Of a stretch of 64,000 nt of DNA, positions 1-64,000 are shown piece by piece; the first letter of the stretch is position 1, and every line of letters begins with the position of its first letter. The notes beneath the pieces were generated by a model. It saw nothing but the letters and a program-made list of their open reading frames with translations. It had not been told where the DNA came from and ran no database searches. The DNA comes from Cryobacterium tagatosivorans (GTDB lineage: Bacteria > Actinomycetota > Actinomycetes > Actinomycetales > Microbacteriaceae). The position numbers were made by a program, and so were the translations under genes. The stretch lies in the NCBI RefSeq assembly GCF_004402215.1, contig NZ_SOEZ01000079.1, forward strand, positions 62,001 to 126,000, given 5' to 3'.

Positions 1-570
1 CGGGTGAAGTCGTCGTGGTGCTGCTGCGCCACCCAGGCGTCACGCTCGGCGAGGAGGCTCTTCTCCGAGCTCGTGTCCTGCAGTTTCCAGCGGTCGATGT
101 CGCCCTGGAAGATCTTGCGGGCCCGCGACGGCTTGTTCTGCCAGTCGACCAGACGGTCGCGGAACTCGGCCACGGCGGGCTCGAGCTGATAGCCGAACGT
201 TGCCGAGGTGCGCTTGAGGTCGGCAAGTTGGTGGGCGGCCCAGTTGGCGGCGATGCCGGCACCGCGAATCGGCAGCAGGCGCAACTGGATGTCGGCGTGA
301 CCGACGGCGCGGTCGGCCATGACCTGCTCCTGCGTTGTCAGCGAGTTCCAGACCGAGGCGTCGGCAGCCGCGTCGACCAGGGTGCTGATCACCGCGGACT
401 TGAGCTCGCGATCGCGCTGGTCGAGCAGACCCCTGACGGCGCCGCGGGAGATCCACGCGGCCAGCACGCTGGCGACGATGAGCGCCACGACGAGCACGAC
501 GGCGCCGAAGACGACGGGCTGGTTACTGATGGCCGTGAGCCAGGATACGAAGTTATTCCACCACTGCATG
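1..570 (-). CDS. Hypothetical membrane-anchored protein, 3' end outside the window
   Basis: An uninterrupted frame reads leftward from the ATG at 570 to the window edge, giving at least 190 codons. The protein starts MQWWNNFVSW, has one hydrophobic segment at about residues 20-41, then a long charged, mainly helical soluble part with no cysteine pair or motif I recognise. One N-terminal anchor followed by a cytoplasmic or coiled-coil-like tail is the visible architecture. A minus-strand TACAGT box (577-582) lies 6 nt before the ATG, which suggests a leaderless transcript and supports this start. Function is unknown and the C-terminus is not seen. Confidence 0.75.
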
Positions 571-686
571 TGCCGAACTGTACCGGGCGCCGGAGCGGTT
601 CCCGCGGAAGGTGCGCGGCGTGCCCCGAAGTGGTGCCAGGCGAATGCGGGCTCAGCGGAAGTAAGGGGCTCAGTGGAAGCAGTCGC

Positions 687-905
687 TCAGCGGAAGCAGT
701 CCGCCGCGTCGTCGATCCGCCAGAACTCGCCCAGGTCGATGCTGCGCGCTGCCTGGACGATGCGGCGCGCGGCGAAACGCTCCCCGCGGGCATCCGCTCG
801 GCGTTCGATGTGGCCGAGGACGGCTCCTGAACGACCGGTCACCCGCCACAGGCCGTCTTTGACCGGGATGAGGCTCGGGCCGCGGGTTGCGGTTATCGTG
901 CTCAT
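687..905 (-). CDS. Small conserved-looking hypothetical protein, 72 aa
   Basis: The ATG at 905 follows a good ribosome binding site (GGAGGATTCC directly upstream), which decides this start over longer in-frame extensions. The 72-residue product begins MSTITATRGPSLIPVKDGLW and is basic, with a VTGRSGAVLGHIER segment that could form a short beta-sheet. There is no signal peptide or membrane helix. It stands alone between a membrane protein and an EamA transporter, so context gives no function. I do not recognise a family. Codon use and the RBS argue that it is real. Confidence 0.6.
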   Translation of the reverse strand: MSTITATRGPSLIPVKDGLWRVTGRSGAVLGHIERRADARGERFAARRIVQAARSIDLGEFWRIDDAADCFR

Positions 906-979
906 GGAATCCTCCGAACTGTCAGCCGGCCGCTGGGGTTTTTCCCAGGTTATGGCCGGCCGCCGACATTCGTCCCGGG

Positions 980-1936
980 TCAGCGGGGCAGGCTGTTCGC
1001 CAGGGCGAGGTCCTGGCTCGCCAGGTCCAGGTCCACCGCCTTGTTGGAGCGTGCCGTTTGCGCGACGACGATGCCGACGAGCACGAGCACGGCTCCGGCG
1101 GCCTGCACCCCGGTGAGCGATTCGCCCAGCCAGAGGAACGCGAACGCGAACGCGAAGATCACCTCGGACGCCGAAACAACCCCGGCGCCCGTGGCGTTGA
1201 GCCGGCTGAGCGCCATGTAGGAGAGCAGGTACGGCGCGAAGGAGCCGAACACACCGTTCCAGAGCAGGATGCCCCACAGTGGAACGGTCACCGCGTCCAG
1301 GTTGCCGCCGAGCGACGTCTGCTGGGCCAGGATCGCGGGGTCGAGCTGCCACCACGCGCTGAACAGGAGCCAGAACGCGCTGGCGAAGAGCATCGACCAG
1401 AACGCCACCGCGAGGGGGGAACTCGTGGCGACCTGGCGTTCACCGAGCAGGAAATACACGGCCAGGCAGATTGCCGCCAGGATCCCGGCCACGACGCCGG
1501 GGGCGGACAGCCGGCTCGCCCACACCTCGGCGACGATGGCCATCCCGACCAGCACGCAGACGATGGCCACCCAGATCCTTGATTTCACCTTCTCCTTGAA
1601 GACGAAACGAACCACCAGGGCGATGAGCAGCACGCCGGAGTACTCGAGCATGAGCGCGATTCCGACCGGCAGCAGGCTGATCGCGACGGCGTAGAACCAC
1701 TGGATCAAGGCGACCCCGGCCACGCCGAGCAGGGCCATCACGGCCAGCTGCCTGCGGTCGATGCGGAACGCGGCTCGGTTCGTGGCGAGCAGCAACCCAC
1801 CGGCGAGGATGGCGATGATGGTGACCCGGGCGAAGGTGAGCTGCGCGGGGGAGAGGCCGGCCTCGACAATGACCTTTGTGGTGCTTCCGTTCAGTCCGAA
1901 CAGCAGGGAGGCGAGCAGCGCGAAGAGGTAGCCCAC
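980..1936 (-). CDS. EamA/DMT-superfamily transporter
   Basis: This 318-residue protein is almost entirely hydrophobic, with about ten predicted membrane helices arranged as two EamA repeats. It begins MGYLFALLASLLFGLNGSTT and contains the repeated small-residue helices typical of drug/metabolite exporters; the second repeat is around VISASEVIFAFAFAFLWLGE. DMT proteins usually export amino acids, nucleotides or drugs across the cytoplasmic membrane; the substrate here cannot be read from sequence. It follows an aldo/keto reductase on the same strand with only 4 bases between them, so the two are probably cotranscribed. Confidence 0.88.
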   Translation of the reverse strand: MGYLFALLASLLFGLNGSTTKVIVEAGLSPAQLTFARVTIIAILAGGLLLATNRAAFRIDRRQLAVMALLGVAGVALIQWFYAVAISLLPVGIALMLEYSGVLLIALVVRFVFKEKVKSRIWVAIVCVLVGMAIVAEVWASRLSAPGVVAGILAAICLAVYFLLGERQVATSSPLAVAFWSMLFASAFWLLFSAWWQLDPAILAQQTSLGGNLDAVTVPLWGILLWNGVFGSFAPYLLSYMALSRLNATGAGVVSASEVIFAFAFAFLWLGESLTGVQAAGAVLVLVGIVVAQTARSNKAVDLDLASQDLALANSLPR

Positions 1937-1940
1937 CCCG

Positions 1941-2948
1941 TTATCCGAGTGACGTGCCGTGCACGGCGTGTGGTTCGATGGCGGCGATCTCGTCGTTCGT
2001 CAGCGCCGGGGCGTCGAGCGCGGCGATGTTCTGCTCCAGTTGGCTGACGCTGCTCGCCCCGATGAGGACCGAGGTCACGGATGGCTGCCGCAGGATCCAG
2101 GTCAGGGCCAGTTGCGCGAGGGTCTGGTGGCGTGCGGCGGCAAAGTCGTTGAGCGCGCGCACCCGGCCGAGATACGTCTCGGACAGGGCGGCCTCGGTCA
2201 GGAATCCGCTGGTGGCGATGCGCGAGCCCGACGGCACCTGGCCGTCGAGATAGCGGTCGGTCAGTAGACCCTGCGCGAGAGGAGAGAAGACGATGCTGCC
2301 GACGCCGAGTTCGTCGAGGACCGGGAACAGCCCCTCCTCGATGTGCCGGTCGAACATGGAGTAGCGCGGCTGGTGGATGAGCAGGGGCACGTTGAACTCG
2401 GCCAGGGCGGCCGCGGCGGCGCGGGTCTGCTCCGGGTCGTAGTTCGAGATCCCCGCGTAGAGTGCCTTGCCCTGCTGGACGGCGGTCGCCAGGGCGCCCA
2501 TCGTCTCCTCGATCGGGGTGTTCGGATCCGGCCGGTGCGAGTAGAAGATGTCGACATAGTCCAGGCCCAGCCGCCCGAGGCTCGCGTCGAGCGATGACAG
2601 CATGTACTTGCGGGAGCCCCACTCGCCGTACGGACCCGGCCACATGTCGTACCCGGCCTTGCTGGAAATGATCAGCTCGTCCCGGTAAGGGCGGAAGTCC
2701 TCGGCGAAGATCCGGCCGAAATTGGTCTCCGCGGCCCCGGCGGGCGGCCCGTAATTGTTGGCCAGGTCGAAGTGGGTGACCCCGAGGTCGAAGGCGCGGC
2801 GCAGGATGGCGCGCTGGGTGTCGATGGGGCGCTCATGGCCGAAGTTGTGCCAGAGGCCCAGCGACACGGCCGGCAGCCTGAGGCCGCTGCGCCCGGTTCG
2901 TCGATAATCCATGGCGGCGTAGCGGTCAGCGGCGGCAACAAAGGTCAT
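1941..2948 (-). CDS. Aldo/keto reductase, YghZ/MgrA-like
   Basis: A 335-residue TIM-barrel NADPH-dependent reductase. The conserved AKR tetrad is visible: Asp and Tyr in FDLANNYGPP, Lys in ISSKAGYDMWPG and His in IFYSHRPDP. The GYDMWPGPYGEWGSRKY segment matches the AKR14 group, to which E. coli L-glyceraldehyde-3-phosphate reductase belongs, so detoxification of reactive aldehydes is a reasonable expectation. The first ATG (2948) is only 17 bases from the divergent msrA start. A second ATG at 2912 (MDYRRTGRSG) fits the usual family N-terminus and may be the true start. Confidence 0.88.
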   Translation of the reverse strand: MTFVAAADRYAAMDYRRTGRSGLRLPAVSLGLWHNFGHERPIDTQRAILRRAFDLGVTHFDLANNYGPPAGAAETNFGRIFAEDFRPYRDELIISSKAGYDMWPGPYGEWGSRKYMLSSLDASLGRLGLDYVDIFYSHRPDPNTPIEETMGALATAVQQGKALYAGISNYDPEQTRAAAAALAEFNVPLLIHQPRYSMFDRHIEEGLFPVLDELGVGSIVFSPLAQGLLTDRYLDGQVPSGSRIATSGFLTEAALSETYLGRVRALNDFAAARHQTLAQLALTWILRQPSVTSVLIGASSVSQLEQNIAALDAPALTNDEIAAIEPHAVHGTSLG

Positions 2949-2965
2949 GGAGTTACTCTAGAGGC

Positions 2966-3490
2966 GTGCAAACTTTCGTGGTCGCAGGTGGATGTTTCTG
3001 GTGTCTTGACGCCGTGTATCGAGTGTTGCGGGGGGTGAGCGACGTCGTCTCCGGTTACACCGGCGGCGAGGTCCCCAATCCCAGCTATGAGGCGGTGTGC
3101 ACGGGCCGAACTGGGCACGCGGAGGCCACGGCGGTGACGTTCGACCCCGAGGTCATCCCGGCGGACGTGATCCTGGACGTGTTCTTCACCCTCCACGACC
3201 CGACCCAGCTGAACCGGCAGGGGGCCGACGTCGGCACCCAGTACCGGTCGGCGATGTTCTACGCGGACGAGGAGCAGAAGCGGCTCTTCGAAGCGGCGCG
3301 GGAGCGCGCCAACGGCTACTGGGACGGCGGAATCGTGACCACGATCGAGCCGCTCGGCGAGTATTACGTCGCCGAGGACTACCACCAGGACTTCTTCGCG
3401 AAGAACCCGGGCCAGGGCTACTGCATGGCGGTCGCCCTGCCCAAGGTCAACAAGATCCGCAAGTCGTACTCGCAGTACATCGTCGCGTAG
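2966..3490 (+). CDS. msrA: Peptide methionine-S-sulfoxide reductase
   Basis: MsrA reduces methionine-S-sulfoxide in oxidised proteins. The 174-residue product begins MQTFVVAGGCFWC, with the GCFW nucleophilic cysteine at residue 10 and another at 13. A later Cys in GQGYCMA may be the resolving residue. The family core (GYTGGEVPNPSYEAVCTGRTGHAE) and the HDPTQLNRQG segment are intact. Translation starts at GTG. A TACTCT box at 2954-2959 ends 6 nt before it, suggesting a leaderless message. It is divergent from the aldo/keto reductase with almost no spacer. Confidence 0.95.
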   Translation: MQTFVVAGGCFWCLDAVYRVLRGVSDVVSGYTGGEVPNPSYEAVCTGRTGHAEATAVTFDPEVIPADVILDVFFTLHDPTQLNRQGADVGTQYRSAMFYADEEQKRLFEAARERANGYWDGGIVTTIEPLGEYYVAEDYHQDFFAKNPGQGYCMAVALPKVNKIRKSYSQYIVA

Positions 3491-3759
3491 CGCTTCACCG
3501 CCGGCGCCCGTGGGCGCGCCCTCCACAGCCCGTCGCCGCGGCGGATTTCCTCCGATGCCGGGCGGGCGGTCTGTCGCGCCCTCGGGGCGCCGCACACTCG
3601 TCGTACGCGGCCCGAGGTCGACAAGACTGGCACGAGTGGTTGTCCCCGGGTCGCGCGCGAAGGGCCTTCCGCCCTGCGCCGCTGTCCGTGCGGGGCCGTT
3701 CGTCCAGGGCCGTTGGTCCGGGGCGGTTCGCGCTGGGCCGTTCGTGCCGGGAGAGCGAC
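3491..3759. other. Non-coding interval between msrA and the split ssb
   Basis: This 269-base GC-rich stretch has open frames on both strands, but none has a convincing start, RBS or recognisable protein. It presumably holds the msrA terminator and the ssb promoter. GC-rich short repeats (GGGCCGTT variants at about 3695-3745) are visible. I see no tRNA or insertion sequence. Confidence 0.5.
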
Positions 3760-3830
3760 ATGACGAGTGACACCATGACCCTGACGGGAGTCGTGGCGAC
3801 GACGCCGCGCCACCTGGTCACGAGTTCCGG
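3760..3830 (+). pseudogene. 5' fragment of an ssb paralogue, disrupted by the integrated element
   Basis: The frame from the ATG at 3760 reads MTSDTMTLTGVVATTPRHLV then TSSG. This is the N-terminus of an actinobacterial single-stranded-DNA-binding protein (the MTLTGVVAT..PRH start is characteristic). A second in-frame ATG lies at 3775. After base 3830 the frame enters element DNA and loses similarity. The rest of the gene is at 13181-13580. Bases 3760-3830 plus 13181-13580 give 471 nt, a complete 156-codon ORF. The integrated state therefore separates the start codon from the OB-fold. Confidence 0.9.
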
Positions 3831-3850
3831 CGCAATAGTTTCTATAAGGA
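3810..3850. other. attL, left junction of the integrated element
   Basis: Chromosomal ssb sequence ends in ...CACGAGTTCC, then GG at 3829-3830, then element sequence CGCAATAGTTTC. Compared with the right junction, only the GG dinucleotide is shared. Large serine integrases exchange strands across a 2-bp overlap, so GG is the likely crossover. The boundary is inferred from restoration of the ssb frame. Confidence 0.82.
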
Positions 3851-4010
3851 TAGTTCCCCCCCAGTTCTGGGGTGCTCCAGTGTGCTGCACCGATGATGTG
3901 GCCCAATACAAATCACGCCGGCTTTTCGATTCGAGGCCCAAACGTGGCTCAAACGCCCTTCTCTACCAGTACTGTGGCTCAACTGCTGTGCAAGGTAGAG
4001 GAGTCAAAAC

Positions 4011-4730
4011 TTGTCAGACACTGCCGTAGAGACAAAGAAGTCCCTGGTTCCAAAATGGGAGCAGCTGGCGCGCGACGAGGTTCGAGCTTCGATTCGCAAG
4101 TTCACTAAGCCCCTGCAGGATCTCGTGAAGCGCGATGCCAACGAGGGGGACACTCGGCTACTCGTGACTGACATGCTCTGTTACGGACTGGGCTATGACA
4201 AGTTTGACGATCTGACAACCGAGTATGCGGTCCGAGGCGAGTTCGCTGACTACGGGGTTCGCATCGACAAACAGCTCGTGGCTTTCATCGAGGTTAAGCG
4301 GGCGACTCAAAAACTGCATGCTCGCCACCTGCGCCAGGTCGAGACATACGCGGTGAAGGAAGGCTTGGAGTGGATAATCCTCACAAACGGTCAGGTCTGG
4401 CAGGCCTACCACGTCCAAGCTGCGACGGGCCAAAAGGTCGCCACGCATCTCGCGTTCGAGGTTGATCTGCTGAGTGATGAAACGCCTACACGGAAGACAG
4501 AGGCCCTTTTCCACCTTCATCGATCGGCCATGAAGAAAGGCCTGATCGATGCGCTGTGGCGGCGCAAAGCGGCGACATCCGCACCCGCGATGGCAGCGAT
4601 TCTCTTGTCACCGCCCGTTCTTGATGCTGCGCGCAAGGAGATCCGTCGGAGCAGCGGATACAACCCGGATCTTGACGAATTGGCAAGGATAGTTCGCGCC
4701 GAAGTCCTCAAGGCTGAGCTTTTCATATAG
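4011..4730 (+). CDS. HsdR N-terminal-domain (PD-(D/E)XK) nuclease-like protein
   Basis: This 239-residue protein resembles the N-terminal domain of type I restriction R subunits standing alone. The nuclease core is visible: an early Glu (TTEYAVRGEF), Asp in YGVRIDKQLVA, then FIEVKRA, the D..EVK pattern of this fold, followed by a helix with HLRQVETYAV. ILTNGQVWQAYHV is also typical of HSDR_N domains. There is no helicase or methylase partner. Start is TTG at 4011 with a GGTAGAGGAG-type RBS. It lies beside attL on the strand opposite to the element's main operon, the usual place for accessory cargo. A role in defence is inference. Confidence 0.7.
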   Translation: MSDTAVETKKSLVPKWEQLARDEVRASIRKFTKPLQDLVKRDANEGDTRLLVTDMLCYGLGYDKFDDLTTEYAVRGEFADYGVRIDKQLVAFIEVKRATQKLHARHLRQVETYAVKEGLEWIILTNGQVWQAYHVQAATGQKVATHLAFEVDLLSDETPTRKTEALFHLHRSAMKKGLIDALWRRKAATSAPAMAAILLSPPVLDAARKEIRRSSGYNPDLDELARIVRAEVLKAELFI

Positions 4731-4748
4731 CAATCAGATTGGACCGTA

Positions 4749-5195
4749 ATGACTCAGGATGAGATAGCGCTTTGGGTTCAAGTGGCTGCCGTGCTCGCGG
4801 CCGTAGGCGCGTCAATCGTCGCACTGGTCATCTCCGCTAAGGATCGAAATGCTGCCCACTTCATTGCCGCGGAAGACCGTAAGTTCGCTCAGCGACACAG
4901 CAAGCTCATGTTCGAGCTCGAAACGCTCGTCAGATTGCTTGAGAATCGGAACCGGGGAGGATCGACCGATCGCGAGGAGTCAAGTCGAATGGGCGCCGAA
5001 GCGCTCACCTTGGTTGGCTTGATCGGGCCTGAGCGGCTTCCGCGACAGTGGGAACGCGCCGTGTCAATGTCTGACGAAGGATTGCGGCAGCTTCAGGATG
5101 ATGCGGGGTTTCCGCAGTACAAGAGAGATGCAATCGAGACACAACTCGCGGTGAGCGCCGTCGTGGCCGAGATCAGAATCATCAATGACCGTTAG
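4749..5195 (+). CDS. Membrane-anchored hypothetical protein, cargo partner
   Basis: A 148-residue protein 18 bases downstream of the nuclease-like gene, so probably cotranscribed with it. It has one N-terminal membrane helix (about residues 8-29, VQVAAVLAAVGASIVALVI) and then a charged helical region that may form a coiled coil (residues 35-70). I recognise no family. It uses the otherwise rare arginine codon AGA at least three times, unlike the chromosomal genes around the element, which fits foreign origin and the element's own tRNA-Arg(UCU). A single-pass protein paired with a nuclease is a common shape for anti-phage modules, but that is speculation here. Confidence 0.6.
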   Translation: MTQDEIALWVQVAAVLAAVGASIVALVISAKDRNAAHFIAAEDRKFAQRHSKLMFELETLVRLLENRNRGGSTDREESSRMGAEALTLVGLIGPERLPRQWERAVSMSDEGLRQLQDDAGFPQYKRDAIETQLAVSAVVAEIRIINDR

Positions 5196-5209
5196 ACAGT
5201 CGCGAATTG

Positions 5210-5241
5210 CGCCCCCGTCATCCGTGAGGACAACGGGGGCG
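5210..5241. terminator. Bidirectional terminator-like hairpin
   Basis: A perfect 9-bp stem (CGCCCCCGT at 5210-5218, ACGGGGGCG at 5233-5241) with a 14-nt loop lies between the plus-strand cargo pair and the end of the leftward element operon. There is no clear U-tract. Confidence 0.55.
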
Positions 5242-5336
5242 TATCGGCGCTGGTAGGTCATAACCCGGAACGTAGCTCGCTACCATCCATCCGGCACGCC
5301 ATCGTGCGCGGTGAGGTTCACGCCGAGCTAGTGGGG

Positions 5337-5603
5337 TCAGTCCCAGGCGCGGTCGGCCTTCGCGCGTGCCAACACGTCCGGGTCGCGCACTTCGCCAGTG
5401 GTGACGAGCAGTCGCGCCGCCTGAATGGTGCCCAACAGGCCGAAGATGCCGCTGGGGTGCTTCTCGTGCCGCCAGTACGTCAGATACTCCACCCGCCATG
5501 CTGCGAACGCCTCCACGGGCGGCTGGGGCCACTCTGAGAGGTCAAAGCGCGTCATGGTCGCCGGGTGATCCTCGAGGCCGTTACGGCGCTTACGGACAAC
5601 CAT
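5337..5603 (-). CDS. Hypothetical phage-type protein downstream of terS
   Basis: This 88-residue product is the last gene of the leftward operon. Its ATG at 5603 overlaps the terS stop codon, so it is probably translationally coupled. The second part, MTRFDLSEWPQPP onward, is rich in Trp and Phe and has a RVEYLTYWRHEKHPSGIFGLLG segment; an alternative start is the internal ATG at 5555. No cysteine motif or membrane helix is present and I know no function. Its position beside a small terminase suggests a packaging or morphogenesis accessory role, which is inference only. Confidence 0.6.
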   Translation of the reverse strand: MVVRKRRNGLEDHPATMTRFDLSEWPQPPVEAFAAWRVEYLTYWRHEKHPSGIFGLLGTIQAARLLVTTGEVRDPDVLARAKADRAWD

Positions 5604-5953
5604 CAGCGGGACTGCTTGCCATACACACGGCGGCTAGCTGATGGGTCATCCTCGAGCGCAGGAATGCCCAGCATGACCAGCAGCCGAGCAAGGGCCAGAC
5701 GCTGCTGGCGACCTTCGCTCACGGCCGGGTGCACGCGGCTGCCCTGGGAGCTGGGGAGCATGAGGCCCTCGTCCTCCACAGCCTTATCAAGCTGCACGAT
5801 ACGGTCACGAGTGCGGCAAGATTCCTCGAGGATTGCTAACTCATGGTCCGCCCAGGAGAATTCATCCGTAGCGGCATCCCACAACCTGCGGCCCGCGGCG
5901 TTCAAATTTCGGGGGGTTTTGACGCCCTTTCCAGGGCCGTTTGAATCGGTCAT
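5603..5953 (-). CDS. Phage terminase small subunit, P27-like
   Basis: The small terminase recognises the packaging site on phage DNA and hands it to the large subunit. The 116-residue product from the ATG at 5953 (RBS GGAGC upstream) has the P27-type pattern: an N-terminal LNAAGRRLWDAATDEF helix, then HELAILEESCRTRDRIVQL, then HPAVSEGRQQRLALARLL and a short C-terminal tail. The longer frame back to 6052 lacks similarity and an RBS. No large terminase is present in the element, so the protein could only work with a helper phage's motor. This is the strongest evidence for a satellite lifestyle. Confidence 0.82.
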   Translation of the reverse strand: MTDSNGPGKGVKTPRNLNAAGRRLWDAATDEFSWADHELAILEESCRTRDRIVQLDKAVEDEGLMLPSSQGSRVHPAVSEGRQQRLALARLLVMLGIPALEDDPSASRRVYGKQSR

Positions 5954-6123
5954 ATCTGCTCCAATGCTGGTGTTTATGTGGGATGTGGCCTTGAAGGGCC
6001 AAACGTGGATTCTCCGTGTGTACAAATTGCGCCTACGTCGCCCGAGGCGCAAAAGGGGTGCTTGGGGTTATACGCCCTATACCCCTGCGCCCCGTCCGAA
6101 AAGGCACTCGGGCGGCGTGTGGC

Positions 6124-6366
6124 CTACTTCCGGGGCAGTAGGTCGTTCTCGGTTTGTCCTGCCGGTAGTTGGGCGATGGCGGTGATGGGTCGCCCGTCGC
6201 TGAGTCGCGGCATGATGTGGAGTTCCATCTTCACGCCGTGCACGTTGCGCTGCTTCGAGCGTTCAATACCGATGGGCACTAACTCGGTGTTGATCGTGCC
6301 GTCCGGGTTGCGGGGCAGGTATGGGTATGTTCCATCGGTGCCGGGGTCGGTGATGTCGTGTGCCAT
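6124..6366 (-). CDS. Hypothetical phage protein, 80 aa
   Basis: An 80-residue protein whose ATG overlaps the stop of the upstream 169-aa gene (TAATG), so the two are coupled. It begins MAHDITDPGTDGTYPYLPRN and is Pro/Gly/Asp-rich at the start, then turns into a beta-rich segment (VHGVKMELHIMPRL) ending in a hydrophilic tail. There is no signal peptide or membrane helix. I recognise no domain. It is followed by about 170 bases without a gene before terS. Confidence 0.55.
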   Translation of the reverse strand: MAHDITDPGTDGTYPYLPRNPDGTINTELVPIGIERSKQRNVHGVKMELHIMPRLSDGRPITAIAQLPAGQTENDLLPRK

Positions 6367-6875
6367 TACTTCCCCTGGTCGAGGTACGCGGCCGCTGTCT
6401 CGGCGTCGTCGATGTCCGGCTCGAGGTACGGGGCGATCGCCGTGTTTGCGTTGGCCTCGATCGCTTTGTGCAGGTTCGAGTCAATGAAGTCGCTGAATGG
6501 CTGCTGCCGGTATTCGATGTTGGCGGTGGTGTGCGGTTCGCGGCGTAGGAGGTTCGCGGCGCCTTGTGCGTCTGAGCGTGCGCGGGAGCGTGCCGCGCGT
6601 GCGCCGAGGTAGCTGACGAACCCTGAGTAGGCGGCGTTGAGGTCGCCGGCGATTGCTGCCGCGACGGCTTCCCCGTATTGCGCGTCTCCGATCCGGGCGA
6701 GTTCAGCCTCGAGTGCGGGGTTGGCGTCGAATACTTTCTGTGCCCGTGCGGCTTGTGCCGTCTGGATGAGGGCTGCCTGTTCTTTCTGTTCGGCCTGCTC
6801 TTGTGCTTCGAGTGCTGCGAGTGCTGCGCGAAGTTCGTCGGCGGTGGCGGGCGTGGTGGTCTTGGCGGTGGTCAT
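6366..6875 (-). CDS. Hypothetical phage protein with N-terminal coiled coil
   Basis: A 169-residue soluble protein. Residues 10-50 are Ala/Glu/Gln-rich (ELRAALAALEAQEQAEQKEQ) and look like a coiled coil. The rest is helical with an aromatic patch (EYRQQPFSDFIDSNLHKAIE) and an acidic C-terminus. The composition resembles small phage scaffold or head-assembly proteins, but no diagnostic motif is present, so this is only a suggestion. Both ends overlap neighbours by TAATG junctions, placing it in the coupled operon that leads to terS. Confidence 0.55.
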   Translation of the reverse strand: MTTAKTTTPATADELRAALAALEAQEQAEQKEQAALIQTAQAARAQKVFDANPALEAELARIGDAQYGEAVAAAIAGDLNAAYSGFVSYLGARAARSRARSDAQGAANLLRREPHTTANIEYRQQPFSDFIDSNLHKAIEANANTAIAPYLEPDIDDAETAAAYLDQGK

Positions 6876-7105
6876 TAGTTGTCCTTCTGGTTGAGTTCGG
6901 TCAGTGCTGCTTCGGCGTTGTCTGCGTAGCCGGCGCGCAGTAGGGCGTTGGTGGAGAGCGTGAGTCCGGCTTTCAGTGCCTGGTCGATCTGCGCGCGGTC
7001 CTCTGCCACTGACTTGGTGTAGGTCTTGGCGATGGAGGTAACGCGGCGGTTGCGGCGGATGCCTTCTGCTTCGTTGTCCTCGGGGTTGGTGTAGGTGGTG
7101 CTCAT
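6875..7105 (-). CDS. Hypothetical phage protein, 76 aa
   Basis: A 76-residue hydrophilic protein beginning MSTTYTNPEDNEAEGIRRNR. The second half (LKAGLTLSTNALLRAGYADN) looks like a small helical bundle and may bind DNA or a terminase, though no established motif can be named. A GGAGACACC RBS precedes the ATG, which also overlaps the stop of a 48-codon ORF upstream. Confidence 0.55.
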   Translation of the reverse strand: MSTTYTNPEDNEAEGIRRNRRVTSIAKTYTKSVAEDRAQIDQALKAGLTLSTNALLRAGYADNAEAALTELNQKDN

Positions 7106-7248
7106 GGTGTCTCCTTGATTCGTTGGTCTGGCAGGGTGGGGTGGATCTCGGGTGGCCGGGTGAGTTTCAGTCGGCGGCCGCGCTTGCGGTTGTGGCTTTT
7201 GCGCTTGGCGGTGGGCCAGGTGGGGCCGCTGTACGGTCGGTAGCTCAA
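7102..7248 (-). CDS. Small basic protein, 48 aa, coupled
   Basis: A frame of 48 codons starting at a TTG (7248-7246) that overlaps the stop of the preceding 11-codon ORF. It ends in a TGA overlapping the ATG of the 76-aa gene. The product is strongly basic (AKRKSHNRKRGRRLKL in the middle), as in small nucleic-acid-binding proteins. The TTG start makes it uncertain. The exact filling of an otherwise empty gap between two coupled genes is the main support. Confidence 0.4.
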   Translation of the reverse strand: MSYRPYSGPTWPTAKRKSHNRKRGRRLKLTRPPEIHPTLPDQRIKETP

Positions 7249-7280
7249 CAGGGCACCTCGAGGTCGTCGGGGTTGGTCAT
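7245..7280 (-). CDS. Possible 11-codon coupled peptide
   Basis: An ATG at 7280 overlaps the upstream stop (ATGA) and encodes MTNPDDLEVPC before TGA. It may be a real micropeptide or simply a translational relay that carries ribosomes to the following TTG-started ORF. Confidence 0.25.
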   Translation of the reverse strand: MTNPDDLEVPC

Positions 7281-7564
7281 GGGGTTTTCCTTCCGGGGGT
7301 GATCTTGATTCGTAGTCCGCGCTCGTCTGGGTCTACGAACACTTGCCAGCCTTCGAGCGTGAGTGAGGCGAGCGCCCGGAGTGGTTCGCTGGTGAGAAAG
7401 TTGGTTGTTGCGTGGTAGTTTTCGATCCCTTCGCCGGTTTCGGTGCGGGGGTAGTGGAGCCATTTGGGGCGCTGGTTGAGGTCGTCGTGCAGGCCGAGCT
7501 CGTGGAGCGTGAGGAGGGGCCCGTGGTCGGTGGGCCATCCGTCGATCCTTGATGAAATGCTCAT
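7277..7564 (-). CDS. Hypothetical phage protein, 95 aa
   Basis: A 95-residue protein beginning MSISSRIDGWPTDHGP, whose ATG overlaps the stop of the S74 gene (ATGA). The second half (LRALASLTLEGWQVFVDPDERGLRIKI) has the alternating pattern of a small alpha/beta fold, and the GWQVFVD..GLRI segment is beta-like. No known motif or membrane helix is visible. Position directly after a tail-fibre-like gene could mean an assembly accessory protein, but nothing in the sequence proves it. Confidence 0.55.
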   Translation of the reverse strand: MSISSRIDGWPTDHGPLLTLHELGLHDDLNQRPKWLHYPRTETGEGIENYHATTNFLTSEPLRALASLTLEGWQVFVDPDERGLRIKITPGRKTP

Positions 7565-8262
7565 GCGGTCGGCCCGGCCTCGAGCGCGGTTACGCGCCTG
7601 TTGATCTGCTGCAGGAGCGGGATGATTCCGACTGCAAGGCGCTCATAGGCGATGCCGAACGGGGCACCTTCGCTGTCGTAGTTGACGAATGCTCCGAGGC
7701 CGGCTGCATGGAACTGTTCAGCGATGCCGCCGATGATGTACGGGGCGTTGTCGCCGTGCAGGTCGGTTTCTGCTGTGTAGCGGAAGTCGACAATTTCGGC
7801 GTCGAGGATGCTGTGTGGGTCGAATACCGTTGGGCGGATGTCTTGCTTGAAGCGAGCCGATGAGGGGACGTGACCAATGCGCCCGTCGTCGGTGGTGGCG
7901 TACGTGGCGAAGTAGTTTGACGTGAGGACTGTGACCGGCACGCTTGGCACCCGGAGCGCACCGTCCACCGTGAGATCGCCGCCGACTGTTACGTCTGTGC
8001 CGAAGTGCCCAAAGCCGGTTGCGGTCACGTTGCCCGTATTTACGGCCGTGGACATTGCGGAATCGACCTGGGCTTGTAGGTCGTTGAGCAGCCCTGCCAG
8101 TTGTTCCTGCTGGGTGGTGAGCGCGTCCACGGTCGTCTGAAACGATTTGGCGATGGAGGGGCCGAGTTCGGTCACGAACCGCTCGAGGTCGCGCATCTTT
8201 CGCAGCTGCGTGTCTTCGCTTGCGGGCATCCGTGAGCCGATTGAACCTGGCTGAAATGACAT
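7561..8262 (-). CDS. Tail-fibre-like protein with C-terminal S74 autocleaving chaperone domain
   Basis: A 233-residue protein. Residues 20-75 form a coiled-coil-like helix. A short beta-helical stretch follows (VTATGFGHFGTDVTVGGDLT). The last 100 residues match an intramolecular chaperone (peptidase S74) domain: SSARFKQDIRP carries the Ser..Lys pair used for self-cleavage, followed by VDFRYTAETD, IIGGIAEQ and YERLAVGIIPLLQQINRRV. Such domains trimerise and then cut themselves off phage tail fibres and spikes. There is no other tail gene in the element, so this would have to decorate a helper's particles. An RBS (CGGAGT) lies inside the upstream 23-codon ORF. Confidence 0.75.
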   Translation of the reverse strand: MSFQPGSIGSRMPASEDTQLRKMRDLERFVTELGPSIAKSFQTTVDALTTQQEQLAGLLNDLQAQVDSAMSTAVNTGNVTATGFGHFGTDVTVGGDLTVDGALRVPSVPVTVLTSNYFATYATTDDGRIGHVPSSARFKQDIRPTVFDPHSILDAEIVDFRYTAETDLHGDNAPYIIGGIAEQFHAAGLGAFVNYDSEGAPFGIAYERLAVGIIPLLQQINRRVTALEAGPTA

Positions 8263-8265
8263 GTG

Positions 8266-8337
8266 TTACTCCGTTTCGATCTTGGTTGGTGGGGTGGATG
8301 TTGCTTGCGTCGTGCGTAGTGCGCTGATCGCGGTCAT
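8266..8337 (-). CDS. Possible 23-codon coupled micro-ORF
   Basis: An ATG at 8337 overlaps the stop of the ATPase gene (ATGA) and encodes MTAISALRTTQATSTPPTKI plus three residues before TAA at 8266. Its last codons contain the RBS of the S74 gene. It may be a relay peptide keeping ribosomes on the operon; no independent evidence of function. Confidence 0.3.
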   Translation of the reverse strand: MTAISALRTTQATSTPPTKIETE

Positions 8338-9809
8338 GCTGCGGCCCGTGCGTCGGTGTGTGCGGCGTCGGTCTTGCCGCAAATGCCGATCGCTTTGGAC
8401 TGCGGGGCGAACAGGGGAGCGGCGCAAACGCGGCAGGCAGGCTGCCCGGTTTCGGTGCCAGATTTTGCAGTAGGTACCCGTAAGCCTCCGTGCCCCTTAT
8501 CTAGGGGTTGGGTAGGTACTGCAGTTTCTGGCACCGAATTTTCGGGGTGCTGTGTGGGGGGTGCAGAATCTGGCACCGCTTTTTTGGGGTCGAGGGCGTC
8601 CGGTTCAATGTCGTCCCTGAGCGTGTATCGCCAGATCGTCACGTCTCGCCCAGCGTTGTTCCCTTCGCTCTCATCAACTGAAAGAACGTTGAGCATGTGG
8701 AGTGCCTGCAATTCGCGGTCAACGGTCGCCCTCGGCATCCCCAAACGCTTGCGAACATCCGAGGTCGAGCTGTCAGGGTTCGCTGAAACGTCATCGATGA
8801 TGCGCAGCCGAATAGGTGGCATCGAGTCGCGGGCGCATCTGATGGCCAATCTCAGGGCCGCGGTGCGGTCGATGCCGATAGCCACGGACCCGCGCACGAT
8901 CTGCGTGAGCTGTTTGGCGAACCTGGTGGGCATCTCCGGCGCGTGCGCGTCGATCACGTCGCCCCGGTAGTCACGTTCTACGGCGGTGCGTGCCAGCGTC
9001 ACGAGGTCGGCCGCTGCGAGCAGCGCGTCTGTTTCGGCATCCGTGACGGCGATCCCCGCGGTGTTGATTGTGCCCATGAGGGTCGCGACGGACTCGGTGA
9101 GTTCAGAGCGCATCTGCTCTTCGTGCCCGGTGTTTCCGATAGCTTGCCGTCCGGCTGAACGTCGCCCGGTCGTCGAGTCCATCCGCACGAGCACGAATCT
9201 GTCGCCCATCGAGGCGATGACCGCGTGAGCCTTGTCCCAGGCTGTCGTTACTGCCCCGATGATGACGAGTCGCCCCGACCATTCGAGCGTTTGCCCGCCG
9301 TCCGTCCCGACGTTTCTTGACCACACTCCGTCGTAGACCTCGCGCATCGCACCGAGCACGCTTGCCCGCTGGTCGCCCGACATCGAGAGGATGCTTGTCA
9401 CGTCCTTGATGACGATAATTCCCCGGTCGCCCATCTTCCGCAGGAGCCCGCCCGTAGCGTCCTCCGATCGCTCTTTGCGGGAGGTGCCAGAGAGCAGCGC
9501 TCCCTCCGATGCGATGGTGGAAACGATGGTGGCCCCGATGGCGGCGAGCGATCCGACCGTCTCCGTCTTTGCGTTGCCCGATCCTGAGATGACGAGCAGC
9601 CATACAGGGTCGCCGTCGAGTTGTTCGCATGCCGCCGTTGCTAGTACCGCGTCGAGTGCGTCCGTGTCGTATGCGTCACCGAGCCAGCGCTTGAATGCCG
9701 CGTGCGCGTTCTCTAGCGCGACTGCGGGCGCTTGCTGGTTGGCGTCCTGCCGTGCCTTCACGGTGGCTTGTGCGGCGTCTGAGCCTGGTTCTACGGTGGC
9801 CCACGTCAT
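8334..9809 (-). CDS. AAA-type ATPase, probable replication helicase of the element
   Basis: A 491-residue protein. A P-loop-like region is at about residues 73-82 (VISGSGNAKTET): the usual glycine before the lysine is Ala and the first P-loop glycine is Ser, so this is a variant Walker A. A hydrophobic strand ending in Asp (GIIVIKDVTS, about 132-141) fits Walker B. A winged-helix-like part is seen near SDVRKRLGMPRATVDRELQA, and a Cys-x2-Cys ... Cys ... His zinc-type cluster lies near the C-terminus (CRVCAAPLF, GICGKTDAAH). This architecture is common in actinophage and plasmid replication proteins. It is the largest gene of the early-type operon and sits close to the DnaA boxes. Confidence 0.7.
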   Translation of the reverse strand: MTWATVEPGSDAAQATVKARQDANQQAPAVALENAHAAFKRWLGDAYDTDALDAVLATAACEQLDGDPVWLLVISGSGNAKTETVGSLAAIGATIVSTIASEGALLSGTSRKERSEDATGGLLRKMGDRGIIVIKDVTSILSMSGDQRASVLGAMREVYDGVWSRNVGTDGGQTLEWSGRLVIIGAVTTAWDKAHAVIASMGDRFVLVRMDSTTGRRSAGRQAIGNTGHEEQMRSELTESVATLMGTINTAGIAVTDAETDALLAAADLVTLARTAVERDYRGDVIDAHAPEMPTRFAKQLTQIVRGSVAIGIDRTAALRLAIRCARDSMPPIRLRIIDDVSANPDSSTSDVRKRLGMPRATVDRELQALHMLNVLSVDESEGNNAGRDVTIWRYTLRDDIEPDALDPKKAVPDSAPPTQHPENSVPETAVPTQPLDKGHGGLRVPTAKSGTETGQPACRVCAAPLFAPQSKAIGICGKTDAAHTDARAAA

Positions 9810-10111
9810 TCGGCACCCCCGTTGTAGATCGCTCGCCGTGTTGCATCCAGCTCGACGTGCGATGGGCCGATGATGATTGGCTGCCGGGGGTTGAATGCGG
9901 CGTTGTAAAACCTGTCGCGGTCAGCGGCGCATTGCTGCAGCTCGTGCGCCATGACAGCCATGCCGTCCGTGTGCCCGATGGAGTAAAAGCCCATGAGTGC
10001 CGGCGTGAGATCCTCGAGGCGGATCTCGCCAGACTTGAGCCGCCATAGAGCCGAATCAAGTGCCTTCTCGACTGTTGCGCCGACTTTGTGTGTGTCATGC
10101 GTTGCGCTCAA
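9806..10111 (-). CDS. Hypothetical phage protein, 101 aa
   Basis: A 101-residue soluble protein started at TTG (10111), overlapping the stop of the 43-codon ORF upstream and ending in an ATGA overlap with the ATPase gene. The N-terminal half is helical (VEKALDSALWRLKSGEIRLE); the rest contains HTDGMAVMAHELQQCAADRDR. No motif is recognised. Being coupled directly before the ATPase, it may act with it in replication, which is inference from position only. Confidence 0.55.
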   Translation of the reverse strand: MSATHDTHKVGATVEKALDSALWRLKSGEIRLEDLTPALMGFYSIGHTDGMAVMAHELQQCAADRDRFYNAAFNPRQPIIIGPSHVELDATRRAIYNGGAE

Positions 10112-10239
10112 TCAGATGCACCCCCAACAGTCGCGGGGGAGAATCCGGCAAACGCGGCCGTGATCGTTTCGCGCTGTTCCGGGGTTAGCGGGTGAGCAGA
10201 GGCGACGATACGGCTGATGTATTCCTGAGCGGCGCTCAC
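10108..10239 (-). CDS. Small coupled protein, 43 aa
   Basis: A 43-codon ORF with GTG start at 10239 overlapping the stop of the HTH gene (GTGA). It ends with TGA overlapping the TTG of the next gene. The product, MSAAQEYISRIVASAHPLTP then EQRETITAAF..., is a plausible small helical protein. Tight overlap at both ends is the main evidence. Confidence 0.5.
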   Translation of the reverse strand: MSAAQEYISRIVASAHPLTPEQRETITAAFAGFSPATVGGASD

Positions 10240-10466
10240 AGGGCATCGCTGGCGAGCGGGCGACCAGCGGAGTTGAGGCTGGTGAGGTTGACCCGTATGA
10301 GTCGCGGGCCGAACCGTTCAGCCTGCACGAGTCCCTGGGTGATGTATCGGCGCATCGTCTGCACACTGACAAATCGCAGGGCTGCTGCTTCCTGGATGGT
10401 GCCCCATTCGACAGGGGGCGAGACTTCCTGAGTGCTGCTCGATCGGCGGTATGTAGAGTGGTCCAC
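10236..10466 (-). CDS. AlpA/excisionase-like helix-turn-helix protein
   Basis: A 76-residue protein from the GTG at 10466, chosen because AAAGGA sits 8 bases upstream; longer in-frame extensions back to 10709 run through the origin-like region and look non-coding. The core WGTIQEAAALRFVSVQTMRRYITQGLV is a MerR/excisionase-type winged HTH in which the second helix reads the DNA and AERFGPRLIRV forms the wing. In integrative elements such proteins steer excision or switch on the replication operon. It is the first gene of the leftward ATPase-S74-TerS operon, fitting either role. The serine integrase would need a recombination directionality factor and this is a candidate. Confidence 0.72.
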   Translation of the reverse strand: MDHSTYRRSSSTQEVSPPVEWGTIQEAAALRFVSVQTMRRYITQGLVQAERFGPRLIRVNLTSLNSAGRPLASDAL

Positions 10467-10498
10467 TAGATCGTCCTTTCGCGAGGTTTCGGTCAAAG

Positions 10499-10529
10499 CG
10501 TGGGGCTCGAGGTAGGACTCGGCCCCACG
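10499..10529 (-). promoter_or_regulatory. 5'-UTR hairpin upstream of the HTH gene
   Basis: A perfect 8-bp stem (CGTGGGGC at 10499-10506 and GCCCCACG at 10522-10529) with a 15-nt loop lies about 35 bases before the HTH start on the transcribed strand. It has only a weak T-run after it, so an attenuator, operator or RNA stabiliser are all possible. Confidence 0.4.
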
Positions 10530-10636
10530 CGTCTTTGTGTCGGTGGCTTTGATTGGTACTTGTGAGTTATGAAGTATTTCTCCTGACCACAAGTGCTTAA
10601 TTTGAGGTTGACGCATGCCGTGATAGAACGCAAACA

Positions 10637-10693
10637 CGCCTGTGGATAAGGCTGTCGAAACTCGACGTCGTAGGTATGTTCGCCTGTGGATAA
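10637..10693. repeat. Two 13-bp direct repeats, each holding a perfect DnaA box
   Basis: CGCCTGTGGATAA occurs at 10637-10649 and 10681-10693, 44 bases apart. Each contains TGTGGATAA, the exact complement of the DnaA box TTATCCACA. AT-rich DNA follows on the right. The placement between the regulator and the replication operon fits a replication origin of the element. Confidence 0.6.
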
Positions 10694-10868
10694 CCGCTTT
10701 TCTTCGCACATCTCCAAATTATTTCTAGGATTGTGGCGTGACGGTGGAGCGCGGAAAGACGCCGAAGTGTGGCCCCAAATGGGGGTCAATGAGTTACTAA
10801 CAGCGTGGGACCAAAGGTTTTTTGTGCCCTTTGGGTAAATCGCCCCATAACGGCAGTATCGCGGACAC

Positions 10869-10919
10869 GAAAACGCCCCCGGCGTCTGAATCTCAGACAC
10901 ACGGGGGACGCGATTTTTT
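10869..10919. terminator. Bidirectional rho-independent terminator
   Basis: A GC-rich nested hairpin (CCCCC at 10876-10880 with GGGGG at 10903-10907, inner GTCTGA with TCAGAC) is flanked by AAAA on the left (10869-10873) and a run of six T on the right (10914-10919). It can therefore stop transcription in both directions: downstream of tRNA-Arg leftward and out of the origin region rightward. Confidence 0.7.
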
Positions 10920-10920
10920 G

Positions 10921-10993
10921 TCTCGATGGGAGGACTCGAACCTCCGGCATGACGGGTAGAAACCGCCTGCTCTGTCCACTGAGCTACATCGAG
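10921..10993 (-). tRNA. tRNA-Arg (anticodon UCU), element-borne
   Basis: A complete cloverleaf can be drawn on the minus strand: acceptor CTCGATG/CATCGAG (7 bp), D-stem GCTC/GAGC, anticodon stem GGCGG/CCGTC with loop TTTCTAC (anticodon TCT), T-arm GGAGG TTCGAGT CCTCC. CCA is not encoded (the strand reads ACAA after the acceptor stem), unlike the two chromosomal tRNAs in this window. It would read AGA codons, which are rare in high-GC hosts. It sits between the regulator and the terminator. Confidence 0.93.
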
Positions 10994-10997
10994 GGGT

Positions 10998-11025
10998 GCC
11001 CCGGCCCACTTTCGCAGGCCGGGGC
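10998..11025 (-). terminator. Hairpin between the Cro/C1-like gene and tRNA-Arg
   Basis: A perfect 9-bp stem (GCCCCGGCC at 10998-11006, GGCCGGGGC at 11017-11025) with a 10-nt loop follows the regulator gene. No U-tract; it may also act as a processing signal for the tRNA that begins 5 bases later. Confidence 0.5.
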
Positions 11026-11040
11026 GTTGTCGAGCTTGGG

Positions 11041-11277
11041 TTAGGCGGCTACCGGCGCGGCCGGCTCGCTGAACAGGACGGCGAACGGGATGTTCAGATG
11101 CTCGGCGATCTTCATAACGTTGGAGACCTTGAAATCAGACAGGCCGGCGAGGTGGCGGCGCAAGGTTGTGCGCGGGATGCCTGTTGCCTTGGCAAGAGGG
11201 AGCAATGCAACCCCTGCGGACAACCTGGCGGCTTCCATCCTGCGGGCGACTGTTGCCGAGGCAGCGGAGGCGGCCAT
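11041..11277 (-). CDS. Cro/C1-type HTH regulator
   Basis: A 78-residue protein from the ATG at 11277, which overlaps the stop of the upstream gene (TGATG); the longer frame to 11337 has no similarity. LPLAKATGIPRTTLRRHLAGLSDFKVSNVMKIAEHLNIP is an XRE helix-turn-helix, with GIPRTTLRRHL as the recognition helix region. The protein is nearly all DNA-binding domain with no oligomerisation or protease domain, so it may be a Cro-like repressor or an activator. It is cotranscribed behind the integrase and a hypothetical gene and probably controls the leftward operon beyond the tRNA. Confidence 0.75.
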   Translation of the reverse strand: MAASAASATVARRMEAARLSAGVALLPLAKATGIPRTTLRRHLAGLSDFKVSNVMKIAEHLNIPFAVLFSEPAAPVAA

Positions 11278-11666
11278 CAGAGCGCCGCCCCTTCGGTGGT
11301 GAGCGCGTCCATGCGGTCGGCCATGCTGCGGAGCCATGCGGGGAATGCTTCGTACTCCGTGGCGGCGGTTCTGAACTCATCGGCGGTCATGGTGCCGTCG
11401 CCCTCGAAGGCGATGTCGCCCTCGAATCGTCCGGAGCAGTCAGAGATGGAGGCTTTGACGATACCGCCGTCGAAGGTGGCGTTTACGGCTTCGTGCGACC
11501 AGTCAGCAACGGGGGCGTAGAACTCGTGGCCGTTGCCGGTGCAGTCGATGTACTTGCACGGGGTCTCCCGTGCCTGGATAGCAAGCCGCTCGTTTTCGGC
11601 GTCTGCGATTGCCCTGTCCACTTTTTCTGAGTCGGTCAGGGGCTTGTGGATTACGCTGGTGTTCAT
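11277..11666 (-). CDS. Hypothetical element protein, 129 aa
   Basis: A 129-residue acidic protein. The ATG at 11666 (MNTSVIHKPL) was chosen because AAAAGGAAT lies 7-9 bases upstream. It begins with a helical segment (DSEKVDRAIADAENERLAIQ), contains CKYIDCTGNGHEF with two cysteines that could bind a metal, then a beta-rich part (FDGGIVKASISDCSGRFEGD) and a helical end. I know no homologous family. It is coupled to the HTH regulator and follows the integrase. Confidence 0.55.
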   Translation of the reverse strand: MNTSVIHKPLTDSEKVDRAIADAENERLAIQARETPCKYIDCTGNGHEFYAPVADWSHEAVNATFDGGIVKASISDCSGRFEGDIAFEGDGTMTADEFRTAATEYEAFPAWLRSMADRMDALTTEGAAL

Positions 11667-11748
11667 ATCGATATTCCTTTTCATTGTGTATCGGTATTGC
11701 CCCCGAGCTTTTACGGGTTTCGGGGGCATCTTTCATAACTGCCAGCGA

Positions 11749-13149
11749 CTAGGGCGCGGCAGCTACATCTTGGGGTGAGTGCGTCAACTCGATCACTACA
11801 TCCTCGGGACGGAATGCGTTGTTACCTCCGCGTTTGGTCGGCATTATCGTCACAGTCATTAGGGCGCTCACGATACGGCGCTTGTGCTGAATTGAGAGAG
11901 TGCCACGCCAGAACGCTTCGACGCTCTCAGCGGTCACGAGATCCGACAGGATGGTGCCTCCCTCAATGGCCCCGAGCTGTGCCTGGAGAGCGTCGACGCG
12001 GGCCTGCAGCTTGATCTTCTGCTCTCGAACCGACGCGGCGCTGAGTGTGCCGTCGGCGTAGAGTTCGGCGAGCCCACCGATGAGCGCACGCACCTCCTGT
12101 GCCTCTTCAGCGAGCGCAGCAGCATCCCCGGTGGGGGTGAGCAGCGAAACCGCGTCAGGGCGGCGCAGGAGGGCCAGCACGACCCCCTCGACGAGCGCGT
12201 CGACGTTGGCCATGTTGCGGCGCGTGTCGAGCCCCCGGCATTGGTAGACGGGCGTGCGCTTCCCGCTCTTGAAGTCGCGTGTGACATCCATGAGCCCGCC
12301 GCACTTGCCGCAGCGATAGATGCCGCTGCCCAGGTACTTGATCTTCTTCGACCAGTCCTGCCGAACGCGGCGCGATGCTACGACCGTCTGGAAGCGGTCC
12401 CATGTTGGCCGGTCGATGATTGCGGGCCAGCTGCCCGCCTCGGTCACGACATCGCCTAGATATGTGCGGATGCCAGCTAGGGCAGGGTTGCTCGCGCGGT
12501 GGGTCAGGTTCTGGTAGCTGTAGGGCTTGCCGTTAGCCGCGACGATGCCGCGGGTCTTGTAGTCCTTGGCGATCGAGTACCACGATTCCCCGGCGATGAT
12601 CCTGTCGACGGCCTCCCGCAGAATCTCGGCCTCTGCCTCAACAATTCGCACCTCGCCGTCGACGCGCTCATATCCGAGCGGGCGCGTGGCAAATGACCAG
12701 ACACCCGCGTTAGCTCGCTGAACGTTCGCGGCAACCTGGCGAGCGCCCTTCTGCTCGACCTCGTAGCGGGCAGCAGCTCCGAGCATTTGCGCCATCATTC
12801 GCCCGGCAGGGTTGTTTAGGTCGAGGTCGCCAGCCTTGACCGTGAGGATCCGGAGGGCGTGCTTCTCTGCCAGCTCGACCAGCTCGACCAAATCACGCAC
12901 GCGGCGGTAGAGCCGGTCTGTGTGCCAAACGATGATCGTTGATACCTGCCCGCCCCTGATCGCGGTCAGCAGCTCTTGGAATGCGGGCCTGGTGCCCTTC
13001 GACGCTGACACGTCATTGTCGACAAACTCCCGCGAGACTGTGCGACCGTGGCGCTCGGCCAATGCGCGACACTCGGTCAGTTGCCGGCCAACGGCAGCCC
13101 CTTCGCCGTTACGGTCGAGGGATTGGCGGGCGTAGATAACAGTGGACAT
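11749..13149 (-). CDS. int: Large serine recombinase, element integrase
   Basis: This 466-residue protein performs site-specific integration. The N-terminal resolvase domain starts MSTVIYARQS, with the catalytic serine at residue 10 and the arginine-rich active site (WHTDRLYRRVRDL). The recombinase domain follows at about residues 170-270. A zinc ribbon (CGKCGGLMDV ... VYQCRG) then precedes a coiled-coil-bearing C-terminus. The size fits the shorter end of large serine integrases. Its start codon is only 30 bases from the attR core, as usual for these phages and islands. No internal stop or missing active-site residue is seen, so it is likely functional. Confidence 0.93.
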   Translation of the reverse strand: MSTVIYARQSLDRNGEGAAVGRQLTECRALAERHGRTVSREFVDNDVSASKGTRPAFQELLTAIRGGQVSTIIVWHTDRLYRRVRDLVELVELAEKHALRILTVKAGDLDLNNPAGRMMAQMLGAAARYEVEQKGARQVAANVQRANAGVWSFATRPLGYERVDGEVRIVEAEAEILREAVDRIIAGESWYSIAKDYKTRGIVAANGKPYSYQNLTHRASNPALAGIRTYLGDVVTEAGSWPAIIDRPTWDRFQTVVASRRVRQDWSKKIKYLGSGIYRCGKCGGLMDVTRDFKSGKRTPVYQCRGLDTRRNMANVDALVEGVVLALLRRPDAVSLLTPTGDAAALAEEAQEVRALIGGLAELYADGTLSAASVREQKIKLQARVDALQAQLGAIEGGTILSDLVTAESVEAFWRGTLSIQHKRRIVSALMTVTIMPTKRGGNNAFRPEDVVIELTHSPQDVAAAP

Positions 13150-13159
13150 ATCGACATAC

Positions 13160-13200
13160 TACTGAGGCAATTACCGCGGGACTGGCCATCACGTCGTTCC
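13160..13200. other. attR, right junction of the integrated element
   Basis: Element DNA ends ...CAATTACCGCG, then GG at 13179-13180, then chromosomal ACTGGCCATCACG, the continuation of ssb. The predicted attP flanks (TACCGCG before GG and CGCAATA after it) show partial dyad symmetry, as integrase sites do. Confidence 0.82.
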
Positions 13201-13580
13201 GGCTGGCATCCGGGCAGCGCAGGTTCGACCGCAAACGCAACGCCTGGGTGGATGCTGATCCGAACTGGTACACCGTGTCCTCCTTCCGGCAGCTGGCGCA
13301 CAACGTCGTGGCCTCGGTCCGGAAGGGACAGCACGTGATGGTGACCGGCAGGCTGCGTGTGCGCGACTGGGAGAACGCGGATCGCAACGGCACATCGGTC
13401 GAAATCGAGGCGGACGCGATCGGCCACGACCTCACCTGGTGCACGACGGCATACTCGCGCAGCGCGCCGGCGGCCCAGCCCGCGCCCAAGCCCGTGCCCC
13501 AGGACGACGCGGGAAGCGACCGGGGAGATGAGGCAATCTCCGACCCGGAGGCGCCGAGGCTCGCGACCCTGGAAGCGTGA
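13179..13580 (+). pseudogene. 3' fragment of the split ssb paralogue
   Basis: From 13179 the frame reads GLAITSFRLASGQRRFDRKR, then NAWVDADPNWYTVSSFRQLA and VTGRLRVRDWENADRNGTSV, a near-complete SSB OB-fold lacking its first 24 residues. The acidic tail is short and lacks the DDDxPF-type tip of the housekeeping SSB, as usual for a paralogue. Upstream in the element there is a stop at 13137 and no ATG, so in the integrated state translation could only begin at an internal GTG (13248) and would lose the first two strands. It lies directly before ettA. Confidence 0.9.
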
Positions 13581-13707
13581 GGTCCGGATGCTCGGGCCAC
13601 CGGCGGCCACCGGCGGGCACCGGCGGCGCCTGCGACGGCACGGTCGCGGACCTCCTCGGCACCGGCACGTGTCTCCTGGGCGGCACGCGGCAAATAGACT
13701 GGTGTAT

Positions 13708-15390
<1,683 letters not shown>

Positions 15391-15401
15391 GAGTCACGGG
15401 C

Positions 15402-15878
15402 ATGAAGCTGCACGTTCCGATCTCGCTGCGCTGGTCCGACCTGGACGCGTACGGCCACGTCAACAACGCGGAGATGCTGCGCCTGCTCGAAGAGGCGCGC
15501 ATCCAGGCGTTCTGGGTGAGCGACGAGACGGGCGGCTCGATGCTCGGGGCGAGCACCGCGGTGCTCGACGGCAAGCCGGGGGCGGCGACGCTCACCCTCA
15601 TCGGCCGGCAGGAGATCGAGTACCTGGCGCCGGTGCCGTACCTGAGGCAGCCGCTCGACGTGCGGCTGTGGCTGGGCAAGCTCGGCGGCGCCAGCCTCGA
15701 GGTGTGCTACGAGGTCTGGAGCCCGGTGGGCTTCGAACCCGCGGTGCTGTTCACCCGGGCGAGCACGACGATCGTGCTCGTGGATGCCGCGACCGAGCGT
15801 CCGCGCAGGATCAACGAGATTGAACGAGCCGCCTGGACTCCCTACCTCGACGAACCGGTGGCCTTTTCACGGCGCTGA
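15402..15878 (+). CDS. Acyl-CoA thioesterase, 4HBT hotdog family
   Basis: A 158-residue single hotdog-fold protein starting MKLHVPISLRWSDLDAYGHV. RWSDLDAYGHVNNAEMLRLLEEAR is the 4HBT/YbgC signature, with the catalytic Asp and the NN pair. It should hydrolyse acyl-CoA thioesters in the cytoplasm. It follows ettA by 11 bases and is probably cotranscribed. The internal ATG at 15402 was chosen because upstream residues of the open frame belong to the ettA coding region in another frame. Confidence 0.88.
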   Translation: MKLHVPISLRWSDLDAYGHVNNAEMLRLLEEARIQAFWVSDETGGSMLGASTAVLDGKPGAATLTLIGRQEIEYLAPVPYLRQPLDVRLWLGKLGGASLEVCYEVWSPVGFEPAVLFTRASTTIVLVDAATERPRRINEIERAAWTPYLDEPVAFSRR

Positions 15879-15893
15879 CGCCGGCCGGATGGC

Positions 15894-16439
15894 CTAGCGG
15901 GGGTTCTCTGTGAAGAGACCCTCCCAGATCGCCCGGCTTCCGGATTCACCGATGAGCACGGTCTGGTAGGTCGCCATCCCGCCGATCCCGATCGCGAGCA
16001 GCACGAGGATGATGGCGACCGCCCGCCGTCCTCCGCTCCGCGGCGCCTCGGACTGCTGAGGTTCGGACGCCTGAGGTTCGGACTGCTGAGGTTCGGAGCG
16101 TGCCCTCCGGTCAGCCAGGAAGTACCACAGCCAGGTGCCAATGCCGAGCAGGCCCAGGGCCAGCGACCACGGCCAGAGTGCGTTGCCGAGGTCCGCATGA
16201 GTCTCGATCAGCGGCGTGCGGAAGACACGCTCCTTGAGCCATTGGCCGGCCGCCATGGTGAGCGGAACCAGGCCGATCAGGACCAGGCCCATCAGCGCGA
16301 TCAGGATGCCGAGACGCCGCCGGGCCGTCGGCCAGGCCGCGGCGAGCAGCACGCAGAGTGCCGTGACCGGCACGAGGACGACGACCACGTGCACCAGCAG
16401 CGCGTGCAGCGGCAGGCCATTGACGTTGAAGAGGTCCAT
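15894..16439 (-). CDS. DUF2231-type integral membrane protein
   Basis: A 181-residue membrane protein beginning MDLFNVNGLPLHALLVHVVV. HALLVHVVVVLVPV is the conserved His-containing start of DUF2231 proteins. Three to four membrane helices occur at residues 10-35, 44-66, 88-112 and 141-160, with a Glu/Gln/Pro/Ser-rich spacer (QQSEPQASEPQQSEAPR) before the last. Such proteins are often beside electron-transfer or metal-related genes. Here it lies 13 bases downstream of a Rieske protein, so the two may form a redox pair in the membrane; function is not established. Confidence 0.8.
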   Translation of the reverse strand: MDLFNVNGLPLHALLVHVVVVLVPVTALCVLLAAAWPTARRRLGILIALMGLVLIGLVPLTMAAGQWLKERVFRTPLIETHADLGNALWPWSLALGLLGIGTWLWYFLADRRARSEPQQSEPQASEPQQSEAPRSGGRRAVAIILVLLAIGIGGMATYQTVLIGESGSRAIWEGLFTENPR

Positions 16440-16452
16440 GTGGGTGATCTCC

Positions 16453-16872
16453 CTAGCCGGCCAGGACCCGGTCCCCGTCGATCGTGACGGTGATCTTCTC
16501 CAGCGGGCGGGGAGCCGGGCCGCCCAGGACCGCCCCGGTGGTGGAGTTGAAGCGGGATCCGTGGCAGGGGCAGTCGAACTCGCCCTTCCCCGGTGCCACC
16601 GGGCAGCCCAGGTGGGTGCAGATGGCGCTGAAGGCGACGACCTCGCCCGCCTTCGGCTGGCTGAGCAGGACCGGCTTCTGGTCGAGGGTGGCCGAGATCG
16701 AGCCGCCCACCGGGATGTCCGCCAGCCTGGCGATTTCGACCGGCTTGCCCGTTCCTTTCGATGACGAGCCGGAGGACCCGGACGGCGCCGCGCAGCCGGC
16801 GAGGGCGAGGGCCGTTCCGGCGCCTCCGATCAGGATGACGGTGCGACGTGTGACATCCGGTGCGTGCGACAT
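16453..16872 (-). CDS. Rieske [2Fe-2S] protein, Tat-exported lipoprotein
   Basis: A 139-residue redox protein. ATG 16872 follows AAGGAG by 7 bases and was preferred over 16935. The N-terminus (TRRTVILIGGAGTALALAGC) has a twin-arginine motif, a hydrophobic core and a lipobox LAGC, so it is probably exported folded and lipid-anchored outside the membrane. The cluster ligands are clear: CTHLGC and CPCHGS, followed by GGPAPRPL. The family mediates one-electron transfer. Together with the DUF2231 gene it is divergent from an ECF sigma / anti-sigma pair, which suggests regulation by that sigma factor. Confidence 0.92.
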   Translation of the reverse strand: MSHAPDVTRRTVILIGGAGTALALAGCAAPSGSSGSSSKGTGKPVEIARLADIPVGGSISATLDQKPVLLSQPKAGEVVAFSAICTHLGCPVAPGKGEFDCPCHGSRFNSTTGAVLGGPAPRPLEKITVTIDGDRVLAG

Positions 16873-16922
16873 GGTGCTCCTTCGTAGAACGGTCAGGATT
16901 AGATTGGCACGGTGAACGCCGG

Positions 16923-17010
16923 GACCGGTATTCATAGCGACCGGTATTCATAACAACGAGACGGCGTGCCGTTTGGTTCAGGCCCGCCGGGTTTTCGGCC
17001 CGGCTGAACC
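16923..17010. promoter_or_regulatory. Divergent control region with 14-bp tandem repeat and inverted repeat
   Basis: GACCGGTATTCATA is repeated exactly at 16923-16936 and 16939-16952, a 16-bp period. Downstream an inverted repeat has arms GGTTCAG (16975-16981) and CTGAACC (17004-17010). Both lie between the Rieske gene and the ECF sigma gene. They are good candidates for regulator sites or for the ECF promoter. Confidence 0.5.
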
Positions 17011-17051
17011 GGCGACGCCCGCGTCTCGTGTTATCTCGGGAGGTGTGTGTG

Positions 17052-17561
17052 ATGGCGGACGACCGCACGGAGTTGTTGCGTGCGCTCCACGACGAGCATG
17101 CCCCGGCGCTGCGGCGGTATGTGCAACGGCTGACCGGCGACGCGGCCCTCGCCGACGACGTGGTCCAGGAGACGCTGCTGCGCGCCTGGCGGCGCCCCCG
17201 GGTTCTCGACCAGTCGGAGGCCTCGGCCCGGGCCTGGCTCTTCACCGTCGCCCGCAACCTGGTCATCGACGATCGCCGGTCCGCCCGCGCCCGGCACGAG
17301 ATCGGCACGGACCGGATGCCCGAGGCCGTCACGGCCGACCAGACCGACGCGATGCTCGACTCCTGGCTGGTCGCCGACGCCCTGGCGGCACTGTCGCCGG
17401 AGCACCGCGCCGTCGTCGTCTGCGCCTTTTATCGCGGCCAGTCGGTCGCGGAGACCGCGCGCCTGCTCGACATTCCCCCGGGGACGGTGAAGTCGCGCCT
17501 GCATTACGCGCTACGCGCCCTGCGCCTGGCCCTGCAGGAGAGGGGGGTGACCGAGCGATGA
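17052..17561 (+). CDS. ECF sigma factor, SigL-like
   Basis: A 169-residue sigma-70 factor (MADDRTELLRALHDEHAPAL). Region 2 contains ADDVVQETLLRAWRRP and ARAWLFTVARNLVIDDRRSA; region 4 contains LSPEHRAVVVCAFYRGQSVA then PGTVKSRLHYALRALR, which reads the -35 box. It overlaps the anti-sigma gene by ATGA, the classical arrangement for a co-regulated pair, and is divergent from the Rieske operon. GGGAGGTG precedes the start. Similarity of the architecture to the SigL/RslA group is inference, and the stimulus is unknown. Confidence 0.9.
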   Translation: MADDRTELLRALHDEHAPALRRYVQRLTGDAALADDVVQETLLRAWRRPRVLDQSEASARAWLFTVARNLVIDDRRSARARHEIGTDRMPEAVTADQTDAMLDSWLVADALAALSPEHRAVVVCAFYRGQSVAETARLLDIPPGTVKSRLHYALRALRLALQERGVTER

Positions 17562-18262
17562 GCGCGCCAGGGGATGTCTACGGGGATTGGGATGCCGCCT
17601 ACGTCGCGGGTGCCCTCGGACCGGAGGAGCGGCGGGAGTTCGAACGGCACCTGCGCGACTGCGCGTCGTGCTCCCGAGCGGTCGCCGAGCTGGCCGGGCT
17701 GCCGGGGCTGCTGGCGACGATTCCGGTCGACCAGGCCCTGCTGCAAGGTGACGCGGCAGGCGCCATGCGGCCGACCGACGCCGGGCTGGAACGCCTGCTG
17801 ACGGCCGCACGCCGGGAGAGGACCCGGGGACGCGCCCTAATGGCGGGCGCGATCGTGGCGGTCGCGGCGGCCGCGGCGGCGGTGGCGCTGCTGCTGCCGG
17901 GCTGGCTGGGGTCCCCGGCCGAGACGGCGGCGACGATCGCGCTGGAGCAGGTGGTGCCGAGTCCGCTCGGCGCCGACATCCGGCTGACCGGCGAGTCCTG
18001 GGGAACCCGGATCGAGTCGACCTGCCGGTACGCGGACTCGGGCTACGGCACGGAGGCCCAGGCCTACGCCCTCTACGTCACCGACGTGAATGGCGCCTCG
18101 AGCATGGTGGCGACCTGGTCGGCCGGGCCGGGCACCACAGTCCGGCCCGTGGGCACGACGAGCCTGGCGCCGGGAGACATCCGGACGGTCGACATCCGCT
18201 CCGTGGAGACGGGGCAGGTGCTGTTGGAGTCCGGCCCGTCGCCCGGGCGCCAGGCCGGTTAG
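17558..18262 (+). CDS. Zinc-type anti-sigma factor, membrane-anchored
   Basis: A 234-residue protein starting MSAPGDVYGDWDAAYVAGAL. The N-terminal anti-sigma domain has the ZAS motif RHLRDCASC (His-x3-Cys-x2-Cys), which coordinates zinc and usually senses redox state. One membrane helix lies at about residues 95-117, and the C-terminal about 115 residues form an extracytoplasmic domain (an anti-sigma-K-like part around SPLGADIRLTGESW). It should hold the preceding sigma factor inactive at the membrane. Its stop overlaps the stop of the convergent tesB-like gene by 4 bases. Confidence 0.9.
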   Translation: MSAPGDVYGDWDAAYVAGALGPEERREFERHLRDCASCSRAVAELAGLPGLLATIPVDQALLQGDAAGAMRPTDAGLERLLTAARRERTRGRALMAGAIVAVAAAAAAVALLLPGWLGSPAETAATIALEQVVPSPLGADIRLTGESWGTRIESTCRYADSGYGTEAQAYALYVTDVNGASSMVATWSAGPGTTVRPVGTTSLAPGDIRTVDIRSVETGQVLLESGPSPGRQAG

Positions 18263-19134
18263 TCGGCCTTTCGCGGCAGGCGGACCATGCCCTCCTGGGC
18301 GACGCTCGCCAGGAGCAGGCCGTCCCGGCTGTAGATGCTGCCCGTGGACAGTCCGCGCCCGCCCTGCGCGGTCGGGGAGTCCTGCAGGTAGAGCAGCCAT
18401 TCATCCACGCGCCCGAACCGGTGCCACCACATGGCGTGGTCCAGGCTGGCGACCTTGAGGCCGGGCGTGGCCCAGGGCAGGCCGTGGCGGCGCAGCACCG
18501 GCTCCATGATCGAGTAGTCGCTGGCATAGGCGAGGGCGGCCCGGTGCAGGTCGGGGTCGTCCGGCATCGGGCCCAGGGACTTCAGCCACACGCCCTGGCG
18601 TCCGGTGCGCGCGCCCTCGACGGCGAGGTAGATCGGCGAGGGAATGTGGCGCATGTCGAAGGGCCGCTCATTGGCCCAGTACCGCGCCACCGAGTGGTCG
18701 AGGTGGCCCAGGGTCTCCTCCGCCGAGGGCAGCGACTCCGGATCCGGGATGTCCGTCGGCATCTCGATGTGGTGTTCCAGGCCCTCGTCTGCGTCCTGGA
18801 AGGACGCGATCATCGACAGGATCGGCAGGCCGTCCTGGTAGCACTGCGTGCGCCGGGTCGAGAACGAGCGGCCGTCGTGGATGCGTTCGACCGAGAACGT
18901 GATCGGCTGGGTGACGTCCCCCGGGCGCAGGAAGTAGCCGTGCATGGAATGCACGTGGCGCTCGTCCGGCACGGTGCGCATGGCCGCGACGAGGGACTGG
19001 GCGAGCACCTGCCCGCCGAAAACGCGGCCGTGCGGCATCCACTGGGAGACGCCGGTGAAGATGTCCTCGCTGGTGCGGGCACCCGTGTCGGTGAGATCCA
19101 GGGCGGCCAGGAGACCTTCCATCGGCGTGTTCAT
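18259..19134 (-). CDS. tesB: Acyl-CoA thioesterase II
   Basis: A 291-residue double-hotdog thioesterase. RVFGGQVLAQSLVAA, HSMHGYFLRPGD and the second-domain SLDHAMWWHRF are family signatures, with the catalytic Asp in the latter. The enzyme releases fatty acids from acyl-CoAs. The start at 19134 follows GAGGAG. It is the second thioesterase gene in this stretch and stands alone on its strand, convergent with the anti-sigma gene. Confidence 0.92.
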   Translation of the reverse strand: MNTPMEGLLAALDLTDTGARTSEDIFTGVSQWMPHGRVFGGQVLAQSLVAAMRTVPDERHVHSMHGYFLRPGDVTQPITFSVERIHDGRSFSTRRTQCYQDGLPILSMIASFQDADEGLEHHIEMPTDIPDPESLPSAEETLGHLDHSVARYWANERPFDMRHIPSPIYLAVEGARTGRQGVWLKSLGPMPDDPDLHRAALAYASDYSIMEPVLRRHGLPWATPGLKVASLDHAMWWHRFGRVDEWLLYLQDSPTAQGGRGLSTGSIYSRDGLLLASVAQEGMVRLPRKAD

Positions 19135-19213
19135 GGCTTCTCCTCGGTGCTGGCTGTGGTGCCGCCAGGGAACCCGGCGTGAGCCCCGACGTATCTTGGT
19201 AGTTTAGGAGCAG

Positions 19214-19891
19214 ATGAGCCAGTCATTTTCCCTCGCAGATTCCCTGTCCCTCGCCGACCTCCAGGTCTACCTCTCGCGCGCCGCCCGCGTCGAGGACGGA
19301 TCCGTCCGCCTGATTTCCGCCGCCGGGGTGCTCGCGGTGTACACCGCGATCCTCTATCCGCGCGGCCTGCTCGACTCCAGCCCGACCGTGCTGGGCCTGC
19401 GCACGTTCGCCCTGACCGAGCCGGTCGAGCTCGACGCCGTCGTCCCGGTGCGGTCGTTGCTCGACCGGGTCGCCCGCCTGGCCGGCGCCGCCGTCGACCC
19501 GGGCGCGCCGGTCACCGTCACCGTCCCGCTCGAGGTGAGCACCGTCACCTGGGCCGGGATCTCCCCGCCCCGCGGCGGCTGGCAGCCGCACGGCCAGACG
19601 GATGCCGCCGTCCTGGAAAGCGCCGCCCGAGCCGGAATCGACGAGGTCGCGGCGTCGATCCCGGCCGGAACCGGCGAGCAGATCGTGCAGCGGGTGCGCT
19701 CCGAGGTCTGGGGCCGACCCGTCGAGGACCTCGACTTCGTGCCCAGCGGCGCCGCCTTCGCCGCCTACAGCCTCGGCTTCCTGTCGCCGGACGAGCCGGT
19801 CGCGCTCTTCGAGACCGGCCCCTGGACCCGGCTGAGCACGAGCCGCGGCCACATCCTCGTGCGCCGCAAGCCCTGGACCCTCAAGGCCTGA
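19214..19891 (+). CDS. Conserved hypothetical protein, 225 aa
   Basis: A 225-residue soluble protein, Val/Ala-rich, beginning MSQSFSLADSLSLADLQVYL. It has an N-terminal region typical of a small alpha/beta domain and a C-terminal part with WTRLSTSRGHILVRRKPWTL. I recognise no catalytic motif. The start follows AGGAG, and a TAGTTT box lies 7 bases upstream, so both leadered and leaderless initiation are possible. It stands between tesB (divergent) and the PucR regulator (convergent) and is probably a monocistronic gene of unknown role. Confidence 0.7.
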   Translation: MSQSFSLADSLSLADLQVYLSRAARVEDGSVRLISAAGVLAVYTAILYPRGLLDSSPTVLGLRTFALTEPVELDAVVPVRSLLDRVARLAGAAVDPGAPVTVTVPLEVSTVTWAGISPPRGGWQPHGQTDAAVLESAARAGIDEVAASIPAGTGEQIVQRVRSEVWGRPVEDLDFVPSGAAFAAYSLGFLSPDEPVALFETGPWTRLSTSRGHILVRRKPWTLKA

Positions 19892-19893
19892 CC

Positions 19894-19968
19894 CGCCCCG
19901 GTGATCACGCCCGGTGATCGGGCCCCGGTGGTCGAGCCCCGGTGGTCGAGCCCCCCGGTGATCGAGCT
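19894..19968. repeat. Degenerate tandem repeat between convergent genes
   Basis: Five imperfect units of about 14-16 bases with the core CCCCGGTGRTCGAG fill the spacer between the 225-aa gene and the PucR gene. Two adjacent units, GCCCCGGTGGTCGA, are identical. Replication slippage could explain it. Confidence 0.55.
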
Positions 19969-19991
19969 TGTCCAGATCCGACCTCCGCCGG

Positions 19992-21536
19992 TCAGCCGGC
20001 GGCGACGAAAGCCGCCCAGAGGTCGGCGCGGGCCGGGAAGGCCGCGAGGTCCCGCCCGAGCACCTGCTCCGCCTGGCCGATGCGAGCCCGGAGGGTGTGC
20101 CGGTGCACGCCGAGCACGTCCGCGGCCGGCCCGTACTGTCCGTTGTGTTCCAGCCAGACCCTGACACTGGCGAGCAACTCGGTGCCCCGCTCCGCGTCAT
20201 GGCGAACGAGCGGCTCGAGGGTTGCCCGGCCCACGTCCCCGGCATCCGTCCTGGCCAGGTAGGCGAGCACGCCCTGACGGGACACAATCTCGAATTCCAG
20301 CACGGCAGGGGCCCCGTCCCGGGACCTCTCCAGCGCCCGCTCGGCCTGGGCCAGCGCGCGCGGCAGGGCGCCGTACTCGGCCGGATCCGACACCCCGATG
20401 TGCAGGCCGAAGGCCGTGCTGAGCTCGGTGAGCAGCGGGCCTGTCGTCCGGTCCACCAGGAGCACGATCATCGCCCTCTGCCGGGCGAAGAAGAGTTGCC
20501 CCGGCCGGGCCTCGACGCGCAGCTCGAGGAGTTCGATGAGGTCTTCGAGCCCGTCGCGTCCCGTGCCGATCGCGGCGATCCGCACCGGTGCGGCCGGCAG
20601 CGGCCCCCACAGATCGCCGATGATGCTCTGCACGAGTTCGACGCTGCCGCCGAGCAGCGCCTGCAACAGCCCGGACCGCAGTTTCCCCCGCGCCCGGCCG
20701 AGCGCGCTGTTCTGTTCCAGGGCGAGTCCGGCGAGCGCGACGACGCTCGTCACCACCTCCTGGCCGGCCGGGTCGAGCTCGACCTGGCCGCCCAGGGCCA
20801 GCACGCCGCGGAGCTGGCCGCCCCGGCCGAGAGTCTGCAGGGTCACGCTTTCGCCGCCGTCGACCACCGTGCTGCTGGCGCGCTGCCCCCGCCGAAGCAA
20901 GAGGGCGGCCTCGCGCTGAAGCATGTCGGACGGTCCGCCGACGCCGGAGCGGGCGAACGCATCCCGGGGGAAGACCCGGTCGAGCCCGCCGGTCGCATCG
21001 AACAACGCGACCCAGTGCCCGAGCTGGCGGGAGAGCTCGCTCAGCGTGGCCCCCAACCCGTCGGGGCGGAGCGCGGCCAGCGCGATGGCTCGCTGCGCCC
21101 CGAGTGTCCAGGTGTGGCGGGCGAAGCGTTCCTCCGCCACCATGTCGCCGGCCGCGCGGGCCACCGCGATGAACGGCGTCCGGTAGGGCACCTCGAAGAG
21201 CGGCAGCCCGTCGGCGAGGCAGGCCGCGACCAGCGCGTCCGGTGTTCCCTCGCGCACCACCTCGGTGCCGAAGCCGAGGCCGGTGATGCCTCGTTCGCGC
21301 AGCCGCGCCACGTAGCCGCGGGAGAAGGCCTCCCCCGGCGCATCCGAGGTGAACTGGGTTCCCGTCGTGAGCAGGACCTGGCTGGGGGAGAGGAAGGGCG
21401 TCGGGTCGGCCAGGTCGGAACTGTGCACCCATTCCAGACCCTGGTCGAGGGAACCGGGTGGTAGGTCGCCCTCGGGCGTGAGCAGCCGCAGGGACAGCTC
21501 TGGCCTGGCCAGCAGGCGACGGAGGGTGGGAAGCAC
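19992..21536 (-). CDS. PucR-family transcriptional regulator of GABA genes
   Basis: A 514-residue regulator. The N-terminal PucR domain (LTPEGDLPPG, LLTTGTQFTS, GITGLGFGTEV) is followed by a GGDEF-like sensor region and a C-terminal PucR helix-turn-helix: VRVWLEHNGQYGPAADVLGV then HRHTLRARIGQAEQVL. Members control purine, amino-acid or GABA catabolism. It is divergent from gabT-gabD across 163 bases, so activation by GABA or a degradation product is the natural prediction. Its own start at 21536 is the first ATG in frame. Confidence 0.88.
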   Translation of the reverse strand: MLPTLRRLLARPELSLRLLTPEGDLPPGSLDQGLEWVHSSDLADPTPFLSPSQVLLTTGTQFTSDAPGEAFSRGYVARLRERGITGLGFGTEVVREGTPDALVAACLADGLPLFEVPYRTPFIAVARAAGDMVAEERFARHTWTLGAQRAIALAALRPDGLGATLSELSRQLGHWVALFDATGGLDRVFPRDAFARSGVGGPSDMLQREAALLLRRGQRASSTVVDGGESVTLQTLGRGGQLRGVLALGGQVELDPAGQEVVTSVVALAGLALEQNSALGRARGKLRSGLLQALLGGSVELVQSIIGDLWGPLPAAPVRIAAIGTGRDGLEDLIELLELRVEARPGQLFFARQRAMIVLLVDRTTGPLLTELSTAFGLHIGVSDPAEYGALPRALAQAERALERSRDGAPAVLEFEIVSRQGVLAYLARTDAGDVGRATLEPLVRHDAERGTELLASVRVWLEHNGQYGPAADVLGVHRHTLRARIGQAEQVLGRDLAAFPARADLWAAFVAAG

Positions 21537-21699
21537 GGGGAACCGAATCGGTTGTCTGACGCTTATACAGCGTGGCGATTACTGGACCTCTAACTATACG
21601 TTGTGGCAGGCCGGCGGGCCGCCGGGCGTGCTTAGCATGGCCGAGTTGGCGTCGTTGCCCGTGGCGACGACGCAGATCGGTTCGAGAACTGGAGCAGTC

Positions 21700-23064
21700 A
21701 TGACACACGTTGATACCCCGAGCACGGTCGCACCCGTTGGTGGACCGTCACTTCCTCAGGAACGCCGCCTGGTGACGGCCATCCCCGGCCCGAAATCGCT
21801 CGAGTTGACCCGCCGCAAGGAGCAGACGATCTCCGGGGGCGTTGGCACGACCATCCCGGTCTACACCGTTGCCGCCGGTGGCGGCGTGCTCGTCGACGTC
21901 GACGGCAACTCGCTGATCGATCTCGGCTCGGGCATCGCGGTGACCGGCGTGGGCAACAGCGCCCCGCGCGTCGTGGCCGCCGTCGCCGCCCAGCTCGCGC
22001 AGTTCACCCACACCTGTTTCAGCGTCGCCCCGTACGACGGCTACATCGAGGTCGCCGAGGCGCTCAACCGGCTCACCCCCGGCGACCACGCCAAGCGAAG
22101 CGCCCTGTTCAATTCCGGCGCCGAAGCCGTGGAGAACGCGGTCAAGTTCGCCCGGCACTACACCGGCCGGCAGGCAGTGCTCGCCTTCGATCACGCGTAC
22201 CACGGCCGCACCACCCTGACCATGGGCCTCACCGCCAAGAACCTGCCCTACAAGAACGGCTTCGGCCCGTTCGCCGCCGAGATCTACCGCGCCCCGCTGT
22301 CCTACCCGTTCCGGGACGGCGGCCTTGACGGCGTCGAGGCCGCGAAGCGCGTGATCAGCCAGGTCGAGAAGCAGATCGGCGCGAACAACCTGGCCGCGAT
22401 GATCATCGAGCCCATCCAGGGCGAGGGCGGTTTCATCGTCCCCGCCGCCGGGTTCCTGCCCACCCTCGTCGACTGGTGCCGCGCCAACGGCGTCGTCTTC
22501 ATCGCCGACGAGGTACAGACCGGTTTCGCCCGAACCGGCGACATGTTCGCCAGCGACCACGAGGGCATCGTTCCGGACCTCATGGTGCTGGCCAAGGGCA
22601 TCGCCGGCGGCCTTCCGCTGTCCGCGGTCACCGGTCGCGCCGAGATCATGGACGCGCCGCAGGTCGGCGGTATCGGCGGCACCTACGGTGGAAACCCGCT
22701 CGCCTGCGCGGCGGCTCTCGCCACCATCGACAGCTACGAATCCGACAACCTGGTCGAGCGGGCACGGGAGATCGGCGCCATCCTGACCGAGCGCCTGTCC
22801 GCGTTGCAGGCCGAGGACGCCCGCATCGGCGAGGTCCGCGGACGCGGGGCGATGATGGCCGTCGAACTGGTCGACCCGGCAACGGGGGAGCCGGATGCCG
22901 CACTCACCGGCCGGGTCGCCGCGGCCGCCCACGCCGCCGGCGTCATCCTGCTCACCTGCGGGACCTACGGCAACGTCATCCGTTTCCTGCCGCCGCTGAG
23001 CATGCCGGACCACCTGCTCGTCGAGGGCCTGCAGGTCGTCGCCGACGCACTGGCCGCAGCATGA
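21700..23064 (+). CDS. gabT: 4-aminobutyrate aminotransferase
   Basis: A 454-residue class III PLP aminotransferase that converts GABA plus 2-oxoglutarate to succinic semialdehyde and glutamate. Start at 21700 (MTHVDTPSTVAP) was chosen on the GGAG RBS; longer in-frame extensions lie in the promoter region. Visible features are the GAEAVENAVKFAR PLP-phosphate-binding turn, EPIQGEGGFIVP, IADEVQTGFARTG, and the PLP lysine in LAKGIAGGLPLSAV. It overlaps gabD by ATGA, so the two enzymes are made together. Confidence 0.95.
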   Translation: MTHVDTPSTVAPVGGPSLPQERRLVTAIPGPKSLELTRRKEQTISGGVGTTIPVYTVAAGGGVLVDVDGNSLIDLGSGIAVTGVGNSAPRVVAAVAAQLAQFTHTCFSVAPYDGYIEVAEALNRLTPGDHAKRSALFNSGAEAVENAVKFARHYTGRQAVLAFDHAYHGRTTLTMGLTAKNLPYKNGFGPFAAEIYRAPLSYPFRDGGLDGVEAAKRVISQVEKQIGANNLAAMIIEPIQGEGGFIVPAAGFLPTLVDWCRANGVVFIADEVQTGFARTGDMFASDHEGIVPDLMVLAKGIAGGLPLSAVTGRAEIMDAPQVGGIGGTYGGNPLACAAALATIDSYESDNLVERAREIGAILTERLSALQAEDARIGEVRGRGAMMAVELVDPATGEPDAALTGRVAAAAHAAGVILLTCGTYGNVIRFLPPLSMPDHLLVEGLQVVADALAAA

Positions 23065-24557
23065 GCGCGCTCGTCGCCGAGGCGGCCCCGCTGACCGTCG
23101 CCGAACGCGAAACCGAGCTGCTCGCCCGGGTTCCCTCCGGGCTCTACATCAACGGCGTCTGGGAGCAGGGCAGCGGCGCACCGATCACGGTCACCGACCC
23201 GGCCACCGGCCTGGCGCTCAAGCAGATCGCGAACGCGGATGCCGCCGACGGCCTGCGTGCGCTCGATGCGGCCGTCGATGCGGCACAGGCCTGGGCCGCG
23301 ACCGCGCCTCGCGTGCGCGCCGAGATCCTGCGCCGTGCCTTCGACCTGCTGCAGGAGCGCCGCGAGGACTTCGCCCTGCTGATGACGCTGGAAATGGGTA
23401 AGCCGCTCGCAGAGGCGAACGGCGAGGTCACCTACGGCGGCGAGTTCCTGCGCTGGTTCAGCGAGGAGGCCGTGCGCATCAGCGGCCGCTACGGGCTCAC
23501 CCCGGAGGGCACCGGGCACATGACCGTGTCCCAGCGACCGGTCGGCCCGTGTTTCCTGATCACACCGTGGAACTTCCCGCTCGCCATGGCCACCCGCAAG
23601 ATCGCTCCGGCACTTGCGGCCGGCTGCACGGTCGTCATCAAGCCCGCCGAGCTCACCCCGCTGACCACCCTGTACTTCGCGCAGCTGCTCGAGGACGCCG
23701 GGGTCCCAGCCGGAGTCGTCAACGTGATCACCACCTCCACCTCCTCCGCGGTTGCCGGGCCGATCATCGCCGACCCGCGCCTGCGCAAACTGAGCTTCAC
23801 CGGCTCGACTCCCGTCGGCCGCAAGCTGATCCAGCAGTCCGCCCAGGGTGTGCTGCGCACCTCGATGGAGCTCGGCGGCAACGCTCCGTTCGTCGTGTTC
23901 GAGGACGCAGACCTCGGCAAGGCGGTCGACGGCGCGATGCTGGCGAAGTTCCGCAACATCGGCCAGGCCTGCACGGCGGCGAACCGGTTCATCGTGCACG
24001 AGTCGGTTGCCGACGAGTTCGCCCGGCGCATCGTGGAGCGCGTCGGCGAGCTGCGCATCGGCCGCGGCACGGACGCCGGTGTCATGCTCGGCCCGCTCGT
24101 CAACGAGGCGGCCGTCGAGAGCACGGATGCCCTGGTGCAGGATGCGCTCGAGCGAGGCGCGAGGCTGCTCATCGGCGGGGTTCGCCCGGACGGCCCCGGG
24201 TCGTTCTACGAGCCGACCGTGCTCACCGGCCTGGCGCCGGACACCGCCCTGCTGACCGAGGAGATCTTCGGCCCGGTCGTCGGCATCGTGACCTTCGGCG
24301 ACGAAGACGAGGCCGTGCGGCTGGCCAACGCCACCGAATACGGCCTGATCGGCTATGTCTTCACCCAGGACCTGGCCCGCGGGCACCGGATGATCGACCG
24401 CCTGGAGACCGGCATGATGGGCCTGAACACGGGCCTCGTCTCCAACGCGGCCGCCCCGTTCGGCGGGGTCAAGCAGTCCGGCCTCGGCCGGGAGGGTGGG
24501 CTCGAGGGCATCCACGAGTACCTGTCATCGAAGTACACCCTCACCCCGGTATCCTGA
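23061..24557 (+). CDS. gabD: Succinate-semialdehyde dehydrogenase
   Basis: A 498-residue aldehyde dehydrogenase oxidising succinic semialdehyde to succinate. Conserved features are PWNFPLAMATRKIAPALAAG (cofactor and oxyanion region), the general base Glu in LELGGNAPFVVFEDADL and the nucleophilic Cys in NIGQACTAANRF. KQSGLGREGG is near the C-terminus. It follows gabT with a 4-base overlap and ends immediately before a long palindrome of repeat family A. The pair delivers GABA carbon to the TCA cycle. Confidence 0.95.
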   Translation: MSALVAEAAPLTVAERETELLARVPSGLYINGVWEQGSGAPITVTDPATGLALKQIANADAADGLRALDAAVDAAQAWAATAPRVRAEILRRAFDLLQERREDFALLMTLEMGKPLAEANGEVTYGGEFLRWFSEEAVRISGRYGLTPEGTGHMTVSQRPVGPCFLITPWNFPLAMATRKIAPALAAGCTVVIKPAELTPLTTLYFAQLLEDAGVPAGVVNVITTSTSSAVAGPIIADPRLRKLSFTGSTPVGRKLIQQSAQGVLRTSMELGGNAPFVVFEDADLGKAVDGAMLAKFRNIGQACTAANRFIVHESVADEFARRIVERVGELRIGRGTDAGVMLGPLVNEAAVESTDALVQDALERGARLLIGGVRPDGPGSFYEPTVLTGLAPDTALLTEEIFGPVVGIVTFGDEDEAVRLANATEYGLIGYVFTQDLARGHRMIDRLETGMMGLNTGLVSNAAAPFGGVKQSGLGREGGLEGIHEYLSSKYTLTPVS

Positions 24558-24620
24558 CCGCGAAACCGCAGTTGTGCGCCCTAAAACGCGCGAATGAGGC
24601 GCACAACTGCGGTTTCGCGG
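24558..24620. repeat. Long palindrome, family A copy 1
   Basis: Perfect 23-bp arms (24558-24580 and 24598-24620; core CGCGAAACCGCAGTTGTGC) around a 17-nt loop reading CTAAAACGCGCGAATGA. It starts on the base after the gabD stop and separates convergent gabD and flavoprotein genes, so it may act as a two-way terminator. Three more copies occur in the window. Confidence 0.9.
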
Positions 24621-24633
24621 GATGTAAGGCGAG

Positions 24634-26295
24634 TCAGAGGGCGGCGGCGACCGCCCGGCCGGCGATGCGGCCGGAGAAGAGGCAGCCGCCGAGGAACGTT
24701 CCCTCGAGGGAACGGTAGCCGTGCATGCCGCCGCCGCCGAAGCCGCTGGCCTCCCCGGCCGCATACAGGCCCGGCACCGGCCGCCCGTTCCAGCCGAGCG
24801 CCCGCGCCGACAGGTCGGTCTCGATCCCGCCCAGGCTCTTCCGGGTGAGGATGTGCAGTTTCACCGCGATCAGCGGCCCGTTCTGCGGGTCGAGCAGCTT
24901 GTGCGGCGTTGCCACCCGGATGAGCCGGTCGCCGCGGTAGTGGCGGGCCTGCCGGATCGCGTTGATCTGGGCATCCTTGGCGAAGTCGTTGTCGAGCTCG
25001 CGGTCACGGGCCACGATCTCCTGCTCGATCCGGGCGAAGTCCAGCGGCACCTCGGGGGAGAGCTTCTGCATGCCGGCCATGAGCTCGAAGAGCGTGTCGG
25101 CGACGACGAAGTCGACGCCCTTCTCCTTGAACGCCTCGACCGGGCCGGGCGCGCCCGGCCCCACCCGCTTCGCGAGCAGCCGGAGGTCCTTGCCGGTCAG
25201 GTCCGGGTTCTGCTCGCTGCCCGAGAGGGCGAACTCCTTCTCGATGATCTTCTGGGTGAGCACGAACCAGCTGTGCTCGTAGCCGGTCTTCAGGATGTGC
25301 TCCAGGGTGCCCAGCGTGTCGAAGCCCGGAAACAGCGGAGCCGGCAGTCGCGTGCCGGTCGCGTCGAGCCAGAGCGAGGACGGCCCGGGCAGGATCCGGA
25401 TGCCGTGGGCGGCCCAGACCGGATCCCAATTGGTGATCCCCTCCGTGTAGTGCCACATCCGATCGCCGTTGATCAGGCGTGCGCCGCCCGCCGAGGCGAT
25501 GCCCAGCATCCGCCCGTCGACGTGCGCCGGGACGCCGGACAGGAGGTGCTCGGGCGCGCTGCCCATGCGTGCGGGCCACTGCGCGCGAACGAGGTCGTGG
25601 TTTCCGCCGATGCCGCCGCTCGTGACGATCACGGCCGAGGCGCGCAGGTCGAAGTCGCCGACGGCATCCCGCGAACTGGCCGCCCCGCGTGCCGCGGAAC
25701 TCGTCGCGAGCCGGGTGCCCCGCACGCCGACCACGGAGCCGGACTCGACGGTGAGGGAGTCGACACGGTGGCGGTGCAGGGCGGTCACCAGTCCCGCCTG
25801 GACGCCGGCGCGGACGGTCTCGATGAACGGCTCGAGGAGGCCGGGGCCGGTGCCCCAGACGATGTGGAACCGGGGCACGGAGTTGCCGTGCTCGAGCGCG
25901 GTGTACCCGCCGCGTTCGGCCCAGCCGACAACGGGGAAGAAGCTCACGCCACTCTGGCGCAGCCAGGAGCGCTTCTCGCCGGCGGCGAACTGCAGGTACG
26001 CCTCGGCCCAACGCCGGGGCCAGTGGTCTTCCTCGCGGTCGAATCCGGCGCTGCCGAACCAGTCCTGCCGGGCCAGCTCGAGGGAGTCCTTCACGCCCAT
26101 CCGGCGCTGCTCTGCCGAGTCGACGAGGAACAGGCCGCCGAACGACCACCAAGCCTGGCCGCCGAGGGAGGCGGCCGGTTCCTGCTCGACCAGGAGCACG
26201 CGCTTGCCGGCGTCGACCAGCTCGGCGGTCGCCACGAGCCCGGCGAGCCCGGCTCCCACGACGATGACATCGGCTTCGGTCGCTGCTGCGCTCAT
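24634..26295 (-). CDS. FAD-binding dehydrogenase, fumarate-reductase/KsdD-type
   Basis: A 553-residue flavoprotein. VIVVGAGLAGLVATAELVDAG is the Rossmann FAD site, GGQAWWSFGGL and the C-terminal LGGIETDLSARALGWNG and GLYAAGEASGFGGGGMHGYR fit the fumarate reductase flavoprotein / 3-ketosteroid dehydrogenase superfamily, as in Mycobacterium Rv0785. The start at 26295 follows GGGAG. The substrate is not predictable. It is followed on the same strand, 38 bases upstream, by the globin gene. Confidence 0.88.
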   Translation of the reverse strand: MSAAATEADVIVVGAGLAGLVATAELVDAGKRVLLVEQEPAASLGGQAWWSFGGLFLVDSAEQRRMGVKDSLELARQDWFGSAGFDREEDHWPRRWAEAYLQFAAGEKRSWLRQSGVSFFPVVGWAERGGYTALEHGNSVPRFHIVWGTGPGLLEPFIETVRAGVQAGLVTALHRHRVDSLTVESGSVVGVRGTRLATSSAARGAASSRDAVGDFDLRASAVIVTSGGIGGNHDLVRAQWPARMGSAPEHLLSGVPAHVDGRMLGIASAGGARLINGDRMWHYTEGITNWDPVWAAHGIRILPGPSSLWLDATGTRLPAPLFPGFDTLGTLEHILKTGYEHSWFVLTQKIIEKEFALSGSEQNPDLTGKDLRLLAKRVGPGAPGPVEAFKEKGVDFVVADTLFELMAGMQKLSPEVPLDFARIEQEIVARDRELDNDFAKDAQINAIRQARHYRGDRLIRVATPHKLLDPQNGPLIAVKLHILTRKSLGGIETDLSARALGWNGRPVPGLYAAGEASGFGGGGMHGYRSLEGTFLGGCLFSGRIAGRAVAAAL

Positions 26296-26333
26296 CGTGA
26301 CTCCCGTGTCAGCGGGCGCAAACTCGGGCCCGG

Positions 26334-26744
26334 TTAGTCCTCGAAGGTGTTCACCATGGCGTGCGCGGCACGTTCGAGGTAGTCCCACAGTGTTTCACGC
26401 TGCAGCGGCGGCAGGTCGAAGGAATCGACCGCGTCCCGCATATGCAGGAGCCAGCGGTCGCGGGCATCCGGGTTCACCTTGAACGGCTGGTGACGCTGCC
26501 GCAGCCGCGGGTGCCCGCGCTGGTCGCTGTAGGTGGTCGGGCCGCCCCAGTACTGTTCGAGGAACATGGTCAGCCGTTCGGCCGCCGGACCGAGGTCTTC
26601 CTCCGGGTACATCGGCTTCAGCACCGGGTCGCCGGCGACCCCGCGGTAGAACTCGGCCACCAGCTTCTCGAAGAACGGCCGCCCGCCGATCTGGTCGTAG
26701 AACGACGCGAGGGGGACGGAAGTGGGTTCTGGCTCAGGCGTCAT
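26334..26744 (-). CDS. Group II truncated haemoglobin, GlbO-like
   Basis: A 136-residue globin. FYDQIGGRPFFEKLVAEFYR is the usual start. The proximal His lies in HPRLRQRHQPFKV and the group-II Trp (G8) in RDRWLLHMRDAV. Tyr and other distal-pocket residues are in VLKPMYPEEDLGPA and EQYWGGPTTYSD. Such globins bind O2 or NO and help with redox protection. It overlaps the upstream mscS gene by 11 bases. Confidence 0.93.
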   Translation of the reverse strand: MTPEPEPTSVPLASFYDQIGGRPFFEKLVAEFYRGVAGDPVLKPMYPEEDLGPAAERLTMFLEQYWGGPTTYSDQRGHPRLRQRHQPFKVNPDARDRWLLHMRDAVDSFDLPPLQRETLWDYLERAAHAMVNTFED

Positions 26745-27909
26745 CACGGATCTCCGGGTCGGGTGCCGTCGTCGGCTGGGCGGCGGGCAAAGGCTCGGGT
26801 TGGGCAGGCAGGGCGGGCTGCGCGGGCTGCGCAGGCTGCGCGCCGGCCTTGGGCTTGCGGGGGGCCCGGGGAGCCCGGGGCTTCTTCACGGGGATGGGCG
26901 CGGTGCCGGGGCTCGTCAGCACGTCGGGCACCGCCGCCGCGGCCTCCTCGGCGGCGTCGAGGGTCGGCGTCACTCCGGAGCCGTCGGCCGCGCCGCCCTC
27001 GCCGGTCATCACGACACTGTTGAGCGGGGTTAGCGAGACGCCCATCCCGTCGAGCGCCTTCTTCATGTGCAGGCGGAGGTCGCGGGCGAAGTCCCACTTG
27101 GCGGAGACACGGGTCTTCACGGCCAGGCGGGTGACGAGCGCCTCGGCGGTGATCGACTCGAGTCCCCAGATCTCCGGCTTCTCCAGGATGACGGCGCGCC
27201 ACTTGCGGCTGGAGGCCAGGGCCGTGGCCACGCGGAGGAGTTCCGCCTGCACCGCCTCGACGTTGGAGCTGTACGGGATCGCGAGGTCGATGATGACCCG
27301 CGCCCAGCCCTGCGACATGTTGCCCACGCGCAGGATCTCGCCGTTCCGCACGAACCAGAGCGTGCCGTCGACGTCGCGCACCTGGGTGATCCGGATGCCG
27401 ACATTCTCGACCACGCCAGAGGCGAAGCCCACGTCGACGATGTCGCCGACGCCGATCTGGTCCTCCACGACCATGAACAGGCCGTTGAGGATGTCCTTGA
27501 CGATGTTCTGCGCGCCGAAACCGAGGCCGGCGCCGAGGGCCGCCGTCAGCAGGGCGAAGGAGCCGAGGATGTCCTTGTTGATGACGTTGACGATGAGCAG
27601 CACCGTCACGATCAGCAGGGTCACGTTGAGGATGTTCGTGAGCACCGAACCGAGGGTGCGGGTGCGTTGCACGACCCGCACGGCGGCAAGCGGCGACACG
27701 TTCAGCGCCTGTGTGTCGTCGACCTTCTGCGTCCTCTTCACGCCGGAGACGATCTGCTGCACGACGCGGTCGATCACGAAGTGAAGCACCCAGCGCAGCA
27801 GCAGCGCGATGACGATGATCGCGACGACGTTGATGATCGTCACCCACAGCCCGACCGTGAAGAATTTGTTGAGTTCAGCCCAAATAGAGTCCAAGTTCAT
27901 ATTCGACAC
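26734..27909 (-). CDS. MscS-family mechanosensitive channel
   Basis: A 391-residue inner-membrane channel with three N-terminal helices. The pore-lining segment FALLTAALGAGLGFGAQNIV then KDILNGLFMVVEDQIGVGDI is the MscS TM3 and beta-domain entrance. The C-terminal tail from residue 320 is Ala/Pro/Lys-rich (KKPRAPRAPRKPKAG), longer than in E. coli MscS and probably disordered. It relieves osmotic downshock. A long hairpin (27932-28012) separates it from pepN upstream on the same strand. Confidence 0.92.
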   Translation of the reverse strand: MSNMNLDSIWAELNKFFTVGLWVTIINVVAIIVIALLLRWVLHFVIDRVVQQIVSGVKRTQKVDDTQALNVSPLAAVRVVQRTRTLGSVLTNILNVTLLIVTVLLIVNVINKDILGSFALLTAALGAGLGFGAQNIVKDILNGLFMVVEDQIGVGDIVDVGFASGVVENVGIRITQVRDVDGTLWFVRNGEILRVGNMSQGWARVIIDLAIPYSSNVEAVQAELLRVATALASSRKWRAVILEKPEIWGLESITAEALVTRLAVKTRVSAKWDFARDLRLHMKKALDGMGVSLTPLNSVVMTGEGGAADGSGVTPTLDAAEEAAAAVPDVLTSPGTAPIPVKKPRAPRAPRKPKAGAQPAQPAQPALPAQPEPLPAAQPTTAPDPEIRDDA

Positions 27910-27931
27910 AGTCTAAACGAGCGCCCCTGAA

Positions 27932-28012
27932 CGAATTCGACGGAGATTCCGCGCATCCGGCCCGCCCCGGACCAGTTCCGGGGCGAATCGCGCACAATCT
28001 CCGTCGAATTCG
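27932..28012 (-). terminator. Long two-part hairpin after pepN
   Basis: Perfect 17-bp arms CGAATTCGACGGAGATT (27932-27948) and its complement (27996-28012) enclose an inner GCCCCGG/CCGGGGC stem. It follows the pepN stop and precedes mscS, so it probably ends the pepN transcript. It is one of several long gene-end palindromes. Confidence 0.65.
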
Positions 28013-28026
28013 AGAAGTGCGGCGGG

Positions 28027-30600
28027 CTACGCGGCGTCGCGCGCCTGCGCGGCGAGGGCGCGCTCGACGCCGGCCAGGTTCTCGACGATGAGGCGGCGCA
28101 GCGCCACCGGTTCCGGGTTGGCGTCGAGCCAGGCGCGCGTCGCGTCGACGAGCGCCTGGTTGGCCAGCGGCGCCGGGTACAGGCCGATGACGATCTTCTC
28201 GGCGATCGCGAAGCTGCGGGATGCCCAGACCGTCTGCAGCATGGAGAAGTACTGGTCCACGAACGGTTCGAGCAGGGTGGTGTCGTTCGCCCGGAGGAAC
28301 CCGGCGCCCGTCACCCGCACGATGGTGTTCGGCGCGGTGTCCACGTCGATCAGCGACGACCAGGCGGCCTGCTTGCCCGGGAGGGTCGGAATGGCGGCCC
28401 GGGCCTGGGCGGCCGACTGGGCGCCCGTCGCCGTGTTGTCCCTGGCGAGGGCTGCGTCGATCTCCGCGGTGCCGGCCTGGCCGCCGGCGACGAGGGCGAT
28501 CAGCAGCTCCCAGGCCAGGTCGGTGTCGATGACGAGGCCGTCGAGCGGCGACGTGCCGTCCAGCAGGGCCGCGATGGACTCGAGCTGGGCCTCGGTGGTC
28601 GCGATCGACGCGAAGAACTTCACGAACTGGAACTGCGCGTCGGTGCCTGCCTCGGCGTGGCGGGCGAGGGACCAGAGCGAGTCCCCGACCTCCTTGACCG
28701 TGCCCGCTCGGTGCTCCTCGGCGACGTAGTACGTTGCCGCGAGCACAACCTGGCCGAGCACGGTGCGCAGCGTCGTCGACTCGGTTTCGGTCGCGACGTT
28801 GCCCAGCACGAGGGTGATGAAGTCGCGCGGAGAGGTCTCGGCGTCGCGGGTCGAGTCCCAGACGGAACCCCAGACGATCGCGCGGGCCAGCGGGCTCTCG
28901 ATCGCGGACAGGTTCTCCAGGGCAACGTCCTGCGACGCGGCATCGAGACGAATCTTGGCGTAGGCGAGGTCGTCGTCATTGAGGAGGATCAGGTCGGGGC
29001 GTGCGCGGCCGACGAGCTCGGCGACATCCGTGCGCTCACCGTCGACGTCCAGTTCGACCCGGTGCGTGCGCACGAGGCCGCCGTCCTGCGGGGAGCCGGC
29101 GGTGTCGAAGCTGTACAGCCCGATCGCGAGGCGGTGCGGACGGATGGTGGGGTAGTCGGCGGTGGCGGACTGCAGCACGGCGAACCCGGTGATGACTCCG
29201 GCGTCGTCGACGGTGATCTCGGGGCGGAGCGTGTTCACGCCGGCCGTCTCGAGCCAGAGCGTCGTCCACTCGGTCAGGTCGCGGCCGCTGGATGCCTCGA
29301 GCTCGACCATCAGGTCGTTCAGCTCGGTGTTGCCCCACTCGTGCTTGGCGAAGTACGAGGCGACGCCGGCGAAGAACTCATCACGGCCCACCCAGGCGAC
29401 GAGCTGCTTGAGCACCGAGCCGCCCTTGGCGTAGGTGATGCCGTCGAAGTTGACCTGCACGTCTTCGAGGTCGTTGATCGTCGCGACCACAGGGTGGGTG
29501 GATGGCAGCTGGTCCTGCTTGTACGCCCAGCTCTTCTCCATCACGGCGAAGGTGGTCCAGGCTTCGTGCCATTCGGTGGCCTCGGCGGTGGCGATGGTCG
29601 ACGCCCACTCGGCGAACGACTCGTTCAGCCACAGGTCATTCCACCACTTCATGGTGACGAGGTCGCCGAACCACATGTGCGCGAGCTCGTGCAGCACGGT
29701 GACCACCCGACGCTCCTTGATGGCGTCGGTGACCTTCGAGCGGAAGACGTAGGACTCGGTGAAGGTGACAGCGCCGGCGTTCTCCATGGCGCCGGCGTTG
29801 AACTCCGGCACGAACATCTGGTCGTACTTGTCGAACGGGTACGGGTAGTTGAACTTGTCCTCGAAGTACGCGAAGCCCTGGCGGGTCTTCTCGAAGAGGT
29901 AGTCCGCGTCGAGGTACTGGAAGAGGCTCTTGCGGCTGAACAGGCCGAGGGGGATGACGCGGCCGTCGCTGGAGGTCAGCTCACTGCGCACGACGGCGTA
30001 CGGGCCGGCCACGAGGGCGGTGATGTAGCTGGAGATCGTGTGGGTGGGCTCGAACGCCCAGGTCTTCGCGCCGTTCCCGGCATCCGTGGGTTCGGGGGTG
30101 ATCGCGTTGGAGATGACCTCCCAGGCGCCGGGTGCGGTGACCGTGAACCGGAAGGTGGCCTTGAGGTCGGGCTGCTCGAATACCGCGAAGACGCGGCGGG
30201 AGTCGGGGACCTCGAACTGGCTGTACAGGTAGACCTCGTTGTCGACCGGGTCGACGAAGCGGTGCAGGCCCTCGCCGGTGTTCGTGTAGATCCCGTCGGC
30301 GACGACGGTGAGGACGTTCTCGGCGGCGAGGTTGTCGAGCTGGATGCGCACGTTGTCGCTGACGGATGCCGGGTCGAGCGTGACGCCGTTGAGGGTGACG
30401 GAGTGCACCGCGCGGGTGATCGCGTCGATGAAGGTGGAGGCGCCGGGCGTTGCCGTGAACCTGACCGTGGTCGTGCTGCCGAACGTTTCCGGCCCGGTCG
30501 TGAGGTCCAGGGTGATGTCGTAGCTCTGTACGCTGACGAGCGTTTTGCGCTCCTGGGCTTCGATGCGGGTGAGGTTTTCTCCAGGCAACGGGTTCTCCAT
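28027..30600 (-). CDS. pepN: Aminopeptidase N
   Basis: An 857-residue M1-family zinc aminopeptidase. NAGAMENAG (substrate-recognition GAMEN) and HELAHMWFGDLV with the third ligand in NESFAEWAS are intact. ATG 30600 (MENPLPGENLTRIEAQERKT) matches the actinobacterial family start; the longer frame to 30720 runs across the divergent promoter. The enzyme removes N-terminal residues from peptides in the cytoplasm. It is divergent from a decayed DUF2332 gene. Confidence 0.95.
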   Translation of the reverse strand: MENPLPGENLTRIEAQERKTLVSVQSYDITLDLTTGPETFGSTTTVRFTATPGASTFIDAITRAVHSVTLNGVTLDPASVSDNVRIQLDNLAAENVLTVVADGIYTNTGEGLHRFVDPVDNEVYLYSQFEVPDSRRVFAVFEQPDLKATFRFTVTAPGAWEVISNAITPEPTDAGNGAKTWAFEPTHTISSYITALVAGPYAVVRSELTSSDGRVIPLGLFSRKSLFQYLDADYLFEKTRQGFAYFEDKFNYPYPFDKYDQMFVPEFNAGAMENAGAVTFTESYVFRSKVTDAIKERRVVTVLHELAHMWFGDLVTMKWWNDLWLNESFAEWASTIATAEATEWHEAWTTFAVMEKSWAYKQDQLPSTHPVVATINDLEDVQVNFDGITYAKGGSVLKQLVAWVGRDEFFAGVASYFAKHEWGNTELNDLMVELEASSGRDLTEWTTLWLETAGVNTLRPEITVDDAGVITGFAVLQSATADYPTIRPHRLAIGLYSFDTAGSPQDGGLVRTHRVELDVDGERTDVAELVGRARPDLILLNDDDLAYAKIRLDAASQDVALENLSAIESPLARAIVWGSVWDSTRDAETSPRDFITLVLGNVATETESTTLRTVLGQVVLAATYYVAEEHRAGTVKEVGDSLWSLARHAEAGTDAQFQFVKFFASIATTEAQLESIAALLDGTSPLDGLVIDTDLAWELLIALVAGGQAGTAEIDAALARDNTATGAQSAAQARAAIPTLPGKQAAWSSLIDVDTAPNTIVRVTGAGFLRANDTTLLEPFVDQYFSMLQTVWASRSFAIAEKIVIGLYPAPLANQALVDATRAWLDANPEPVALRRLIVENLAGVERALAAQARDAA

Positions 30601-30688
30601 TTGGGTCTTTGCGGTCTTCGAAATTGTGCGCGGCCCTTGTGGCGCCATTGCACGATTCCCCAGCCTAGCCAAGGAATAGGGTGTCCGC

Positions 30689-31721
30689 ATGAGGGCAAGC
30701 ACAGACCCGCAGGCCGCCACGGCCGATCGGTACCGCGAATTCGCCGAGGTCGAGGCGCGCGGTATGAGCGCCTGCTACGAAACCTGGGCGCGCGGGGTGG
30801 CGGATGACCCGGCAACGGCGGCGCTGATCGACCGGCTTCCCGGGCCCAAACGGCAGCCCAACCTCGTCTTCAGCGCCTCCCGGTTCCACGGCGCCCCGGT
30901 GTCGGACTACGCCGCCTTCGCCGCCTGGCTGGCCGCGCACTGGGCCGAGGTGGAGGCGACCTGCCTCAGCCACGCCACCCAGACGAACGAACCCGGCCGC
31001 TGCGCCGTGCTGTTGCCCGCGCTCGCCGCGATTCCCGGCCCGCTCGCCCTGATCGAGGTGGGGGCATCCGCCGGGCTCTGCCTGCACCCGGACCGGTACA
31101 GCTACCGGTACACCGCGGCCGACGGCGGGGTTCGGATGCTGCATCCCGCCGACGGCCCCAGCCCGGTGCTCCTCGACTGCGCGACCACCGGCCCGCTGCC
31201 GCTGCCCGACCGGCTCCCGGAGGTCGTCTGGCGGGCCGGCGTCGACCTCAACCCGCTGGACCTGAACGACGAGCCCGACGTGGCCTGGCTGGACGCGCTG
31301 ATCTGGCCGGGAGCACACCGATCGGCGGACACGGCTGCGCGCGGCGGTGGAGGTCGCCAGGGCGCAGCCGGTCGAGATCGTGCGCGGTGACCTCAACGAG
31401 CAGGTCGAGGCGCTCGTCGCGCGCGCGCCGGCCGGGGCGACCGTCGTCGTGTTCCACACGGCCGTGCTCGCCTATCTCGACGAGGAGGCCACCCGCCGGT
31501 TCTCCGCCACGATCGCCCGGCTTCCCGTGCGCTGGCTGTCGAACGAGGGCCAGAAGGTCGTCCCCGCCGTCACCGAGAACCTGCGAACGGACCCCACGAC
31601 ATCCACCGACTTCGTGCTCGCCCTCGACTCGGAGCCGATCGCCTTCACCCAGCCGCACGGCCGCGCCCTGCACTGGCTCGCCCACTCCTCCCGCCGAACT
31701 GTGAGTTTGGCACCTTCGTAG
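30689..31721 (+). pseudogene. DUF2332 family gene, frameshifted
   Basis: The first frame (30689-31390) begins MRASTDPQAATADRYREFAE and contains EVGASAGLCLHPDRYSYRY, typical of DUF2332. After ALIWPG near 31303 the frame turns to low-complexity GGGGRQ. The family continuation (LRAAVEVARAQPVEIVRGDL, then FHTAVLAYL and WLSNEGQKVVPAV) is in the +1 frame ending at 31721. A single-base insertion or two-base deletion at about 31300-31310 explains it. It may be a true pseudogene or a sequencing error in a GC-rich run. A TAGGGT box (30677-30682) lies 6 nt before the ATG. Confidence 0.82.
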
Positions 31722-31751
31722 GCGTCGGGAAGGTGCCGAACTCACGGTTCG
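31695..31751. terminator. Long hairpin between convergent genes
   Basis: Arms of 23 nt (31695-31717 and 31729-31751; CGAACTGTGAGTTTGG side) pair throughout, counting two G-U pairs, with an 11-nt loop. The loop contains the TAG stop of the DUF2332 frame, so this gene ends inside the palindrome. Confidence 0.65.
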
Positions 31752-31756
31752 GCGAG

Positions 31757-32260
31757 CTACAGGGTGAGCTTGAAGCCGATGTGCGAGGCTTCGAAGCCGA
31801 GGCGTTCGTAGAACCGATGTGCGGCCTGCCTGATCTGGTCCGAGGTGAGCTGGACCAGCCGTGCCCCGCGCCGACGGCCTTCCGCGATCGCCCAGCCGAT
31901 CATGGCGCCGCCGAGGCCGTTGCCGCGAAGGCTCGAGTGCACGCGCACCGCTTCAATCTGCATTCTCAGCGCCCCCGCGCGGGCCAGGCCGGGGATGGAT
32001 GTCAGCTGCATCGTCGCGACGACGTCTCCCGCGGGCGAGACGGCGACGACCAGGAGCTGTGCCGGGTCGGCGTTGATGGCCTCGAAGGCCCGGTCGTACG
32101 GGGCACGCGCCTCGGGAACGGCCGATTCGACGGATGCCCGGAGTTGATCGTCGGCGAGCAGCGAGACGATCGCGCCGACGTCGGCGGCCGCGGCCCTGCG
32201 CAGCGTGAAGGCGCCGGCCGGGAGGTCGAATTCGGCAAGAGTCATTGGTGCCAGGTTCAT
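31757..32260 (-). CDS. GNAT-family N-acetyltransferase
   Basis: A 167-residue acetyltransferase. The acetyl-CoA-binding motif is clear: IEAVRVHSSLRGNGLGGAMI (V..xxRGxGxG), followed by ARLVQLTSDQIR and HRFYERLGFEASHIG. The substrate is unknown. It overlaps the stop of the next upstream GNAT gene by ATGA, so the two are cotranscribed and may have arisen by different acquisition rather than duplication, since they share little sequence. Confidence 0.88.
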   Translation of the reverse strand: MNLAPMTLAEFDLPAGAFTLRRAAAADVGAIVSLLADDQLRASVESAVPEARAPYDRAFEAINADPAQLLVVAVSPAGDVVATMQLTSIPGLARAGALRMQIEAVRVHSSLRGNGLGGAMIGWAIAEGRRRGARLVQLTSDQIRQAAHRFYERLGFEASHIGFKLTL

Positions 32261-32772
32261 TGCTGCACAAGCTCCTTGATCATTTCCAGTTCGTTCCGGC
32301 TGGGGTCCAGGTTGTACGGGGTCGTGTGGCCCGTCGCCCCGAAGCCGCGCCGTTCGTAGGCCGCCCGTGCGCGCGCGTTGTCCTGGTGAACGTGAAGGGT
32401 CAACCGGTCGCCCTGGCTGCCGGCCCAGGTTTCGACGGCTGCCAGCAGCGCATCGGTGACGCCAAGCCGGCTGCCGCGGTAGTCCGGGGTGACGTACACG
32501 CCGACGAGGAGTGGGCCGACGGCCGCATCAACGAAGCCGCCCATGGTGCCGATCCAGCGCCCTGAATCGTCGATCGCGACGACGGCAATGCCGTGGGGTG
32601 CGGTGCCGCGCTCGCCGCGCATCCGCCACTCGGCCTCGTCGTGGCCGAGGGCGTCGTCGAGTGTCTCGGTGTAGGCGGTCGGTGCGTCGCGGATCATCTC
32701 GAGGCGCAGCTGGCGAATTTCACGCCAGTCGGCAGCGACGGTGCGTCGGATGGAGAATGCCTGGGTGCTCAC
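32257..32772 (-). CDS. GNAT-family N-acetyltransferase
   Basis: A 171-residue acetyltransferase with VYVTPDYRGSRLGVTDALLA (acetyl-CoA pyrophosphate loop) and HQDNARARAAYERRGFGATG. The start is GTG at 32772; AGCCTA on the plus strand (32780-32785) is a minus-strand TAGGCT box 7 bases upstream, fitting a leaderless message. It is the first gene of a two-gene unit with the next GNAT gene. Acceptor substrate is unknown. Confidence 0.88.
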   Translation of the reverse strand: MSTQAFSIRRTVAADWREIRQLRLEMIRDAPTAYTETLDDALGHDEAEWRMRGERGTAPHGIAVVAIDDSGRWIGTMGGFVDAAVGPLLVGVYVTPDYRGSRLGVTDALLAAVETWAGSQGDRLTLHVHQDNARARAAYERRGFGATGHTTPYNLDPSRNELEMIKELVQQ

Positions 32773-32815
32773 CGTCGTGAGCCTATCGGGCCGCTAACAG
32801 TGCCGCTGGTCTGCG

Positions 32816-33262
32816 CTAGGCCTCGGCGAGCGCCTTGAGCCTGGCGAGGGCGCGGGGCCACATCTCGGTGAACATGTCGGTGAACTCCTCCTCCGAGTCC
32901 AGAGCCACCGCAAGGGTCGTGACACCATCGGACTCGCTGAACGAGTAGCTTTCGCGCCCGCCAACGAACCTGGCCTGGTCGCCCCGGTACTCGACGCCCT
33001 TGACGATTTCGGCCAGGTATTCCAGCGTCATCAGCTCGTCGGGCCTGTTCTCGACGACCTTCGTGATCATCCCGCCCAGCTCGCCGTCCTCGTCGGGCCC
33101 AAAGAAGCGGATCTCGCTGCCCAGGTCCCAGCTGCCCTCGTAGTAGGAACCGCCCTCGTTGAACGCGCTGGTCCATTGCCGATACGTTGCGTCGTCGAAC
33201 ATGGTCGTCCACACGGTGTGTGCGGGAGCGTCGATCTGGACTGTGAAGTGCAGCTTTTCCAT
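32816..33262 (-). CDS. SRPBCC (AHSA1/START-like) domain protein
   Basis: A 148-residue helix-grip protein beginning MEKLHFTVQIDAPAHTVWTT; this N-terminus and WPRALARLKALAEA at the end are typical of AHSA1-type lipid- or ligand-binding proteins. The longer frame to 33469 is not similar. A minus-strand TACACT box at 33270-33275, 7 bases upstream, suggests leaderless expression. Ligand and role are unknown. Confidence 0.8.
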   Translation of the reverse strand: MEKLHFTVQIDAPAHTVWTTMFDDATYRQWTSAFNEGGSYYEGSWDLGSEIRFFGPDEDGELGGMITKVVENRPDELMTLEYLAEIVKGVEYRGDQARFVGGRESYSFSESDGVTTLAVALDSEEEFTDMFTEMWPRALARLKALAEA

Positions 33263-33334
33263 GCCGGGGAGTGTACCCCCGGCCCCGGGGGCGCACGAGA
33301 CTGCAGCCGGGGCGGCCGGAGGGCGCCCGGTTCG

Positions 33335-33411
33335 CGAAAACCGGAACCACCGCGTGGAAGGGGCTGATTCGTCCGGTTTTCGGGCACGACCCCTCGTTCC
33401 TTCCGGTTTTG
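33335..33411. repeat. Imperfect palindrome with three AAAACCGGA-type boxes
   Basis: CGAAAACCGGA (33335-33345) pairs with TCCGGTTTTCG (33372-33382), and a third related box TTCCGGTTTT follows at 33402-33411. It lies upstream of the SRPBCC gene and downstream of the decayed reductase gene. Degenerate terminator or operator are both possible. Confidence 0.45.
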
Positions 33412-33449
33412 ACAGCACGCCTCGACGCGCGGAAGAGGCCGACGACCGG

Positions 33450-34094
33450 CTACGGGTTCTCGCGCACACTCTCCAGGCCGTCGATCACCTCGAAGTCGCC
33501 CGTGACCAACGGCTTCGGGCGAAGGGTCAGGCAGACCGCCCCGGCGCCTGTCTTCTCCAGGTTGACCAGGGTGAACCCTGACGGCACCGAGCCGGGCTCG
33601 AAGAGCCGCTTGCCCGGCCCACGACGACGGGGAAATAGAGCAGGCGGTACTCGTCGACCAGGCCGGCGTCGTGCAGGGCGCGGGCCAGCCGGTAGCTGCC
33701 GTGCACCTGCAGTTCGCGCCCCGGCCGGGCCTTCAGCTCGGCCACGGCGGCCAGGACATCGGCCGGGAGCACGGTGGTGTTGTTCCACGCCGGGTTGACG
33801 AGCGTGGTGGAGGCGACGTATTTTGGCAGTCCGTTGAGGGCCAGCGCGACCGGGTTGTCCGGGTCGGTGACCTGCTCCCAGTACGGCTGCATCATCTGGA
33901 ATGTGGTCCGCCCGAGCAGGATGGCGTCGGCCTCGGCGAACCAGCCGTCGACGATCCGCCCGCCCCATGCCCTCGTCGGCGAGGGGCACGAGCCAGCCGC
34001 CCCGGTCGAAGCCGCCGGACCGGTCTTCCTCGCGGCCGCCCGGGCCCTGCATGACGCCGTCCAGGGTGAGGAAGGTGTTGACCGTGAGCTTCAT
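33450..34094 (-). pseudogene. RibD-fold dihydrofolate-reductase-like gene with two frameshifts
   Basis: The start ([20 protein letters not shown]) and the end ([20 protein letters not shown] then [10 protein letters not shown]) lie in one frame. The middle ([50 protein letters not shown]) is in another frame, 33527-33895 extended. Two single-base changes, near 33965 in a GGGGCGGGCGG run and near 33618 in GGGCCGGGC, restore a complete protein of the RibD C-terminal-domain family. Either a pseudogene or base-calling errors in G/C runs. Confidence 0.82.
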
Positions 34095-34198
34095 CGCAAT
34101 CCTCTCGTGGGTGAGGCAGCACGGATGGCTGCACCCAGGCCCAGCGTCGTCCGGGGTGGAAGGGCTGTCAACCGTGGGTGCGGCCCTAGGGTTGGTTC

Positions 34199-34405
34199 AT
34201 GATCAGGCGCGCGGATCCAGAGGATCTCGCCGCCCTCCCCGCGATCGAAGTCGCCGCCGGGGAGTCGTTTCGAGCCCTGGGCATGGACGAGATCGCCGCC
34301 GACCCGCCGCCCTGCCTGGCCGCGCTCGCCGGGTACCAGGCCCAGGGACGGGCGTGGCTCGCCACCGACCACATCGTCGGGCCCCTCACGCCGAGCGGTG
34401 ACTGA
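34199..34405 (+). pseudogene. Truncated GNAT acetyltransferase
   Basis: Only 68 codons: MIRRADPEDLAALPAIEVAA ... YQAQGRAWLATDHIVGPL then TPSGD and stop. This is the first third of a GNAT protein (normally about 170 residues) without the acetyl-CoA-binding RGxGxG motif. The region downstream is occupied by the convergent PrmC-like gene, so the rest was deleted. A TAGGGT box (34187-34192) lies 6 bases before the ATG and may still drive it. Confidence 0.7.
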
Positions 34406-34484
34406 TCGATTCGGCGCACTGGTTGCCCTATGCGTCCGATACGGCGGAGCGGCTGGCATCCCGGTGCCTGGGGCGGGCGGGGTG

Positions 34485-35255
34485 TCAGCCGCCGGTGCCG
34501 ATGACGACGGTTCCATCGAGGTCGTCGGAATGCACCACCTTCGGCGTCAGCCCGTTCTGGGCGAAGACGGCCATGGTGTGCGCTGCCTGCGCCTGGCTCG
34601 TCTCGACGAGCAGGTACCCGCCCGGCGCCAGCCAGGCTGGTGCGGCCGCGGCCACGCGCCGCTGCACGTCGAGGCCGTCGGCCCCGCCGTCGAGGGCCAA
34701 CCGGGCCTCGTGCAGGCGGGCCTCCGGCGGCATCCGCTCGATGGCCCCGGTGGGGACGTAGGGGGCGTTGGCGACCAGCACGTCGACCCGGCCGCGCAGG
34801 GCCGCTGGCAGGGCGTCGAGGAGGTCGCCCTCGAATACTCGACCGCCCAGGGCGGAGAGGTTGCGCCGGGCGCACTCCACCGCCGCGGAGTCGATGTCGG
34901 TGGCGTAGAGCTCGATCGTGGGCGTGGCCGAGCTGAGCGCCGCGCCGACGGCGCCGGAACCGCAGCACAGGTCGACGACGATCGCCCCTGGGCGGCACAC
35001 CGCGAGGGCCTGGCTCACGAGGAACTCGGTGCGGCGGCGCGGGACGAAGACGCCCGGATCGACCTGCACGCGCAGCCCGTAGAACTCGGCCCAGCCGAGG
35101 ATGTGTTCCAGCGGCAGGCCCCGGACGCGCCTCTCCACCATCGCGGCGAGTTCGTCCGGCGTGCGCGCCGCGGAGGTGAGCAGGCGCGCCTCGTCTTCGG
35201 CGAAGACGCAGCCGGCCGCGCGGAGCCGGGCAGCGATGGCGGAGGGGGGTGTCAT
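34485..35255 (-). CDS. PrmC/HemK-like protein methyltransferase
   Basis: A 256-residue SAM-dependent enzyme. VDLCCGSGAVGAAL is the SAM-binding motif I, EHILGWAEFYGLRVQV and VFVPRRRTEFL resemble the PrmC N-terminal part. The catalytic NPPY motif is replaced by NAPY (VLVANAPYVPTG), as in a distinct actinobacterial subgroup often annotated as putative glutamine methyltransferase. It may modify a protein other than release factors. Start at 35255; a TAGAGT box lies 8 bases upstream on the minus strand. Confidence 0.85.
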   Translation of the reverse strand: MTPPSAIAARLRAAGCVFAEDEARLLTSAARTPDELAAMVERRVRGLPLEHILGWAEFYGLRVQVDPGVFVPRRRTEFLVSQALAVCRPGAIVVDLCCGSGAVGAALSSATPTIELYATDIDSAAVECARRNLSALGGRVFEGDLLDALPAALRGRVDVLVANAPYVPTGAIERMPPEARLHEARLALDGGADGLDVQRRVAAAAPAWLAPGGYLLVETSQAQAAHTMAVFAQNGLTPKVVHSDDLDGTVVIGTGG

Positions 35256-35348
35256 TGCACGGGACTCTACTCCACCGGCGACAGAGGCTATTCCCTTGCG
35301 GCGCGGATGCCGCAGTACCTAGACTGGGCGCAAATTGGGGGGTCATTC

Positions 35349-35690
35349 ATGTCCAACGGCGGCGAATACACGGGCTCGGCGACGCGGCTTCCGGCCGGGC
35401 AGACGCATCCCGGCGGGATCGTGCCCGACCATCGGGATGCAGCGGGTGTTGCGACCGTTGCGGCGAATACCCGGGTGGCGGCCATCACCGGGATTGTCCT
35501 GGGAGTGATCCCGGCGCTGTCGCTGATCGGGCTGATCGTGAGCATCGTTGCGCTCGCCGGGTATCGCAAGGCGGGCGCGAGGCCGACGCTCGCCCTCATC
35601 GGCATCGTTGTCAGCGCGGTGGTCCTCGTCGGCTTCGGCGTGTACCTGCTCATGCTCGGTGGCCTGCTCGCGGCGAGCCAGGGCTCCTAG
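35349..35690 (+). CDS. DUF4190-type small membrane protein
   Basis: A 113-residue protein. A hydrophilic 40-residue N-terminus is followed by two membrane helices (about 43-66 and 78-108), with the intervening ALAGYRKAGARPTLALIGI typical of DUF4190. Membrane location with cytoplasmic N-terminus is likely; role unknown. A promoter-like TTGCGG (35296-35301) / TAGACT (35320-35325) pair with 18-bp spacing lies upstream. It ends close to a family B palindrome. Confidence 0.8.
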   Translation: MSNGGEYTGSATRLPAGQTHPGGIVPDHRDAAGVATVAANTRVAAITGIVLGVIPALSLIGLIVSIVALAGYRKAGARPTLALIGIVVSAVVLVGFGVYLLMLGGLLAASQGS

Positions 35691-35724
35691 GCGCACGCAT
35701 TCTCGCTCCCGGGGGCGCTCGAAG

Positions 35725-35785
35725 GTTGAGTCGCGGAGAAAGTACCTTCCCGCGCGGGATGAAGGTACTTTGTCCGCAACTCAAC
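35725..35785. repeat. Long palindrome, family B copy 1
   Basis: Arms of 25 nt (35725-35749 and 35761-35785) with 2 mismatches share the core AAAGTACCTTC / GAAGGTACTTT; the loop is CCGCGCGGGAT. It separates the DUF4190 gene from the convergent SDR gene. A second copy is at 47071-47119. Confidence 0.85.
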
Positions 35786-35797
35786 CCGACGGGCGGG

Positions 35798-37336
35798 CTA
35801 CCAGGTGCCGGGCTTGTAGTCCTTGAGGAAGACGCCGCAGAGGTCCTCGCCGGCCTCGCCGCGAACGATCGGGTCGTAGACCCTGGCCGCGCCGTCGACG
35901 AGGTCGAGGGGCGCGTGGAAGCCCTCCTCGGCGAGGCGGATCTTGGTCGGGTGCGGGCGCTCGTCGGTGATCCAGCCGGTATCGACGCTGGTCATCAGGA
36001 TGCCGTCGGAGAGCATTTCCTTCGCGCTCGTGCGGGTGAGCATGTTCAACGCGGCCTTGGCCATGTTCGTGTGCGGATGTCCCGGCCCCTTGTAGCCTCG
36101 GCCGAAGACGCCCTCCATCGCGGAGACGTTGACGATGTAGGTGCGCCGGGCGGGGGAGGCGGCCATCGAGGCGCGCAGGCGGCTGACCAGCAGGAACGGC
36201 GCCGTCGTGTTGCAGAGCTGCACCTCGAGCATCTCGAGCGGGTCGACATCCTCGATGTTGGCGGTCCAGCTGTTCACGTCGTGCAGGTCGGGCACGAGCC
36301 CGCCGGCATCGATGGCGGTGCCTGCCGCGAGGCGCTCGAGCGAGGAGGAGCCCGGCGCGAGGGCGAGGGCGGTGAGGTCGTCCGCGGTGAGCGCGCCCGC
36401 CCCGGCGGCGGCCGCGGCGAGGATGGGGTGGCTGCTGACCGAGGCGGCCAGGGCGGACGGATGCGCGTCGTTCGTGTGCCCGAAGCTCACGATCTCGGGG
36501 ATGATCCCCTCCGGCAGCGGCGACGACTCGGCCTCGACCAGCGGCGAATACGACCCGGGGGAGCGGCGCACGGTCTGCGCCGCGTTGTTGATCAGGATGT
36601 CGAGCGGTCCCTGGGCCGCAACGGAATCGGCCAGGCCGATCACCTGGGCCGGGTCGCGCAGGTCGATCCCGACGATGCGCAGGCGGTGCAGCCAGTCGGC
36701 CGAGTCGGGCATGGCGCTGAAGCGGCGCACCGCGTCGCGCGGGAACCGGGTGGTGATCGTGGTGTGCGCGCCGTCCCGGAGCAGGCGGAGGGCGATGTAC
36801 ATGCCGATCTTCGCGCGGCCGCCGGTGAGTAGCGCGCGTTTGCCGGTGAGGTCGGTGCGGGCGTCGCGCTTGTCGTGGCTCATCGCAGCGCAGCTCGGGC
36901 AGAGCTGGTGGTAGAAGGCATCGACGAGGGTGTAGCGCTGCTTGCAGATGTAGCAGGGGCGGGCGACGAGCAGCTCGCCGGCCGACGGCTTGCTCGTGCC
37001 GAGGCGCAGCTGCGCGCCGATGGTCTCGTCGTCGATGCGGGTCGGGGCACCGGTCGCCGTGGCCGCGATCACGTCGCGGTCGGCATCCGCGATGGCCTGG
37101 CGCTTCTCGGAGCGGCGCGCGACCTTGACCGACTTGAACATCTTGGCGGTGGCCTGGCGCACGGTGACGAAGTCCGGGTCATCCGGGTCGATCGTGGTGA
37201 GCTGCGCGAGCACGCGCAGGGCAACCTCGAGGTCGGCCGGGTCGATGCCGGGTGTGCTGGGCGTGCCGGCACTGGGCGCCGTCGACGGAACGGGCACGGC
37301 CGGAGGCACGGTGTCGGTGGCAGGCACAGTGGTCAT
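35798..37336 (-). CDS. Atypical SDR oxidoreductase with internal zinc ribbon
   Basis: A 512-residue protein. The N-terminal 120 residues are Pro/Asp-rich then helical. A zinc ribbon follows (CYICKQRY ... QLCPSCA, about residues 128-149). Then comes an SDR Rossmann domain (KRALLTGGRAKIGMYIALRL, LDILINNAAQTV). In the active-site region NVSAMEGVFGRG and PHTNMAKAALN, Ser and Lys are kept but Thr occupies the usual Tyr of YxxxK. The start has a TAGAAT box 6 bases before the ATG (37343-37348), so it is probably leaderless. The natural substrate is unknown. Confidence 0.8.
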   Translation of the reverse strand: MTTVPATDTVPPAVPVPSTAPSAGTPSTPGIDPADLEVALRVLAQLTTIDPDDPDFVTVRQATAKMFKSVKVARRSEKRQAIADADRDVIAATATGAPTRIDDETIGAQLRLGTSKPSAGELLVARPCYICKQRYTLVDAFYHQLCPSCAAMSHDKRDARTDLTGKRALLTGGRAKIGMYIALRLLRDGAHTTITTRFPRDAVRRFSAMPDSADWLHRLRIVGIDLRDPAQVIGLADSVAAQGPLDILINNAAQTVRRSPGSYSPLVEAESSPLPEGIIPEIVSFGHTNDAHPSALAASVSSHPILAAAAAGAGALTADDLTALALAPGSSSLERLAAGTAIDAGGLVPDLHDVNSWTANIEDVDPLEMLEVQLCNTTAPFLLVSRLRASMAASPARRTYIVNVSAMEGVFGRGYKGPGHPHTNMAKAALNMLTRTSAKEMLSDGILMTSVDTGWITDERPHPTKIRLAEEGFHAPLDLVDGAARVYDPIVRGEAGEDLCGVFLKDYKPGTW

Positions 37337-37430
37337 CCGTCAATTCTACGGCGGCAGCCTGTGAGGCCCCGCCCTCCGGCCGCGCCCTCCGGCCGCGCCC
37401 TCGGGCCGGGGGACCGGCACGGGATGCGGA

Positions 37431-37472
37431 AACGGACATGTGCTGCCGGTGTAGCGGCAACACATGTCCGTT
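37431..37472. repeat. Gene-end palindrome
   Basis: Arms AACGGACATGTGCTGCCG (37431-37448) and the complementary 37455-37472 pair with one mismatch around a 6-nt loop. It separates the SDR start region from the end of the MHS transporter on the same strand and may end the transporter transcript. Confidence 0.6.
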
Positions 37473-37488
37473 CGGGCGGCGCGGGGTG

Positions 37489-39069
37489 TTAGACCTTCGC
37501 GGGCTCGGCATCCTGCGCGTCGACCACGTCAACGGCGTTGGTCGCCGCTTCGTAGGTGTGGTCGAACGGCATCTCGTCCATGTCGAGCATCGGGTTCTCG
37601 TCCTGGCCCGCAACGAGTTCCCTGGCTTCGGCCTCCGAGGTCACACTCGGCATCGAGCCGAGCAGGGGGCGCTGGGCCGTCTCCTTCATGAAGTAGATGG
37701 TGATCGCTCCGATGACGGATGTCCCCATCAGGTAGTACGCCGGCGCCATGTCGTCGCCGGAGGCCGCAATGAGGGCCGCGATGATGAACGGGGTCGTTCC
37801 TCCGAAGATCGCGACGGAGAAGTTGTAGGCGATGCCCATCGCTCCGTAGCGGCTCTCGGTCGGGAACAGGGCCGGCAGGGCCGACGCCAGGTTGGCCACG
37901 TAGAAGGTCACCGGGAAGGCGATCAGCGCGAGGCCGAGCAGGGTGGTCCAGACCTCACCGATGTCGATGAGGAGGAACGCCGGGATGGAGAGGAAGACCG
38001 CGCTGATCGCACCGATCCAGAGCACCGGACGTCGTCCGATCTTGTCGGAGAGGCGACCGGCCAGCGGGATGCAGATCGACATGATGACCAGGATCGGAAT
38101 GGTCAGCAGCGTTCCATGGAACTCGTCGTAGCCCTTGTTGGCCGTGAGATAAGTCGGCATGTAGGACGTGAGCGCATAGCCGAGCGTGTTGGCGGACGCC
38201 ACGAGGACCATGGCCAGCACGATTCCGCGCCAGTAGGCCTTGAAGATAGCGAGCGGGCCCTTGGCGGCGGGGGCATCGGCGACCAGCGGGTCGTTCGCCG
38301 CGATCTCCTTGGCGTCCAGGGTCGCCTGGAAGGTCGGCGATTCCTCGATCTTCATCCGGAAGTAGATGGCGATGAGGCCCAGGGGTCCGGCGATGAGGAA
38401 CGGGATGCGCCAGCCCCAGTCCTCCATGACGTCCTGTCCCAGGGTGACCTGCAACACGGAGACGAGGGCCGCACCGATGGCGAAGCCGAGGTAGCTGCCC
38501 ATGTCCAGCAGGCTCGCGAAGAATCCGCGGTGCTTGTCCGGAGCGTGTTCGCTGACGAAGGTGGTGGCACCGGCGTACTCACCGCCGGTGGAGAAGCCCT
38601 GGACGATCTTGGTGAACACCAGCAGGGCAGCGGCCAACATGCCGACCTGGGCGTACCCGGGCAGCAGACCGACGGCGAAGGTGGAGACGGCCATGAGCAT
38701 GAGCGTCATGGACAGCACCTTCTGGCGGCCGATCTTGTCGCCGAGCCAGCCGAAGAACACGCCACCGAGGGGGCGGGCGATGAACGTGGCCGCGAAGGTT
38801 CCGAGCAGGAACAGCGTCTGCACGGTCTTGTCGGCCTCGGGCAGGAACACCGGGCCCATCGTGGTGATCAGGTAGCCGAAGACACCGACGTCGTACCACT
38901 CCATGGTGTTTCCGACGATCGTTCCGCCGAGGGCTTTCTTCAGCTTGGGGTGGTCGACGACGTTGACGTCGGACTCCTTGAGCCGGCGCCGCAGGAGCGG
39001 TTTTTTGGATTTCACGGCGGCGCTTGTGGCACCGCTCAGAGACGTGTTTTTACTTCGGTCAATAGGCAA
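37489..39069 (-). CDS. MFS transporter of the metabolite:H+ symporter (MHS/ProP-like) family
   Basis: About 526 residues with twelve membrane helices. IVGNTMEWYDVGVFGYL (helix 1), FIARPLGGVFFGWLGDKIGR (loop 2-3 motif) and STGGEYAGATTFVSEHAPDK are MHS signatures shared with ProP and KgtP. It imports an organic acid, betaine or related compound with protons. The start at the TTG 39069 (LPIDRSKNTS, GAGAAG upstream) is the best of several; the frame extends to 39306 without similarity. An inverted repeat lies upstream (39160-39182). Confidence 0.88.
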   Translation of the reverse strand: MPIDRSKNTSLSGATSAAVKSKKPLLRRRLKESDVNVVDHPKLKKALGGTIVGNTMEWYDVGVFGYLITTMGPVFLPEADKTVQTLFLLGTFAATFIARPLGGVFFGWLGDKIGRQKVLSMTLMLMAVSTFAVGLLPGYAQVGMLAAALLVFTKIVQGFSTGGEYAGATTFVSEHAPDKHRGFFASLLDMGSYLGFAIGAALVSVLQVTLGQDVMEDWGWRIPFLIAGPLGLIAIYFRMKIEESPTFQATLDAKEIAANDPLVADAPAAKGPLAIFKAYWRGIVLAMVLVASANTLGYALTSYMPTYLTANKGYDEFHGTLLTIPILVIMSICIPLAGRLSDKIGRRPVLWIGAISAVFLSIPAFLLIDIGEVWTTLLGLALIAFPVTFYVANLASALPALFPTESRYGAMGIAYNFSVAIFGGTTPFIIAALIAASGDDMAPAYYLMGTSVIGAITIYFMKETAQRPLLGSMPSVTSEAEARELVAGQDENPMLDMDEMPFDHTYEAATNAVDVVDAQDAEPAKV

Positions 39070-39159
39070 TATGTTCTTCTCTCGTGGAGGCCATTTGCGT
39101 GAGACCTGTGGCGACCCGTGGTCGGGAAATTTCCGAATCATTCTCGGGCAAGCTAGCCA

Positions 39160-39239
39160 TTTTAGCCGATGATCGGCCAAAACGTTATTCCGGATGCAAT
39201 TTTGACGGGATTCGGGGGCCCATAAGCGCCGCCTAGTCT
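39160..39239. promoter_or_regulatory. Divergent control region: operator-like repeat and a leaderless promoter
   Basis: An inverted repeat TTTTAGCCGAT / ATCGGCCAAAA (39160-39170, 39172-39182) lies between the MHS transporter and the DsbA-like gene. For the rightward gene TTGACG (39212-39217) and TAGTCT (39234-39239) are 16 bp apart, and the ATG follows 6 bases later. Confidence 0.6.
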
Positions 39240-39245
39240 GGACAT

Positions 39246-39899
39246 ATGACTGATTCGATCGAGTTCTGGTTCGACCCTTCCTGCCCCTGGGCATGGGTGA
39301 CTTCACGGTGGGTGGACGAGGTCGCGGACGCGCGCCGGCTCGACGTCACCTGGAACGTGATGAGCCTCGCCGTGCTCAACGAGGACAAGGAGGTCAGCGA
39401 CGAGTACCAGGCCTTCTTCCCCCGGGCCCTGAAGTACACCCGCCTGGTCCAGGCCGCCCAGGAACTGCACGGACAGGAGAGCGTCAAGGCCCTCTACGGC
39501 GCCCTCGGCGCCCTGATCCACCTCGGCGGACAGACCGACCCGGACGCGGTCATCCCGGCGGCGCTCGCCGAGGTGGGATTACCGGCCTCGTTCGCCGCCC
39601 ACGCGGACAGCGACGAATTCGATGTGGCCATGCGACTGAGCCACTTCGAGGGCATCCGGCGGGTGGGCCACGACGTCGGGACGCCGATCATCGCCGTCGG
39701 CGACGTGGCCTTCTTCGGCCCCGTGATGTCGCCGGCTCCGACCGGCGCGCAGGCGCTCGCGCTCTGGGACGGGGTGATGGCGGCAGCCGCCTTCGACGGG
39801 TTCTTCGAACTCAAACGGAGTCGGACCCGCGAGCCGATCTTCGCGCCGCTGCCGACCGGCCCCGCCGACCAACCCGCCGCCCAACCCGCCGCCGACTAA
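39246..39899 (+). CDS. DsbA-family protein, mycothiol-nitroreductase (Rv2466c)-like
   Basis: A 217-residue thioredoxin-fold protein. FWFDPSCPWAWVTSRWVDEV is the Rv2466c-type start: the nucleophilic Cys at residue 13 is present, but the position of the second Cys of CPWC is Ala, so this is a monothiol variant. GTPIIAVGDVAFFGPVMSPA is the cis-Pro region. Family members use mycothiol or mycoredoxin to detoxify or activate nitro compounds. Leaderless promoter upstream, see the regulatory entry. Confidence 0.82.
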   Translation: MTDSIEFWFDPSCPWAWVTSRWVDEVADARRLDVTWNVMSLAVLNEDKEVSDEYQAFFPRALKYTRLVQAAQELHGQESVKALYGALGALIHLGGQTDPDAVIPAALAEVGLPASFAAHADSDEFDVAMRLSHFEGIRRVGHDVGTPIIAVGDVAFFGPVMSPAPTGAQALALWDGVMAAAAFDGFFELKRSRTREPIFAPLPTGPADQPAAQPAAD

Positions 39900-39912
39900 A
39901 TAGAATTCCCCT

Positions 39913-40401
39913 ATGCGCATCCACATCGCCACCGACCACGCGGGCCTGGACTTCAGCCGGCACCTCATGACCCACCTCACCGCCGCCGGCCACGAGGTCA
40001 TCGACCACGGGCCGCAGAGCTACGACGAGCTCGACGATTACCCGGCGTTCTGCATCAATGCGGCGCAGGCCGTGGTGAATGACCAGGCCGGCAACGTCGA
40101 GGCCCTGGGCGTCGTCTTCGGCGGGTCCGGCAACGGCGAGCAGATGGCCGCCAACAAGGTGAAGGGTGCGCGTGCGGCCCTGGTCTGGAACCTGAGCACC
40201 GCCCGGCTCGCCCGGGAGCACAACGACGCCAACGTCATCTCCATCGGGGCCAGGCAGCACACCGTCGAAGACGCGACGGCCTTCATCGACGCGTTCATTG
40301 CCGAGCCGTTCTCCGGGGCCGAGCGGCACGCGCGCCGGATCGCCCAGCTCGCGGAGTACGAAACAACCGGGCGGATCGCCGGCAAAGACATCGTGGCCTG
40401 A
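39913..40401 (+). CDS. rpiB: Ribose-5-phosphate isomerase B
   Basis: A 162-residue sugar isomerase interconverting ribose-5-P and ribulose-5-P (RpiB type). MRIHIATDHAGLDFSRHLMT, HGPQSYDELDDYP and GVVFGGSGNGEQMAANKVKG are characteristic, with the catalytic Glu in GNGEQ as in actinobacterial enzymes. A TAGAAT box (39901-39906) ends 6 bases before the ATG, so the mRNA is likely leaderless. The DNA glycosylase gene starts 2 bases after its stop. Confidence 0.95.
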   Translation: MRIHIATDHAGLDFSRHLMTHLTAAGHEVIDHGPQSYDELDDYPAFCINAAQAVVNDQAGNVEALGVVFGGSGNGEQMAANKVKGARAALVWNLSTARLAREHNDANVISIGARQHTVEDATAFIDAFIAEPFSGAERHARRIAQLAEYETTGRIAGKDIVA

Positions 40402-40403
40402 CC

Positions 40404-41459
40404 GTGCCCGAGGGTCATTCCGTCCACCGGATCACGCGCCAGTTCGCGCGCAACTTCGTCGGCAAGCCCGTGCGCCTCTCCTCGCCGCAGGGCCGGTTCG
40501 TGGCGGGGGCCGAGCAGCTCGACGGCCATGTGATGACGGATGCCCGGGCCGTCGGCAAGCAAATGTTCCTCGAGTTCGACAACGGACTCTGGCTGCGCAT
40601 CCACCTGGGCATGTACGGCGCGTGGGACTTCGCCGGGGACATCCTGATGGACGCGACGATCGCGTCGGCCAACGGCAGGATGGGGCAGACCAACCAGCGC
40701 GGCACGGTCCTGGCCGGCACGGACCTGGGTCGGGCCGGCCTGGGCGCCGTGCTCGACTCGGCCGGCGAGAACTCCCTGCACAGCATCGGGGCCCCGCGCC
40801 GCACCCGGGTGCGGATGGCCGAGCAGGAAAAGGAACTGGGCGCGGTCGAGACCTTCCCGCCCGAACCCGTGGGCCAGGTGCGCGTTCGCCTGCTCACCGA
40901 CACCGTCTCGGCCGACCTTCGCGGTCCGACCGCGTGCGAAGTGCTCGACGCCGGCCAGGTGGAAGCTGTGATCGCCAAGCTCGGACCCGATCCCCAGCTC
41001 GACGACGGCCAGGCCGCGGAAGACCGGTTCACGCACGCGGTGCGCCGCAGGCCCACCCCGATCGGCCTGCTCCTGATGGACCAGGCGGTGGTGGCCGGCA
41101 TCGGCAACGTGTACCGGGCCGAGCTCCTGTTCCGCGCCCGGATCGACCCGCATGCCCCAGGGAAGACCCTCAGCGACGACACGGTCCGCGGCCTCTGGCG
41201 GGACTGGTCGCACCTGCTCGCCATCGGCGTGAAAACCGGCCAGATGATGACGATGGACGACCTCGGCGACGACGAGTACGTCCTGGCCATGAGGAACCGG
41301 GCGGACCGGCACTGGGTCTACAAACGCGAGGGGCTGCCCTGCCGCGTCTGCGGCACGCACATCGCCCTCGAGGAGATGGGGGCACGCAAGCTGTACTGGT
41401 GCCCGTCCTGCCAGCGGCCCTCGGCCGGAACGATCGACCTGGAAAGCGGAATCCGATGA
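40404..41459 (+). CDS. Fpg/Nei-family DNA glycosylase
   Basis: A 351-residue base-excision repair enzyme. PEGHSVHRITRQF at the N-terminus carries the catalytic Pro2 and Glu3. The H2TH region is seen at VVAGIGNVYRAELLFRARID. The C-terminal zinc finger (CRVCGTHIALEEMGARKLYW then CPSCQ) is complete, with Arg-containing ends shared with Nei-type (endonuclease VIII-like) proteins. It excises oxidised pyrimidines. Start is GTG at 40404; cotranscribed with rpiB and the PaiB-like gene (ATGA overlap). Confidence 0.92.
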   Translation: MPEGHSVHRITRQFARNFVGKPVRLSSPQGRFVAGAEQLDGHVMTDARAVGKQMFLEFDNGLWLRIHLGMYGAWDFAGDILMDATIASANGRMGQTNQRGTVLAGTDLGRAGLGAVLDSAGENSLHSIGAPRRTRVRMAEQEKELGAVETFPPEPVGQVRVRLLTDTVSADLRGPTACEVLDAGQVEAVIAKLGPDPQLDDGQAAEDRFTHAVRRRPTPIGLLLMDQAVVAGIGNVYRAELLFRARIDPHAPGKTLSDDTVRGLWRDWSHLLAIGVKTGQMMTMDDLGDDEYVLAMRNRADRHWVYKREGLPCRVCGTHIALEEMGARKLYWCPSCQRPSAGTIDLESGIR

Positions 41460-42091
41460 GACAGAACCCCAGTTTCGTGCTCGGCGAAACCGCCGAAATC
41501 AAGCGCTTGATCAGGGAAAACCCGTGGGCCACGATCGTCAGCCACACCTCGGCCGGCGAACTGGTCGCCTCGCACTACCCGGTCATCCTCGACGAGTCGT
41601 CGGAGGGCATCGTGCTGCTCGGGCACGTGGGCCGCCCGGACGAGCAGCTGCACGAACTCGGTTCTCACCAGCTGATCGTGGTTATCCAGGGCCCCCACGG
41701 TTACATCTCGCCCGGCTGGTACGACGCGTCCGGGGCCGTCCCCACCTGGAACTTCATCACCGCGCACCTCTACGGCACGCCTGAGCTGCTCAGCGCCGAA
41801 GAGAACCTGCGTGTGCTCGAGGGTCTGGTCGACCACTTCGAGGAGCGGATGCCTGAGCCGCGCCGCATGAAGGGCACGCAGGTTGACGCCGCGTATGCCG
41901 AGCGCATCTCGGCGGGGACGGTGGGTTTCCGCCTGAGGGTCACCCGGCTGGTGGCCAAGAACAAGATGAGCCAGAACAAACCGGCCGCGACCGTGGAACG
42001 CGTGATCGCGGAACTCGAGGGCGACGGGCCGTACGCGAGTGCGCCCCTGGCCGCCGAAATGCGGCGCGTGCACGATCGGCTCGGTCGGTGA
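41456..42091 (+). CDS. PaiB-like FMN-binding protein
   Basis: A 211-residue protein of the PaiB family. The fold is a split-barrel FMN-binding domain; YISPGWYDASGAVPTWNFIT is the family hallmark. QKPA-like NKMSQNKPAATVERVIAELE is the typical C-terminal segment. PaiB was described as a negative regulator of sporulation genes in Bacillus, but actinobacterial copies may be FMN reductases or heme-degradation-like enzymes. It overlaps both neighbours (ATGA start, GTGA end), so it belongs to the rpiB-nei-paiB-amidohydrolase operon. Confidence 0.9.
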   Translation: MRQNPSFVLGETAEIKRLIRENPWATIVSHTSAGELVASHYPVILDESSEGIVLLGHVGRPDEQLHELGSHQLIVVIQGPHGYISPGWYDASGAVPTWNFITAHLYGTPELLSAEENLRVLEGLVDHFEERMPEPRRMKGTQVDAAYAERISAGTVGFRLRVTRLVAKNKMSQNKPAATVERVIAELEGDGPYASAPLAAEMRRVHDRLGR

Positions 42092-43566
42092 CGGGTTCCA
42101 CGACGCTTCTCCTGCTGAATGGCCGCCTCCCGGGCAGCGACGACGTCGTCGACATCGAAATCGCCGACGGCGTGATCCGGCGCGTCGGCTACACCGACCC
42201 CGGCCGCCCGGCGACGCGCACGGTCGACCTCGGTGAGCGGTGGGTCATCCCAGGGCTCTGGGACAACCACGTGCATTTCAGCCAGTGGGCGCAGACGGCA
42301 CGGCGCCTCGATGTCTCTGCCGCGGCATCCGCCGCGGCGGCGGCCGTCTCCGTCGCCGGGCGCGTTCCCTCGGTACCGTCCGGGGACACCCTCGTCGGGT
42401 TCGGTTTCCGCGACGGGCTGTGGCCGGACGCTCCCGGGCTCGAGGTGCTCGACGCCGCATCCGGGGACGTCCCCGTCGTGCTGGTCAGCGGCGACCTGCA
42501 CAGCTGCTGGCTGAACTCGGCGGCGCTTGCGCTGCACGGTTTCGCGGGCCATCCCACTGGGCTGCTCCGGGAGGACGACTGCTTCGCCGTCGTCGCCTCG
42601 CTCGGCGCGGTCGCGGACGCGGTGATGGACGGCTGGGCCGACGAGGCGGCGCGGGTCGCGGCATCCCGCGGCGTCGTCGGCATCGTCGACCTCGAAATGA
42701 CCTGGAACCTCGACACCTGGCGGCGCCGGATCGCCGCGGGCACGGATGCGCTCCGGGTCGAGTTCGGCATCTACAGCCAGGACCTGGCGCGGGCGGTGGC
42801 GCTCGGCCTGAGAACCGGGGCTCCGGTCGACGGAACCGGGGGACTGCTCACCGTGGGCCCGTACAAGGTGATCACCGACGGGTCGCTCAACACCCGCACG
42901 GCGTACTGCTTCGACGAGTATCCCGGCCTCGAAGGCACCCCGGGTGCGCACGGGATGCTCACGGTGCCGCCCGCGGAGCTCGTCTCGCTGATGCGGACCG
43001 CGGCCGAGGCCGGCATCCGCCCGGCCGTGCATGCCATCGGCGACCACGCCAACAGCCTGGCCCTCGACGCGTTCGCGGAGCTCGCCTGCGAGGGCAGCAT
43101 CGAACACGCGCAACTGCTCGCCGCCGCCGACATCGGCCGATTCGCCCGGCTGGGCGTGGTCGCCAGCGTGCAACCGGAGCATGCCCTGGACGACCGCGAT
43201 GTCGCCGACCGCTACTGGGCCGGCCGCACCGGCCGGGCCTTCGTGCTCGCGAGCCTGCTGGACGCCGGCGTGCAGCTGGCACTCGGCTCGGATGCCCCGG
43301 TCGCGCCCCTCGACCCCTGGGTGACGATGGCCGCCGCCGTTGGGCGCGGCACGGAGGGCCGCGAGCCGTGGCACCCCGAGCAGGCGATCTCCCGGCAGGC
43401 GGCCCTGGCCGCGTCCGCGCGCGGGCGGCACCAGGTCGCGGTGGGGGAGGTCGCCGACCTGGCGGTCTGCGAGGTCGACCCGTTGACGGCATCCGTGGCC
43501 GATCTCCGGCGGATGCCCGTGGCCGCCACCCTGCTGGCCGGCCGCTTCACCCACACCACCCTCTGA
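42088..43566 (+). CDS. Amidohydrolase, YtcJ-like
   Basis: A 492-residue metal-dependent hydrolase. WVIPGLWDNHVHFSQWAQ has the metal-binding HxH, IRPAVHAIGDHANSLALDAF carries further His ligands and LGSDAPVAPLDPWVTMAAAV the Asp ligand, as in YtcJ/imidazolonepropionase-like enzymes. The substrate is unknown. The start is GTG at 42088, overlapping the paiB-like stop. It ends 12 bases before a family A palindrome. Confidence 0.88.
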   Translation: MTGSTTLLLLNGRLPGSDDVVDIEIADGVIRRVGYTDPGRPATRTVDLGERWVIPGLWDNHVHFSQWAQTARRLDVSAAASAAAAAVSVAGRVPSVPSGDTLVGFGFRDGLWPDAPGLEVLDAASGDVPVVLVSGDLHSCWLNSAALALHGFAGHPTGLLREDDCFAVVASLGAVADAVMDGWADEAARVAASRGVVGIVDLEMTWNLDTWRRRIAAGTDALRVEFGIYSQDLARAVALGLRTGAPVDGTGGLLTVGPYKVITDGSLNTRTAYCFDEYPGLEGTPGAHGMLTVPPAELVSLMRTAAEAGIRPAVHAIGDHANSLALDAFAELACEGSIEHAQLLAAADIGRFARLGVVASVQPEHALDDRDVADRYWAGRTGRAFVLASLLDAGVQLALGSDAPVAPLDPWVTMAAAVGRGTEGREPWHPEQAISRQAALAASARGRHQVAVGEVADLAVCEVDPLTASVADLRRMPVAATLLAGRFTHTTL

Positions 43567-43578
43567 GCCCCTCCCCAC

Positions 43579-43651
43579 ACTCCCCGCGAAACCGCAGTTG
43601 TGCGCGTCATTCGGGCGTTTTGACGCGCACAACTGCGGTTTCGCGGGGAGT
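43579..43651. repeat. Long palindrome, family A copy 2
   Basis: A perfect 31-bp stem (43579-43609 and 43621-43651), the longest in the window, around the 11-nt loop TTCGGGCGTTT. The core is the same as in copy 1, but the loop reads in the opposite orientation. It lies between the amidohydrolase and the histidine kinase, both rightward. Confidence 0.92.
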
Positions 43652-43738
43652 GAGGGGGCATGGACGGGGGATTACCCCCGAGGGGATCCGGAGGCTGTCC
43701 GGGTGGGGCGGGTGACGCCGCGGCGCGAGAGTGGAGTC

Positions 43739-45373
43739 ATGACCACTGAAACCACCCCGGGACCGGCGCAGTCTGCCACGCTGGATGCCGTGCAGACCAC
43801 ACCACCCGCAGCCACACCACCCGCAGTTCCACCGGCCTCGGCCACACCGCCCGCAGCCACACCGCCCGCTTCGCCAGCCGCCGCGCCGCCCGCTGCCACG
43901 GCGCCGACAGCCACGGTGTCCGCAGCCATTTCGCCCGCGGCGGATCCATCCGCAGCCGCGCCGCCTGTCCGCCCGCGGGCGACCTACGGCAGCCTCTGGC
44001 GGCAGGTGCCGAGGGAACTCGGGTTTCTGCTGCCCACCCTGCCCATCGTCATCGCGGCCCTCACCACGCTCAGCACCGTCTTCTTCACCGGGGTCGGGCT
44101 CGTCGCCATGTTCGTCGGGCTCTTCCTCGTCGTCGCGGCCCTGTACATCGCCCGCGGATTCGGCGCCTTCGAGCTGCTGCGGCTGCGCTGGGCCGGCCGG
44201 CCCCCGATCACGCCCCCGCGCTGGGCGCCCCCGGGCGAGGCAGCCACGCCGCTGCGGACCATCCTCGGCCCGCTCGTCAACGGACACTACTGGCTGTACC
44301 TGCTGCACGGCATGGTCGTGAACTTCTTCCTCGGCCTCGTGAGCTGGATCGTCACAATCGTCTGTCTGTCCGTGGGCCTCGGCGGTGTCAGCTTCTGGGC
44401 CTGGGGCGGCTTCGTCCCCGTTGGCGACGGTCGAATCCAGCTCTTCGACCTCGTGGCGGACTGGCTCGTGCCCGGGAACACGCTCTCCGTCGCCCCGTTC
44501 GTCGGCGAGAGCATCCTCCAGTTCATCCTCGGCGCCATTTTCCTGCTGACCCTGCCCTACCTGACCCGGATGTTGCTGATCGCGCACCACGCGACGGCGC
44601 GCGTCATGCTCGGGGCCTGGCCCTCGGAGGCACTGCAGCGCGAGGTAGCCGACCTGAGCGCATCCCGCGGCGCGGCCGTCTCAGCCGAGGACCAGTCGCT
44701 TCGTCGCCTCGAGCGCGACATCCATGACGGACCCCAGCAACGGCTGGTCCGGCTGCAGATGGACCTCGCCGCCGCCGAACGCAAGCTGGACACCGACCCG
44801 GAGGCCGTCCGCAGCCTGCTCGCCGAGGCCAGGAACCAGGCGCATGAAACCCTCGAGGAACTGCGCGCACTGTCCCGCGGGCTCGTTCCGCCCATCCTGC
44901 AGGACCGCGGCCTGGTCGCCGGGCTCGAGTCGCTGGCCGCGCGCAGCACGGTACCCGTGCAGCTGGAAATGAACCTCGATCCCGCCCTCCGGCTTTCGTC
45001 CGAGATCGAACGCAACGCCTACTTCGTCGCGGCCGAGCTGCTCACCAACGTGGCCAAGCATGCCCGGGCGACGAGCATCCGCCTGCACGCGACGCTGCGC
45101 CGTGTCCCGGATGATGACAGCACCTGGCTCGACCTCTGGGTGATGGACAACGGATGCGGTGGAGCGGTCTTCACCGACGGCCACGGCCTGCAGGGGCTCC
45201 ACGAACGGCTGCGCGGGCTGCGGGGGGTCCTCTCACTCACCAGCCCGGCCGGGGGACCGACGGCGATCGGCGCGCACATCCCGCTGGCGTCAACGCTGTC
45301 GGGCTCCGTGCCCGTCTCCGTGCCCGTCTCCGTGCCCGTCTCCGTGCCGGCTACGGTTCCGGATGCGGCCTGA
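43739..45373 (+). CDS. Sensor histidine kinase, HisKA_3 type
   Basis: A 544-residue kinase. The first 85 residues are very Pro/Ala-rich (ATPPAATPPASPAAAPPAAT). Four or so membrane helices follow at about 98-150 and 190-285. The phosphoacceptor His is in LERDIHDGPQQRLVRLQMD and the ATP-binding part is seen at AAELLTNVAKHARATSIRLH and DNGCGGAVFTDGHGLQGLHE. It partners with the LuxR-type regulator at 46361. Start 43739 (MTTETTPGPAQSA) follows GGAG. The C-terminus has a VPVS repeat. Confidence 0.92.
   Translation: MTTETTPGPAQSATLDAVQTTPPAATPPAVPPASATPPAATPPASPAAAPPAATAPTATVSAAISPAADPSAAAPPVRPRATYGSLWRQVPRELGFLLPTLPIVIAALTTLSTVFFTGVGLVAMFVGLFLVVAALYIARGFGAFELLRLRWAGRPPITPPRWAPPGEAATPLRTILGPLVNGHYWLYLLHGMVVNFFLGLVSWIVTIVCLSVGLGGVSFWAWGGFVPVGDGRIQLFDLVADWLVPGNTLSVAPFVGESILQFILGAIFLLTLPYLTRMLLIAHHATARVMLGAWPSEALQREVADLSASRGAAVSAEDQSLRRLERDIHDGPQQRLVRLQMDLAAAERKLDTDPEAVRSLLAEARNQAHETLEELRALSRGLVPPILQDRGLVAGLESLAARSTVPVQLEMNLDPALRLSSEIERNAYFVAAELLTNVAKHARATSIRLHATLRRVPDDDSTWLDLWVMDNGCGGAVFTDGHGLQGLHERLRGLRGVLSLTSPAGGPTAIGAHIPLASTLSGSVPVSVPVSVPVSVPATVPDAA
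45305..45348 (+). repeat. 12-bp tandem repeat in the kinase gene
   Basis: TCCGTGCCCGTC is repeated three times plus a partial copy, encoding SVPV SVPV SVPV at the kinase C-terminus just before the stop. It could expand or contract by slippage. Confidence 0.8.
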
Positions 45374-45671
45374 CCGGCGCCTGGTGGCGATGCCCGATGC
45401 CGGTCCGGGCCCCGGCAGGAGTTCGGTGCGTCCAGACCTTGCGCCCGGCCGGGTTCCGGTTGGCGGCGTGACGGTGATGTGCCGGTCGGGCCATCGTCAG
45501 CGGCGGTGACTTCAGCCCGCGCCTCCTGACGATGACCAGGACGGCGGCGCCGGCAAGGAAGAGCAGCAGGGCGACCAGGCCCATGTTCTCGGCCTCGACC
45601 CCGGTCGATGTGATCGCGATCGGGCGCACGGCCGCCAGCAGGCTCGGTGTCACGAGGCCGGATTGGATCAT
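45351..45671 (-). CDS. Small cell-surface-type protein, one membrane helix
   Basis: A frame of 106 codons from the ATG at 45671, preceded by a strong AAGGAGG. Residues 1-22 are mildly hydrophobic. TSTGVEAENMGLVALLLFLA then GAAVLVIVRRRG resembles a sortase-type C-terminal anchor (short polar motif, one membrane helix, basic tail) but with no LPxTG. The further 54 residues look like unselected read-through and overlap the kinase stop by 23 bases on the opposite strand, so the functional protein may end soon after RRRG. It shares a leader with the divergent secreted protein gene. Confidence 0.55.
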   Translation of the reverse strand: MIQSGLVTPSLLAAVRPIAITSTGVEAENMGLVALLLFLAGAAVLVIVRRRGLKSPPLTMARPAHHRHAANRNPAGRKVWTHRTPAGARTGIGHRHQAPVRPHPEP

Positions 45672-45685
45672 GGGGTGACCCTCCT

Positions 45686-45924
45686 TTCGGGTAAGAGTGG
45701 GGTCACGCGCTCAGCAAAGCAGGCCGGGTATCCCGCCGACAAGGCACCCGGATACCCCAAAGTGAGGGTCACTCATCTTTTCGGGAACGGCGCGTGCCGG
45801 GCCTGCCGCCAGGCGCGCGAGGAACGCGGGTCCCTCGAACTGGGGGTGAGAATTGCTCAGGTTGCCCCTTGTTGGGGGACAGCGCACCGTGCTCTGATGT
45901 GGCTAAGAAGCACTCTTACCCGAA
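45686..45924. promoter_or_regulatory. Shared divergent 5' leader and operator region
   Basis: CACTCTTACCCGAA occurs in the 5' leader of both divergent genes: minus strand 45686-45699 and plus strand 45911-45924, each followed directly by AGGAG/GGGAG. An inverted repeat GGGTATCC (45726-45733) / GGATACCC (45750-45757) lies between. The repeated leader suggests coordinated control of the two small proteins. This explains most of the 266-base gap. Confidence 0.6.
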
Positions 45925-45937
45925 GGGAGTACCACAA

Positions 45938-46297
45938 ATGATCCTGTCTACAGAGGCCGGGCGAAAGCGCGCCCGCGTCGTCGCCCTGTTCGCCGCCGTT
46001 CCGTTCGCGGCCCTCGGCGCACTGGGCGTCGCGGCATCCGCCACGGCCTCGCAGCCGTCCGACGACCACAAGGTCACCTACTGCCACGCGACCCACAGCG
46101 AGAAGAACCCGTACGTGATCATCACCACCGACAAGGTCGCCGTCGTGCAGGCGCACCAGAACCACCAGGACCTCGAGGACGTCATTCCCGCGTTCGACTG
46201 GTGGCTGGCCGGAGCGACCGGACACTTCGACGGGCAGGGCGACAACCCGGAGGCCTTCATCGAGAACGGCTGTGTGGCGGAGGAATACCCCAGCTAG
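45938..46297 (+). CDS. Secreted CHAT-type (NPYV..HQ) domain protein
   Basis: A 119-residue protein with a Sec-type signal peptide (basic RKRAR, hydrophobic VVALFAAVPFAALGALGVAA, cleavage near ATAS). The mature part VTYCHATHSEKNPYVIITTD then HQNHQDLEDVIPAFDWW is the small CHAT.S..NPYV module often repeated in actinobacterial surface proteins. Two Cys (in CHAT and ENGCVAEE) could form a disulfide. Start at 45938 follows GGGAG. It lies between the two-component kinase and regulator genes, suggesting it is a target or partner of that system. Confidence 0.82.
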   Translation: MILSTEAGRKRARVVALFAAVPFAALGALGVAASATASQPSDDHKVTYCHATHSEKNPYVIITTDKVAVVQAHQNHQDLEDVIPAFDWWLAGATGHFDGQGDNPEAFIENGCVAEEYPS

Positions 46298-46308
46298 GGC
46301 GGCCCGGG

Positions 46309-46339
46309 CGGATGCCGGGGACCCGACCCGCGGCATCCG
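46309..46339 (+). terminator. Hairpin after the secreted-protein gene
   Basis: CGGATGCCG (46309-46317) pairs with CGGCATCCG (46331-46339), followed by TTTCG. It lies directly after the stop at 46297 and before the response-regulator promoter. Confidence 0.6.
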
Positions 46340-46360
46340 TTTCGCCCCTATCCTGAAGAC

Positions 46361-47026
46361 ATGACTGAGGACGGGGCGAGAGGCGCGGTGCGCCTGGTCC
46401 TCGCGGAGGATTCCGTGCTGCTGCGCGAGGGACTGGCCAGGCTGTTCGACGAAGCCGGCTTCGAGACGCTGGCCGCGTACGGCGATGCCGACGCGCTGCT
46501 GGCAGACGTAGACCGGCTCCGGCCCGACCTCGCCGTGCTCGATGTGCGGATGCCGCCCACCTTCCGCGACGAGGGCGTGCGCGCGGCTCTCGAACTGCGC
46601 CGCCGGCTTCCCGGCATCGGGATCCTGCTGCTCAGCCAGTATGTCGAGGGCACGTACGCCCAGGAGCTGCTGGCCGCCGGCGACGGGGGCCTCGGCTACC
46701 TGCTCAAGGACCGGGTCGCGTCGCTCGAGGAGCTCAAGGATGCCGTTCGGCGCATCAGCGCGGGCGGCACGGTGCTCGACCCGCAGGTGGTGCGGGAGCT
46801 GCTGGCCCGGCGGACCGATCCGCTCGCCTCGCTCACACCGCGGGAGCGCGAGGTGCTCGGCCTGATGGCCGAGGGGCGCACCAACGGCGGGATCGCCTCC
46901 GCCCTGGTGATCGGCGTTGGGGCGGTAGAGAAGAACGTGACGTCCATTTTCCAGAAGCTCGGGCTTGAGGACTCGGGGTCCGACCACCGCCGGGTGCTGG
47001 CCGTGCTGAGGTTCCTCCAGCACTGA
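46361..47026 (+). CDS. NarL/LuxR-type response regulator
   Basis: A 221-residue two-domain regulator. The receiver has the acidic pocket (VLAEDSVLLREG), the phosphorylated Asp in DLAVLDVRMPPT and Lys in GYLLKDR. The output domain is a LuxR HTH: LTPREREVLGLMAEGRTNGG then IASALVIGVGAVEKNV. It is the partner of the kinase at 43739. A TATCCT box (46349-46354) ends 6 bases before the ATG, so it is expressed on its own leaderless message. Confidence 0.93.
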   Translation: MTEDGARGAVRLVLAEDSVLLREGLARLFDEAGFETLAAYGDADALLADVDRLRPDLAVLDVRMPPTFRDEGVRAALELRRRLPGIGILLLSQYVEGTYAQELLAAGDGGLGYLLKDRVASLEELKDAVRRISAGGTVLDPQVVRELLARRTDPLASLTPREREVLGLMAEGRTNGGIASALVIGVGAVEKNVTSIFQKLGLEDSGSDHRRVLAVLRFLQH

Positions 47027-47070
47027 TCGTTCCTTCAGCGCTGACCCCAGGGCCCGGCCCTCTCGCTGAG

Positions 47071-47119
47071 TTGCGGACAAAGTACCTTCCCGAGGCCGAT
47101 GAAGGTACTTTCTCCGCAA
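47071..47119. repeat. Long palindrome, family B copy 2
   Basis: TTGCGGACAAAGTACCTTC (47071-47089) pairs with 47101-47119 with one mismatch; loop CCGAGGCCGAT is closely related to that of copy 1 (35750-35760). It lies after the response regulator and before tRNA-Gly. Confidence 0.85.
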
Positions 47120-47226
47120 ACGAGCGGCAGCCTTGCGGGCGGCTCGGATGCTCCTCGGCCAGCCCGCCCGTCTGCTCCGCTGCGAGATCTGCGGAAAGGG
47201 CGCTGATTCCGGCGGGACGGTGATTC

Positions 47227-47300
47227 TGGAGGGGATGACGGGAATCGAACCCGCGCCATCAGTTTGGAAAACTGAGGCTCTACCATTGAGCTACATCCCC
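47227..47300 (-). tRNA. tRNA-Gly (anticodon UCC)
   Basis: Full cloverleaf on the minus strand: acceptor GGGGATG/CATCCCC, D-stem GCTC/GAGC, anticodon stem TCAGT/ACTGA with loop TTTCCAA (anticodon TCC), T-arm GCGGG TTCGATT CCCGT. The 3' CCA is encoded (47227-47229). Confidence 0.96.
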
Positions 47301-47471
47301 AGGGCCCGTCGCCGGGCACTCGAATAGCGTAGTACACGTTGGCGGGCGCTCGCTGCACGACCACGCGTCGGGACGCCGGAGCTGTGCACTAGACTTACCG
47401 AGGTCAATCGGCCTGCCGTGAGGAGCTTTCTCGCGTCAACCGGAGGGCCCCAACGGGTTGAGATGGCGATC

Positions 47472-47548
47472 CGGGGCGTAGCTCAGCTTGGTAGAGCGCT
47501 CGGTTTGGGACCGAGAGGTCGCAGGTTCGAATCCTGTCGCCCCGACCA
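47472..47548 (+). tRNA. tRNA-Pro (anticodon UGG)
   Basis: Full cloverleaf: acceptor CGGGGCG/CGCCCCG, D-stem GCTC/GAGC, anticodon stem CTCGG/CCGAG with loop TTTGGGA (anticodon TGG), T-arm GCAGG TTCGAAT CCTGT; CCA encoded (47546-47548). It is 46 bases upstream of tig, the usual neighbourhood in Microbacteriaceae. Confidence 0.96.
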
Positions 47549-47594
47549 TCACCCCCCACGCACGCAATCGTTCAAAACACAGGAGAGTCCCCAC

Positions 47595-49004
47595 GTGAAG
47601 TCAACGGTCGAAAAGCTGAGCCCCACGCGCGCCAAGCTCACCATCACGGTGACGCCCGAGGAGCTCAAGCCCAGCATCACCCACGCCTACGGGCACATTG
47701 CCGAGGGCATCAACATCCCCGGCTTCCGCAAGGGCAAGGTTCCGCCCGCCATCATCGACCAGCGCGTCGGCAAGTCCGGCGTCCTGGAGCACGCGGTCAA
47801 CGAAAGCCTCGACGGTTTCTACCGCAAGGTTGTCGAAGAGCACAAGCTGCGCCCCCTGGGCCGTCCGGAAGCCGACATCGTCGAATGGCCCAGCGACAAG
47901 GACTTCTCCGGCGACCTGCTGCTGGCCATCGAGGTTGACGTCCGCCCCGAGATCGAGCTTCCCGACTACAAGGGGCTCACGCTCACCGTCGACGCCGTCG
48001 AGGTGTCCGACGACGAGGTCACCGAGGAGCTCGACAAGCTGCGCAGCCGCTTCGGCACGCTCGTCACCGTCGAGCGTCCGGCGAAGACCGGCGACTTCGC
48101 CCAGATCGACCTGGTCGCATCCATCAACGGCGTCGAGGTCGACACCGCCAGCGGAATCTCCTACGAGGTCGGCTCCGGCGACCTGATCGAGGGCATCGAC
48201 GAGGCGCTCGACTCGCTCAGCGCCGGCGAGACCACCACGTTCAACTCGAAGCTCATGGGCGGCGACCACGAGGGCGAAACCGCCGAGATCGTCGTCACCG
48301 TCTCCGCCGTCAAGGAGCGCGAGCTCCCGCCCGTCGACGACGACTTCGCCCAGATCGCCAGCGAGTTCGACACGGTCTCCGAGCTGACCGAGAGCCTCAA
48401 GACCCAGGTCGAGCGTTCCAAGGTCTTCGGCCAGGGTAACCAGGCCAGGGACCAGCTCATCGAGCAGCTGCTCGAGTCCGTCGAGGTCCCGATCCCCGCG
48501 GCGATCATCGAAGACGAGGTGAACCGTCACCTCGAGGGCGAGAGCCGCCTCGAGGACGACGAGCACCGCGCGGAGGTCACCGCCTCGAGCGAGAAGACGT
48601 TCCGCCAGCAGATCCTGCTCGACACGATCGCCGAGGCCGAGAAGGTCCAGGTCAGCCAGGACGAACTGACCCAGTACCTGATCCAGGGTGCGAGCCAGTA
48701 CGGCATGGACCCGAGCGAGTTCGTCCAGGCGCTGAGCAGCAACGGCCAGATCCCGTCGATGGTGGCCGAGGTCGCCCGCAACAAGGCGCTGGCTATCGCC
48801 CTGGGCAAGGCGAAGGTTGTCGACTCGAACGGCAAGACCGTCGACCTGTCCGAATTCAGCGCGGTCGAAGACGACGACACGGCAGAGGATGCCGCGGCGG
48901 ACGAGACCACCGAGGACGACAGCACCGAGGACGAGAACACCGCTGCGCCGGTCGAAGCAGAGGCCAAGGCCAAGGCCAAGAAGAAGGCCGCTGCCAAGAA
49001 GTAG
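47595..49004 (+). CDS. tig: Trigger factor
   Basis: A 469-residue ribosome-associated chaperone and peptidyl-prolyl isomerase. The ribosome-docking signature GFRKGKVP is at about residue 43-50. The FKBP-type domain spans about 150-240 ([20 protein letters not shown]). The C-terminal arms follow. The tail after about 430 is very acidic ([20 protein letters not shown]) then Lys/Ala-rich ([12 protein letters not shown]). GTG start with AGGAGAG upstream. First gene of the tig-clpP1-clpP2-clpX proteostasis cluster. Confidence 0.96.
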
Positions 49005-49037
49005 CACGCGCGCGCTCCGTCACGAGCGAGCGCCTCC

Positions 49038-49065
49038 GGGCCGGATGTCACACGACATCCGGCCC
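49038..49065 (+). terminator. Terminator after tig
   Basis: A perfect 12-bp stem GGGCCGGATGTC / GACATCCGGCCC with a 4-nt loop, followed by GTTCT. It separates tig from clpP1. Confidence 0.7.
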
Positions 49066-49186
49066 GTTCTGCGTCCCGCCCGTCTCCGCCCCCTGTATCT
49101 GGTGCCAAATCGGACAAATGTTCCCCGCGCACCGGCCACAGTTGTCCGCTTCGACAACAGTTGGCGGTTGAGGGGCAACGCCGCGT

Positions 49187-49204
49187 AATCTGCCGAGGGC
49201 GAAC
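49187..49204. promoter_or_regulatory. Candidate ClgR box upstream of clpP1
   Basis: TGCCGAGGGCGAAC matches the actinobacterial ClgR consensus core (CGC-Y-N-A-N-R-GCG-WW-S) with one mismatch in the first triplet. ClgR activates clpP and clpC genes in several actinobacteria. It lies 67 bases before the clpP1 start. Confidence 0.4.
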
Positions 49205-49270
49205 ACAGCCGTTCTTCCGGCCGGGCTCCTATAGATTCATTCTGAAGCGACAAGCGAAACGGAGCGCGAC

Positions 49271-49870
49271 ATGGCCGATATGACACCGACACCCGGCGTA
49301 TTTGACCGACTGCTGAAAGACCGAATCATCTGGCTCGGCTCAGAGGTCCGTGACGACAGCGCCAACGAGATCTGTGCCAAGATCCTGCTGCTGGCCGCCG
49401 AGGACCCCAAGCTCGACATCTACCTGTACATCAACTCGCCCGGCGGGTCGATCACAGCCGGCATGGCAATCTACGACACGATGCAGTTCGTGCCGAACGA
49501 CATCGTCACGGTCGGCATCGGAATGGCCGCCTCGATGGGCCAGCTGCTCCTCACCTCGGGCACCAAGGGCAAGCGCTACATCACCCCGAACACCCGCGTC
49601 CTCCTGCACCAGCCGCACGGCGGCTTCGGTGGCACGGCCAGCGACATCCAGACCCAGGCGCAGCTCATCCTCGACATGAAGAAGCGCCTGGCCGAGATCA
49701 CGGCGGCGCAGACCGGCAAGACGGTCGAGCAGATCAACGCCGACGGCGACCGCGACCGCTGGTTCAGCGCGCAGGAAGCCCTCGAGTACGGTTTCGTCGA
49801 CCACGTCCGCGAATCAGCCACCGACGTCGCCGGCGGCGGCGGCACCGTGGCCGCGGACAACAATAAGTAG
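49271..49870 (+). CDS. clpP1: ATP-dependent Clp protease proteolytic subunit 1
   Basis: A 199-residue serine protease subunit. The catalytic triad is visible: Ser in [13 protein letters not shown], His in [12 protein letters not shown] and Asp in [27 protein letters not shown] lines the active site. With ClpP2 it forms the mixed tetradecamer typical of actinobacteria. Cotranscribed with clpP2, 27 bases downstream; RBS upstream GGAG-like. Confidence 0.96.
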
Positions 49871-49897
49871 CCCACCGAACCGAAGAGGAAGAACACT

Positions 49898-50581
49898 ATG
49901 ACCATCCCCACATTCGGTGGAACCGCATCCAGCTCGCGCGGCGGCCCCGCCGCTTCGATGCCGGACTCCCGGTACATCCTGCCCACGTTCGAGGAGCGCA
50001 CGGCCTACGGCTACAAGCGCCAGGACCCCTACGCCAAGCTCTTCGAGGACCGCATCATCTTCCTCGGCGTGCAGGTGGATGACGCCTCCGCGGACGACGT
50101 CATGGCCCAGCTCCTCGTGCTCGAGAGCCAGGACCCCGACCGCGACATCGTCATGTACATCAACTCGCCCGGAGGCTCGTTCACGGCCATGACGGCGATC
50201 TACGACACGATGCAGTACATCCGCCCGCACATCCAGACGGTCTGCCTCGGCCAGGCGGCCTCGGCCGCGGCCGTGCTGTTGGCCGGCGGAACGGCGGGCA
50301 AGCGCCTCGCCCTGCCGAACGCGCGCATCCTCATCCACCAGCCGTCGGTCGGCGGATCGGGCAGCGGGCAGGCCTCGGACATCGAAATCCAGGCCGCCGA
50401 GATCATGCGCATGCGCGTCTGGCTCGAGGAGACCCTCTCGCACCACTCCAACAAGTCGGTGGAACAGGTCAACAAGGACATCGACCGCGACAAGATCCTG
50501 GGCGCGGCCGAGGCCCTCGAGTACGGCCTGATCGACCAGGTCCTGACCAGCCGCAAGAACCTGCCGACTCTCGTCAAGTAG
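49898..50581 (+). CDS. clpP2: ATP-dependent Clp protease proteolytic subunit 2
   Basis: A 227-residue ClpP paralogue with an extra N-terminal stretch of about 30 residues (processed in related species). Ser is in [16 protein letters not shown], His in [12 protein letters not shown] and Asp in [10 protein letters not shown]. It forms the second ring of the ClpP1P2 complex and provides the surface for ClpX docking. It ends before a terminator hairpin, so clpX is transcribed separately. Confidence 0.96.
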
Positions 50582-50598
50582 ACGCGCCACGCAGCATT

Positions 50599-50635
50599 CG
50601 AAACGGCGCGCCACCTTCGGGGGCGCGCCGTTTCG
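50599..50635 (+). terminator. Terminator after clpP2
   Basis: A 14-bp stem CGAAACGGCGCGCC / GGCGCGCCGTTTCG (50599-50612, 50622-50635) followed by CTTTG. Confidence 0.7.
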
Positions 50636-50713
50636 CTTTGGGCACGGCGTACACGCGGTGTCACAGGCACAGGCTAGGCTCGATGACAGCGACACCGATG
50701 GAGGAGGCTACAG

Positions 50714-51994
50714 ATGGCCCGAATAGGCGAAAGCGCCGATCTGCTGAAGTGCTCCTTCTGCGGAAAGAGCCAGAAGCAGGTCCAGCAGCTCATTGCGGGG
50801 CCGGGCGTCTACATCTGCGACGAGTGCGTCGAGTTGTGCAACGAGATCATCGAAGAGCGGCTCGCCGAAGCCGGCTCGGAGGAGGGCAGCGGCGAGTTCG
50901 ATCTCCCGAAGCCCAAGGAGATCTTCGGCTTCCTCGAGGAGTACGTCATCGGCCAGGAGGCCGCCAAGCGCGCCCTCGCCGTTGCCGTCTACAACCACTA
51001 CAAGCGCGTGCGCTCCCGGGCGACGCTGACCGCGGCCGACGCCATCCGCGACGACGTTGAGATCGCCAAGTCCAACATCCTGCTCATCGGCCCCACCGGC
51101 TGTGGCAAGACCTACCTCGCGCAGACCCTTGCCAAGCGCCTCAACGTGCCCTTCGCCGTGGCGGATGCGACGGCCCTGACCGAGGCCGGCTACGTCGGCG
51201 AAGACGTCGAGAACATCCTGCTCAAGCTGATCCAGGCCGCGGACTACGACGTCAAGCGCGCCGAGACCGGCATCATCTACATCGACGAGATCGACAAGAT
51301 CGCCCGCAAGGCCGAGAACCCGTCGATCACCCGCGACGTTTCCGGCGAGGGCGTGCAGCAGGCCCTGCTGAAGATCCTCGAGGGCACCATCGCGTCGGTT
51401 CCGCCGCAGGGCGGCCGCAAGCATCCGCACCAGGAGTTCATCCAGATCGACACCACGAACGTGCTGTTCATCGTGGCCGGCGCGTTCGCCGGGCTCGAAG
51501 ACATCATCTCCTCGCGGGCCGGTAAGAAGGGCATCGGCTTCGGCGCCCCGCTGCACAGCAAGGGCGACGACGTCAACCTCTTCGGCGAGGTGCTCCCGGA
51601 AGACCTGCACAAGTTCGGCCTGATCCCCGAGTTCATCGGGCGTCTTCCCGTCGTCGCCACCGTCACGCAGCTCGACCAGGTGGCGCTCATGCAGATCCTG
51701 ACCGTGCCGAAGAACGCCCTGGTGCGCCAGTACCAGCGCATGTTCGAACTCGACGGCGTCGAGCTCGAATTCGAGCAGCCCGCCCTCGAAGCGATCGCCG
51801 ACCTGGCCGTGCTCCGCAAGACGGGTGCCCGCGGCCTGCGCGCGATCATGGAAGAGGTCCTCGGGCCGATCATGTTCGAGGTGCCGTCCAGCACCGAGGT
51901 GGCCCGCGTCATCGTCACCCGCGAGGCTGTGCTCGACAACGCCGAGCCCACGATCGTGCACCACAAGGCCCGGCGCGAAGAGAAGTCCGCCTGA
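50714..51994 (+). CDS. clpX: ATP-dependent Clp protease ATP-binding subunit
   Basis: A 426-residue AAA+ unfoldase. The N-terminal zinc-binding domain ([23 protein letters not shown]), Walker A GPTGCGKT, Walker [13 protein letters not shown], the ClpP-docking IGF loop ([10 protein letters not shown]) and the sensor region are all intact. It feeds substrates into ClpP1P2. GGAGGAGG precedes the ATG. It is followed by an LD-carboxypeptidase remnant. Confidence 0.97.
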
Positions 51995-52004
51995 CCCCCG
52001 ACCC

Positions 52005-52245
52005 GTGGAGATCACCCGCCCGCCCCGCCTGAGCGCGGGGGATCGCGTCGCCGTCGTCGCGACGTCCTGGCCGGGATCGAGCGTCTACCCGCACGTCTAC
52101 CGAGCCGGACCGGCCACCTTGCGCGACGTGTTCGGCCTCGACGTCGTGGAGTATCCGTCCACCGTGGGTGCTCCCGCACAACGTCCTGGCCGAGCTCGAC
52201 CCGGTTGCCCGGCGCTTCCGCCTGCTCGAGCCCGCCGTCTCCTAG
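52005..52245 (+). pseudogene. Remnant of an LD-carboxypeptidase-like (S66) gene
   Basis: The first part, from GTG at 52005, reads [20 protein letters not shown] then WPGSSVYPHVYRAG, the N-terminus of an S66 peptidase. At about 52168 another frame follows: VLPHNVLAELDPVARRFRLL then EPAVS and stop, matching the family C-terminus. About 250 residues of the middle are missing, so an internal deletion is the simplest explanation. The S66 assignment rests on the two ends only. Confidence 0.65.
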
Positions 52246-52265
52246 CCCCCTTTCGCGCCTCCACC

Positions 52266-52330
52266 CCCGCGAAACCGCAGTTGTGCACGTTATTCGTGCC
52301 GTATTTCGCGCACAACTGCGGTTTCGCGGG
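52266..52330. repeat. Long palindrome, family A copy 3
   Basis: Arms of 24 nt (52266-52289 and 52307-52330) with one mismatch; loop TTATTCGTGCCGTATTT is a diverged, reversed form of the family loop. AAGTTTTTG follows on the right, so it could terminate transcription rightward. It lies between the S66 remnant and the ROK promoter. Confidence 0.88.
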
Positions 52331-52339
52331 AAGTTTTTG

Positions 52340-52398
52340 TTGACGGAGGGCGAACATTGTTCTAGGGTTTATTTAGTCCTAAACAAAGGGGAACAATG
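52340..52398 (+). promoter_or_regulatory. ROK promoter with overlapping operator
   Basis: TTGACG (52340-52345) and TAGGGT (52363-52368) are 17 bp apart. The palindrome TTTAGTCCTAAA (52372-52383) sits at the start point; arms CATTGTTC (52355-52362) and GAACAATG (52391-52398, including the ATG) enclose it. TTTAG-N2-CTAAA is a typical ROK-repressor operator, so autoregulation is likely. Confidence 0.65.
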
Positions 52399-53616
52399 GT
52401 GTTTCGTCCCGCAGCGCGAACCGACGTCAATCGGTCCGCGATCCTGGCGCAATTGGGTGCGCACGGCCCCGCATCGCGGGCCGATCTGGCCCGCGTGCTC
52501 GACGTGTCGCCGGCGCTGATGACCCAGCTCACCAGGGACCTGCTCGCCGACGGCCTCCTCCAGGAACTGGAGCAGGCACCGTCGCAGGGCGGCCGACCGG
52601 CCCGGATGCTCGGGATCGTCTCGACCGCCGGGCACGCGATCGGCGTCAAGGTCGTCCTCGACCACGTCGCCTTCGTCGAGGTCGGAATCGACGGCGCCGT
52701 GCTCCGCTCGGCCAGTGAACCGTTCGACGCGTCGTCCTCCACCTTCCTCGCCGAGCTGACCGTGCTGCTGCGCCGCTTCATCGCCGGCGGGAGCTCGACA
52801 CCGGTGCTCGGCATCGGCATTGGCGTGCCCGGCAGCGTGGACAACCAGGGCAGCGGCCTCGTCGACTCCGCCCAGCTCGGCTGGAGCCAGGTGCCGCTCG
52901 GGGCGACGCTGCAGCGCGAACTCGACCTGCCGGTGCTGGTCGAGAACAACGTCAACGCCCTGGCGATGGCCGAACGCCTGTACGGCGTCGGCCGCCGGCA
53001 CGACAACTTCCTCGTCGTGACCATCGGCACCGGCGTCGGCGCCGGAATCGTCGTCGACGGCGCGGTGCTCCGCGGTTTCTCCGGGGGCGCCGGCGAGGTC
53101 GGCCACATCCCGGTCACCGAAGACGGCCCGGTCTGCTCCTGCGGGAACCGAGGATGCCTCGAGGCCTACATCGGCGAGGCCGCCCTCCTGCGCAGCGCCC
53201 GCACCGCCGGCGTCCTCGGCGCGCAGGGCGGCATGACCGCGCTCGGCGCCGCCGCGGACGCCGGCAACACGGCGGCCACGGCGATCTTCGGCCAGGCGGG
53301 CCACCGCCTGGGGCGCGCCCTGGCCGGCGTCGTACACACCCTCGACCCGGAGATCATCATCGTGCTCGGCGAGGGAACCTCAGCCTGGAAGCACTGGTCA
53401 TTCGCCTTCGAGGTCGCGCTCCGGTCCGCGCTGATGCCCAGCCGCCGCCAGGTTGCCGTGGCCGTCGAGAACTGGCAGGACGAAAGCTGGGCGCAGGGTG
53501 CCGCGGCGCTCGTGCTGGCCACGCCCTTCGACTCCGACGGCCTCGCCGGCGACCAGGGTCGACTCGTTCGGGCCAGGCTGGTCGAGCAATCGGCACCGCA
53601 GGAGGCCGGATCGTGA
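52396..53616 (+). CDS. ROK-family transcriptional repressor
   Basis: A 406-residue NagC/XylR-type regulator. The winged HTH is at residues 12-60 (NRSAILAQLGAHGPASRADL). The ROK sugar-binding domain has GIGIGVPGSVDNQG, LVENNVNALAMAE, TIGTGVGAGIVVDGAVLRGF and the zinc cluster CSCGNRGCLEAYIGE. It presumably represses the downstream sugar operon until an alpha-gluco-oligosaccharide or derivative binds. Its stop overlaps the GTG of the first permease gene, so the regulator is part of its own operon. Confidence 0.93.
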   Translation: MVFRPAARTDVNRSAILAQLGAHGPASRADLARVLDVSPALMTQLTRDLLADGLLQELEQAPSQGGRPARMLGIVSTAGHAIGVKVVLDHVAFVEVGIDGAVLRSASEPFDASSSTFLAELTVLLRRFIAGGSSTPVLGIGIGVPGSVDNQGSGLVDSAQLGWSQVPLGATLQRELDLPVLVENNVNALAMAERLYGVGRRHDNFLVVTIGTGVGAGIVVDGAVLRGFSGGAGEVGHIPVTEDGPVCSCGNRGCLEAYIGEAALLRSARTAGVLGAQGGMTALGAAADAGNTAATAIFGQAGHRLGRALAGVVHTLDPEIIIVLGEGTSAWKHWSFAFEVALRSALMPSRRQVAVAVENWQDESWAQGAAALVLATPFDSDGLAGDQGRLVRARLVEQSAPQEAGS

Positions 53617-54575
53617 CGACCATCCCCGCCGTCCTCCCCGCCGTCGACGAGGTCGTGCAGCCGAACGCACCCCGGCCATCCGCCCGGCGCGGACGCTCCC
53701 GCAGGGCCCGCGTCACCTACGCCCTGACCGTGCTCGCCTTCATCCTGCCGAGCGCGATCCCGCTGGCCATGTTCACGCTCGGACCGATGGTCGCCGCGGC
53801 CTGGGTCAGCCTGCACGAATGGAACCTGCTCGCGCCGATGACCTGGGTCGGCCTCGACAACTACCGCTCGCTGCTCGCCGACCCGCGCACCGGCGACGTG
53901 TTCCTGCACACGATCTACTACATCGCGGGCTACCTGCCCCTCGTCTACATCGGCGGGCTCACCCTCGCCCTCGCCCTGAACACGGCACTCAAGGGCCGGT
54001 CGCTCCTGCGCGGGGTCTATTTCCTCCCGGTCATCACGAGCTGGATCGTCGTGGCCCTCGTCTGGCGCTGGCTGCTGAACCCGAGCAACGGCATCGTCAA
54101 CACGGTCCTCGAGGCCTTCGGCATCGCCGGCCCCGGCTGGTGGTCCGATCCGGCCTGGGCCATGCCCTCGATCATCCTGGCCTCGGCCTGGAAAGACATC
54201 GGCTTCGTCATGGTGATCCTGCTGGCCGGCCTGCAGGCGATCAACCAGGACCTCTACGACGCGGCGAAGGTCGACGGCGCCGGCTGGTGGCGCCGCCTGG
54301 TCAGCGTCACCCTGCCGCTCCTGTCGCCGTCCACGTTCTTCGTCGTCGTCATCTCGCTGATCAACGGGTTCCAGGTCTTCGACCAGGTCTACGCGATGAC
54401 CGGCGGCGGGCCCGGTGGCGCCAGCCAGGTGGTCGTGCAGCAGATCTACGACCTGACCTTCCGCTACGGCAAGGCGGGCGAGGCATCCGCACTGTCCTGG
54501 CTGCTCTTCGCCGTCGTGCTTTTCGTTACCGTCATCCAAATTCGTGGGCAAAAGAGGTGGGTCAACTATGGCTGA
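53613..54575 (+). CDS. ABC sugar permease, MalF/UgpA type
   Basis: A 320-residue inner-membrane permease with six helices. The EAA loop that contacts the ATPase is INQDLYDAAKVDGAGWWRRL. It starts with GTG overlapping the ROK stop and ends overlapping the second permease gene. It should form a heterodimer with the second permease for uptake of an alpha-glucoside. No ATPase gene is present in the operon. Confidence 0.93.
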   Translation: MTTIPAVLPAVDEVVQPNAPRPSARRGRSRRARVTYALTVLAFILPSAIPLAMFTLGPMVAAAWVSLHEWNLLAPMTWVGLDNYRSLLADPRTGDVFLHTIYYIAGYLPLVYIGGLTLALALNTALKGRSLLRGVYFLPVITSWIVVALVWRWLLNPSNGIVNTVLEAFGIAGPGWWSDPAWAMPSIILASAWKDIGFVMVILLAGLQAINQDLYDAAKVDGAGWWRRLVSVTLPLLSPSTFFVVVISLINGFQVFDQVYAMTGGGPGGASQVVVQQIYDLTFRYGKAGEASALSWLLFAVVLFVTVIQIRGQKRWVNYG

Positions 54576-55494
54576 TGCGACTATGGCTGATGCGACTACG
54601 ACGGATGCGACTACGGCGGATGCCACGCCGGTCCGGTCGGTCGGCCGGCCGTCCCTGAAGCGGGACACCAGGTCGGGCACCCGCCGAACCGTCGGGTTCG
54701 TCCTGCTGCACGTCGTGATGATCATCGGCGCGCTGCTCATGTTCTTCCCGTTCCTCTGGACGATCATCACCTCGATCAGCCCGGGTGCCGGCCTGACCCT
54801 GGCGCCCGCGCTCTTCCCGGACAATCCATCGCTGGCCGCCTACCTGCAGCTGTTCACCGAGCGTCCGTTCGGCCAGGTCATGGTGAACAGCCTGCTGCTC
54901 GCCGTGATCACGACGGTCGTGCAGTTGTTCACCAGCGCCACGGCCGGGTACGCGTTCAGCCGGCTGCCCTTCCGCGGCCAGGGCGTCGTCTTCGCGATCT
55001 ACCTCGCCACGATGATGATCCCGCTCCAGGTGCTGATCGTGCCGCTGTTCTCCGAGCTGAAGGCCTTCGGGCTGCTGAACACCTACCTCGGCGCGCTGCT
55101 GCCCACGTTCGCGACGGCGTTCGGCATCTTCCTGCTCCGCCAGGCCATCAACCAGGTGCCCCGGGAACTGGACGAGGCCGCCACGATCGACGGGGCCGGT
55201 CACTTCCGGATCTTCTGGACGATCATCCTGCCCAACATTCGGCCGGCCCTGGCCACCCTCGTGGTGTTCGCCTTCATGGGCAGCTGGAACAGTTTCCTCT
55301 GGCCGCTCGTCGTCCTCCGCTCGCCGGAGCTGCAAACCCTGCCCGTCGCCCTCGCCGGCCTCGTGGGTCAGTACACGACCCAATGGGATGTCGTCATGGC
55401 CGGCTCCGTCGTCAGCGTGCTGCCCATGCTGGCGCTCTACATCTTCGCCCAGAAGTACATCATCCAGGGCGTCGCAAGCTCCGGGATCAAGTAA
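54568..55494 (+). CDS. ABC sugar permease, MalG type
   Basis: A 308-residue permease with six helices; EAA motif VPRELDEAATIDGAGHFRIF. The ATG at 54568 overlaps the stop of the first permease. Its first residues MADATMADATTTDATTADAT are a degenerate 15-base tandem repeat unlike other permeases, probably a slippage product in a tolerant cytoplasmic tail. Partner of the first permease and the binding protein that follows. Confidence 0.93.
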   Translation: MADATMADATTTDATTADATPVRSVGRPSLKRDTRSGTRRTVGFVLLHVVMIIGALLMFFPFLWTIITSISPGAGLTLAPALFPDNPSLAAYLQLFTERPFGQVMVNSLLLAVITTVVQLFTSATAGYAFSRLPFRGQGVVFAIYLATMMIPLQVLIVPLFSELKAFGLLNTYLGALLPTFATAFGIFLLRQAINQVPRELDEAATIDGAGHFRIFWTIILPNIRPALATLVVFAFMGSWNSFLWPLVVLRSPELQTLPVALAGLVGQYTTQWDVVMAGSVVSVLPMLALYIFAQKYIIQGVASSGIK

Positions 55495-55549
55495 TCCCCG
55501 AGACCCCGCGCAATCCGTTTCACCCGATATCAAAGGAGATAGCAGTCAC

Positions 55550-56797
55550 ATGAATCGCAAACTCGTTGCCACAGCCGGCCTTGCCGCGTGCGCGGCCCTG
55601 GTCATGAGCGGATGCGCGGCGACCCCGTCAGCCGCACCCGCCGGTCCCGTCACCATCACCTACTCCAACTTCATCTCGAACGACGGCAACGAGGACAACC
55701 TCAGCAAGATCGTCGACGCCTTCGAGAAGGAGAACAAGAACATCACCGTGGACGTCAAGACGCTCCCGTACGGTGACTATGGAACCGCCCTGCAGACCGA
55801 CCTCGCCGCCGGCACGGCCGCGGACGTCTTCGACATCGAGTACTCCAACTACGCCTCCTACCAGGCCAACGGCGTGCTGGCGGAGATCCCCGTCGACAAC
55901 GCCGACGCCTACCGCGGGACGCTGCTGGACGCCTACGCCACCGACGGAAAGCAGTACGCCCTGCCGAGCTCCTTCTCCGACGTCGTGCTCTACTACAACG
56001 CCGACCTCTTCGACGCGGCCGGGGTCGACTACCCGACGAACGACTGGACCTGGGAGGACGAGAAGGCCGCCGCGCTGAAACTGACCGACAAGGCCAAGGG
56101 CGTCTGGGGCGACCACCAGCCGGTGAGCTTCTACGAGTACTACAAGGCGCTCGCGCAGAACGGCGGCGACTTCCTCGCCAAGGACGGCAAGTCCGTCGCG
56201 TTCAACTCCCCGGAGGGCATCGAAGCCGCCAAGTGGCTCGTCGAGAAGAGCGGCACCGTCATGCCGACCATCGAGCAGGGCCAGGGCACGGCGGACTTCG
56301 ACACCAACCTCTTCAAGGACGGCAAGCTCGCCATGCTGCACACGGGCATCTGGGTGTTCGGCGCCGTCGCCGACGTTCCGTTCACCTGGGACATCGCCGT
56401 CGAGCCCGGCAACACGGACAAGGCCAGCGCTGTGTTCTCGAACGCCGTCGGCGTCTCCGCGACGTCCAAGCACACCGAGGCCGCGGCCAAGTGGGCCGAG
56501 TTCCTGACCAGCAGCGACACCATGGTGCAGACGCGCCTCGACGCCGGCTGGGAACTCCCGCCGATCAGCGACGAGGATGCCCTCGCCACCTACCTCGACA
56601 AGGGTGCACCCGCCAACCGCAAGGCCGTCTTCGATTCGCTGGACGGCATCGCCCTGCCGCCCGTCGTCGCCAAGGGCCAGACGGAGATGCAGGACATCAC
56701 CGGTGAGGAACTCGTCGAGGCCCAGGCCGGCCGGAAGACCGTCGAGGAAGCGCTGAAGTCCGCCGAGAAGCGCATCAACGCCGTCATCGGCGGCTAG
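55550..56797 (+). CDS. Extracellular sugar-binding lipoprotein
   Basis: A 415-residue ABC solute-binding protein, family 1. The signal peptide ends at lipobox VMSGC (Cys about residue 21), so it is a membrane lipoprotein. Aromatic residues (TYSNF, YNADLF, TWTWED, YYKAL) line a probable sugar site. AGGAG precedes the ATG. With the two permeases it would deliver a maltose/isomaltose-like oligosaccharide. Confidence 0.93.
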   Translation: MNRKLVATAGLAACAALVMSGCAATPSAAPAGPVTITYSNFISNDGNEDNLSKIVDAFEKENKNITVDVKTLPYGDYGTALQTDLAAGTAADVFDIEYSNYASYQANGVLAEIPVDNADAYRGTLLDAYATDGKQYALPSSFSDVVLYYNADLFDAAGVDYPTNDWTWEDEKAAALKLTDKAKGVWGDHQPVSFYEYYKALAQNGGDFLAKDGKSVAFNSPEGIEAAKWLVEKSGTVMPTIEQGQGTADFDTNLFKDGKLAMLHTGIWVFGAVADVPFTWDIAVEPGNTDKASAVFSNAVGVSATSKHTEAAAKWAEFLTSSDTMVQTRLDAGWELPPISDEDALATYLDKGAPANRKAVFDSLDGIALPPVVAKGQTEMQDITGEELVEAQAGRKTVEEALKSAEKRINAVIGG

Positions 56798-56901
56798 CAG
56801 CACCCCGGCCGTTCCGCGGCCGGTCGGAGGGTCCGGGGGCGCCTGTCCCCGGACCCTCCCACACACACACTTTCCGCACACATCAGCAGGAGAACCACGC
56901 C

Positions 56902-58044
56902 ATGACCGAGGCCACCCTCAGACCCCGCCCGAGCGAAGCGCAGCTCATTGCCCTGGCCGGCTCCAGCTACGAGCTGATCCTCGAGTTGCAGGATGCCTCC
57001 GGCGCGTATCCGGCCAGCCCCACCTTCTCCGCCTACAAGGGCTACTCCTGGTTCCGCGACGGTGCCTTCATCGCCGACGGGGTCTCGAGCTTTGGCGGCG
57101 TCGACTCGGCCGGCCGGTTCTTCGATTGGTGCACCGGCATCCTGCTCGGCCGCGTGGACCAGGTGCGCCGGATCGTCGACGCGGCCGCGGCAGGGACCCC
57201 CGTCGGCGACGTGGAGATGCTGCCGACCCGGTTCACCTTCGCCGGGGAAGAGGGCGTGGATGACTGGTGGGATTTCCAGCTGGACGGCTACGGCACTTGG
57301 GTCTGGGCGGCCGTCGAGCACGCGAAGCGGCACGGGCAGGACCTGGCACGCTGGGAAGCCGCCATCGTGCTCAGCGTGGAGTACCTGGTCAGCTCCTGGC
57401 GGCGGCCGTGCTTCGACTGGTGGGAAGAGAACTCCGACCGGGTGCACGTCTCGACGCTCGGCTGCATCTCCGCCGGGCTGCGTGCCGCCCTGGGCTCGGG
57501 CTGCCTGGCCGATCCGCTGCGCGGCGCCGCCGAAGCGGCAGACGCGGACATCCAGGCGCTCATCCGGGAACGCGGAACCATCGACGGTCACCTCGTGAAA
57601 TGGCTCGGCTCCCGCGATGTCGACGCGAGCCTGCTGGCCGTGGTCGCCCCGCTCGGGGCGATCGGCCCGTCGACCGACGTCGGCCTGGCCACCATCTCCG
57701 CGGTCTCCTCGGCCCTCAACGTCGACGGAGGCGTGCACCGCTACCTGGCGGACACCTTCTACGGCGGCGGCCAATGGCCGCTGCTCAGCTGCATGCTCGG
57801 ACTGGCATATGCCCGGTCCGGGGAACCCGGCGCGGCGCTCGAGCAACTGGCCTGGGCGGCGGGGACGATCGGCGCCGACGGCTCCATGCCGGAGCAGGTG
57901 CGCGACCACCTGCTGGATGCGTCCCGGCGCGACGAGTGGGTCGAGCGGTGGGGCCCCGTGGCCCAGCCCCTGCTCTGGAGCCACGCAATGTACATTCGAC
58001 TGGCCGTTGAACTCGACCTCAGCACACTGGAGAAGAAGCAATGA
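56902..58044 (+). CDS. GH15 glucoamylase-like / isomaltose glucohydrolase-like enzyme
   Basis: A 380-residue (alpha/alpha)6 hydrolase without a signal peptide, so cytoplasmic. GYSWFRDGAFIADGVS is the GH15 substrate-binding start. The general acid is likely a Glu in CFDWWEENSDRVHVSTLG and the base Glu is in GADGSMPEQVRD. Its short length, lacking the N-terminal beta-domain, resembles isomaltose glucohydrolase of Kribbella. It should release glucose from the imported oligosaccharide. Overlaps the GH31 gene by 4 bases. Confidence 0.85.
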   Translation: MTEATLRPRPSEAQLIALAGSSYELILELQDASGAYPASPTFSAYKGYSWFRDGAFIADGVSSFGGVDSAGRFFDWCTGILLGRVDQVRRIVDAAAAGTPVGDVEMLPTRFTFAGEEGVDDWWDFQLDGYGTWVWAAVEHAKRHGQDLARWEAAIVLSVEYLVSSWRRPCFDWWEENSDRVHVSTLGCISAGLRAALGSGCLADPLRGAAEAADADIQALIRERGTIDGHLVKWLGSRDVDASLLAVVAPLGAIGPSTDVGLATISAVSSALNVDGGVHRYLADTFYGGGQWPLLSCMLGLAYARSGEPGAALEQLAWAAGTIGADGSMPEQVRDHLLDASRRDEWVERWGPVAQPLLWSHAMYIRLAVELDLSTLEKKQ

Positions 58045-60281
58045 TCCGCCACCGTCCCTTCGGGTCCGGCCACCCCTACTCCGTCGACACGGAGCAGCGC
58101 CGGCCGATCGACCCGGTCGCCGGCGCCGACCTCACCCTGGGCGTGCGCACCTCGGGCGACGTGGCCTCCGTCCTGTGCGAACTCGAACGCCGCACCGAGG
58201 GCCGGACCACCCGCGAGTCCCGGGAGCTCGCCCCGGCCCTGCGGTCCTCCCGCGGCCAGACCGTGGACGGCGGTCACCTCGCATCCGCCCAGGCCCGCCT
58301 GGCCCGGGCAAGCGGCGGCTGGCAGCTCACGCTGACCGACCTCGTCGCCGACGAGAACCTGCGCTACCGCTTCACCGCCACCGGCGCCGACGGGTCGGTG
58401 GAGAACACGCGCTGGTTCGAATGCGCCGTGTTCGGCTGGCGGGATGCCGCCGGGGCGGTCCAGGCGGACGGCAGCGACCGCATCGTCCCCGGCACCGTCA
58501 GCGTGCTCGTCGGCGCCGGCCGGATCCGCCGGGTGCGCTTCGCCCTGCCCCTCGCGGCGAACGAGCACGTCACCGGCCTCGGCGAACGCTTCGACACCCT
58601 CGACCACCGGGGACACGCCCTCGACTCGGTCGTCTTCGAGCAGTACAAGAACCAGGGCGCCGAGCGCAAAACCTACCTGCCGATGCCGTTCGCGCACGTG
58701 GTGGGGGAGTCCGGCTGGGGATTCCACCTGCGCACCTCCCGCCGGAGCTGGTTCGACTTCGGCGCCGAGCAGCCGGGCCGGATCCTCGTCGAGGCCGAGA
58801 CGGATGCGCCCGACGACGGCACCCCGGTGCTCGCCGTCTCGTTCTTCGACGGCTCACCCGCCGCCGTGCTCGACGCGTTCCTGGCCGAGGCCGGGCGGCC
58901 GGAGGAACTGCCCGACTGGGTCTTCCGCCTCTGGGCCAGTGGAAACGAGTGGAACACCCAGGCCGAGGTGATGCGCCAGGTCGACCTGCACGAGCGGCAC
59001 GAGATCCCCGTCGGCTCGGTCGTCATCGAGGCGTGGAGCGACGAAAGCACCTTCACCGTGTTCCGCGATGCCCGGTACGAGGTCGACGAGGAGGGCGGCC
59101 CGCTGCGGCTGGACGATTTCACCTTCCCGGCCGACGGCGCCTGGCCCGACCCGAAGGGCATGGTCGACGACCTGCACGAGCGCGAGGTGCGCCTGCACCT
59201 CTGGCAGATTCCGCTGGTGAAGATGCGGCCGCACCCCACCGGCCAGGCGGCGGCGGACGCGCGCGCGGCGGTGCGCGAGGGGGTGCTCATCCGGGAGGAA
59301 GCGCCCGACGGGTCGCTCCGCCCGTACCGCAACCGCGGCTGGTGGTTCCCGCTCGGCCTGATGCCGGACCTGACCGACGAACGGTCGGCCCGCTGGTGGA
59401 CAGAAAAGCGGCGCTACCTCGTCGACGAGATCGGCATCGACGGGTTCAAGACCGACGGTGGAGAACACGCCTGGGGACGCGACCTCGTCTACCGGAACGG
59501 CCTGCGCGGCGACGAGGGAAACAACCTGTTCCCGGTGCACTACGCCAAGGCCTACGGCGACCTGCTCCGGTCGGCCGGCAAGGCGCCGGTGACCTTCAGC
59601 CGGGCCGGTTTCACCGGGTCCCAGGCGCACGGCGCGTTCTGGGCCGGCGACGAGAACTCCACCTGGGACGCGTTCCGCTGGTCGATGTTCGCCGGGCTGT
59701 CCGCGGCGTCGAGCGGCATGCTCTACTGGGGCTGGGACTTCGGCGGCTTCTCCGGGGACGTGCCGGACGGCGAGCTGTACCTGCGCGCGGCCGCCGCATC
59801 CGTGTTCGTGCCGATCATGCAGTACCACTCCGAGTTCAACCACCACCGCACCCCGTCCCGGGACCGCACGCCGTGGAACATCGCGGAGCGCAACGCGGAT
59901 GACCGGGTGATCCCGGTCTTCCGGCGCCTGATCGAGGTGCGCGAACGGCTCGTGCCCTACCTCGCCGAGCAGGCGCGTCGCACGATCGCCACGAGCACGC
60001 CGCTGATGCGGGCCCTCTACTTCGACCACCCGCACGACGAGAACGTGTGGGCGCACCCGCTGCAGTGGATGCTCGGCGACGACCTGCTCGTCGCGCCGGT
60101 GCTCGAGGCCGGCGCCACCGACTGGCCGGTGTACCTGCCGGCCGGCGACTGGGTGGATGCCTGGACCGGCCAGGCCCTCGCCGGCGGCCGCACGCTGCGC
60201 CGCCCGGTGCCGTTGGACGAGATCCCGGTGTACTGCCGGGCCGAGTCGTGGGCGTCGCTGCGTCCCGTTTTCGGGAAGTGA
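58041..60281 (+). CDS. GH31 alpha-glucosidase/alpha-xylosidase-like enzyme
   Basis: A 746-residue GH31 enzyme without signal peptide. The nucleophile Asp is in GIDGFKTDGGEHAW and the acid/base Asp in FWAGDENSTWD; LMPDLTDERSARWWTEKRR and MQYHSEFNHHRTPS are family features. The N-terminal beta-sandwich is about residues 1-250. Together with GH15 it should hydrolyse alpha-linked glucosides inside the cell. Last gene of the ROK operon; exact specificity (isomaltose, nigerose, cyclic tetrasaccharide or xyloside) is not predictable. Confidence 0.9.
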   Translation: MIRHRPFGSGHPYSVDTEQRRPIDPVAGADLTLGVRTSGDVASVLCELERRTEGRTTRESRELAPALRSSRGQTVDGGHLASAQARLARASGGWQLTLTDLVADENLRYRFTATGADGSVENTRWFECAVFGWRDAAGAVQADGSDRIVPGTVSVLVGAGRIRRVRFALPLAANEHVTGLGERFDTLDHRGHALDSVVFEQYKNQGAERKTYLPMPFAHVVGESGWGFHLRTSRRSWFDFGAEQPGRILVEAETDAPDDGTPVLAVSFFDGSPAAVLDAFLAEAGRPEELPDWVFRLWASGNEWNTQAEVMRQVDLHERHEIPVGSVVIEAWSDESTFTVFRDARYEVDEEGGPLRLDDFTFPADGAWPDPKGMVDDLHEREVRLHLWQIPLVKMRPHPTGQAAADARAAVREGVLIREEAPDGSLRPYRNRGWWFPLGLMPDLTDERSARWWTEKRRYLVDEIGIDGFKTDGGEHAWGRDLVYRNGLRGDEGNNLFPVHYAKAYGDLLRSAGKAPVTFSRAGFTGSQAHGAFWAGDENSTWDAFRWSMFAGLSAASSGMLYWGWDFGGFSGDVPDGELYLRAAAASVFVPIMQYHSEFNHHRTPSRDRTPWNIAERNADDRVIPVFRRLIEVRERLVPYLAEQARRTIATSTPLMRALYFDHPHDENVWAHPLQWMLGDDLLVAPVLEAGATDWPVYLPAGDWVDAWTGQALAGGRTLRRPVPLDEIPVYCRAESWASLRPVFGK

Positions 60282-60286
60282 CGGGC

Positions 60287-61144
60287 ATGACGGACCAGGC
60301 CGCCACGGAGACCGGTGACGCGGCGACCAGGGCGCGGTTCGACGCGTTCCTCGCCGAGCTGCGGGCGACGGCCGAGGCCGATCCCGAGATCGTCGGGCTC
60401 GTCGCGATGGGCTCGACGGCCGAACGCGACAGGGTCGACGAGTGGAGCGACCACGATTTCGCCCTGCTGACGGTTCCCGGCGCCGAGGACCGGTTCCGGG
60501 ACAGCCTGGCCTGGCTCCCCGGGGCGGACCAGATCGCGCTCAGCGTGCGCGAGCATCACGGCGGGATGAAGGTCATCTACGACGACGGGCGCGTGCTCGA
60601 ATTCGGGATCACCGACCTCCCCGGCCTGGCCGGGTGGCACGCGAACGCCTATGACGTGCTCTACGACGCGAACGGTGTGACGGATGCGATGGCGCGGGTC
60701 GCCGCCCGGCCCCTGCCGACCGGCGGGCCCGACGACGCGCGCGACCTGGCCCTTGTGCTCACCCAGCTGTTCATCGGGGTGGGACGCGCCCGCCGGGGCG
60801 AACTGCTCAGCGCCGGAAACAGCATCCGCTCGGAGGCCGTGGCGTACCTGCTGCCGGTGCTGGGTCGGCGCGTCCCGGCCACGGGGCCCGAGCGGCTCGA
60901 CAGCCTCGACCCGAGGCGCCGCTTCGAGGCGGCCCATCCGGCCGTCGGGGCCCGGATCGACGACCTGCTCACCCTTCGCCCGGAGGACTGCGCGCGAGCG
61001 CTGCTCGACCTGGCCGAAGAGCTGCTCGCGCCCGGGTGGGCGGAGTTCCCGCACCGCGGCGTCGCCGCAGTCCGGGCCCGCCTGGGCTGGGACCCATTTC
61101 AATCCCGCGAAACCGCAGTTGTGCGCGCTAAAACGCCCGAATAA
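60287..61144 (+). CDS. Nucleotidyltransferase-domain protein with palindrome-derived C-terminus
   Basis: A 285-residue protein beginning MTDQAATETGDAATRARFDA. VGLVAMGSTAERDRVDEWSD then HDFALL is the polymerase-beta-type GS..DxD nucleotidyltransferase motif, as in small aminoglycoside-type or tRNA-like transferases. The final residues SRETAVVRAKTPE and the TAA are encoded by the family A palindrome copy 4, so the repeat has replaced the native end. Follows GH31 by 5 bases but is unlikely to be functionally linked to sugar use. Confidence 0.8.
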   Translation: MTDQAATETGDAATRARFDAFLAELRATAEADPEIVGLVAMGSTAERDRVDEWSDHDFALLTVPGAEDRFRDSLAWLPGADQIALSVREHHGGMKVIYDDGRVLEFGITDLPGLAGWHANAYDVLYDANGVTDAMARVAARPLPTGGPDDARDLALVLTQLFIGVGRARRGELLSAGNSIRSEAVAYLLPVLGRRVPATGPERLDSLDPRRRFEAAHPAVGARIDDLLTLRPEDCARALLDLAEELLAPGWAEFPHRGVAAVRARLGWDPFQSRETAVVRAKTPE

Positions 61145-61167
61145 GGCGCACAACTGCGGTTTCGCGG
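61105..61167. repeat. Long palindrome, family A copy 4
   Basis: Perfect 22-bp arms (61105-61126 and 61146-61167) around the 19-nt loop GCTAAAACGCCCGAATAAG. It overlaps the 3' end of the nucleotidyltransferase gene and ends one base before the M3 peptidase stop codon, so both convergent genes end at the palindrome. Confidence 0.9.
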
Positions 61168-63222
61168 TTAGTTGAGGCCGCGGCGGTCGAGGAGAGGCTG
61201 GATGATCGCGTCGCGGCCGCGGAAGTCGCGGTAGGCCTCCAGCGGATCCATCCGGCCGCCGACGCCGAGCAGGCGGTCGCGGAAGCGGTCGCCGTTCTCC
61301 CGGGTGAGCCCGCCGTTCTCGGTGAACCACTCGACCGTGTCCGCGTCGAGGACCTCGCTCCAGATGTACGAGTAGTAGCCGGCGTCATAGCCGCCGGAGA
61401 AGGTGTGCGCGAAGTAAGTGCTGGCGTACCGGGTGGGCACGAGCGGGTTGTCGAGGCCGACGGCGGCGAGGGCGGATGCCTCGAACTCGGCGACATCCGT
61501 CACCACCGTGTCCGCACCGATCCGGTGCCAGGCCTGGTCGAGCAGGGCAGCGGCGAGGTACTCGCTGGTCGAGAAGCCCTCGTTGAACGTGGCGGACGCG
61601 TGGATCCGGTCGACGAGCTCCTGCGGCATCGGCTCACCGGTTTCGTGGTGCCGGGCGTAGTTGGCCAGCACCTCCGGCTGGAGCATCCACATCTCGTTGA
61701 CCTGGCTGGGGAACTCGACGAAGTCGCGGTACACGTTCGTGCCGGAGAACTTCGGGTAGGTCACCTGCGCGAACAGCCCGTGCAGCGCGTGCCCGAATTC
61801 GTGGAAGAGCGTGTTCACCTCGTCGAAGCTGAGCAGCGTGGGCTCGCCGGCGGCGGGCTTGGCGACGTTCATGTTGTTGCAGACGACGGTGGGCGTTTCC
61901 AGCAGCGCCGACTGGGAGATCAGCGGGTTCATCCACGCCCCGCCGCGCTTGGAATCGCGGGTGTAGAAGTCGCCGATGTACAGGCCGACGGGGGAACCGT
62001 CCTCGTTCGAGACCTCGAAGACCCGGGCGTCCGGATGCCAGGCGACCAGGTCGGGGCGCGGGGCGAAGGTCACCCCGTAGAGCCGGGTGGCCGCGTGGAA
62101 GACGCCGTCCTGCAGCACCCGCTCGAGTTCGAAGTAGGGGCGCATGGCGGAAGTGTCCACGTCGTACGTGGCCTGGCGCACCTTCTCGGTGTAGAACGCC
62201 CAGTCCCAGGCGGCGAGCTCGAAGCCCGCACCGGAGGCGTCGATGATCTTCTGCAGCTCGGCCTGCTCGACCCGGGCATTCCTGGCCGCCGCAGGGGCGA
62301 GGCGTCCGAGCATCCCGGCGACGGCATCCGGCGTCTTCGCCGTCTCGTCGGCCGTGACGAAGGCGGCGTGGCTGTCGAAGCCGAGCAGCCTCGCCCGCTC
62401 GGCCCGCAGGCGCGAGATCTCGAGGACCAGGTCGCGGTTGTCGTGCGCGCCGCCGCGGATGCCGCGGGCCGCGGAGGCCGACAGCAGCCGCTCGCGAACC
62501 TCCCGGCTGGTCAGGCTCGCCAGGTACGGGTGGGAGGTCGGGAGCACGAGGCCGATCAGGTAGCCATCCAGCCCGCGCTCCTTCGCGGCCTCGGCGGCGG
62601 CCGAGATCTCCCCGGCGGCGAGGCCGTCCAGGTCGGCGACATCGTCGACCAGGACGGCGAGCTCGTTGGTGTCGGCCAGGAGGTTCTTCTCGAAGCGCGT
62701 CGTCAGCGTCGACAGGCGCTTGTTGTAGTCGCGGAGGGTGGCCTTGTCGGCATCGGACAGCCCGGCCCCGGCGAGGGTGAACTCGGTGTGGTAGCGCTCG
62801 ACCAGGTAGAGCGACTCGGCGTCCCGGCCCGGCTCCTCACGCTGCTCGTGCACGGACGCGATCCGGGAGTACAGCCCGGGGTCCAGCCGGATGGCGTCCT
62901 CGTGGGCGGCGAGCAGCGGCGCCAGTTCCTCCTCGAGGGCGTTGGTGAAGTCGTTCGAGTCGGACGAGCTCTTGTTGAAGAACACCGCGGCGACCCGCTG
63001 GAGGGTGGTCCCGCTGCGCTCGAGCGGCAGCAGCGTGTTCTCGAACGTCGGCTCATCCGGGTTGGACACGATCAGCGCGATCTCGGCGAGCTGCTCGGCG
63101 ATGCCGTGGTCGAATGCCTCCCGGTAGTGCTCGTCCCTGATGTCCGCGAACGGCGGCAGCTGGTACGGGAGCGTGCTCGGAGCGAGGAAGGGGTTCACGG
63201 AGGAGTTCACGGAGTCAGCCAT
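61168..63222 (-). CDS. M3-family oligopeptidase / peptidyl-dipeptidase
   Basis: A 684-residue zinc metallopeptidase (Dcp/oligopeptidase A type). The active-site HEFGHALHGLF is in VNTLFHEFGHALHG, the third ligand Glu is in TFNEGFSTSEYLAA, and the N-terminal helical part is intact. It degrades short peptides in the cytoplasm. A minus-strand TAGGGT box (63229-63234) lies 6 bases before the ATG, indicating a leaderless mRNA. Confidence 0.95.
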   Translation of the reverse strand: MADSVNSSVNPFLAPSTLPYQLPPFADIRDEHYREAFDHGIAEQLAEIALIVSNPDEPTFENTLLPLERSGTTLQRVAAVFFNKSSSDSNDFTNALEEELAPLLAAHEDAIRLDPGLYSRIASVHEQREEPGRDAESLYLVERYHTEFTLAGAGLSDADKATLRDYNKRLSTLTTRFEKNLLADTNELAVLVDDVADLDGLAAGEISAAAEAAKERGLDGYLIGLVLPTSHPYLASLTSREVRERLLSASAARGIRGGAHDNRDLVLEISRLRAERARLLGFDSHAAFVTADETAKTPDAVAGMLGRLAPAAARNARVEQAELQKIIDASGAGFELAAWDWAFYTEKVRQATYDVDTSAMRPYFELERVLQDGVFHAATRLYGVTFAPRPDLVAWHPDARVFEVSNEDGSPVGLYIGDFYTRDSKRGGAWMNPLISQSALLETPTVVCNNMNVAKPAAGEPTLLSFDEVNTLFHEFGHALHGLFAQVTYPKFSGTNVYRDFVEFPSQVNEMWMLQPEVLANYARHHETGEPMPQELVDRIHASATFNEGFSTSEYLAAALLDQAWHRIGADTVVTDVAEFEASALAAVGLDNPLVPTRYASTYFAHTFSGGYDAGYYSYIWSEVLDADTVEWFTENGGLTRENGDRFRDRLLGVGGRMDPLEAYRDFRGRDAIIQPLLDRRGLN

Positions 63223-63264
63223 CCGACCACCCTAGTTGGGCCGCTACCTGAGTAGGCTCGGAGC

Positions 63265-64000
63265 ATGACCGACTCGCCCGAACGCCCGGAGACGGCGCCG
63301 CGAGAGCACTACACTCACGGCCACCACGAGAGCGTGCTCCGATCGCACACCTGGCGGACGGTCGCGAACTCCGCGGCCTACCTCATCCCGCACCTGGCCG
63401 CCGGACTGACCCTGCTCGACGTGGGCTGCGGCCCCGGCACGATCACGGTCGACCTGGCCCGGCGGATCGCGCCCGGCCGGGTCGTCGGCATCGACGCCTC
63501 CGCCGAGATCATCGAGCACGCTGCCGGCCTGGCCTTCGACGAGGGCGTTCGCAACGCGAGCTTCCAGGTCGGCGACGTCTACTCGCTCGGGTTCGCCGAC
63601 GACTCCTTCGACATCGTGCACGCCCACCAGGTGATCCAGCACGTGGCCAACCCCGTCGCGGCCATGCGCGAAATCCGTCGGGTGCTCCGGCCCGGCGGGA
63701 TCTTCGCGGCCAGGGACGTCGACTACGGGGGAGTCATGTACTACCCCCGGCTGCAGGGCCTGTCGGAGTGGATGACCGTGTACCGCGACGTGCATTACTG
63801 GAACGGCGGCGACCCTGACGCCGGGCGTGCGCTCAAGGCCTGGGCGCGCCTCGCCGGGTTCTCCGACGTGGAGAGCAGCGCGTCGATCTGGTGCTTCGCC
63901 AACGCGATCGAACGTGAGTGGTGGGGCGAATCCTGGGCGGTTCGGGCGACCGAATCGAGCTTCGCGACGCACGCCATCGAGGCCGGAGTGGCCGACTTCG
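63265..64000 (+). CDS. SAM-dependent methyltransferase, 3' end outside the window
   Basis: At least 245 codons from the ATG at 63265. LLDVGCGPGTITVDLARRIA is the SAM-binding motif I, VVGIDASAEIIEHA motif II and DDSFDIVHAHQVIQHVANPV the post-II region of a class I Methyltransf_11 enzyme, with VLRPGGIFAARDVDYGGVMY further on. The acceptor is unknown. A TAGGCT box (63253-63258) is 6 bases before the ATG, so it is probably leaderless. Divergent from the M3 peptidase by 42 bases. Confidence 0.9.
   Translation, partial: MTDSPERPETAPREHYTHGHHESVLRSHTWRTVANSAAYLIPHLAAGLTLLDVGCGPGTITVDLARRIAPGRVVGIDASAEIIEHAAGLAFDEGVRNASFQVGDVYSLGFADDSFDIVHAHQVIQHVANPVAAMREIRRVLRPGGIFAARDVDYGGVMYYPRLQGLSEWMTVYRDVHYWNGGDPDAGRALKAWARLAGFSDVESSASIWCFANAIEREWWGESWAVRATESSFATHAIEAGVADF

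Follow-up and report, generated by a model that had tools for sequence, protein, structure and literature searches.

In the window, a 64,000-nucleotide stretch of Cryobacterium tagatosivorans DNA, the ssb paralogue ssbB between msrA and ettA is interrupted by a 9,350-bp element. The original prediction compared the locus with the regulated gene splits of sigK and comK. Comparison with related integrases makes insertional inactivation of transformation, as by the pneumococcal prophages at comYC and ssbB, the best and a probable reading.

The element splits ssbB at a GG core

The target gene, its flanks and the attachment sites were located as follows.

2966..3490, + strand, msrA, left flank (open reading frame; for 10 of the 29 relatives with intact ssbB, the short locus also contained an msrA match)
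3760..3830, + strand, ssbB left fragment including the start codon (joined reading, relatives)
3829..3830, + strand, attL core GG (the sole in-register bases common with 13179-13180)
3831..13180, no strand, integrated element, 9,350 bp with GG counted once (junction reading, join)
3831..3848, + strand, attP half-site distal to the integrase, CGCAATAGTTTCTATAAG (Leifsonia element, CGCAATAGTTCCTAGAC)
13153..13178, + strand, attP half-site adjoining the integrase, GACATACTACTGAGGCAATTACCGCG (G415, GACATAGTAGGCACACAACTACCGAG; Leifsonia, GAAATAGTAGTCACAACACCACCGTG)
13179..13180, + strand, attR core GG (junction reading, relatives)
13181..13580, + strand, ssbB right fragment; the earliest ATG, GTG or TTG of its open frame is the GTG at 13248
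13708..15390, + strand, ettA (ABC-F), right flank (open reading frame, relatives' loci)

Joining 3760-3830 to 13181-13580 yields a 156-aa SSB, and in this in-frame register the bases common to both junctions are exactly GG, flanked by bases that differ between the two junctions (C and G preceding, C and A following). Such an identical 2-bp core at attL and attR is that of a large serine integrase element. The split paralogue, the GG as the only shared bases and the insertion by a large serine integrase, all proposed beforehand, were thus borne out by the join, the junctions and the integrase domains, and by the joined sequence excision at GG would restore the gene exactly, as had been supposed. 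Two details required correction. The start codon had been described as removed by the element, but the ATG stays on the left fragment, separated from the remainder. The integrase gene has its start (13149), not its end, some 30 bases away from the right junction.

The comparison with related genomes that had been recommended agreed with this picture, an uninterrupted orthologue being present upstream of ettA in all 29 relative loci read, which are the best-scoring among matches in 56 of 57 genomes of the genus. In all 29, codon spacing at the break is that of the GG join (VTxxG/LAI, with the slash at the break); the nearest relative, G024, reads GTCACGAGTTCCGG/TTTGGCCATC and the joined window site GTCACGAGTTCCGG/ACTGGCCATC. 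An alternative join sharing CCG was rejected, its extra codon being present in 0 of 29 relatives. In a survey of 398 genomes of the family, only the window's match begins past residue 5 among the matches listed, which exclude that of G415, a second interrupted ssbB copy. The main ssb is retained in the host as an open frame of 168 aa on contig C68, in accordance with the view that the second ssb is the target. A search for a whole second ssbB elsewhere in the host found none, the matches being to the main SSB and, more weakly, to a third sequence.

Further elements at the same ssb codon, another suggested check, were found twice. In G415, from another genus, the codon is interrupted beside a 55%-identical integrase. 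The Leifsonia element, with a 64%-identical integrase and attP half-sites resembling those of the window element, occupies it in the opposite orientation with the core CC against the window's GG; its ssbB left fragment comprises 23 codons only (tblastn E 0.003). The GG/CC pair is a natural example of the core dinucleotide setting orientation. The attB genes of Bxb1, phiC31 and A118/LI presumably differ from that of the window element. In the account given in parts of PMC3783163, these integrases share with it the domain order and the 2-bp core, and the core dinucleotide sets orientation there as well.

Gene content of the element

Open reading frames of the element are given below.

4011..4730, + strand, HSDR_N-like protein, 239 aa (phrog_17239, 3e-51)
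4749..5195, + strand, hypothetical protein, 148 aa (no confident family)
5337..5603, - strand, hypothetical protein, 88 aa
5603..6052, - strand, terminase small subunit-like protein, 149 aa (phrog_1496, 2e-16; Pfam and NCBIfam matches below cut-off)
7561..8262, - strand, 233-aa protein with a C-terminus similar to tail/minor head proteins (a similarity that we take to be S74-like)
8334..9809, - strand, 491-aa protein, P-loop-like by eye (possibly a replication ATPase)
9806..10111, - strand, hypothetical protein, 101 aa (42% relative over 67 residues in both Agreia elements)
10236..10709, - strand, Xis/AlpA-like HTH protein (phrog_66, 0.009)
11041..11337, - strand, repressor-like HTH protein, 98 aa (phrog_4583, 1e-10)
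11277..11729, - strand, hypothetical protein, 150 aa (28-29% relatives in the Leifsonia and one Agreia element)
11749..13149, - strand, large serine integrase, 466 aa (Resolvase 2.6e-30, Recombinase 4e-11, phrog_95 3e-92)

The integrase reading frame is intact and full-length. Its product has a resolvase, a recombinase and a zinc-ribbon domain, the last scoring 20.7 bits, below the cut-off of 25.3. The best among the phage matches listed were Kumao (37% identical) and prophiGD54-2 (36%). The Xis/AlpA-like protein, with a 63% relative over 51 residues in the Leifsonia element, is a candidate directionality factor.

With integrase, repressor-like, Xis-like and terminase small subunit-like genes, and neither capsid nor large terminase among the open reading frames scanned, the 9.35-kb element looks like a phage satellite; a terS-like match is present, but so is one tail-like C-terminus. 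PICI-type satellites are, we assume, likewise small and carry genes of these four kinds. The element differs from that type in the 491-aa protein without a family, which had no match in Pfam, PHROG, NCBIfam, PDB or phage records. Relatives of this protein (53-74%) occur in 11 IMG/VR contigs, mostly small, two of which (L238 and L239) gave no match to reference transformation genes.

Many related integrases adjoin breaks in transformation genes

Among 82 related integrases from two genome samples, 46 adjoin a break in ssbB, flp, tadA, tadC, comEC, comM or dprA, a locus passing when a transformation gene was broken beside the integrase at tblastn E ≤ 0.01. About 0.24 loci would be expected under random insertion, by a binomial expectation that ignores kinship and treats related integrases, which are non-independent samples, as separate. 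Transformation genes are thus enriched among the targets, and the presence of related integrases at other genes of the pathway is what a transformation-disrupting element would lead one to expect. In the family sample (integrase E ≤ 1e-40), 28 of 56 loci passed. The proportion was 22 of 29 at the stricter 1e-50, 20 of 21 among the best-scoring matches and 6 of 27 for matches with integrase E > 1e-50. The order sample (E ≤ 1e-50), drawn only once the target pattern had been noticed and leaving out G607 and G712 of 28 new matches, yielded 18 of 26.

The commonest targets were tadA, tadC and flp (34 of 46), and about a dozen break positions are spread across the seven genes. Pfam supported the targets with ComEC, T2SSE, T2SSF, Mg_chelatase and ChlI, and DprA_WH. 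The Tad pilin-like protein received no name from Pfam or NCBIfam, and the name flp therefore rests on protein size and position before tadE. Both ends were read in eight elements: the ssbB elements of the window and Leifsonia, and those in comEC (G177), tadA (G129), flp (G330), tadC (G174 and G164) and dprA (G354). For comM, the elements in G081 and G060 were covered at one end, short of the far end.

The 46 include rows with higher E values (L180, 0.006; L048, 0.001), breaks at a distance from the integrase (L138 and L142, 330 bp; L048, 133 bp), alignments ending 13 and 10 residues short of the TadC end (L143 and L176) and a break assigned by eye (L045). Outside the 46 stand the by-eye calls L161 and L168 (tadC), L172 (pilin-like) and L158/L159 (tadZ-like), and a sub-cut-off RcpC match (L178). 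The flank of L175 is 149 bp only. Rows L065 and L066 were dropped as duplicates of L038 and L037, L064 is covered by L074, and L067 and L068 were left unused.

The 36 non-passing loci mostly have integrases of lower score, their 3' ends being covered through the tblastn survey alone, and among the genes they hit are HNH-like and luciferase-like ones; the name HNH-like was given by eye, because four such targets scanned had no Pfam match. In a quick integrase tree labelled with by-eye target calls, a single supported group is made up of 11 integrases, those at ssbB, flp, dprA and comEC. An earlier view of the ssbB and flp groups as two chance targets was superseded by the survey.

Weighing the explanations

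By the regulated-split reading, excision at a certain condition or stage would return SsbB, as with the skin element in sigK or the prophage in comK, whose split genes are restorable in frame. The exact in-frame join, the intact integrase and the Xis-like gene fit this proposal. Exact restorability, however, follows from site-specific insertion into any gene and is shared with those systems at the sequence level only; the 29 relatives simply have an intact ssbB, a link of excision to a host programme is conjectural, and related elements hit different transformation genes, so that no element-gene pairing is conserved. By the argument made in sections of PMC12637031, transformation could resume even if a gene of this kind were restored only for a time, and we regard a regulated split as very unlikely.

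Neutral target choice, in which the lineage prefers conserved, dispensable coding DNA resembling its attB and transformation genes are merely dispensable, draws on a resemblance between the ssbB and flp sites near the core, where GG is followed in both by a Leu codon and a GTN or GCC codon. A shift from one to the other may thus need little change, and flp (L045) is the location of the integrase fragment most similar to that of the window. It is nevertheless unlikely, since many other genes should equal transformation genes in conservation and dispensability, and the dozen or so break sites in seven genes have only the pathway in common. The prevalence of pilus genes among the targets would also suit superinfection exclusion by removal of Tad pili serving as phage receptors, a highly improbable explanation given that the non-pilus genes ssbB, comEC, comM and dprA occur within the same integrase tree.

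In the favored reading, inactivation of transformation, the satellite-like element uses a conserved ssbB codon as attB through its large serine integrase and so breaks the gene, and its lineage in this actinobacterial order has repeatedly moved attB among natural-transformation genes. These comprise flp, tadA and tadC of the Tad/Flp uptake pilus, comEC for the channel, and dprA, comM and ssbB for processing. We judge this account likely as a whole. The host would lose transformation, or its efficiency, and the element would gain protection from deletion by incoming homologous DNA ("chromosomal curing"). Excision with a directionality factor would restore ssbB exactly, as a by-product rather than a host switch. 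That many related elements sit in DNA-uptake genes points to their disabling a process by which they might otherwise be lost from the chromosome. With somewhat less assurance, we favor specialization of the lineage on the pathway and not on a site, the best-matching members retargeting freely but nearly always within the transformation machinery. A role of ssbB in transformation is inferred for this order, and other functions are possible for the tad genes, dprA and comM.

In the host itself, comEC too appears to be split, with the gap between contigs C79 and C70. It is cut before SGANC, and the N-part on contig C79 ends at the same place; when the N-terminus of ComEC was sought with Pfam, all matches were below cut-off, one of them being this N-part.

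Comparison with known systems

Competence-gene-breaking elements are described for streptococci, Lactococcus and some Gammaproteobacteria in portions of PMC4774983 and PMC12637031. Pneumococcal prophages disrupt comYC and ssbB (excerpts of PMC12637031), and prophages of pneumococci and Streptococcus mitis at attB-comYC and attB-ssbB likewise break a competence pilus gene or the second SSB gene, the loss of transformation being thought there, too, to protect the element from deletion (parts of PMC12637031 and PMC4774983). The streptococcal integrase tree was consistent with separate evolution of an integrase for every competence-inhibiting site, followed by spread to others without an expected effect on DNA uptake (passages of PMC12637031). 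Unlike these prophages, one actinobacterial serine-integrase lineage is found here at seven genes of the pathway. The targets comM and comEC are shared with other bacteria: comM is occupied by mobile elements in Pseudomonas syringae and in Francisella, and pneumococcal comEC carries a mefA cassette (sections of PMC4774983). The word "actinobacteria" had no match in that paper's main text.

The tad clusters and comEC are required for transformation in Micrococcus luteus (parts of PMC4322843); "ssb" had no match in the main texts of three M. luteus papers, including that one. Natural transformation was described in two freshwater Microbacteriaceae (excerpts of PMC11577799); Rhodoluna lacicola and Aurantimicrobium photophilum are transformable members of the family according to the same paper. 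Among the best matches of a search of open-licence titles and abstract beginnings, no report of the transformation-gene pattern in Actinobacteria was found.

Transformation is little studied in this phylum, and few species of the order have been examined for it. If the lineage is specialized on the pathway, its attB list would serve as a natural genetic screen, in which ssbB, comM, dprA and the Tad pilus would stand out as functional components of DNA uptake throughout the order. Both ssbB and the Tad pilus would then belong to the transformation pathway, and present or past transformability could be predicted for individual Actinobacteria. The lineage would also supply integrases with many mapped attB sites, and its presence at seven genes would argue strongly, on comparative grounds, for the conflict over chromosomal curing.

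Interruption of ssbB in the window

The ssb gene between msrA and ettA is broken by foreign DNA. From msrA to ettA, the window reads as follows.

3760-3830: first 71 bases of ssb
between the two pieces: 9,350 bp of foreign DNA
13181-13580: remainder of ssb

Fused at GG, the two halves give a 156-aa SSB. The split gene is a paralogue (ssbB), and the main ssb lies elsewhere in the host as a 168-aa open frame. In all 29 loci read from relatives of the same genus, the best-scoring ssbB matches (56 of the 57 genus genomes had a match), ssbB was unbroken, with the spacing at the break codon predicted by the GG join. ettA was located downstream of ssbB in all 29 and msrA within the short locus in 10; the position of ssbB next to ettA is, we presume, reminiscent of mycobacterial SsbB.

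The integrase, whose start codon lies ~30 bases from attR, contains a resolvase domain, a recombinase domain and a weakly scoring zinc ribbon, and matched a phage integrase family best. Other products of the element resemble an HTH repressor, Xis, the small subunit of terminase and HSDR_N, and one has a tail-like C-terminus; among the element ORFs scanned, none for a capsid, a portal or a large terminase was seen. Eleven IMG/VR contigs, nine of which are <16 kb long, hold relatives of the element's 491-aa protein (53 to 74% identical), and a related integrase was present on two fetched IMG/VR stretches with such a relative. Judged by gene content, the element is most likely a phage satellite.

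Use of the same ssbB site in other genera

In G415, a genome from another genus of the family, an integrase 55% identical to that of the window adjoins the same ssbB codon; only the integrase-side end was read, the far end falling past the contig start. In Leifsonia aquatica H1aii, a 64%-identical integrase is located in ssbB in the reversed direction, within a 16,438-bp element that has ettA past its far end; the left ssb piece has only 23 codons and is a weak match (E 0.003). Read from the integrase side, attP is GACATACTACTGAGGCAATTACCGCG-GG-CGCAATAGTTTCTATAAGG in the window and GAAATAGTAGTCACAACACCACCGTG-CC-CGCAATAGTTCCTAGACAACC in Leifsonia, with half-sites that are similar, most so on the far side adjoining the core, and with the core complemented. 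For Bxb1, orientation is reported to be set by the central dinucleotide alone, and polarity was reversed in another phage system (Ghosh 2003 and Smith 2004, cited in PMC3783163). A single ssbB attB has thus been used in both directions, in agreement with this rule.

The Leifsonia element also encodes a phage metallo-protease-like, ImmA-like protein (L074:12408-12980; phrog_87, 2e-20). The window element, by contrast, carries a small HTH gene of repressor-like type. The fragment most similar to the window integrase (locus L045, G329:C165; 75% over 151 aa) is located in flp rather than ssbB; GG is absent at the expected core, and another core may be used.

Transformation genes as targets of related integrases

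Fragments of tad, com and dprA genes were first noticed flanking related integrases. Breaks were mapped by tblastn with host TadA, TadB, TadC, Flp, TadE, TadF, ComM, DprA and truncated ComEC, and with SsbB of the nearest relative read, G024. In the family sample (398 genomes), all 56 integrase matches at E<=1e-40 were examined, and in 28 a transformation gene was broken at the integrase 5' end (ssbB 2, flp 5, comEC 1, tadC 10, tadA 6, comM 2, and dprA 2). The link weakens with integrase distance, from 20 of the 21 best-scoring matches, through 22/29 at E<=1e-50, to 6/27 of the rest. The order sample (396 genomes), searched once the pattern was known, gave 33 matches at E<=1e-50, 28 of them new; of 26 examined, 18 break a transformation gene (tadA 10, tadC 3, and comM 5). 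Together, 46/82 integrase loci adjoin such a break, compared to ~0.24 expected at random (reference genes ~0.29% of a 3.5-Mb genome), a rough guide because the samples are related. Pfam was concordant on the longer gene pieces (ComEC 5e-35, T2SSE to 1e-36, T2SSF, Mg_chelatase 1e-86, and DprA winged helix); two loci scored as tadA, L136 and L174, gave no Pfam hit. About a dozen distinct break positions were mapped, with both orientations represented at tadC, tadA and comM. The integrase lineage often targets transformation genes.

The far side was fetched for long-contig elements in eight genomes, and the missing gene part was recovered there in six.

Split genes with the missing part recovered (gene, genome, gap)
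comEC, G177, 16.0 kb
tadA, G129, 12.1 kb
flp, G330, 16.3 kb
tadC, G174, 12.0 kb
tadC, G164, 12.2 kb
dprA, G354, 31.8 kb

The sequence of the two comM elements (G081 and G060) extended only ~6 kb past the integrase, short of the far end. Both ends were read for eight elements in total, those of the window and Leifsonia included. One tad locus of G164 holds two splits, tadA over 15.1 kb and tadC over 12.2 kb (C1:1784090-1800299 and 1801171-1814250).

On the integrase tree, target labels (assigned by eye) must change at least 24 times, or nine times if only "transformation" and "other" are told apart. The integrase of the window falls in a group of ssbB and flp integrases (8 rows, support 98), joined in the next clade out by dprA and comEC integrases (11 rows, support 97). 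Integrases at HNH-like or other targets clustered, mostly in separate groups.

Six loci (L049, L055, L056, L059, L061, and L149) hold a related integrase group adjoining ends of genes HNH-like by motif; the four scanned gave no Pfam hit. Near-identical integrases occur in four genomes (L145, L146, L148, and L153), with L148, and apparently L145 and L146, adjoining a luciferase-like monooxygenase gene (Pfam 6e-17 for L148). Identical integrase loci on separate contigs of G359 (L158 on C3, L159 on C4) flank a gene fragment that looks TadZ-like by eye and whose ParA-type hits are below cut-off.

comEC of the host and genus

The host ComEC frame begins just ahead of SGANC without the N-terminal part, and has 558 aa versus 700 to 1,416 aa in most relatives. 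Contig C79 carries a piece 80% identical to the missing N-terminus of G024 ComEC that ends at the corresponding position, where other DNA begins, and the bases common to both breaks are, once more, GG (L195:4927, G000:C70; L199:1261, G000:C79). Host comEC appears to be split, its N- and C-parts lying on two contigs that would join across the contig gap. Judging from the ssbB break and this apparent split, two of the host's transformation genes seem to hold an element each. At a distance of 2.4 kb from the comEC C-part there is a 577-aa frame that looks serine recombinase-like by eye.

In two congeners, G030 and G020 (L209 and L218), ComEC is truncated at the same SGANC residue, and the frame survey gave short ComEC frames in G004, G043 and G016 as well. 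By position, comEC is split over 27 kb in G008 (C1:180032-208587) and 22 kb in G042 (C1:1349069-1372170).

Implications for natural transformation

In Micrococcus luteus, tad mutants are reported to lose Flp complexes and transformability, except for one deleted ORF judged non-essential and one mutant with a low residual level, and comEC deletion abolished transformation (PMC4322843). Natural transformability is described for two freshwater Microbacteriaceae (PMC11577799). Pneumococcal prophages in comYC and ssbB are thought to evade deletion by transformation (PMC12637031, PMC4774983). The simplest account of our pattern is the same conflict between element and transformation, with a single integrase lineage striking several genes of a pathway. 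Among the titles and abstract openings listed in a literature search of open-licence papers, none reported the pattern in Actinobacteria.

As read from the assemblies, the genes are disrupted; loss of transformation would follow, with a benefit to the element. Taken as a whole, the explanation that we favor with fair confidence is a phage-satellite-like element whose integrase lineage repeatedly changed attB among transformation genes. Its weakest link is the role of actinobacterial ssbB in transformation, which the finding makes testable.
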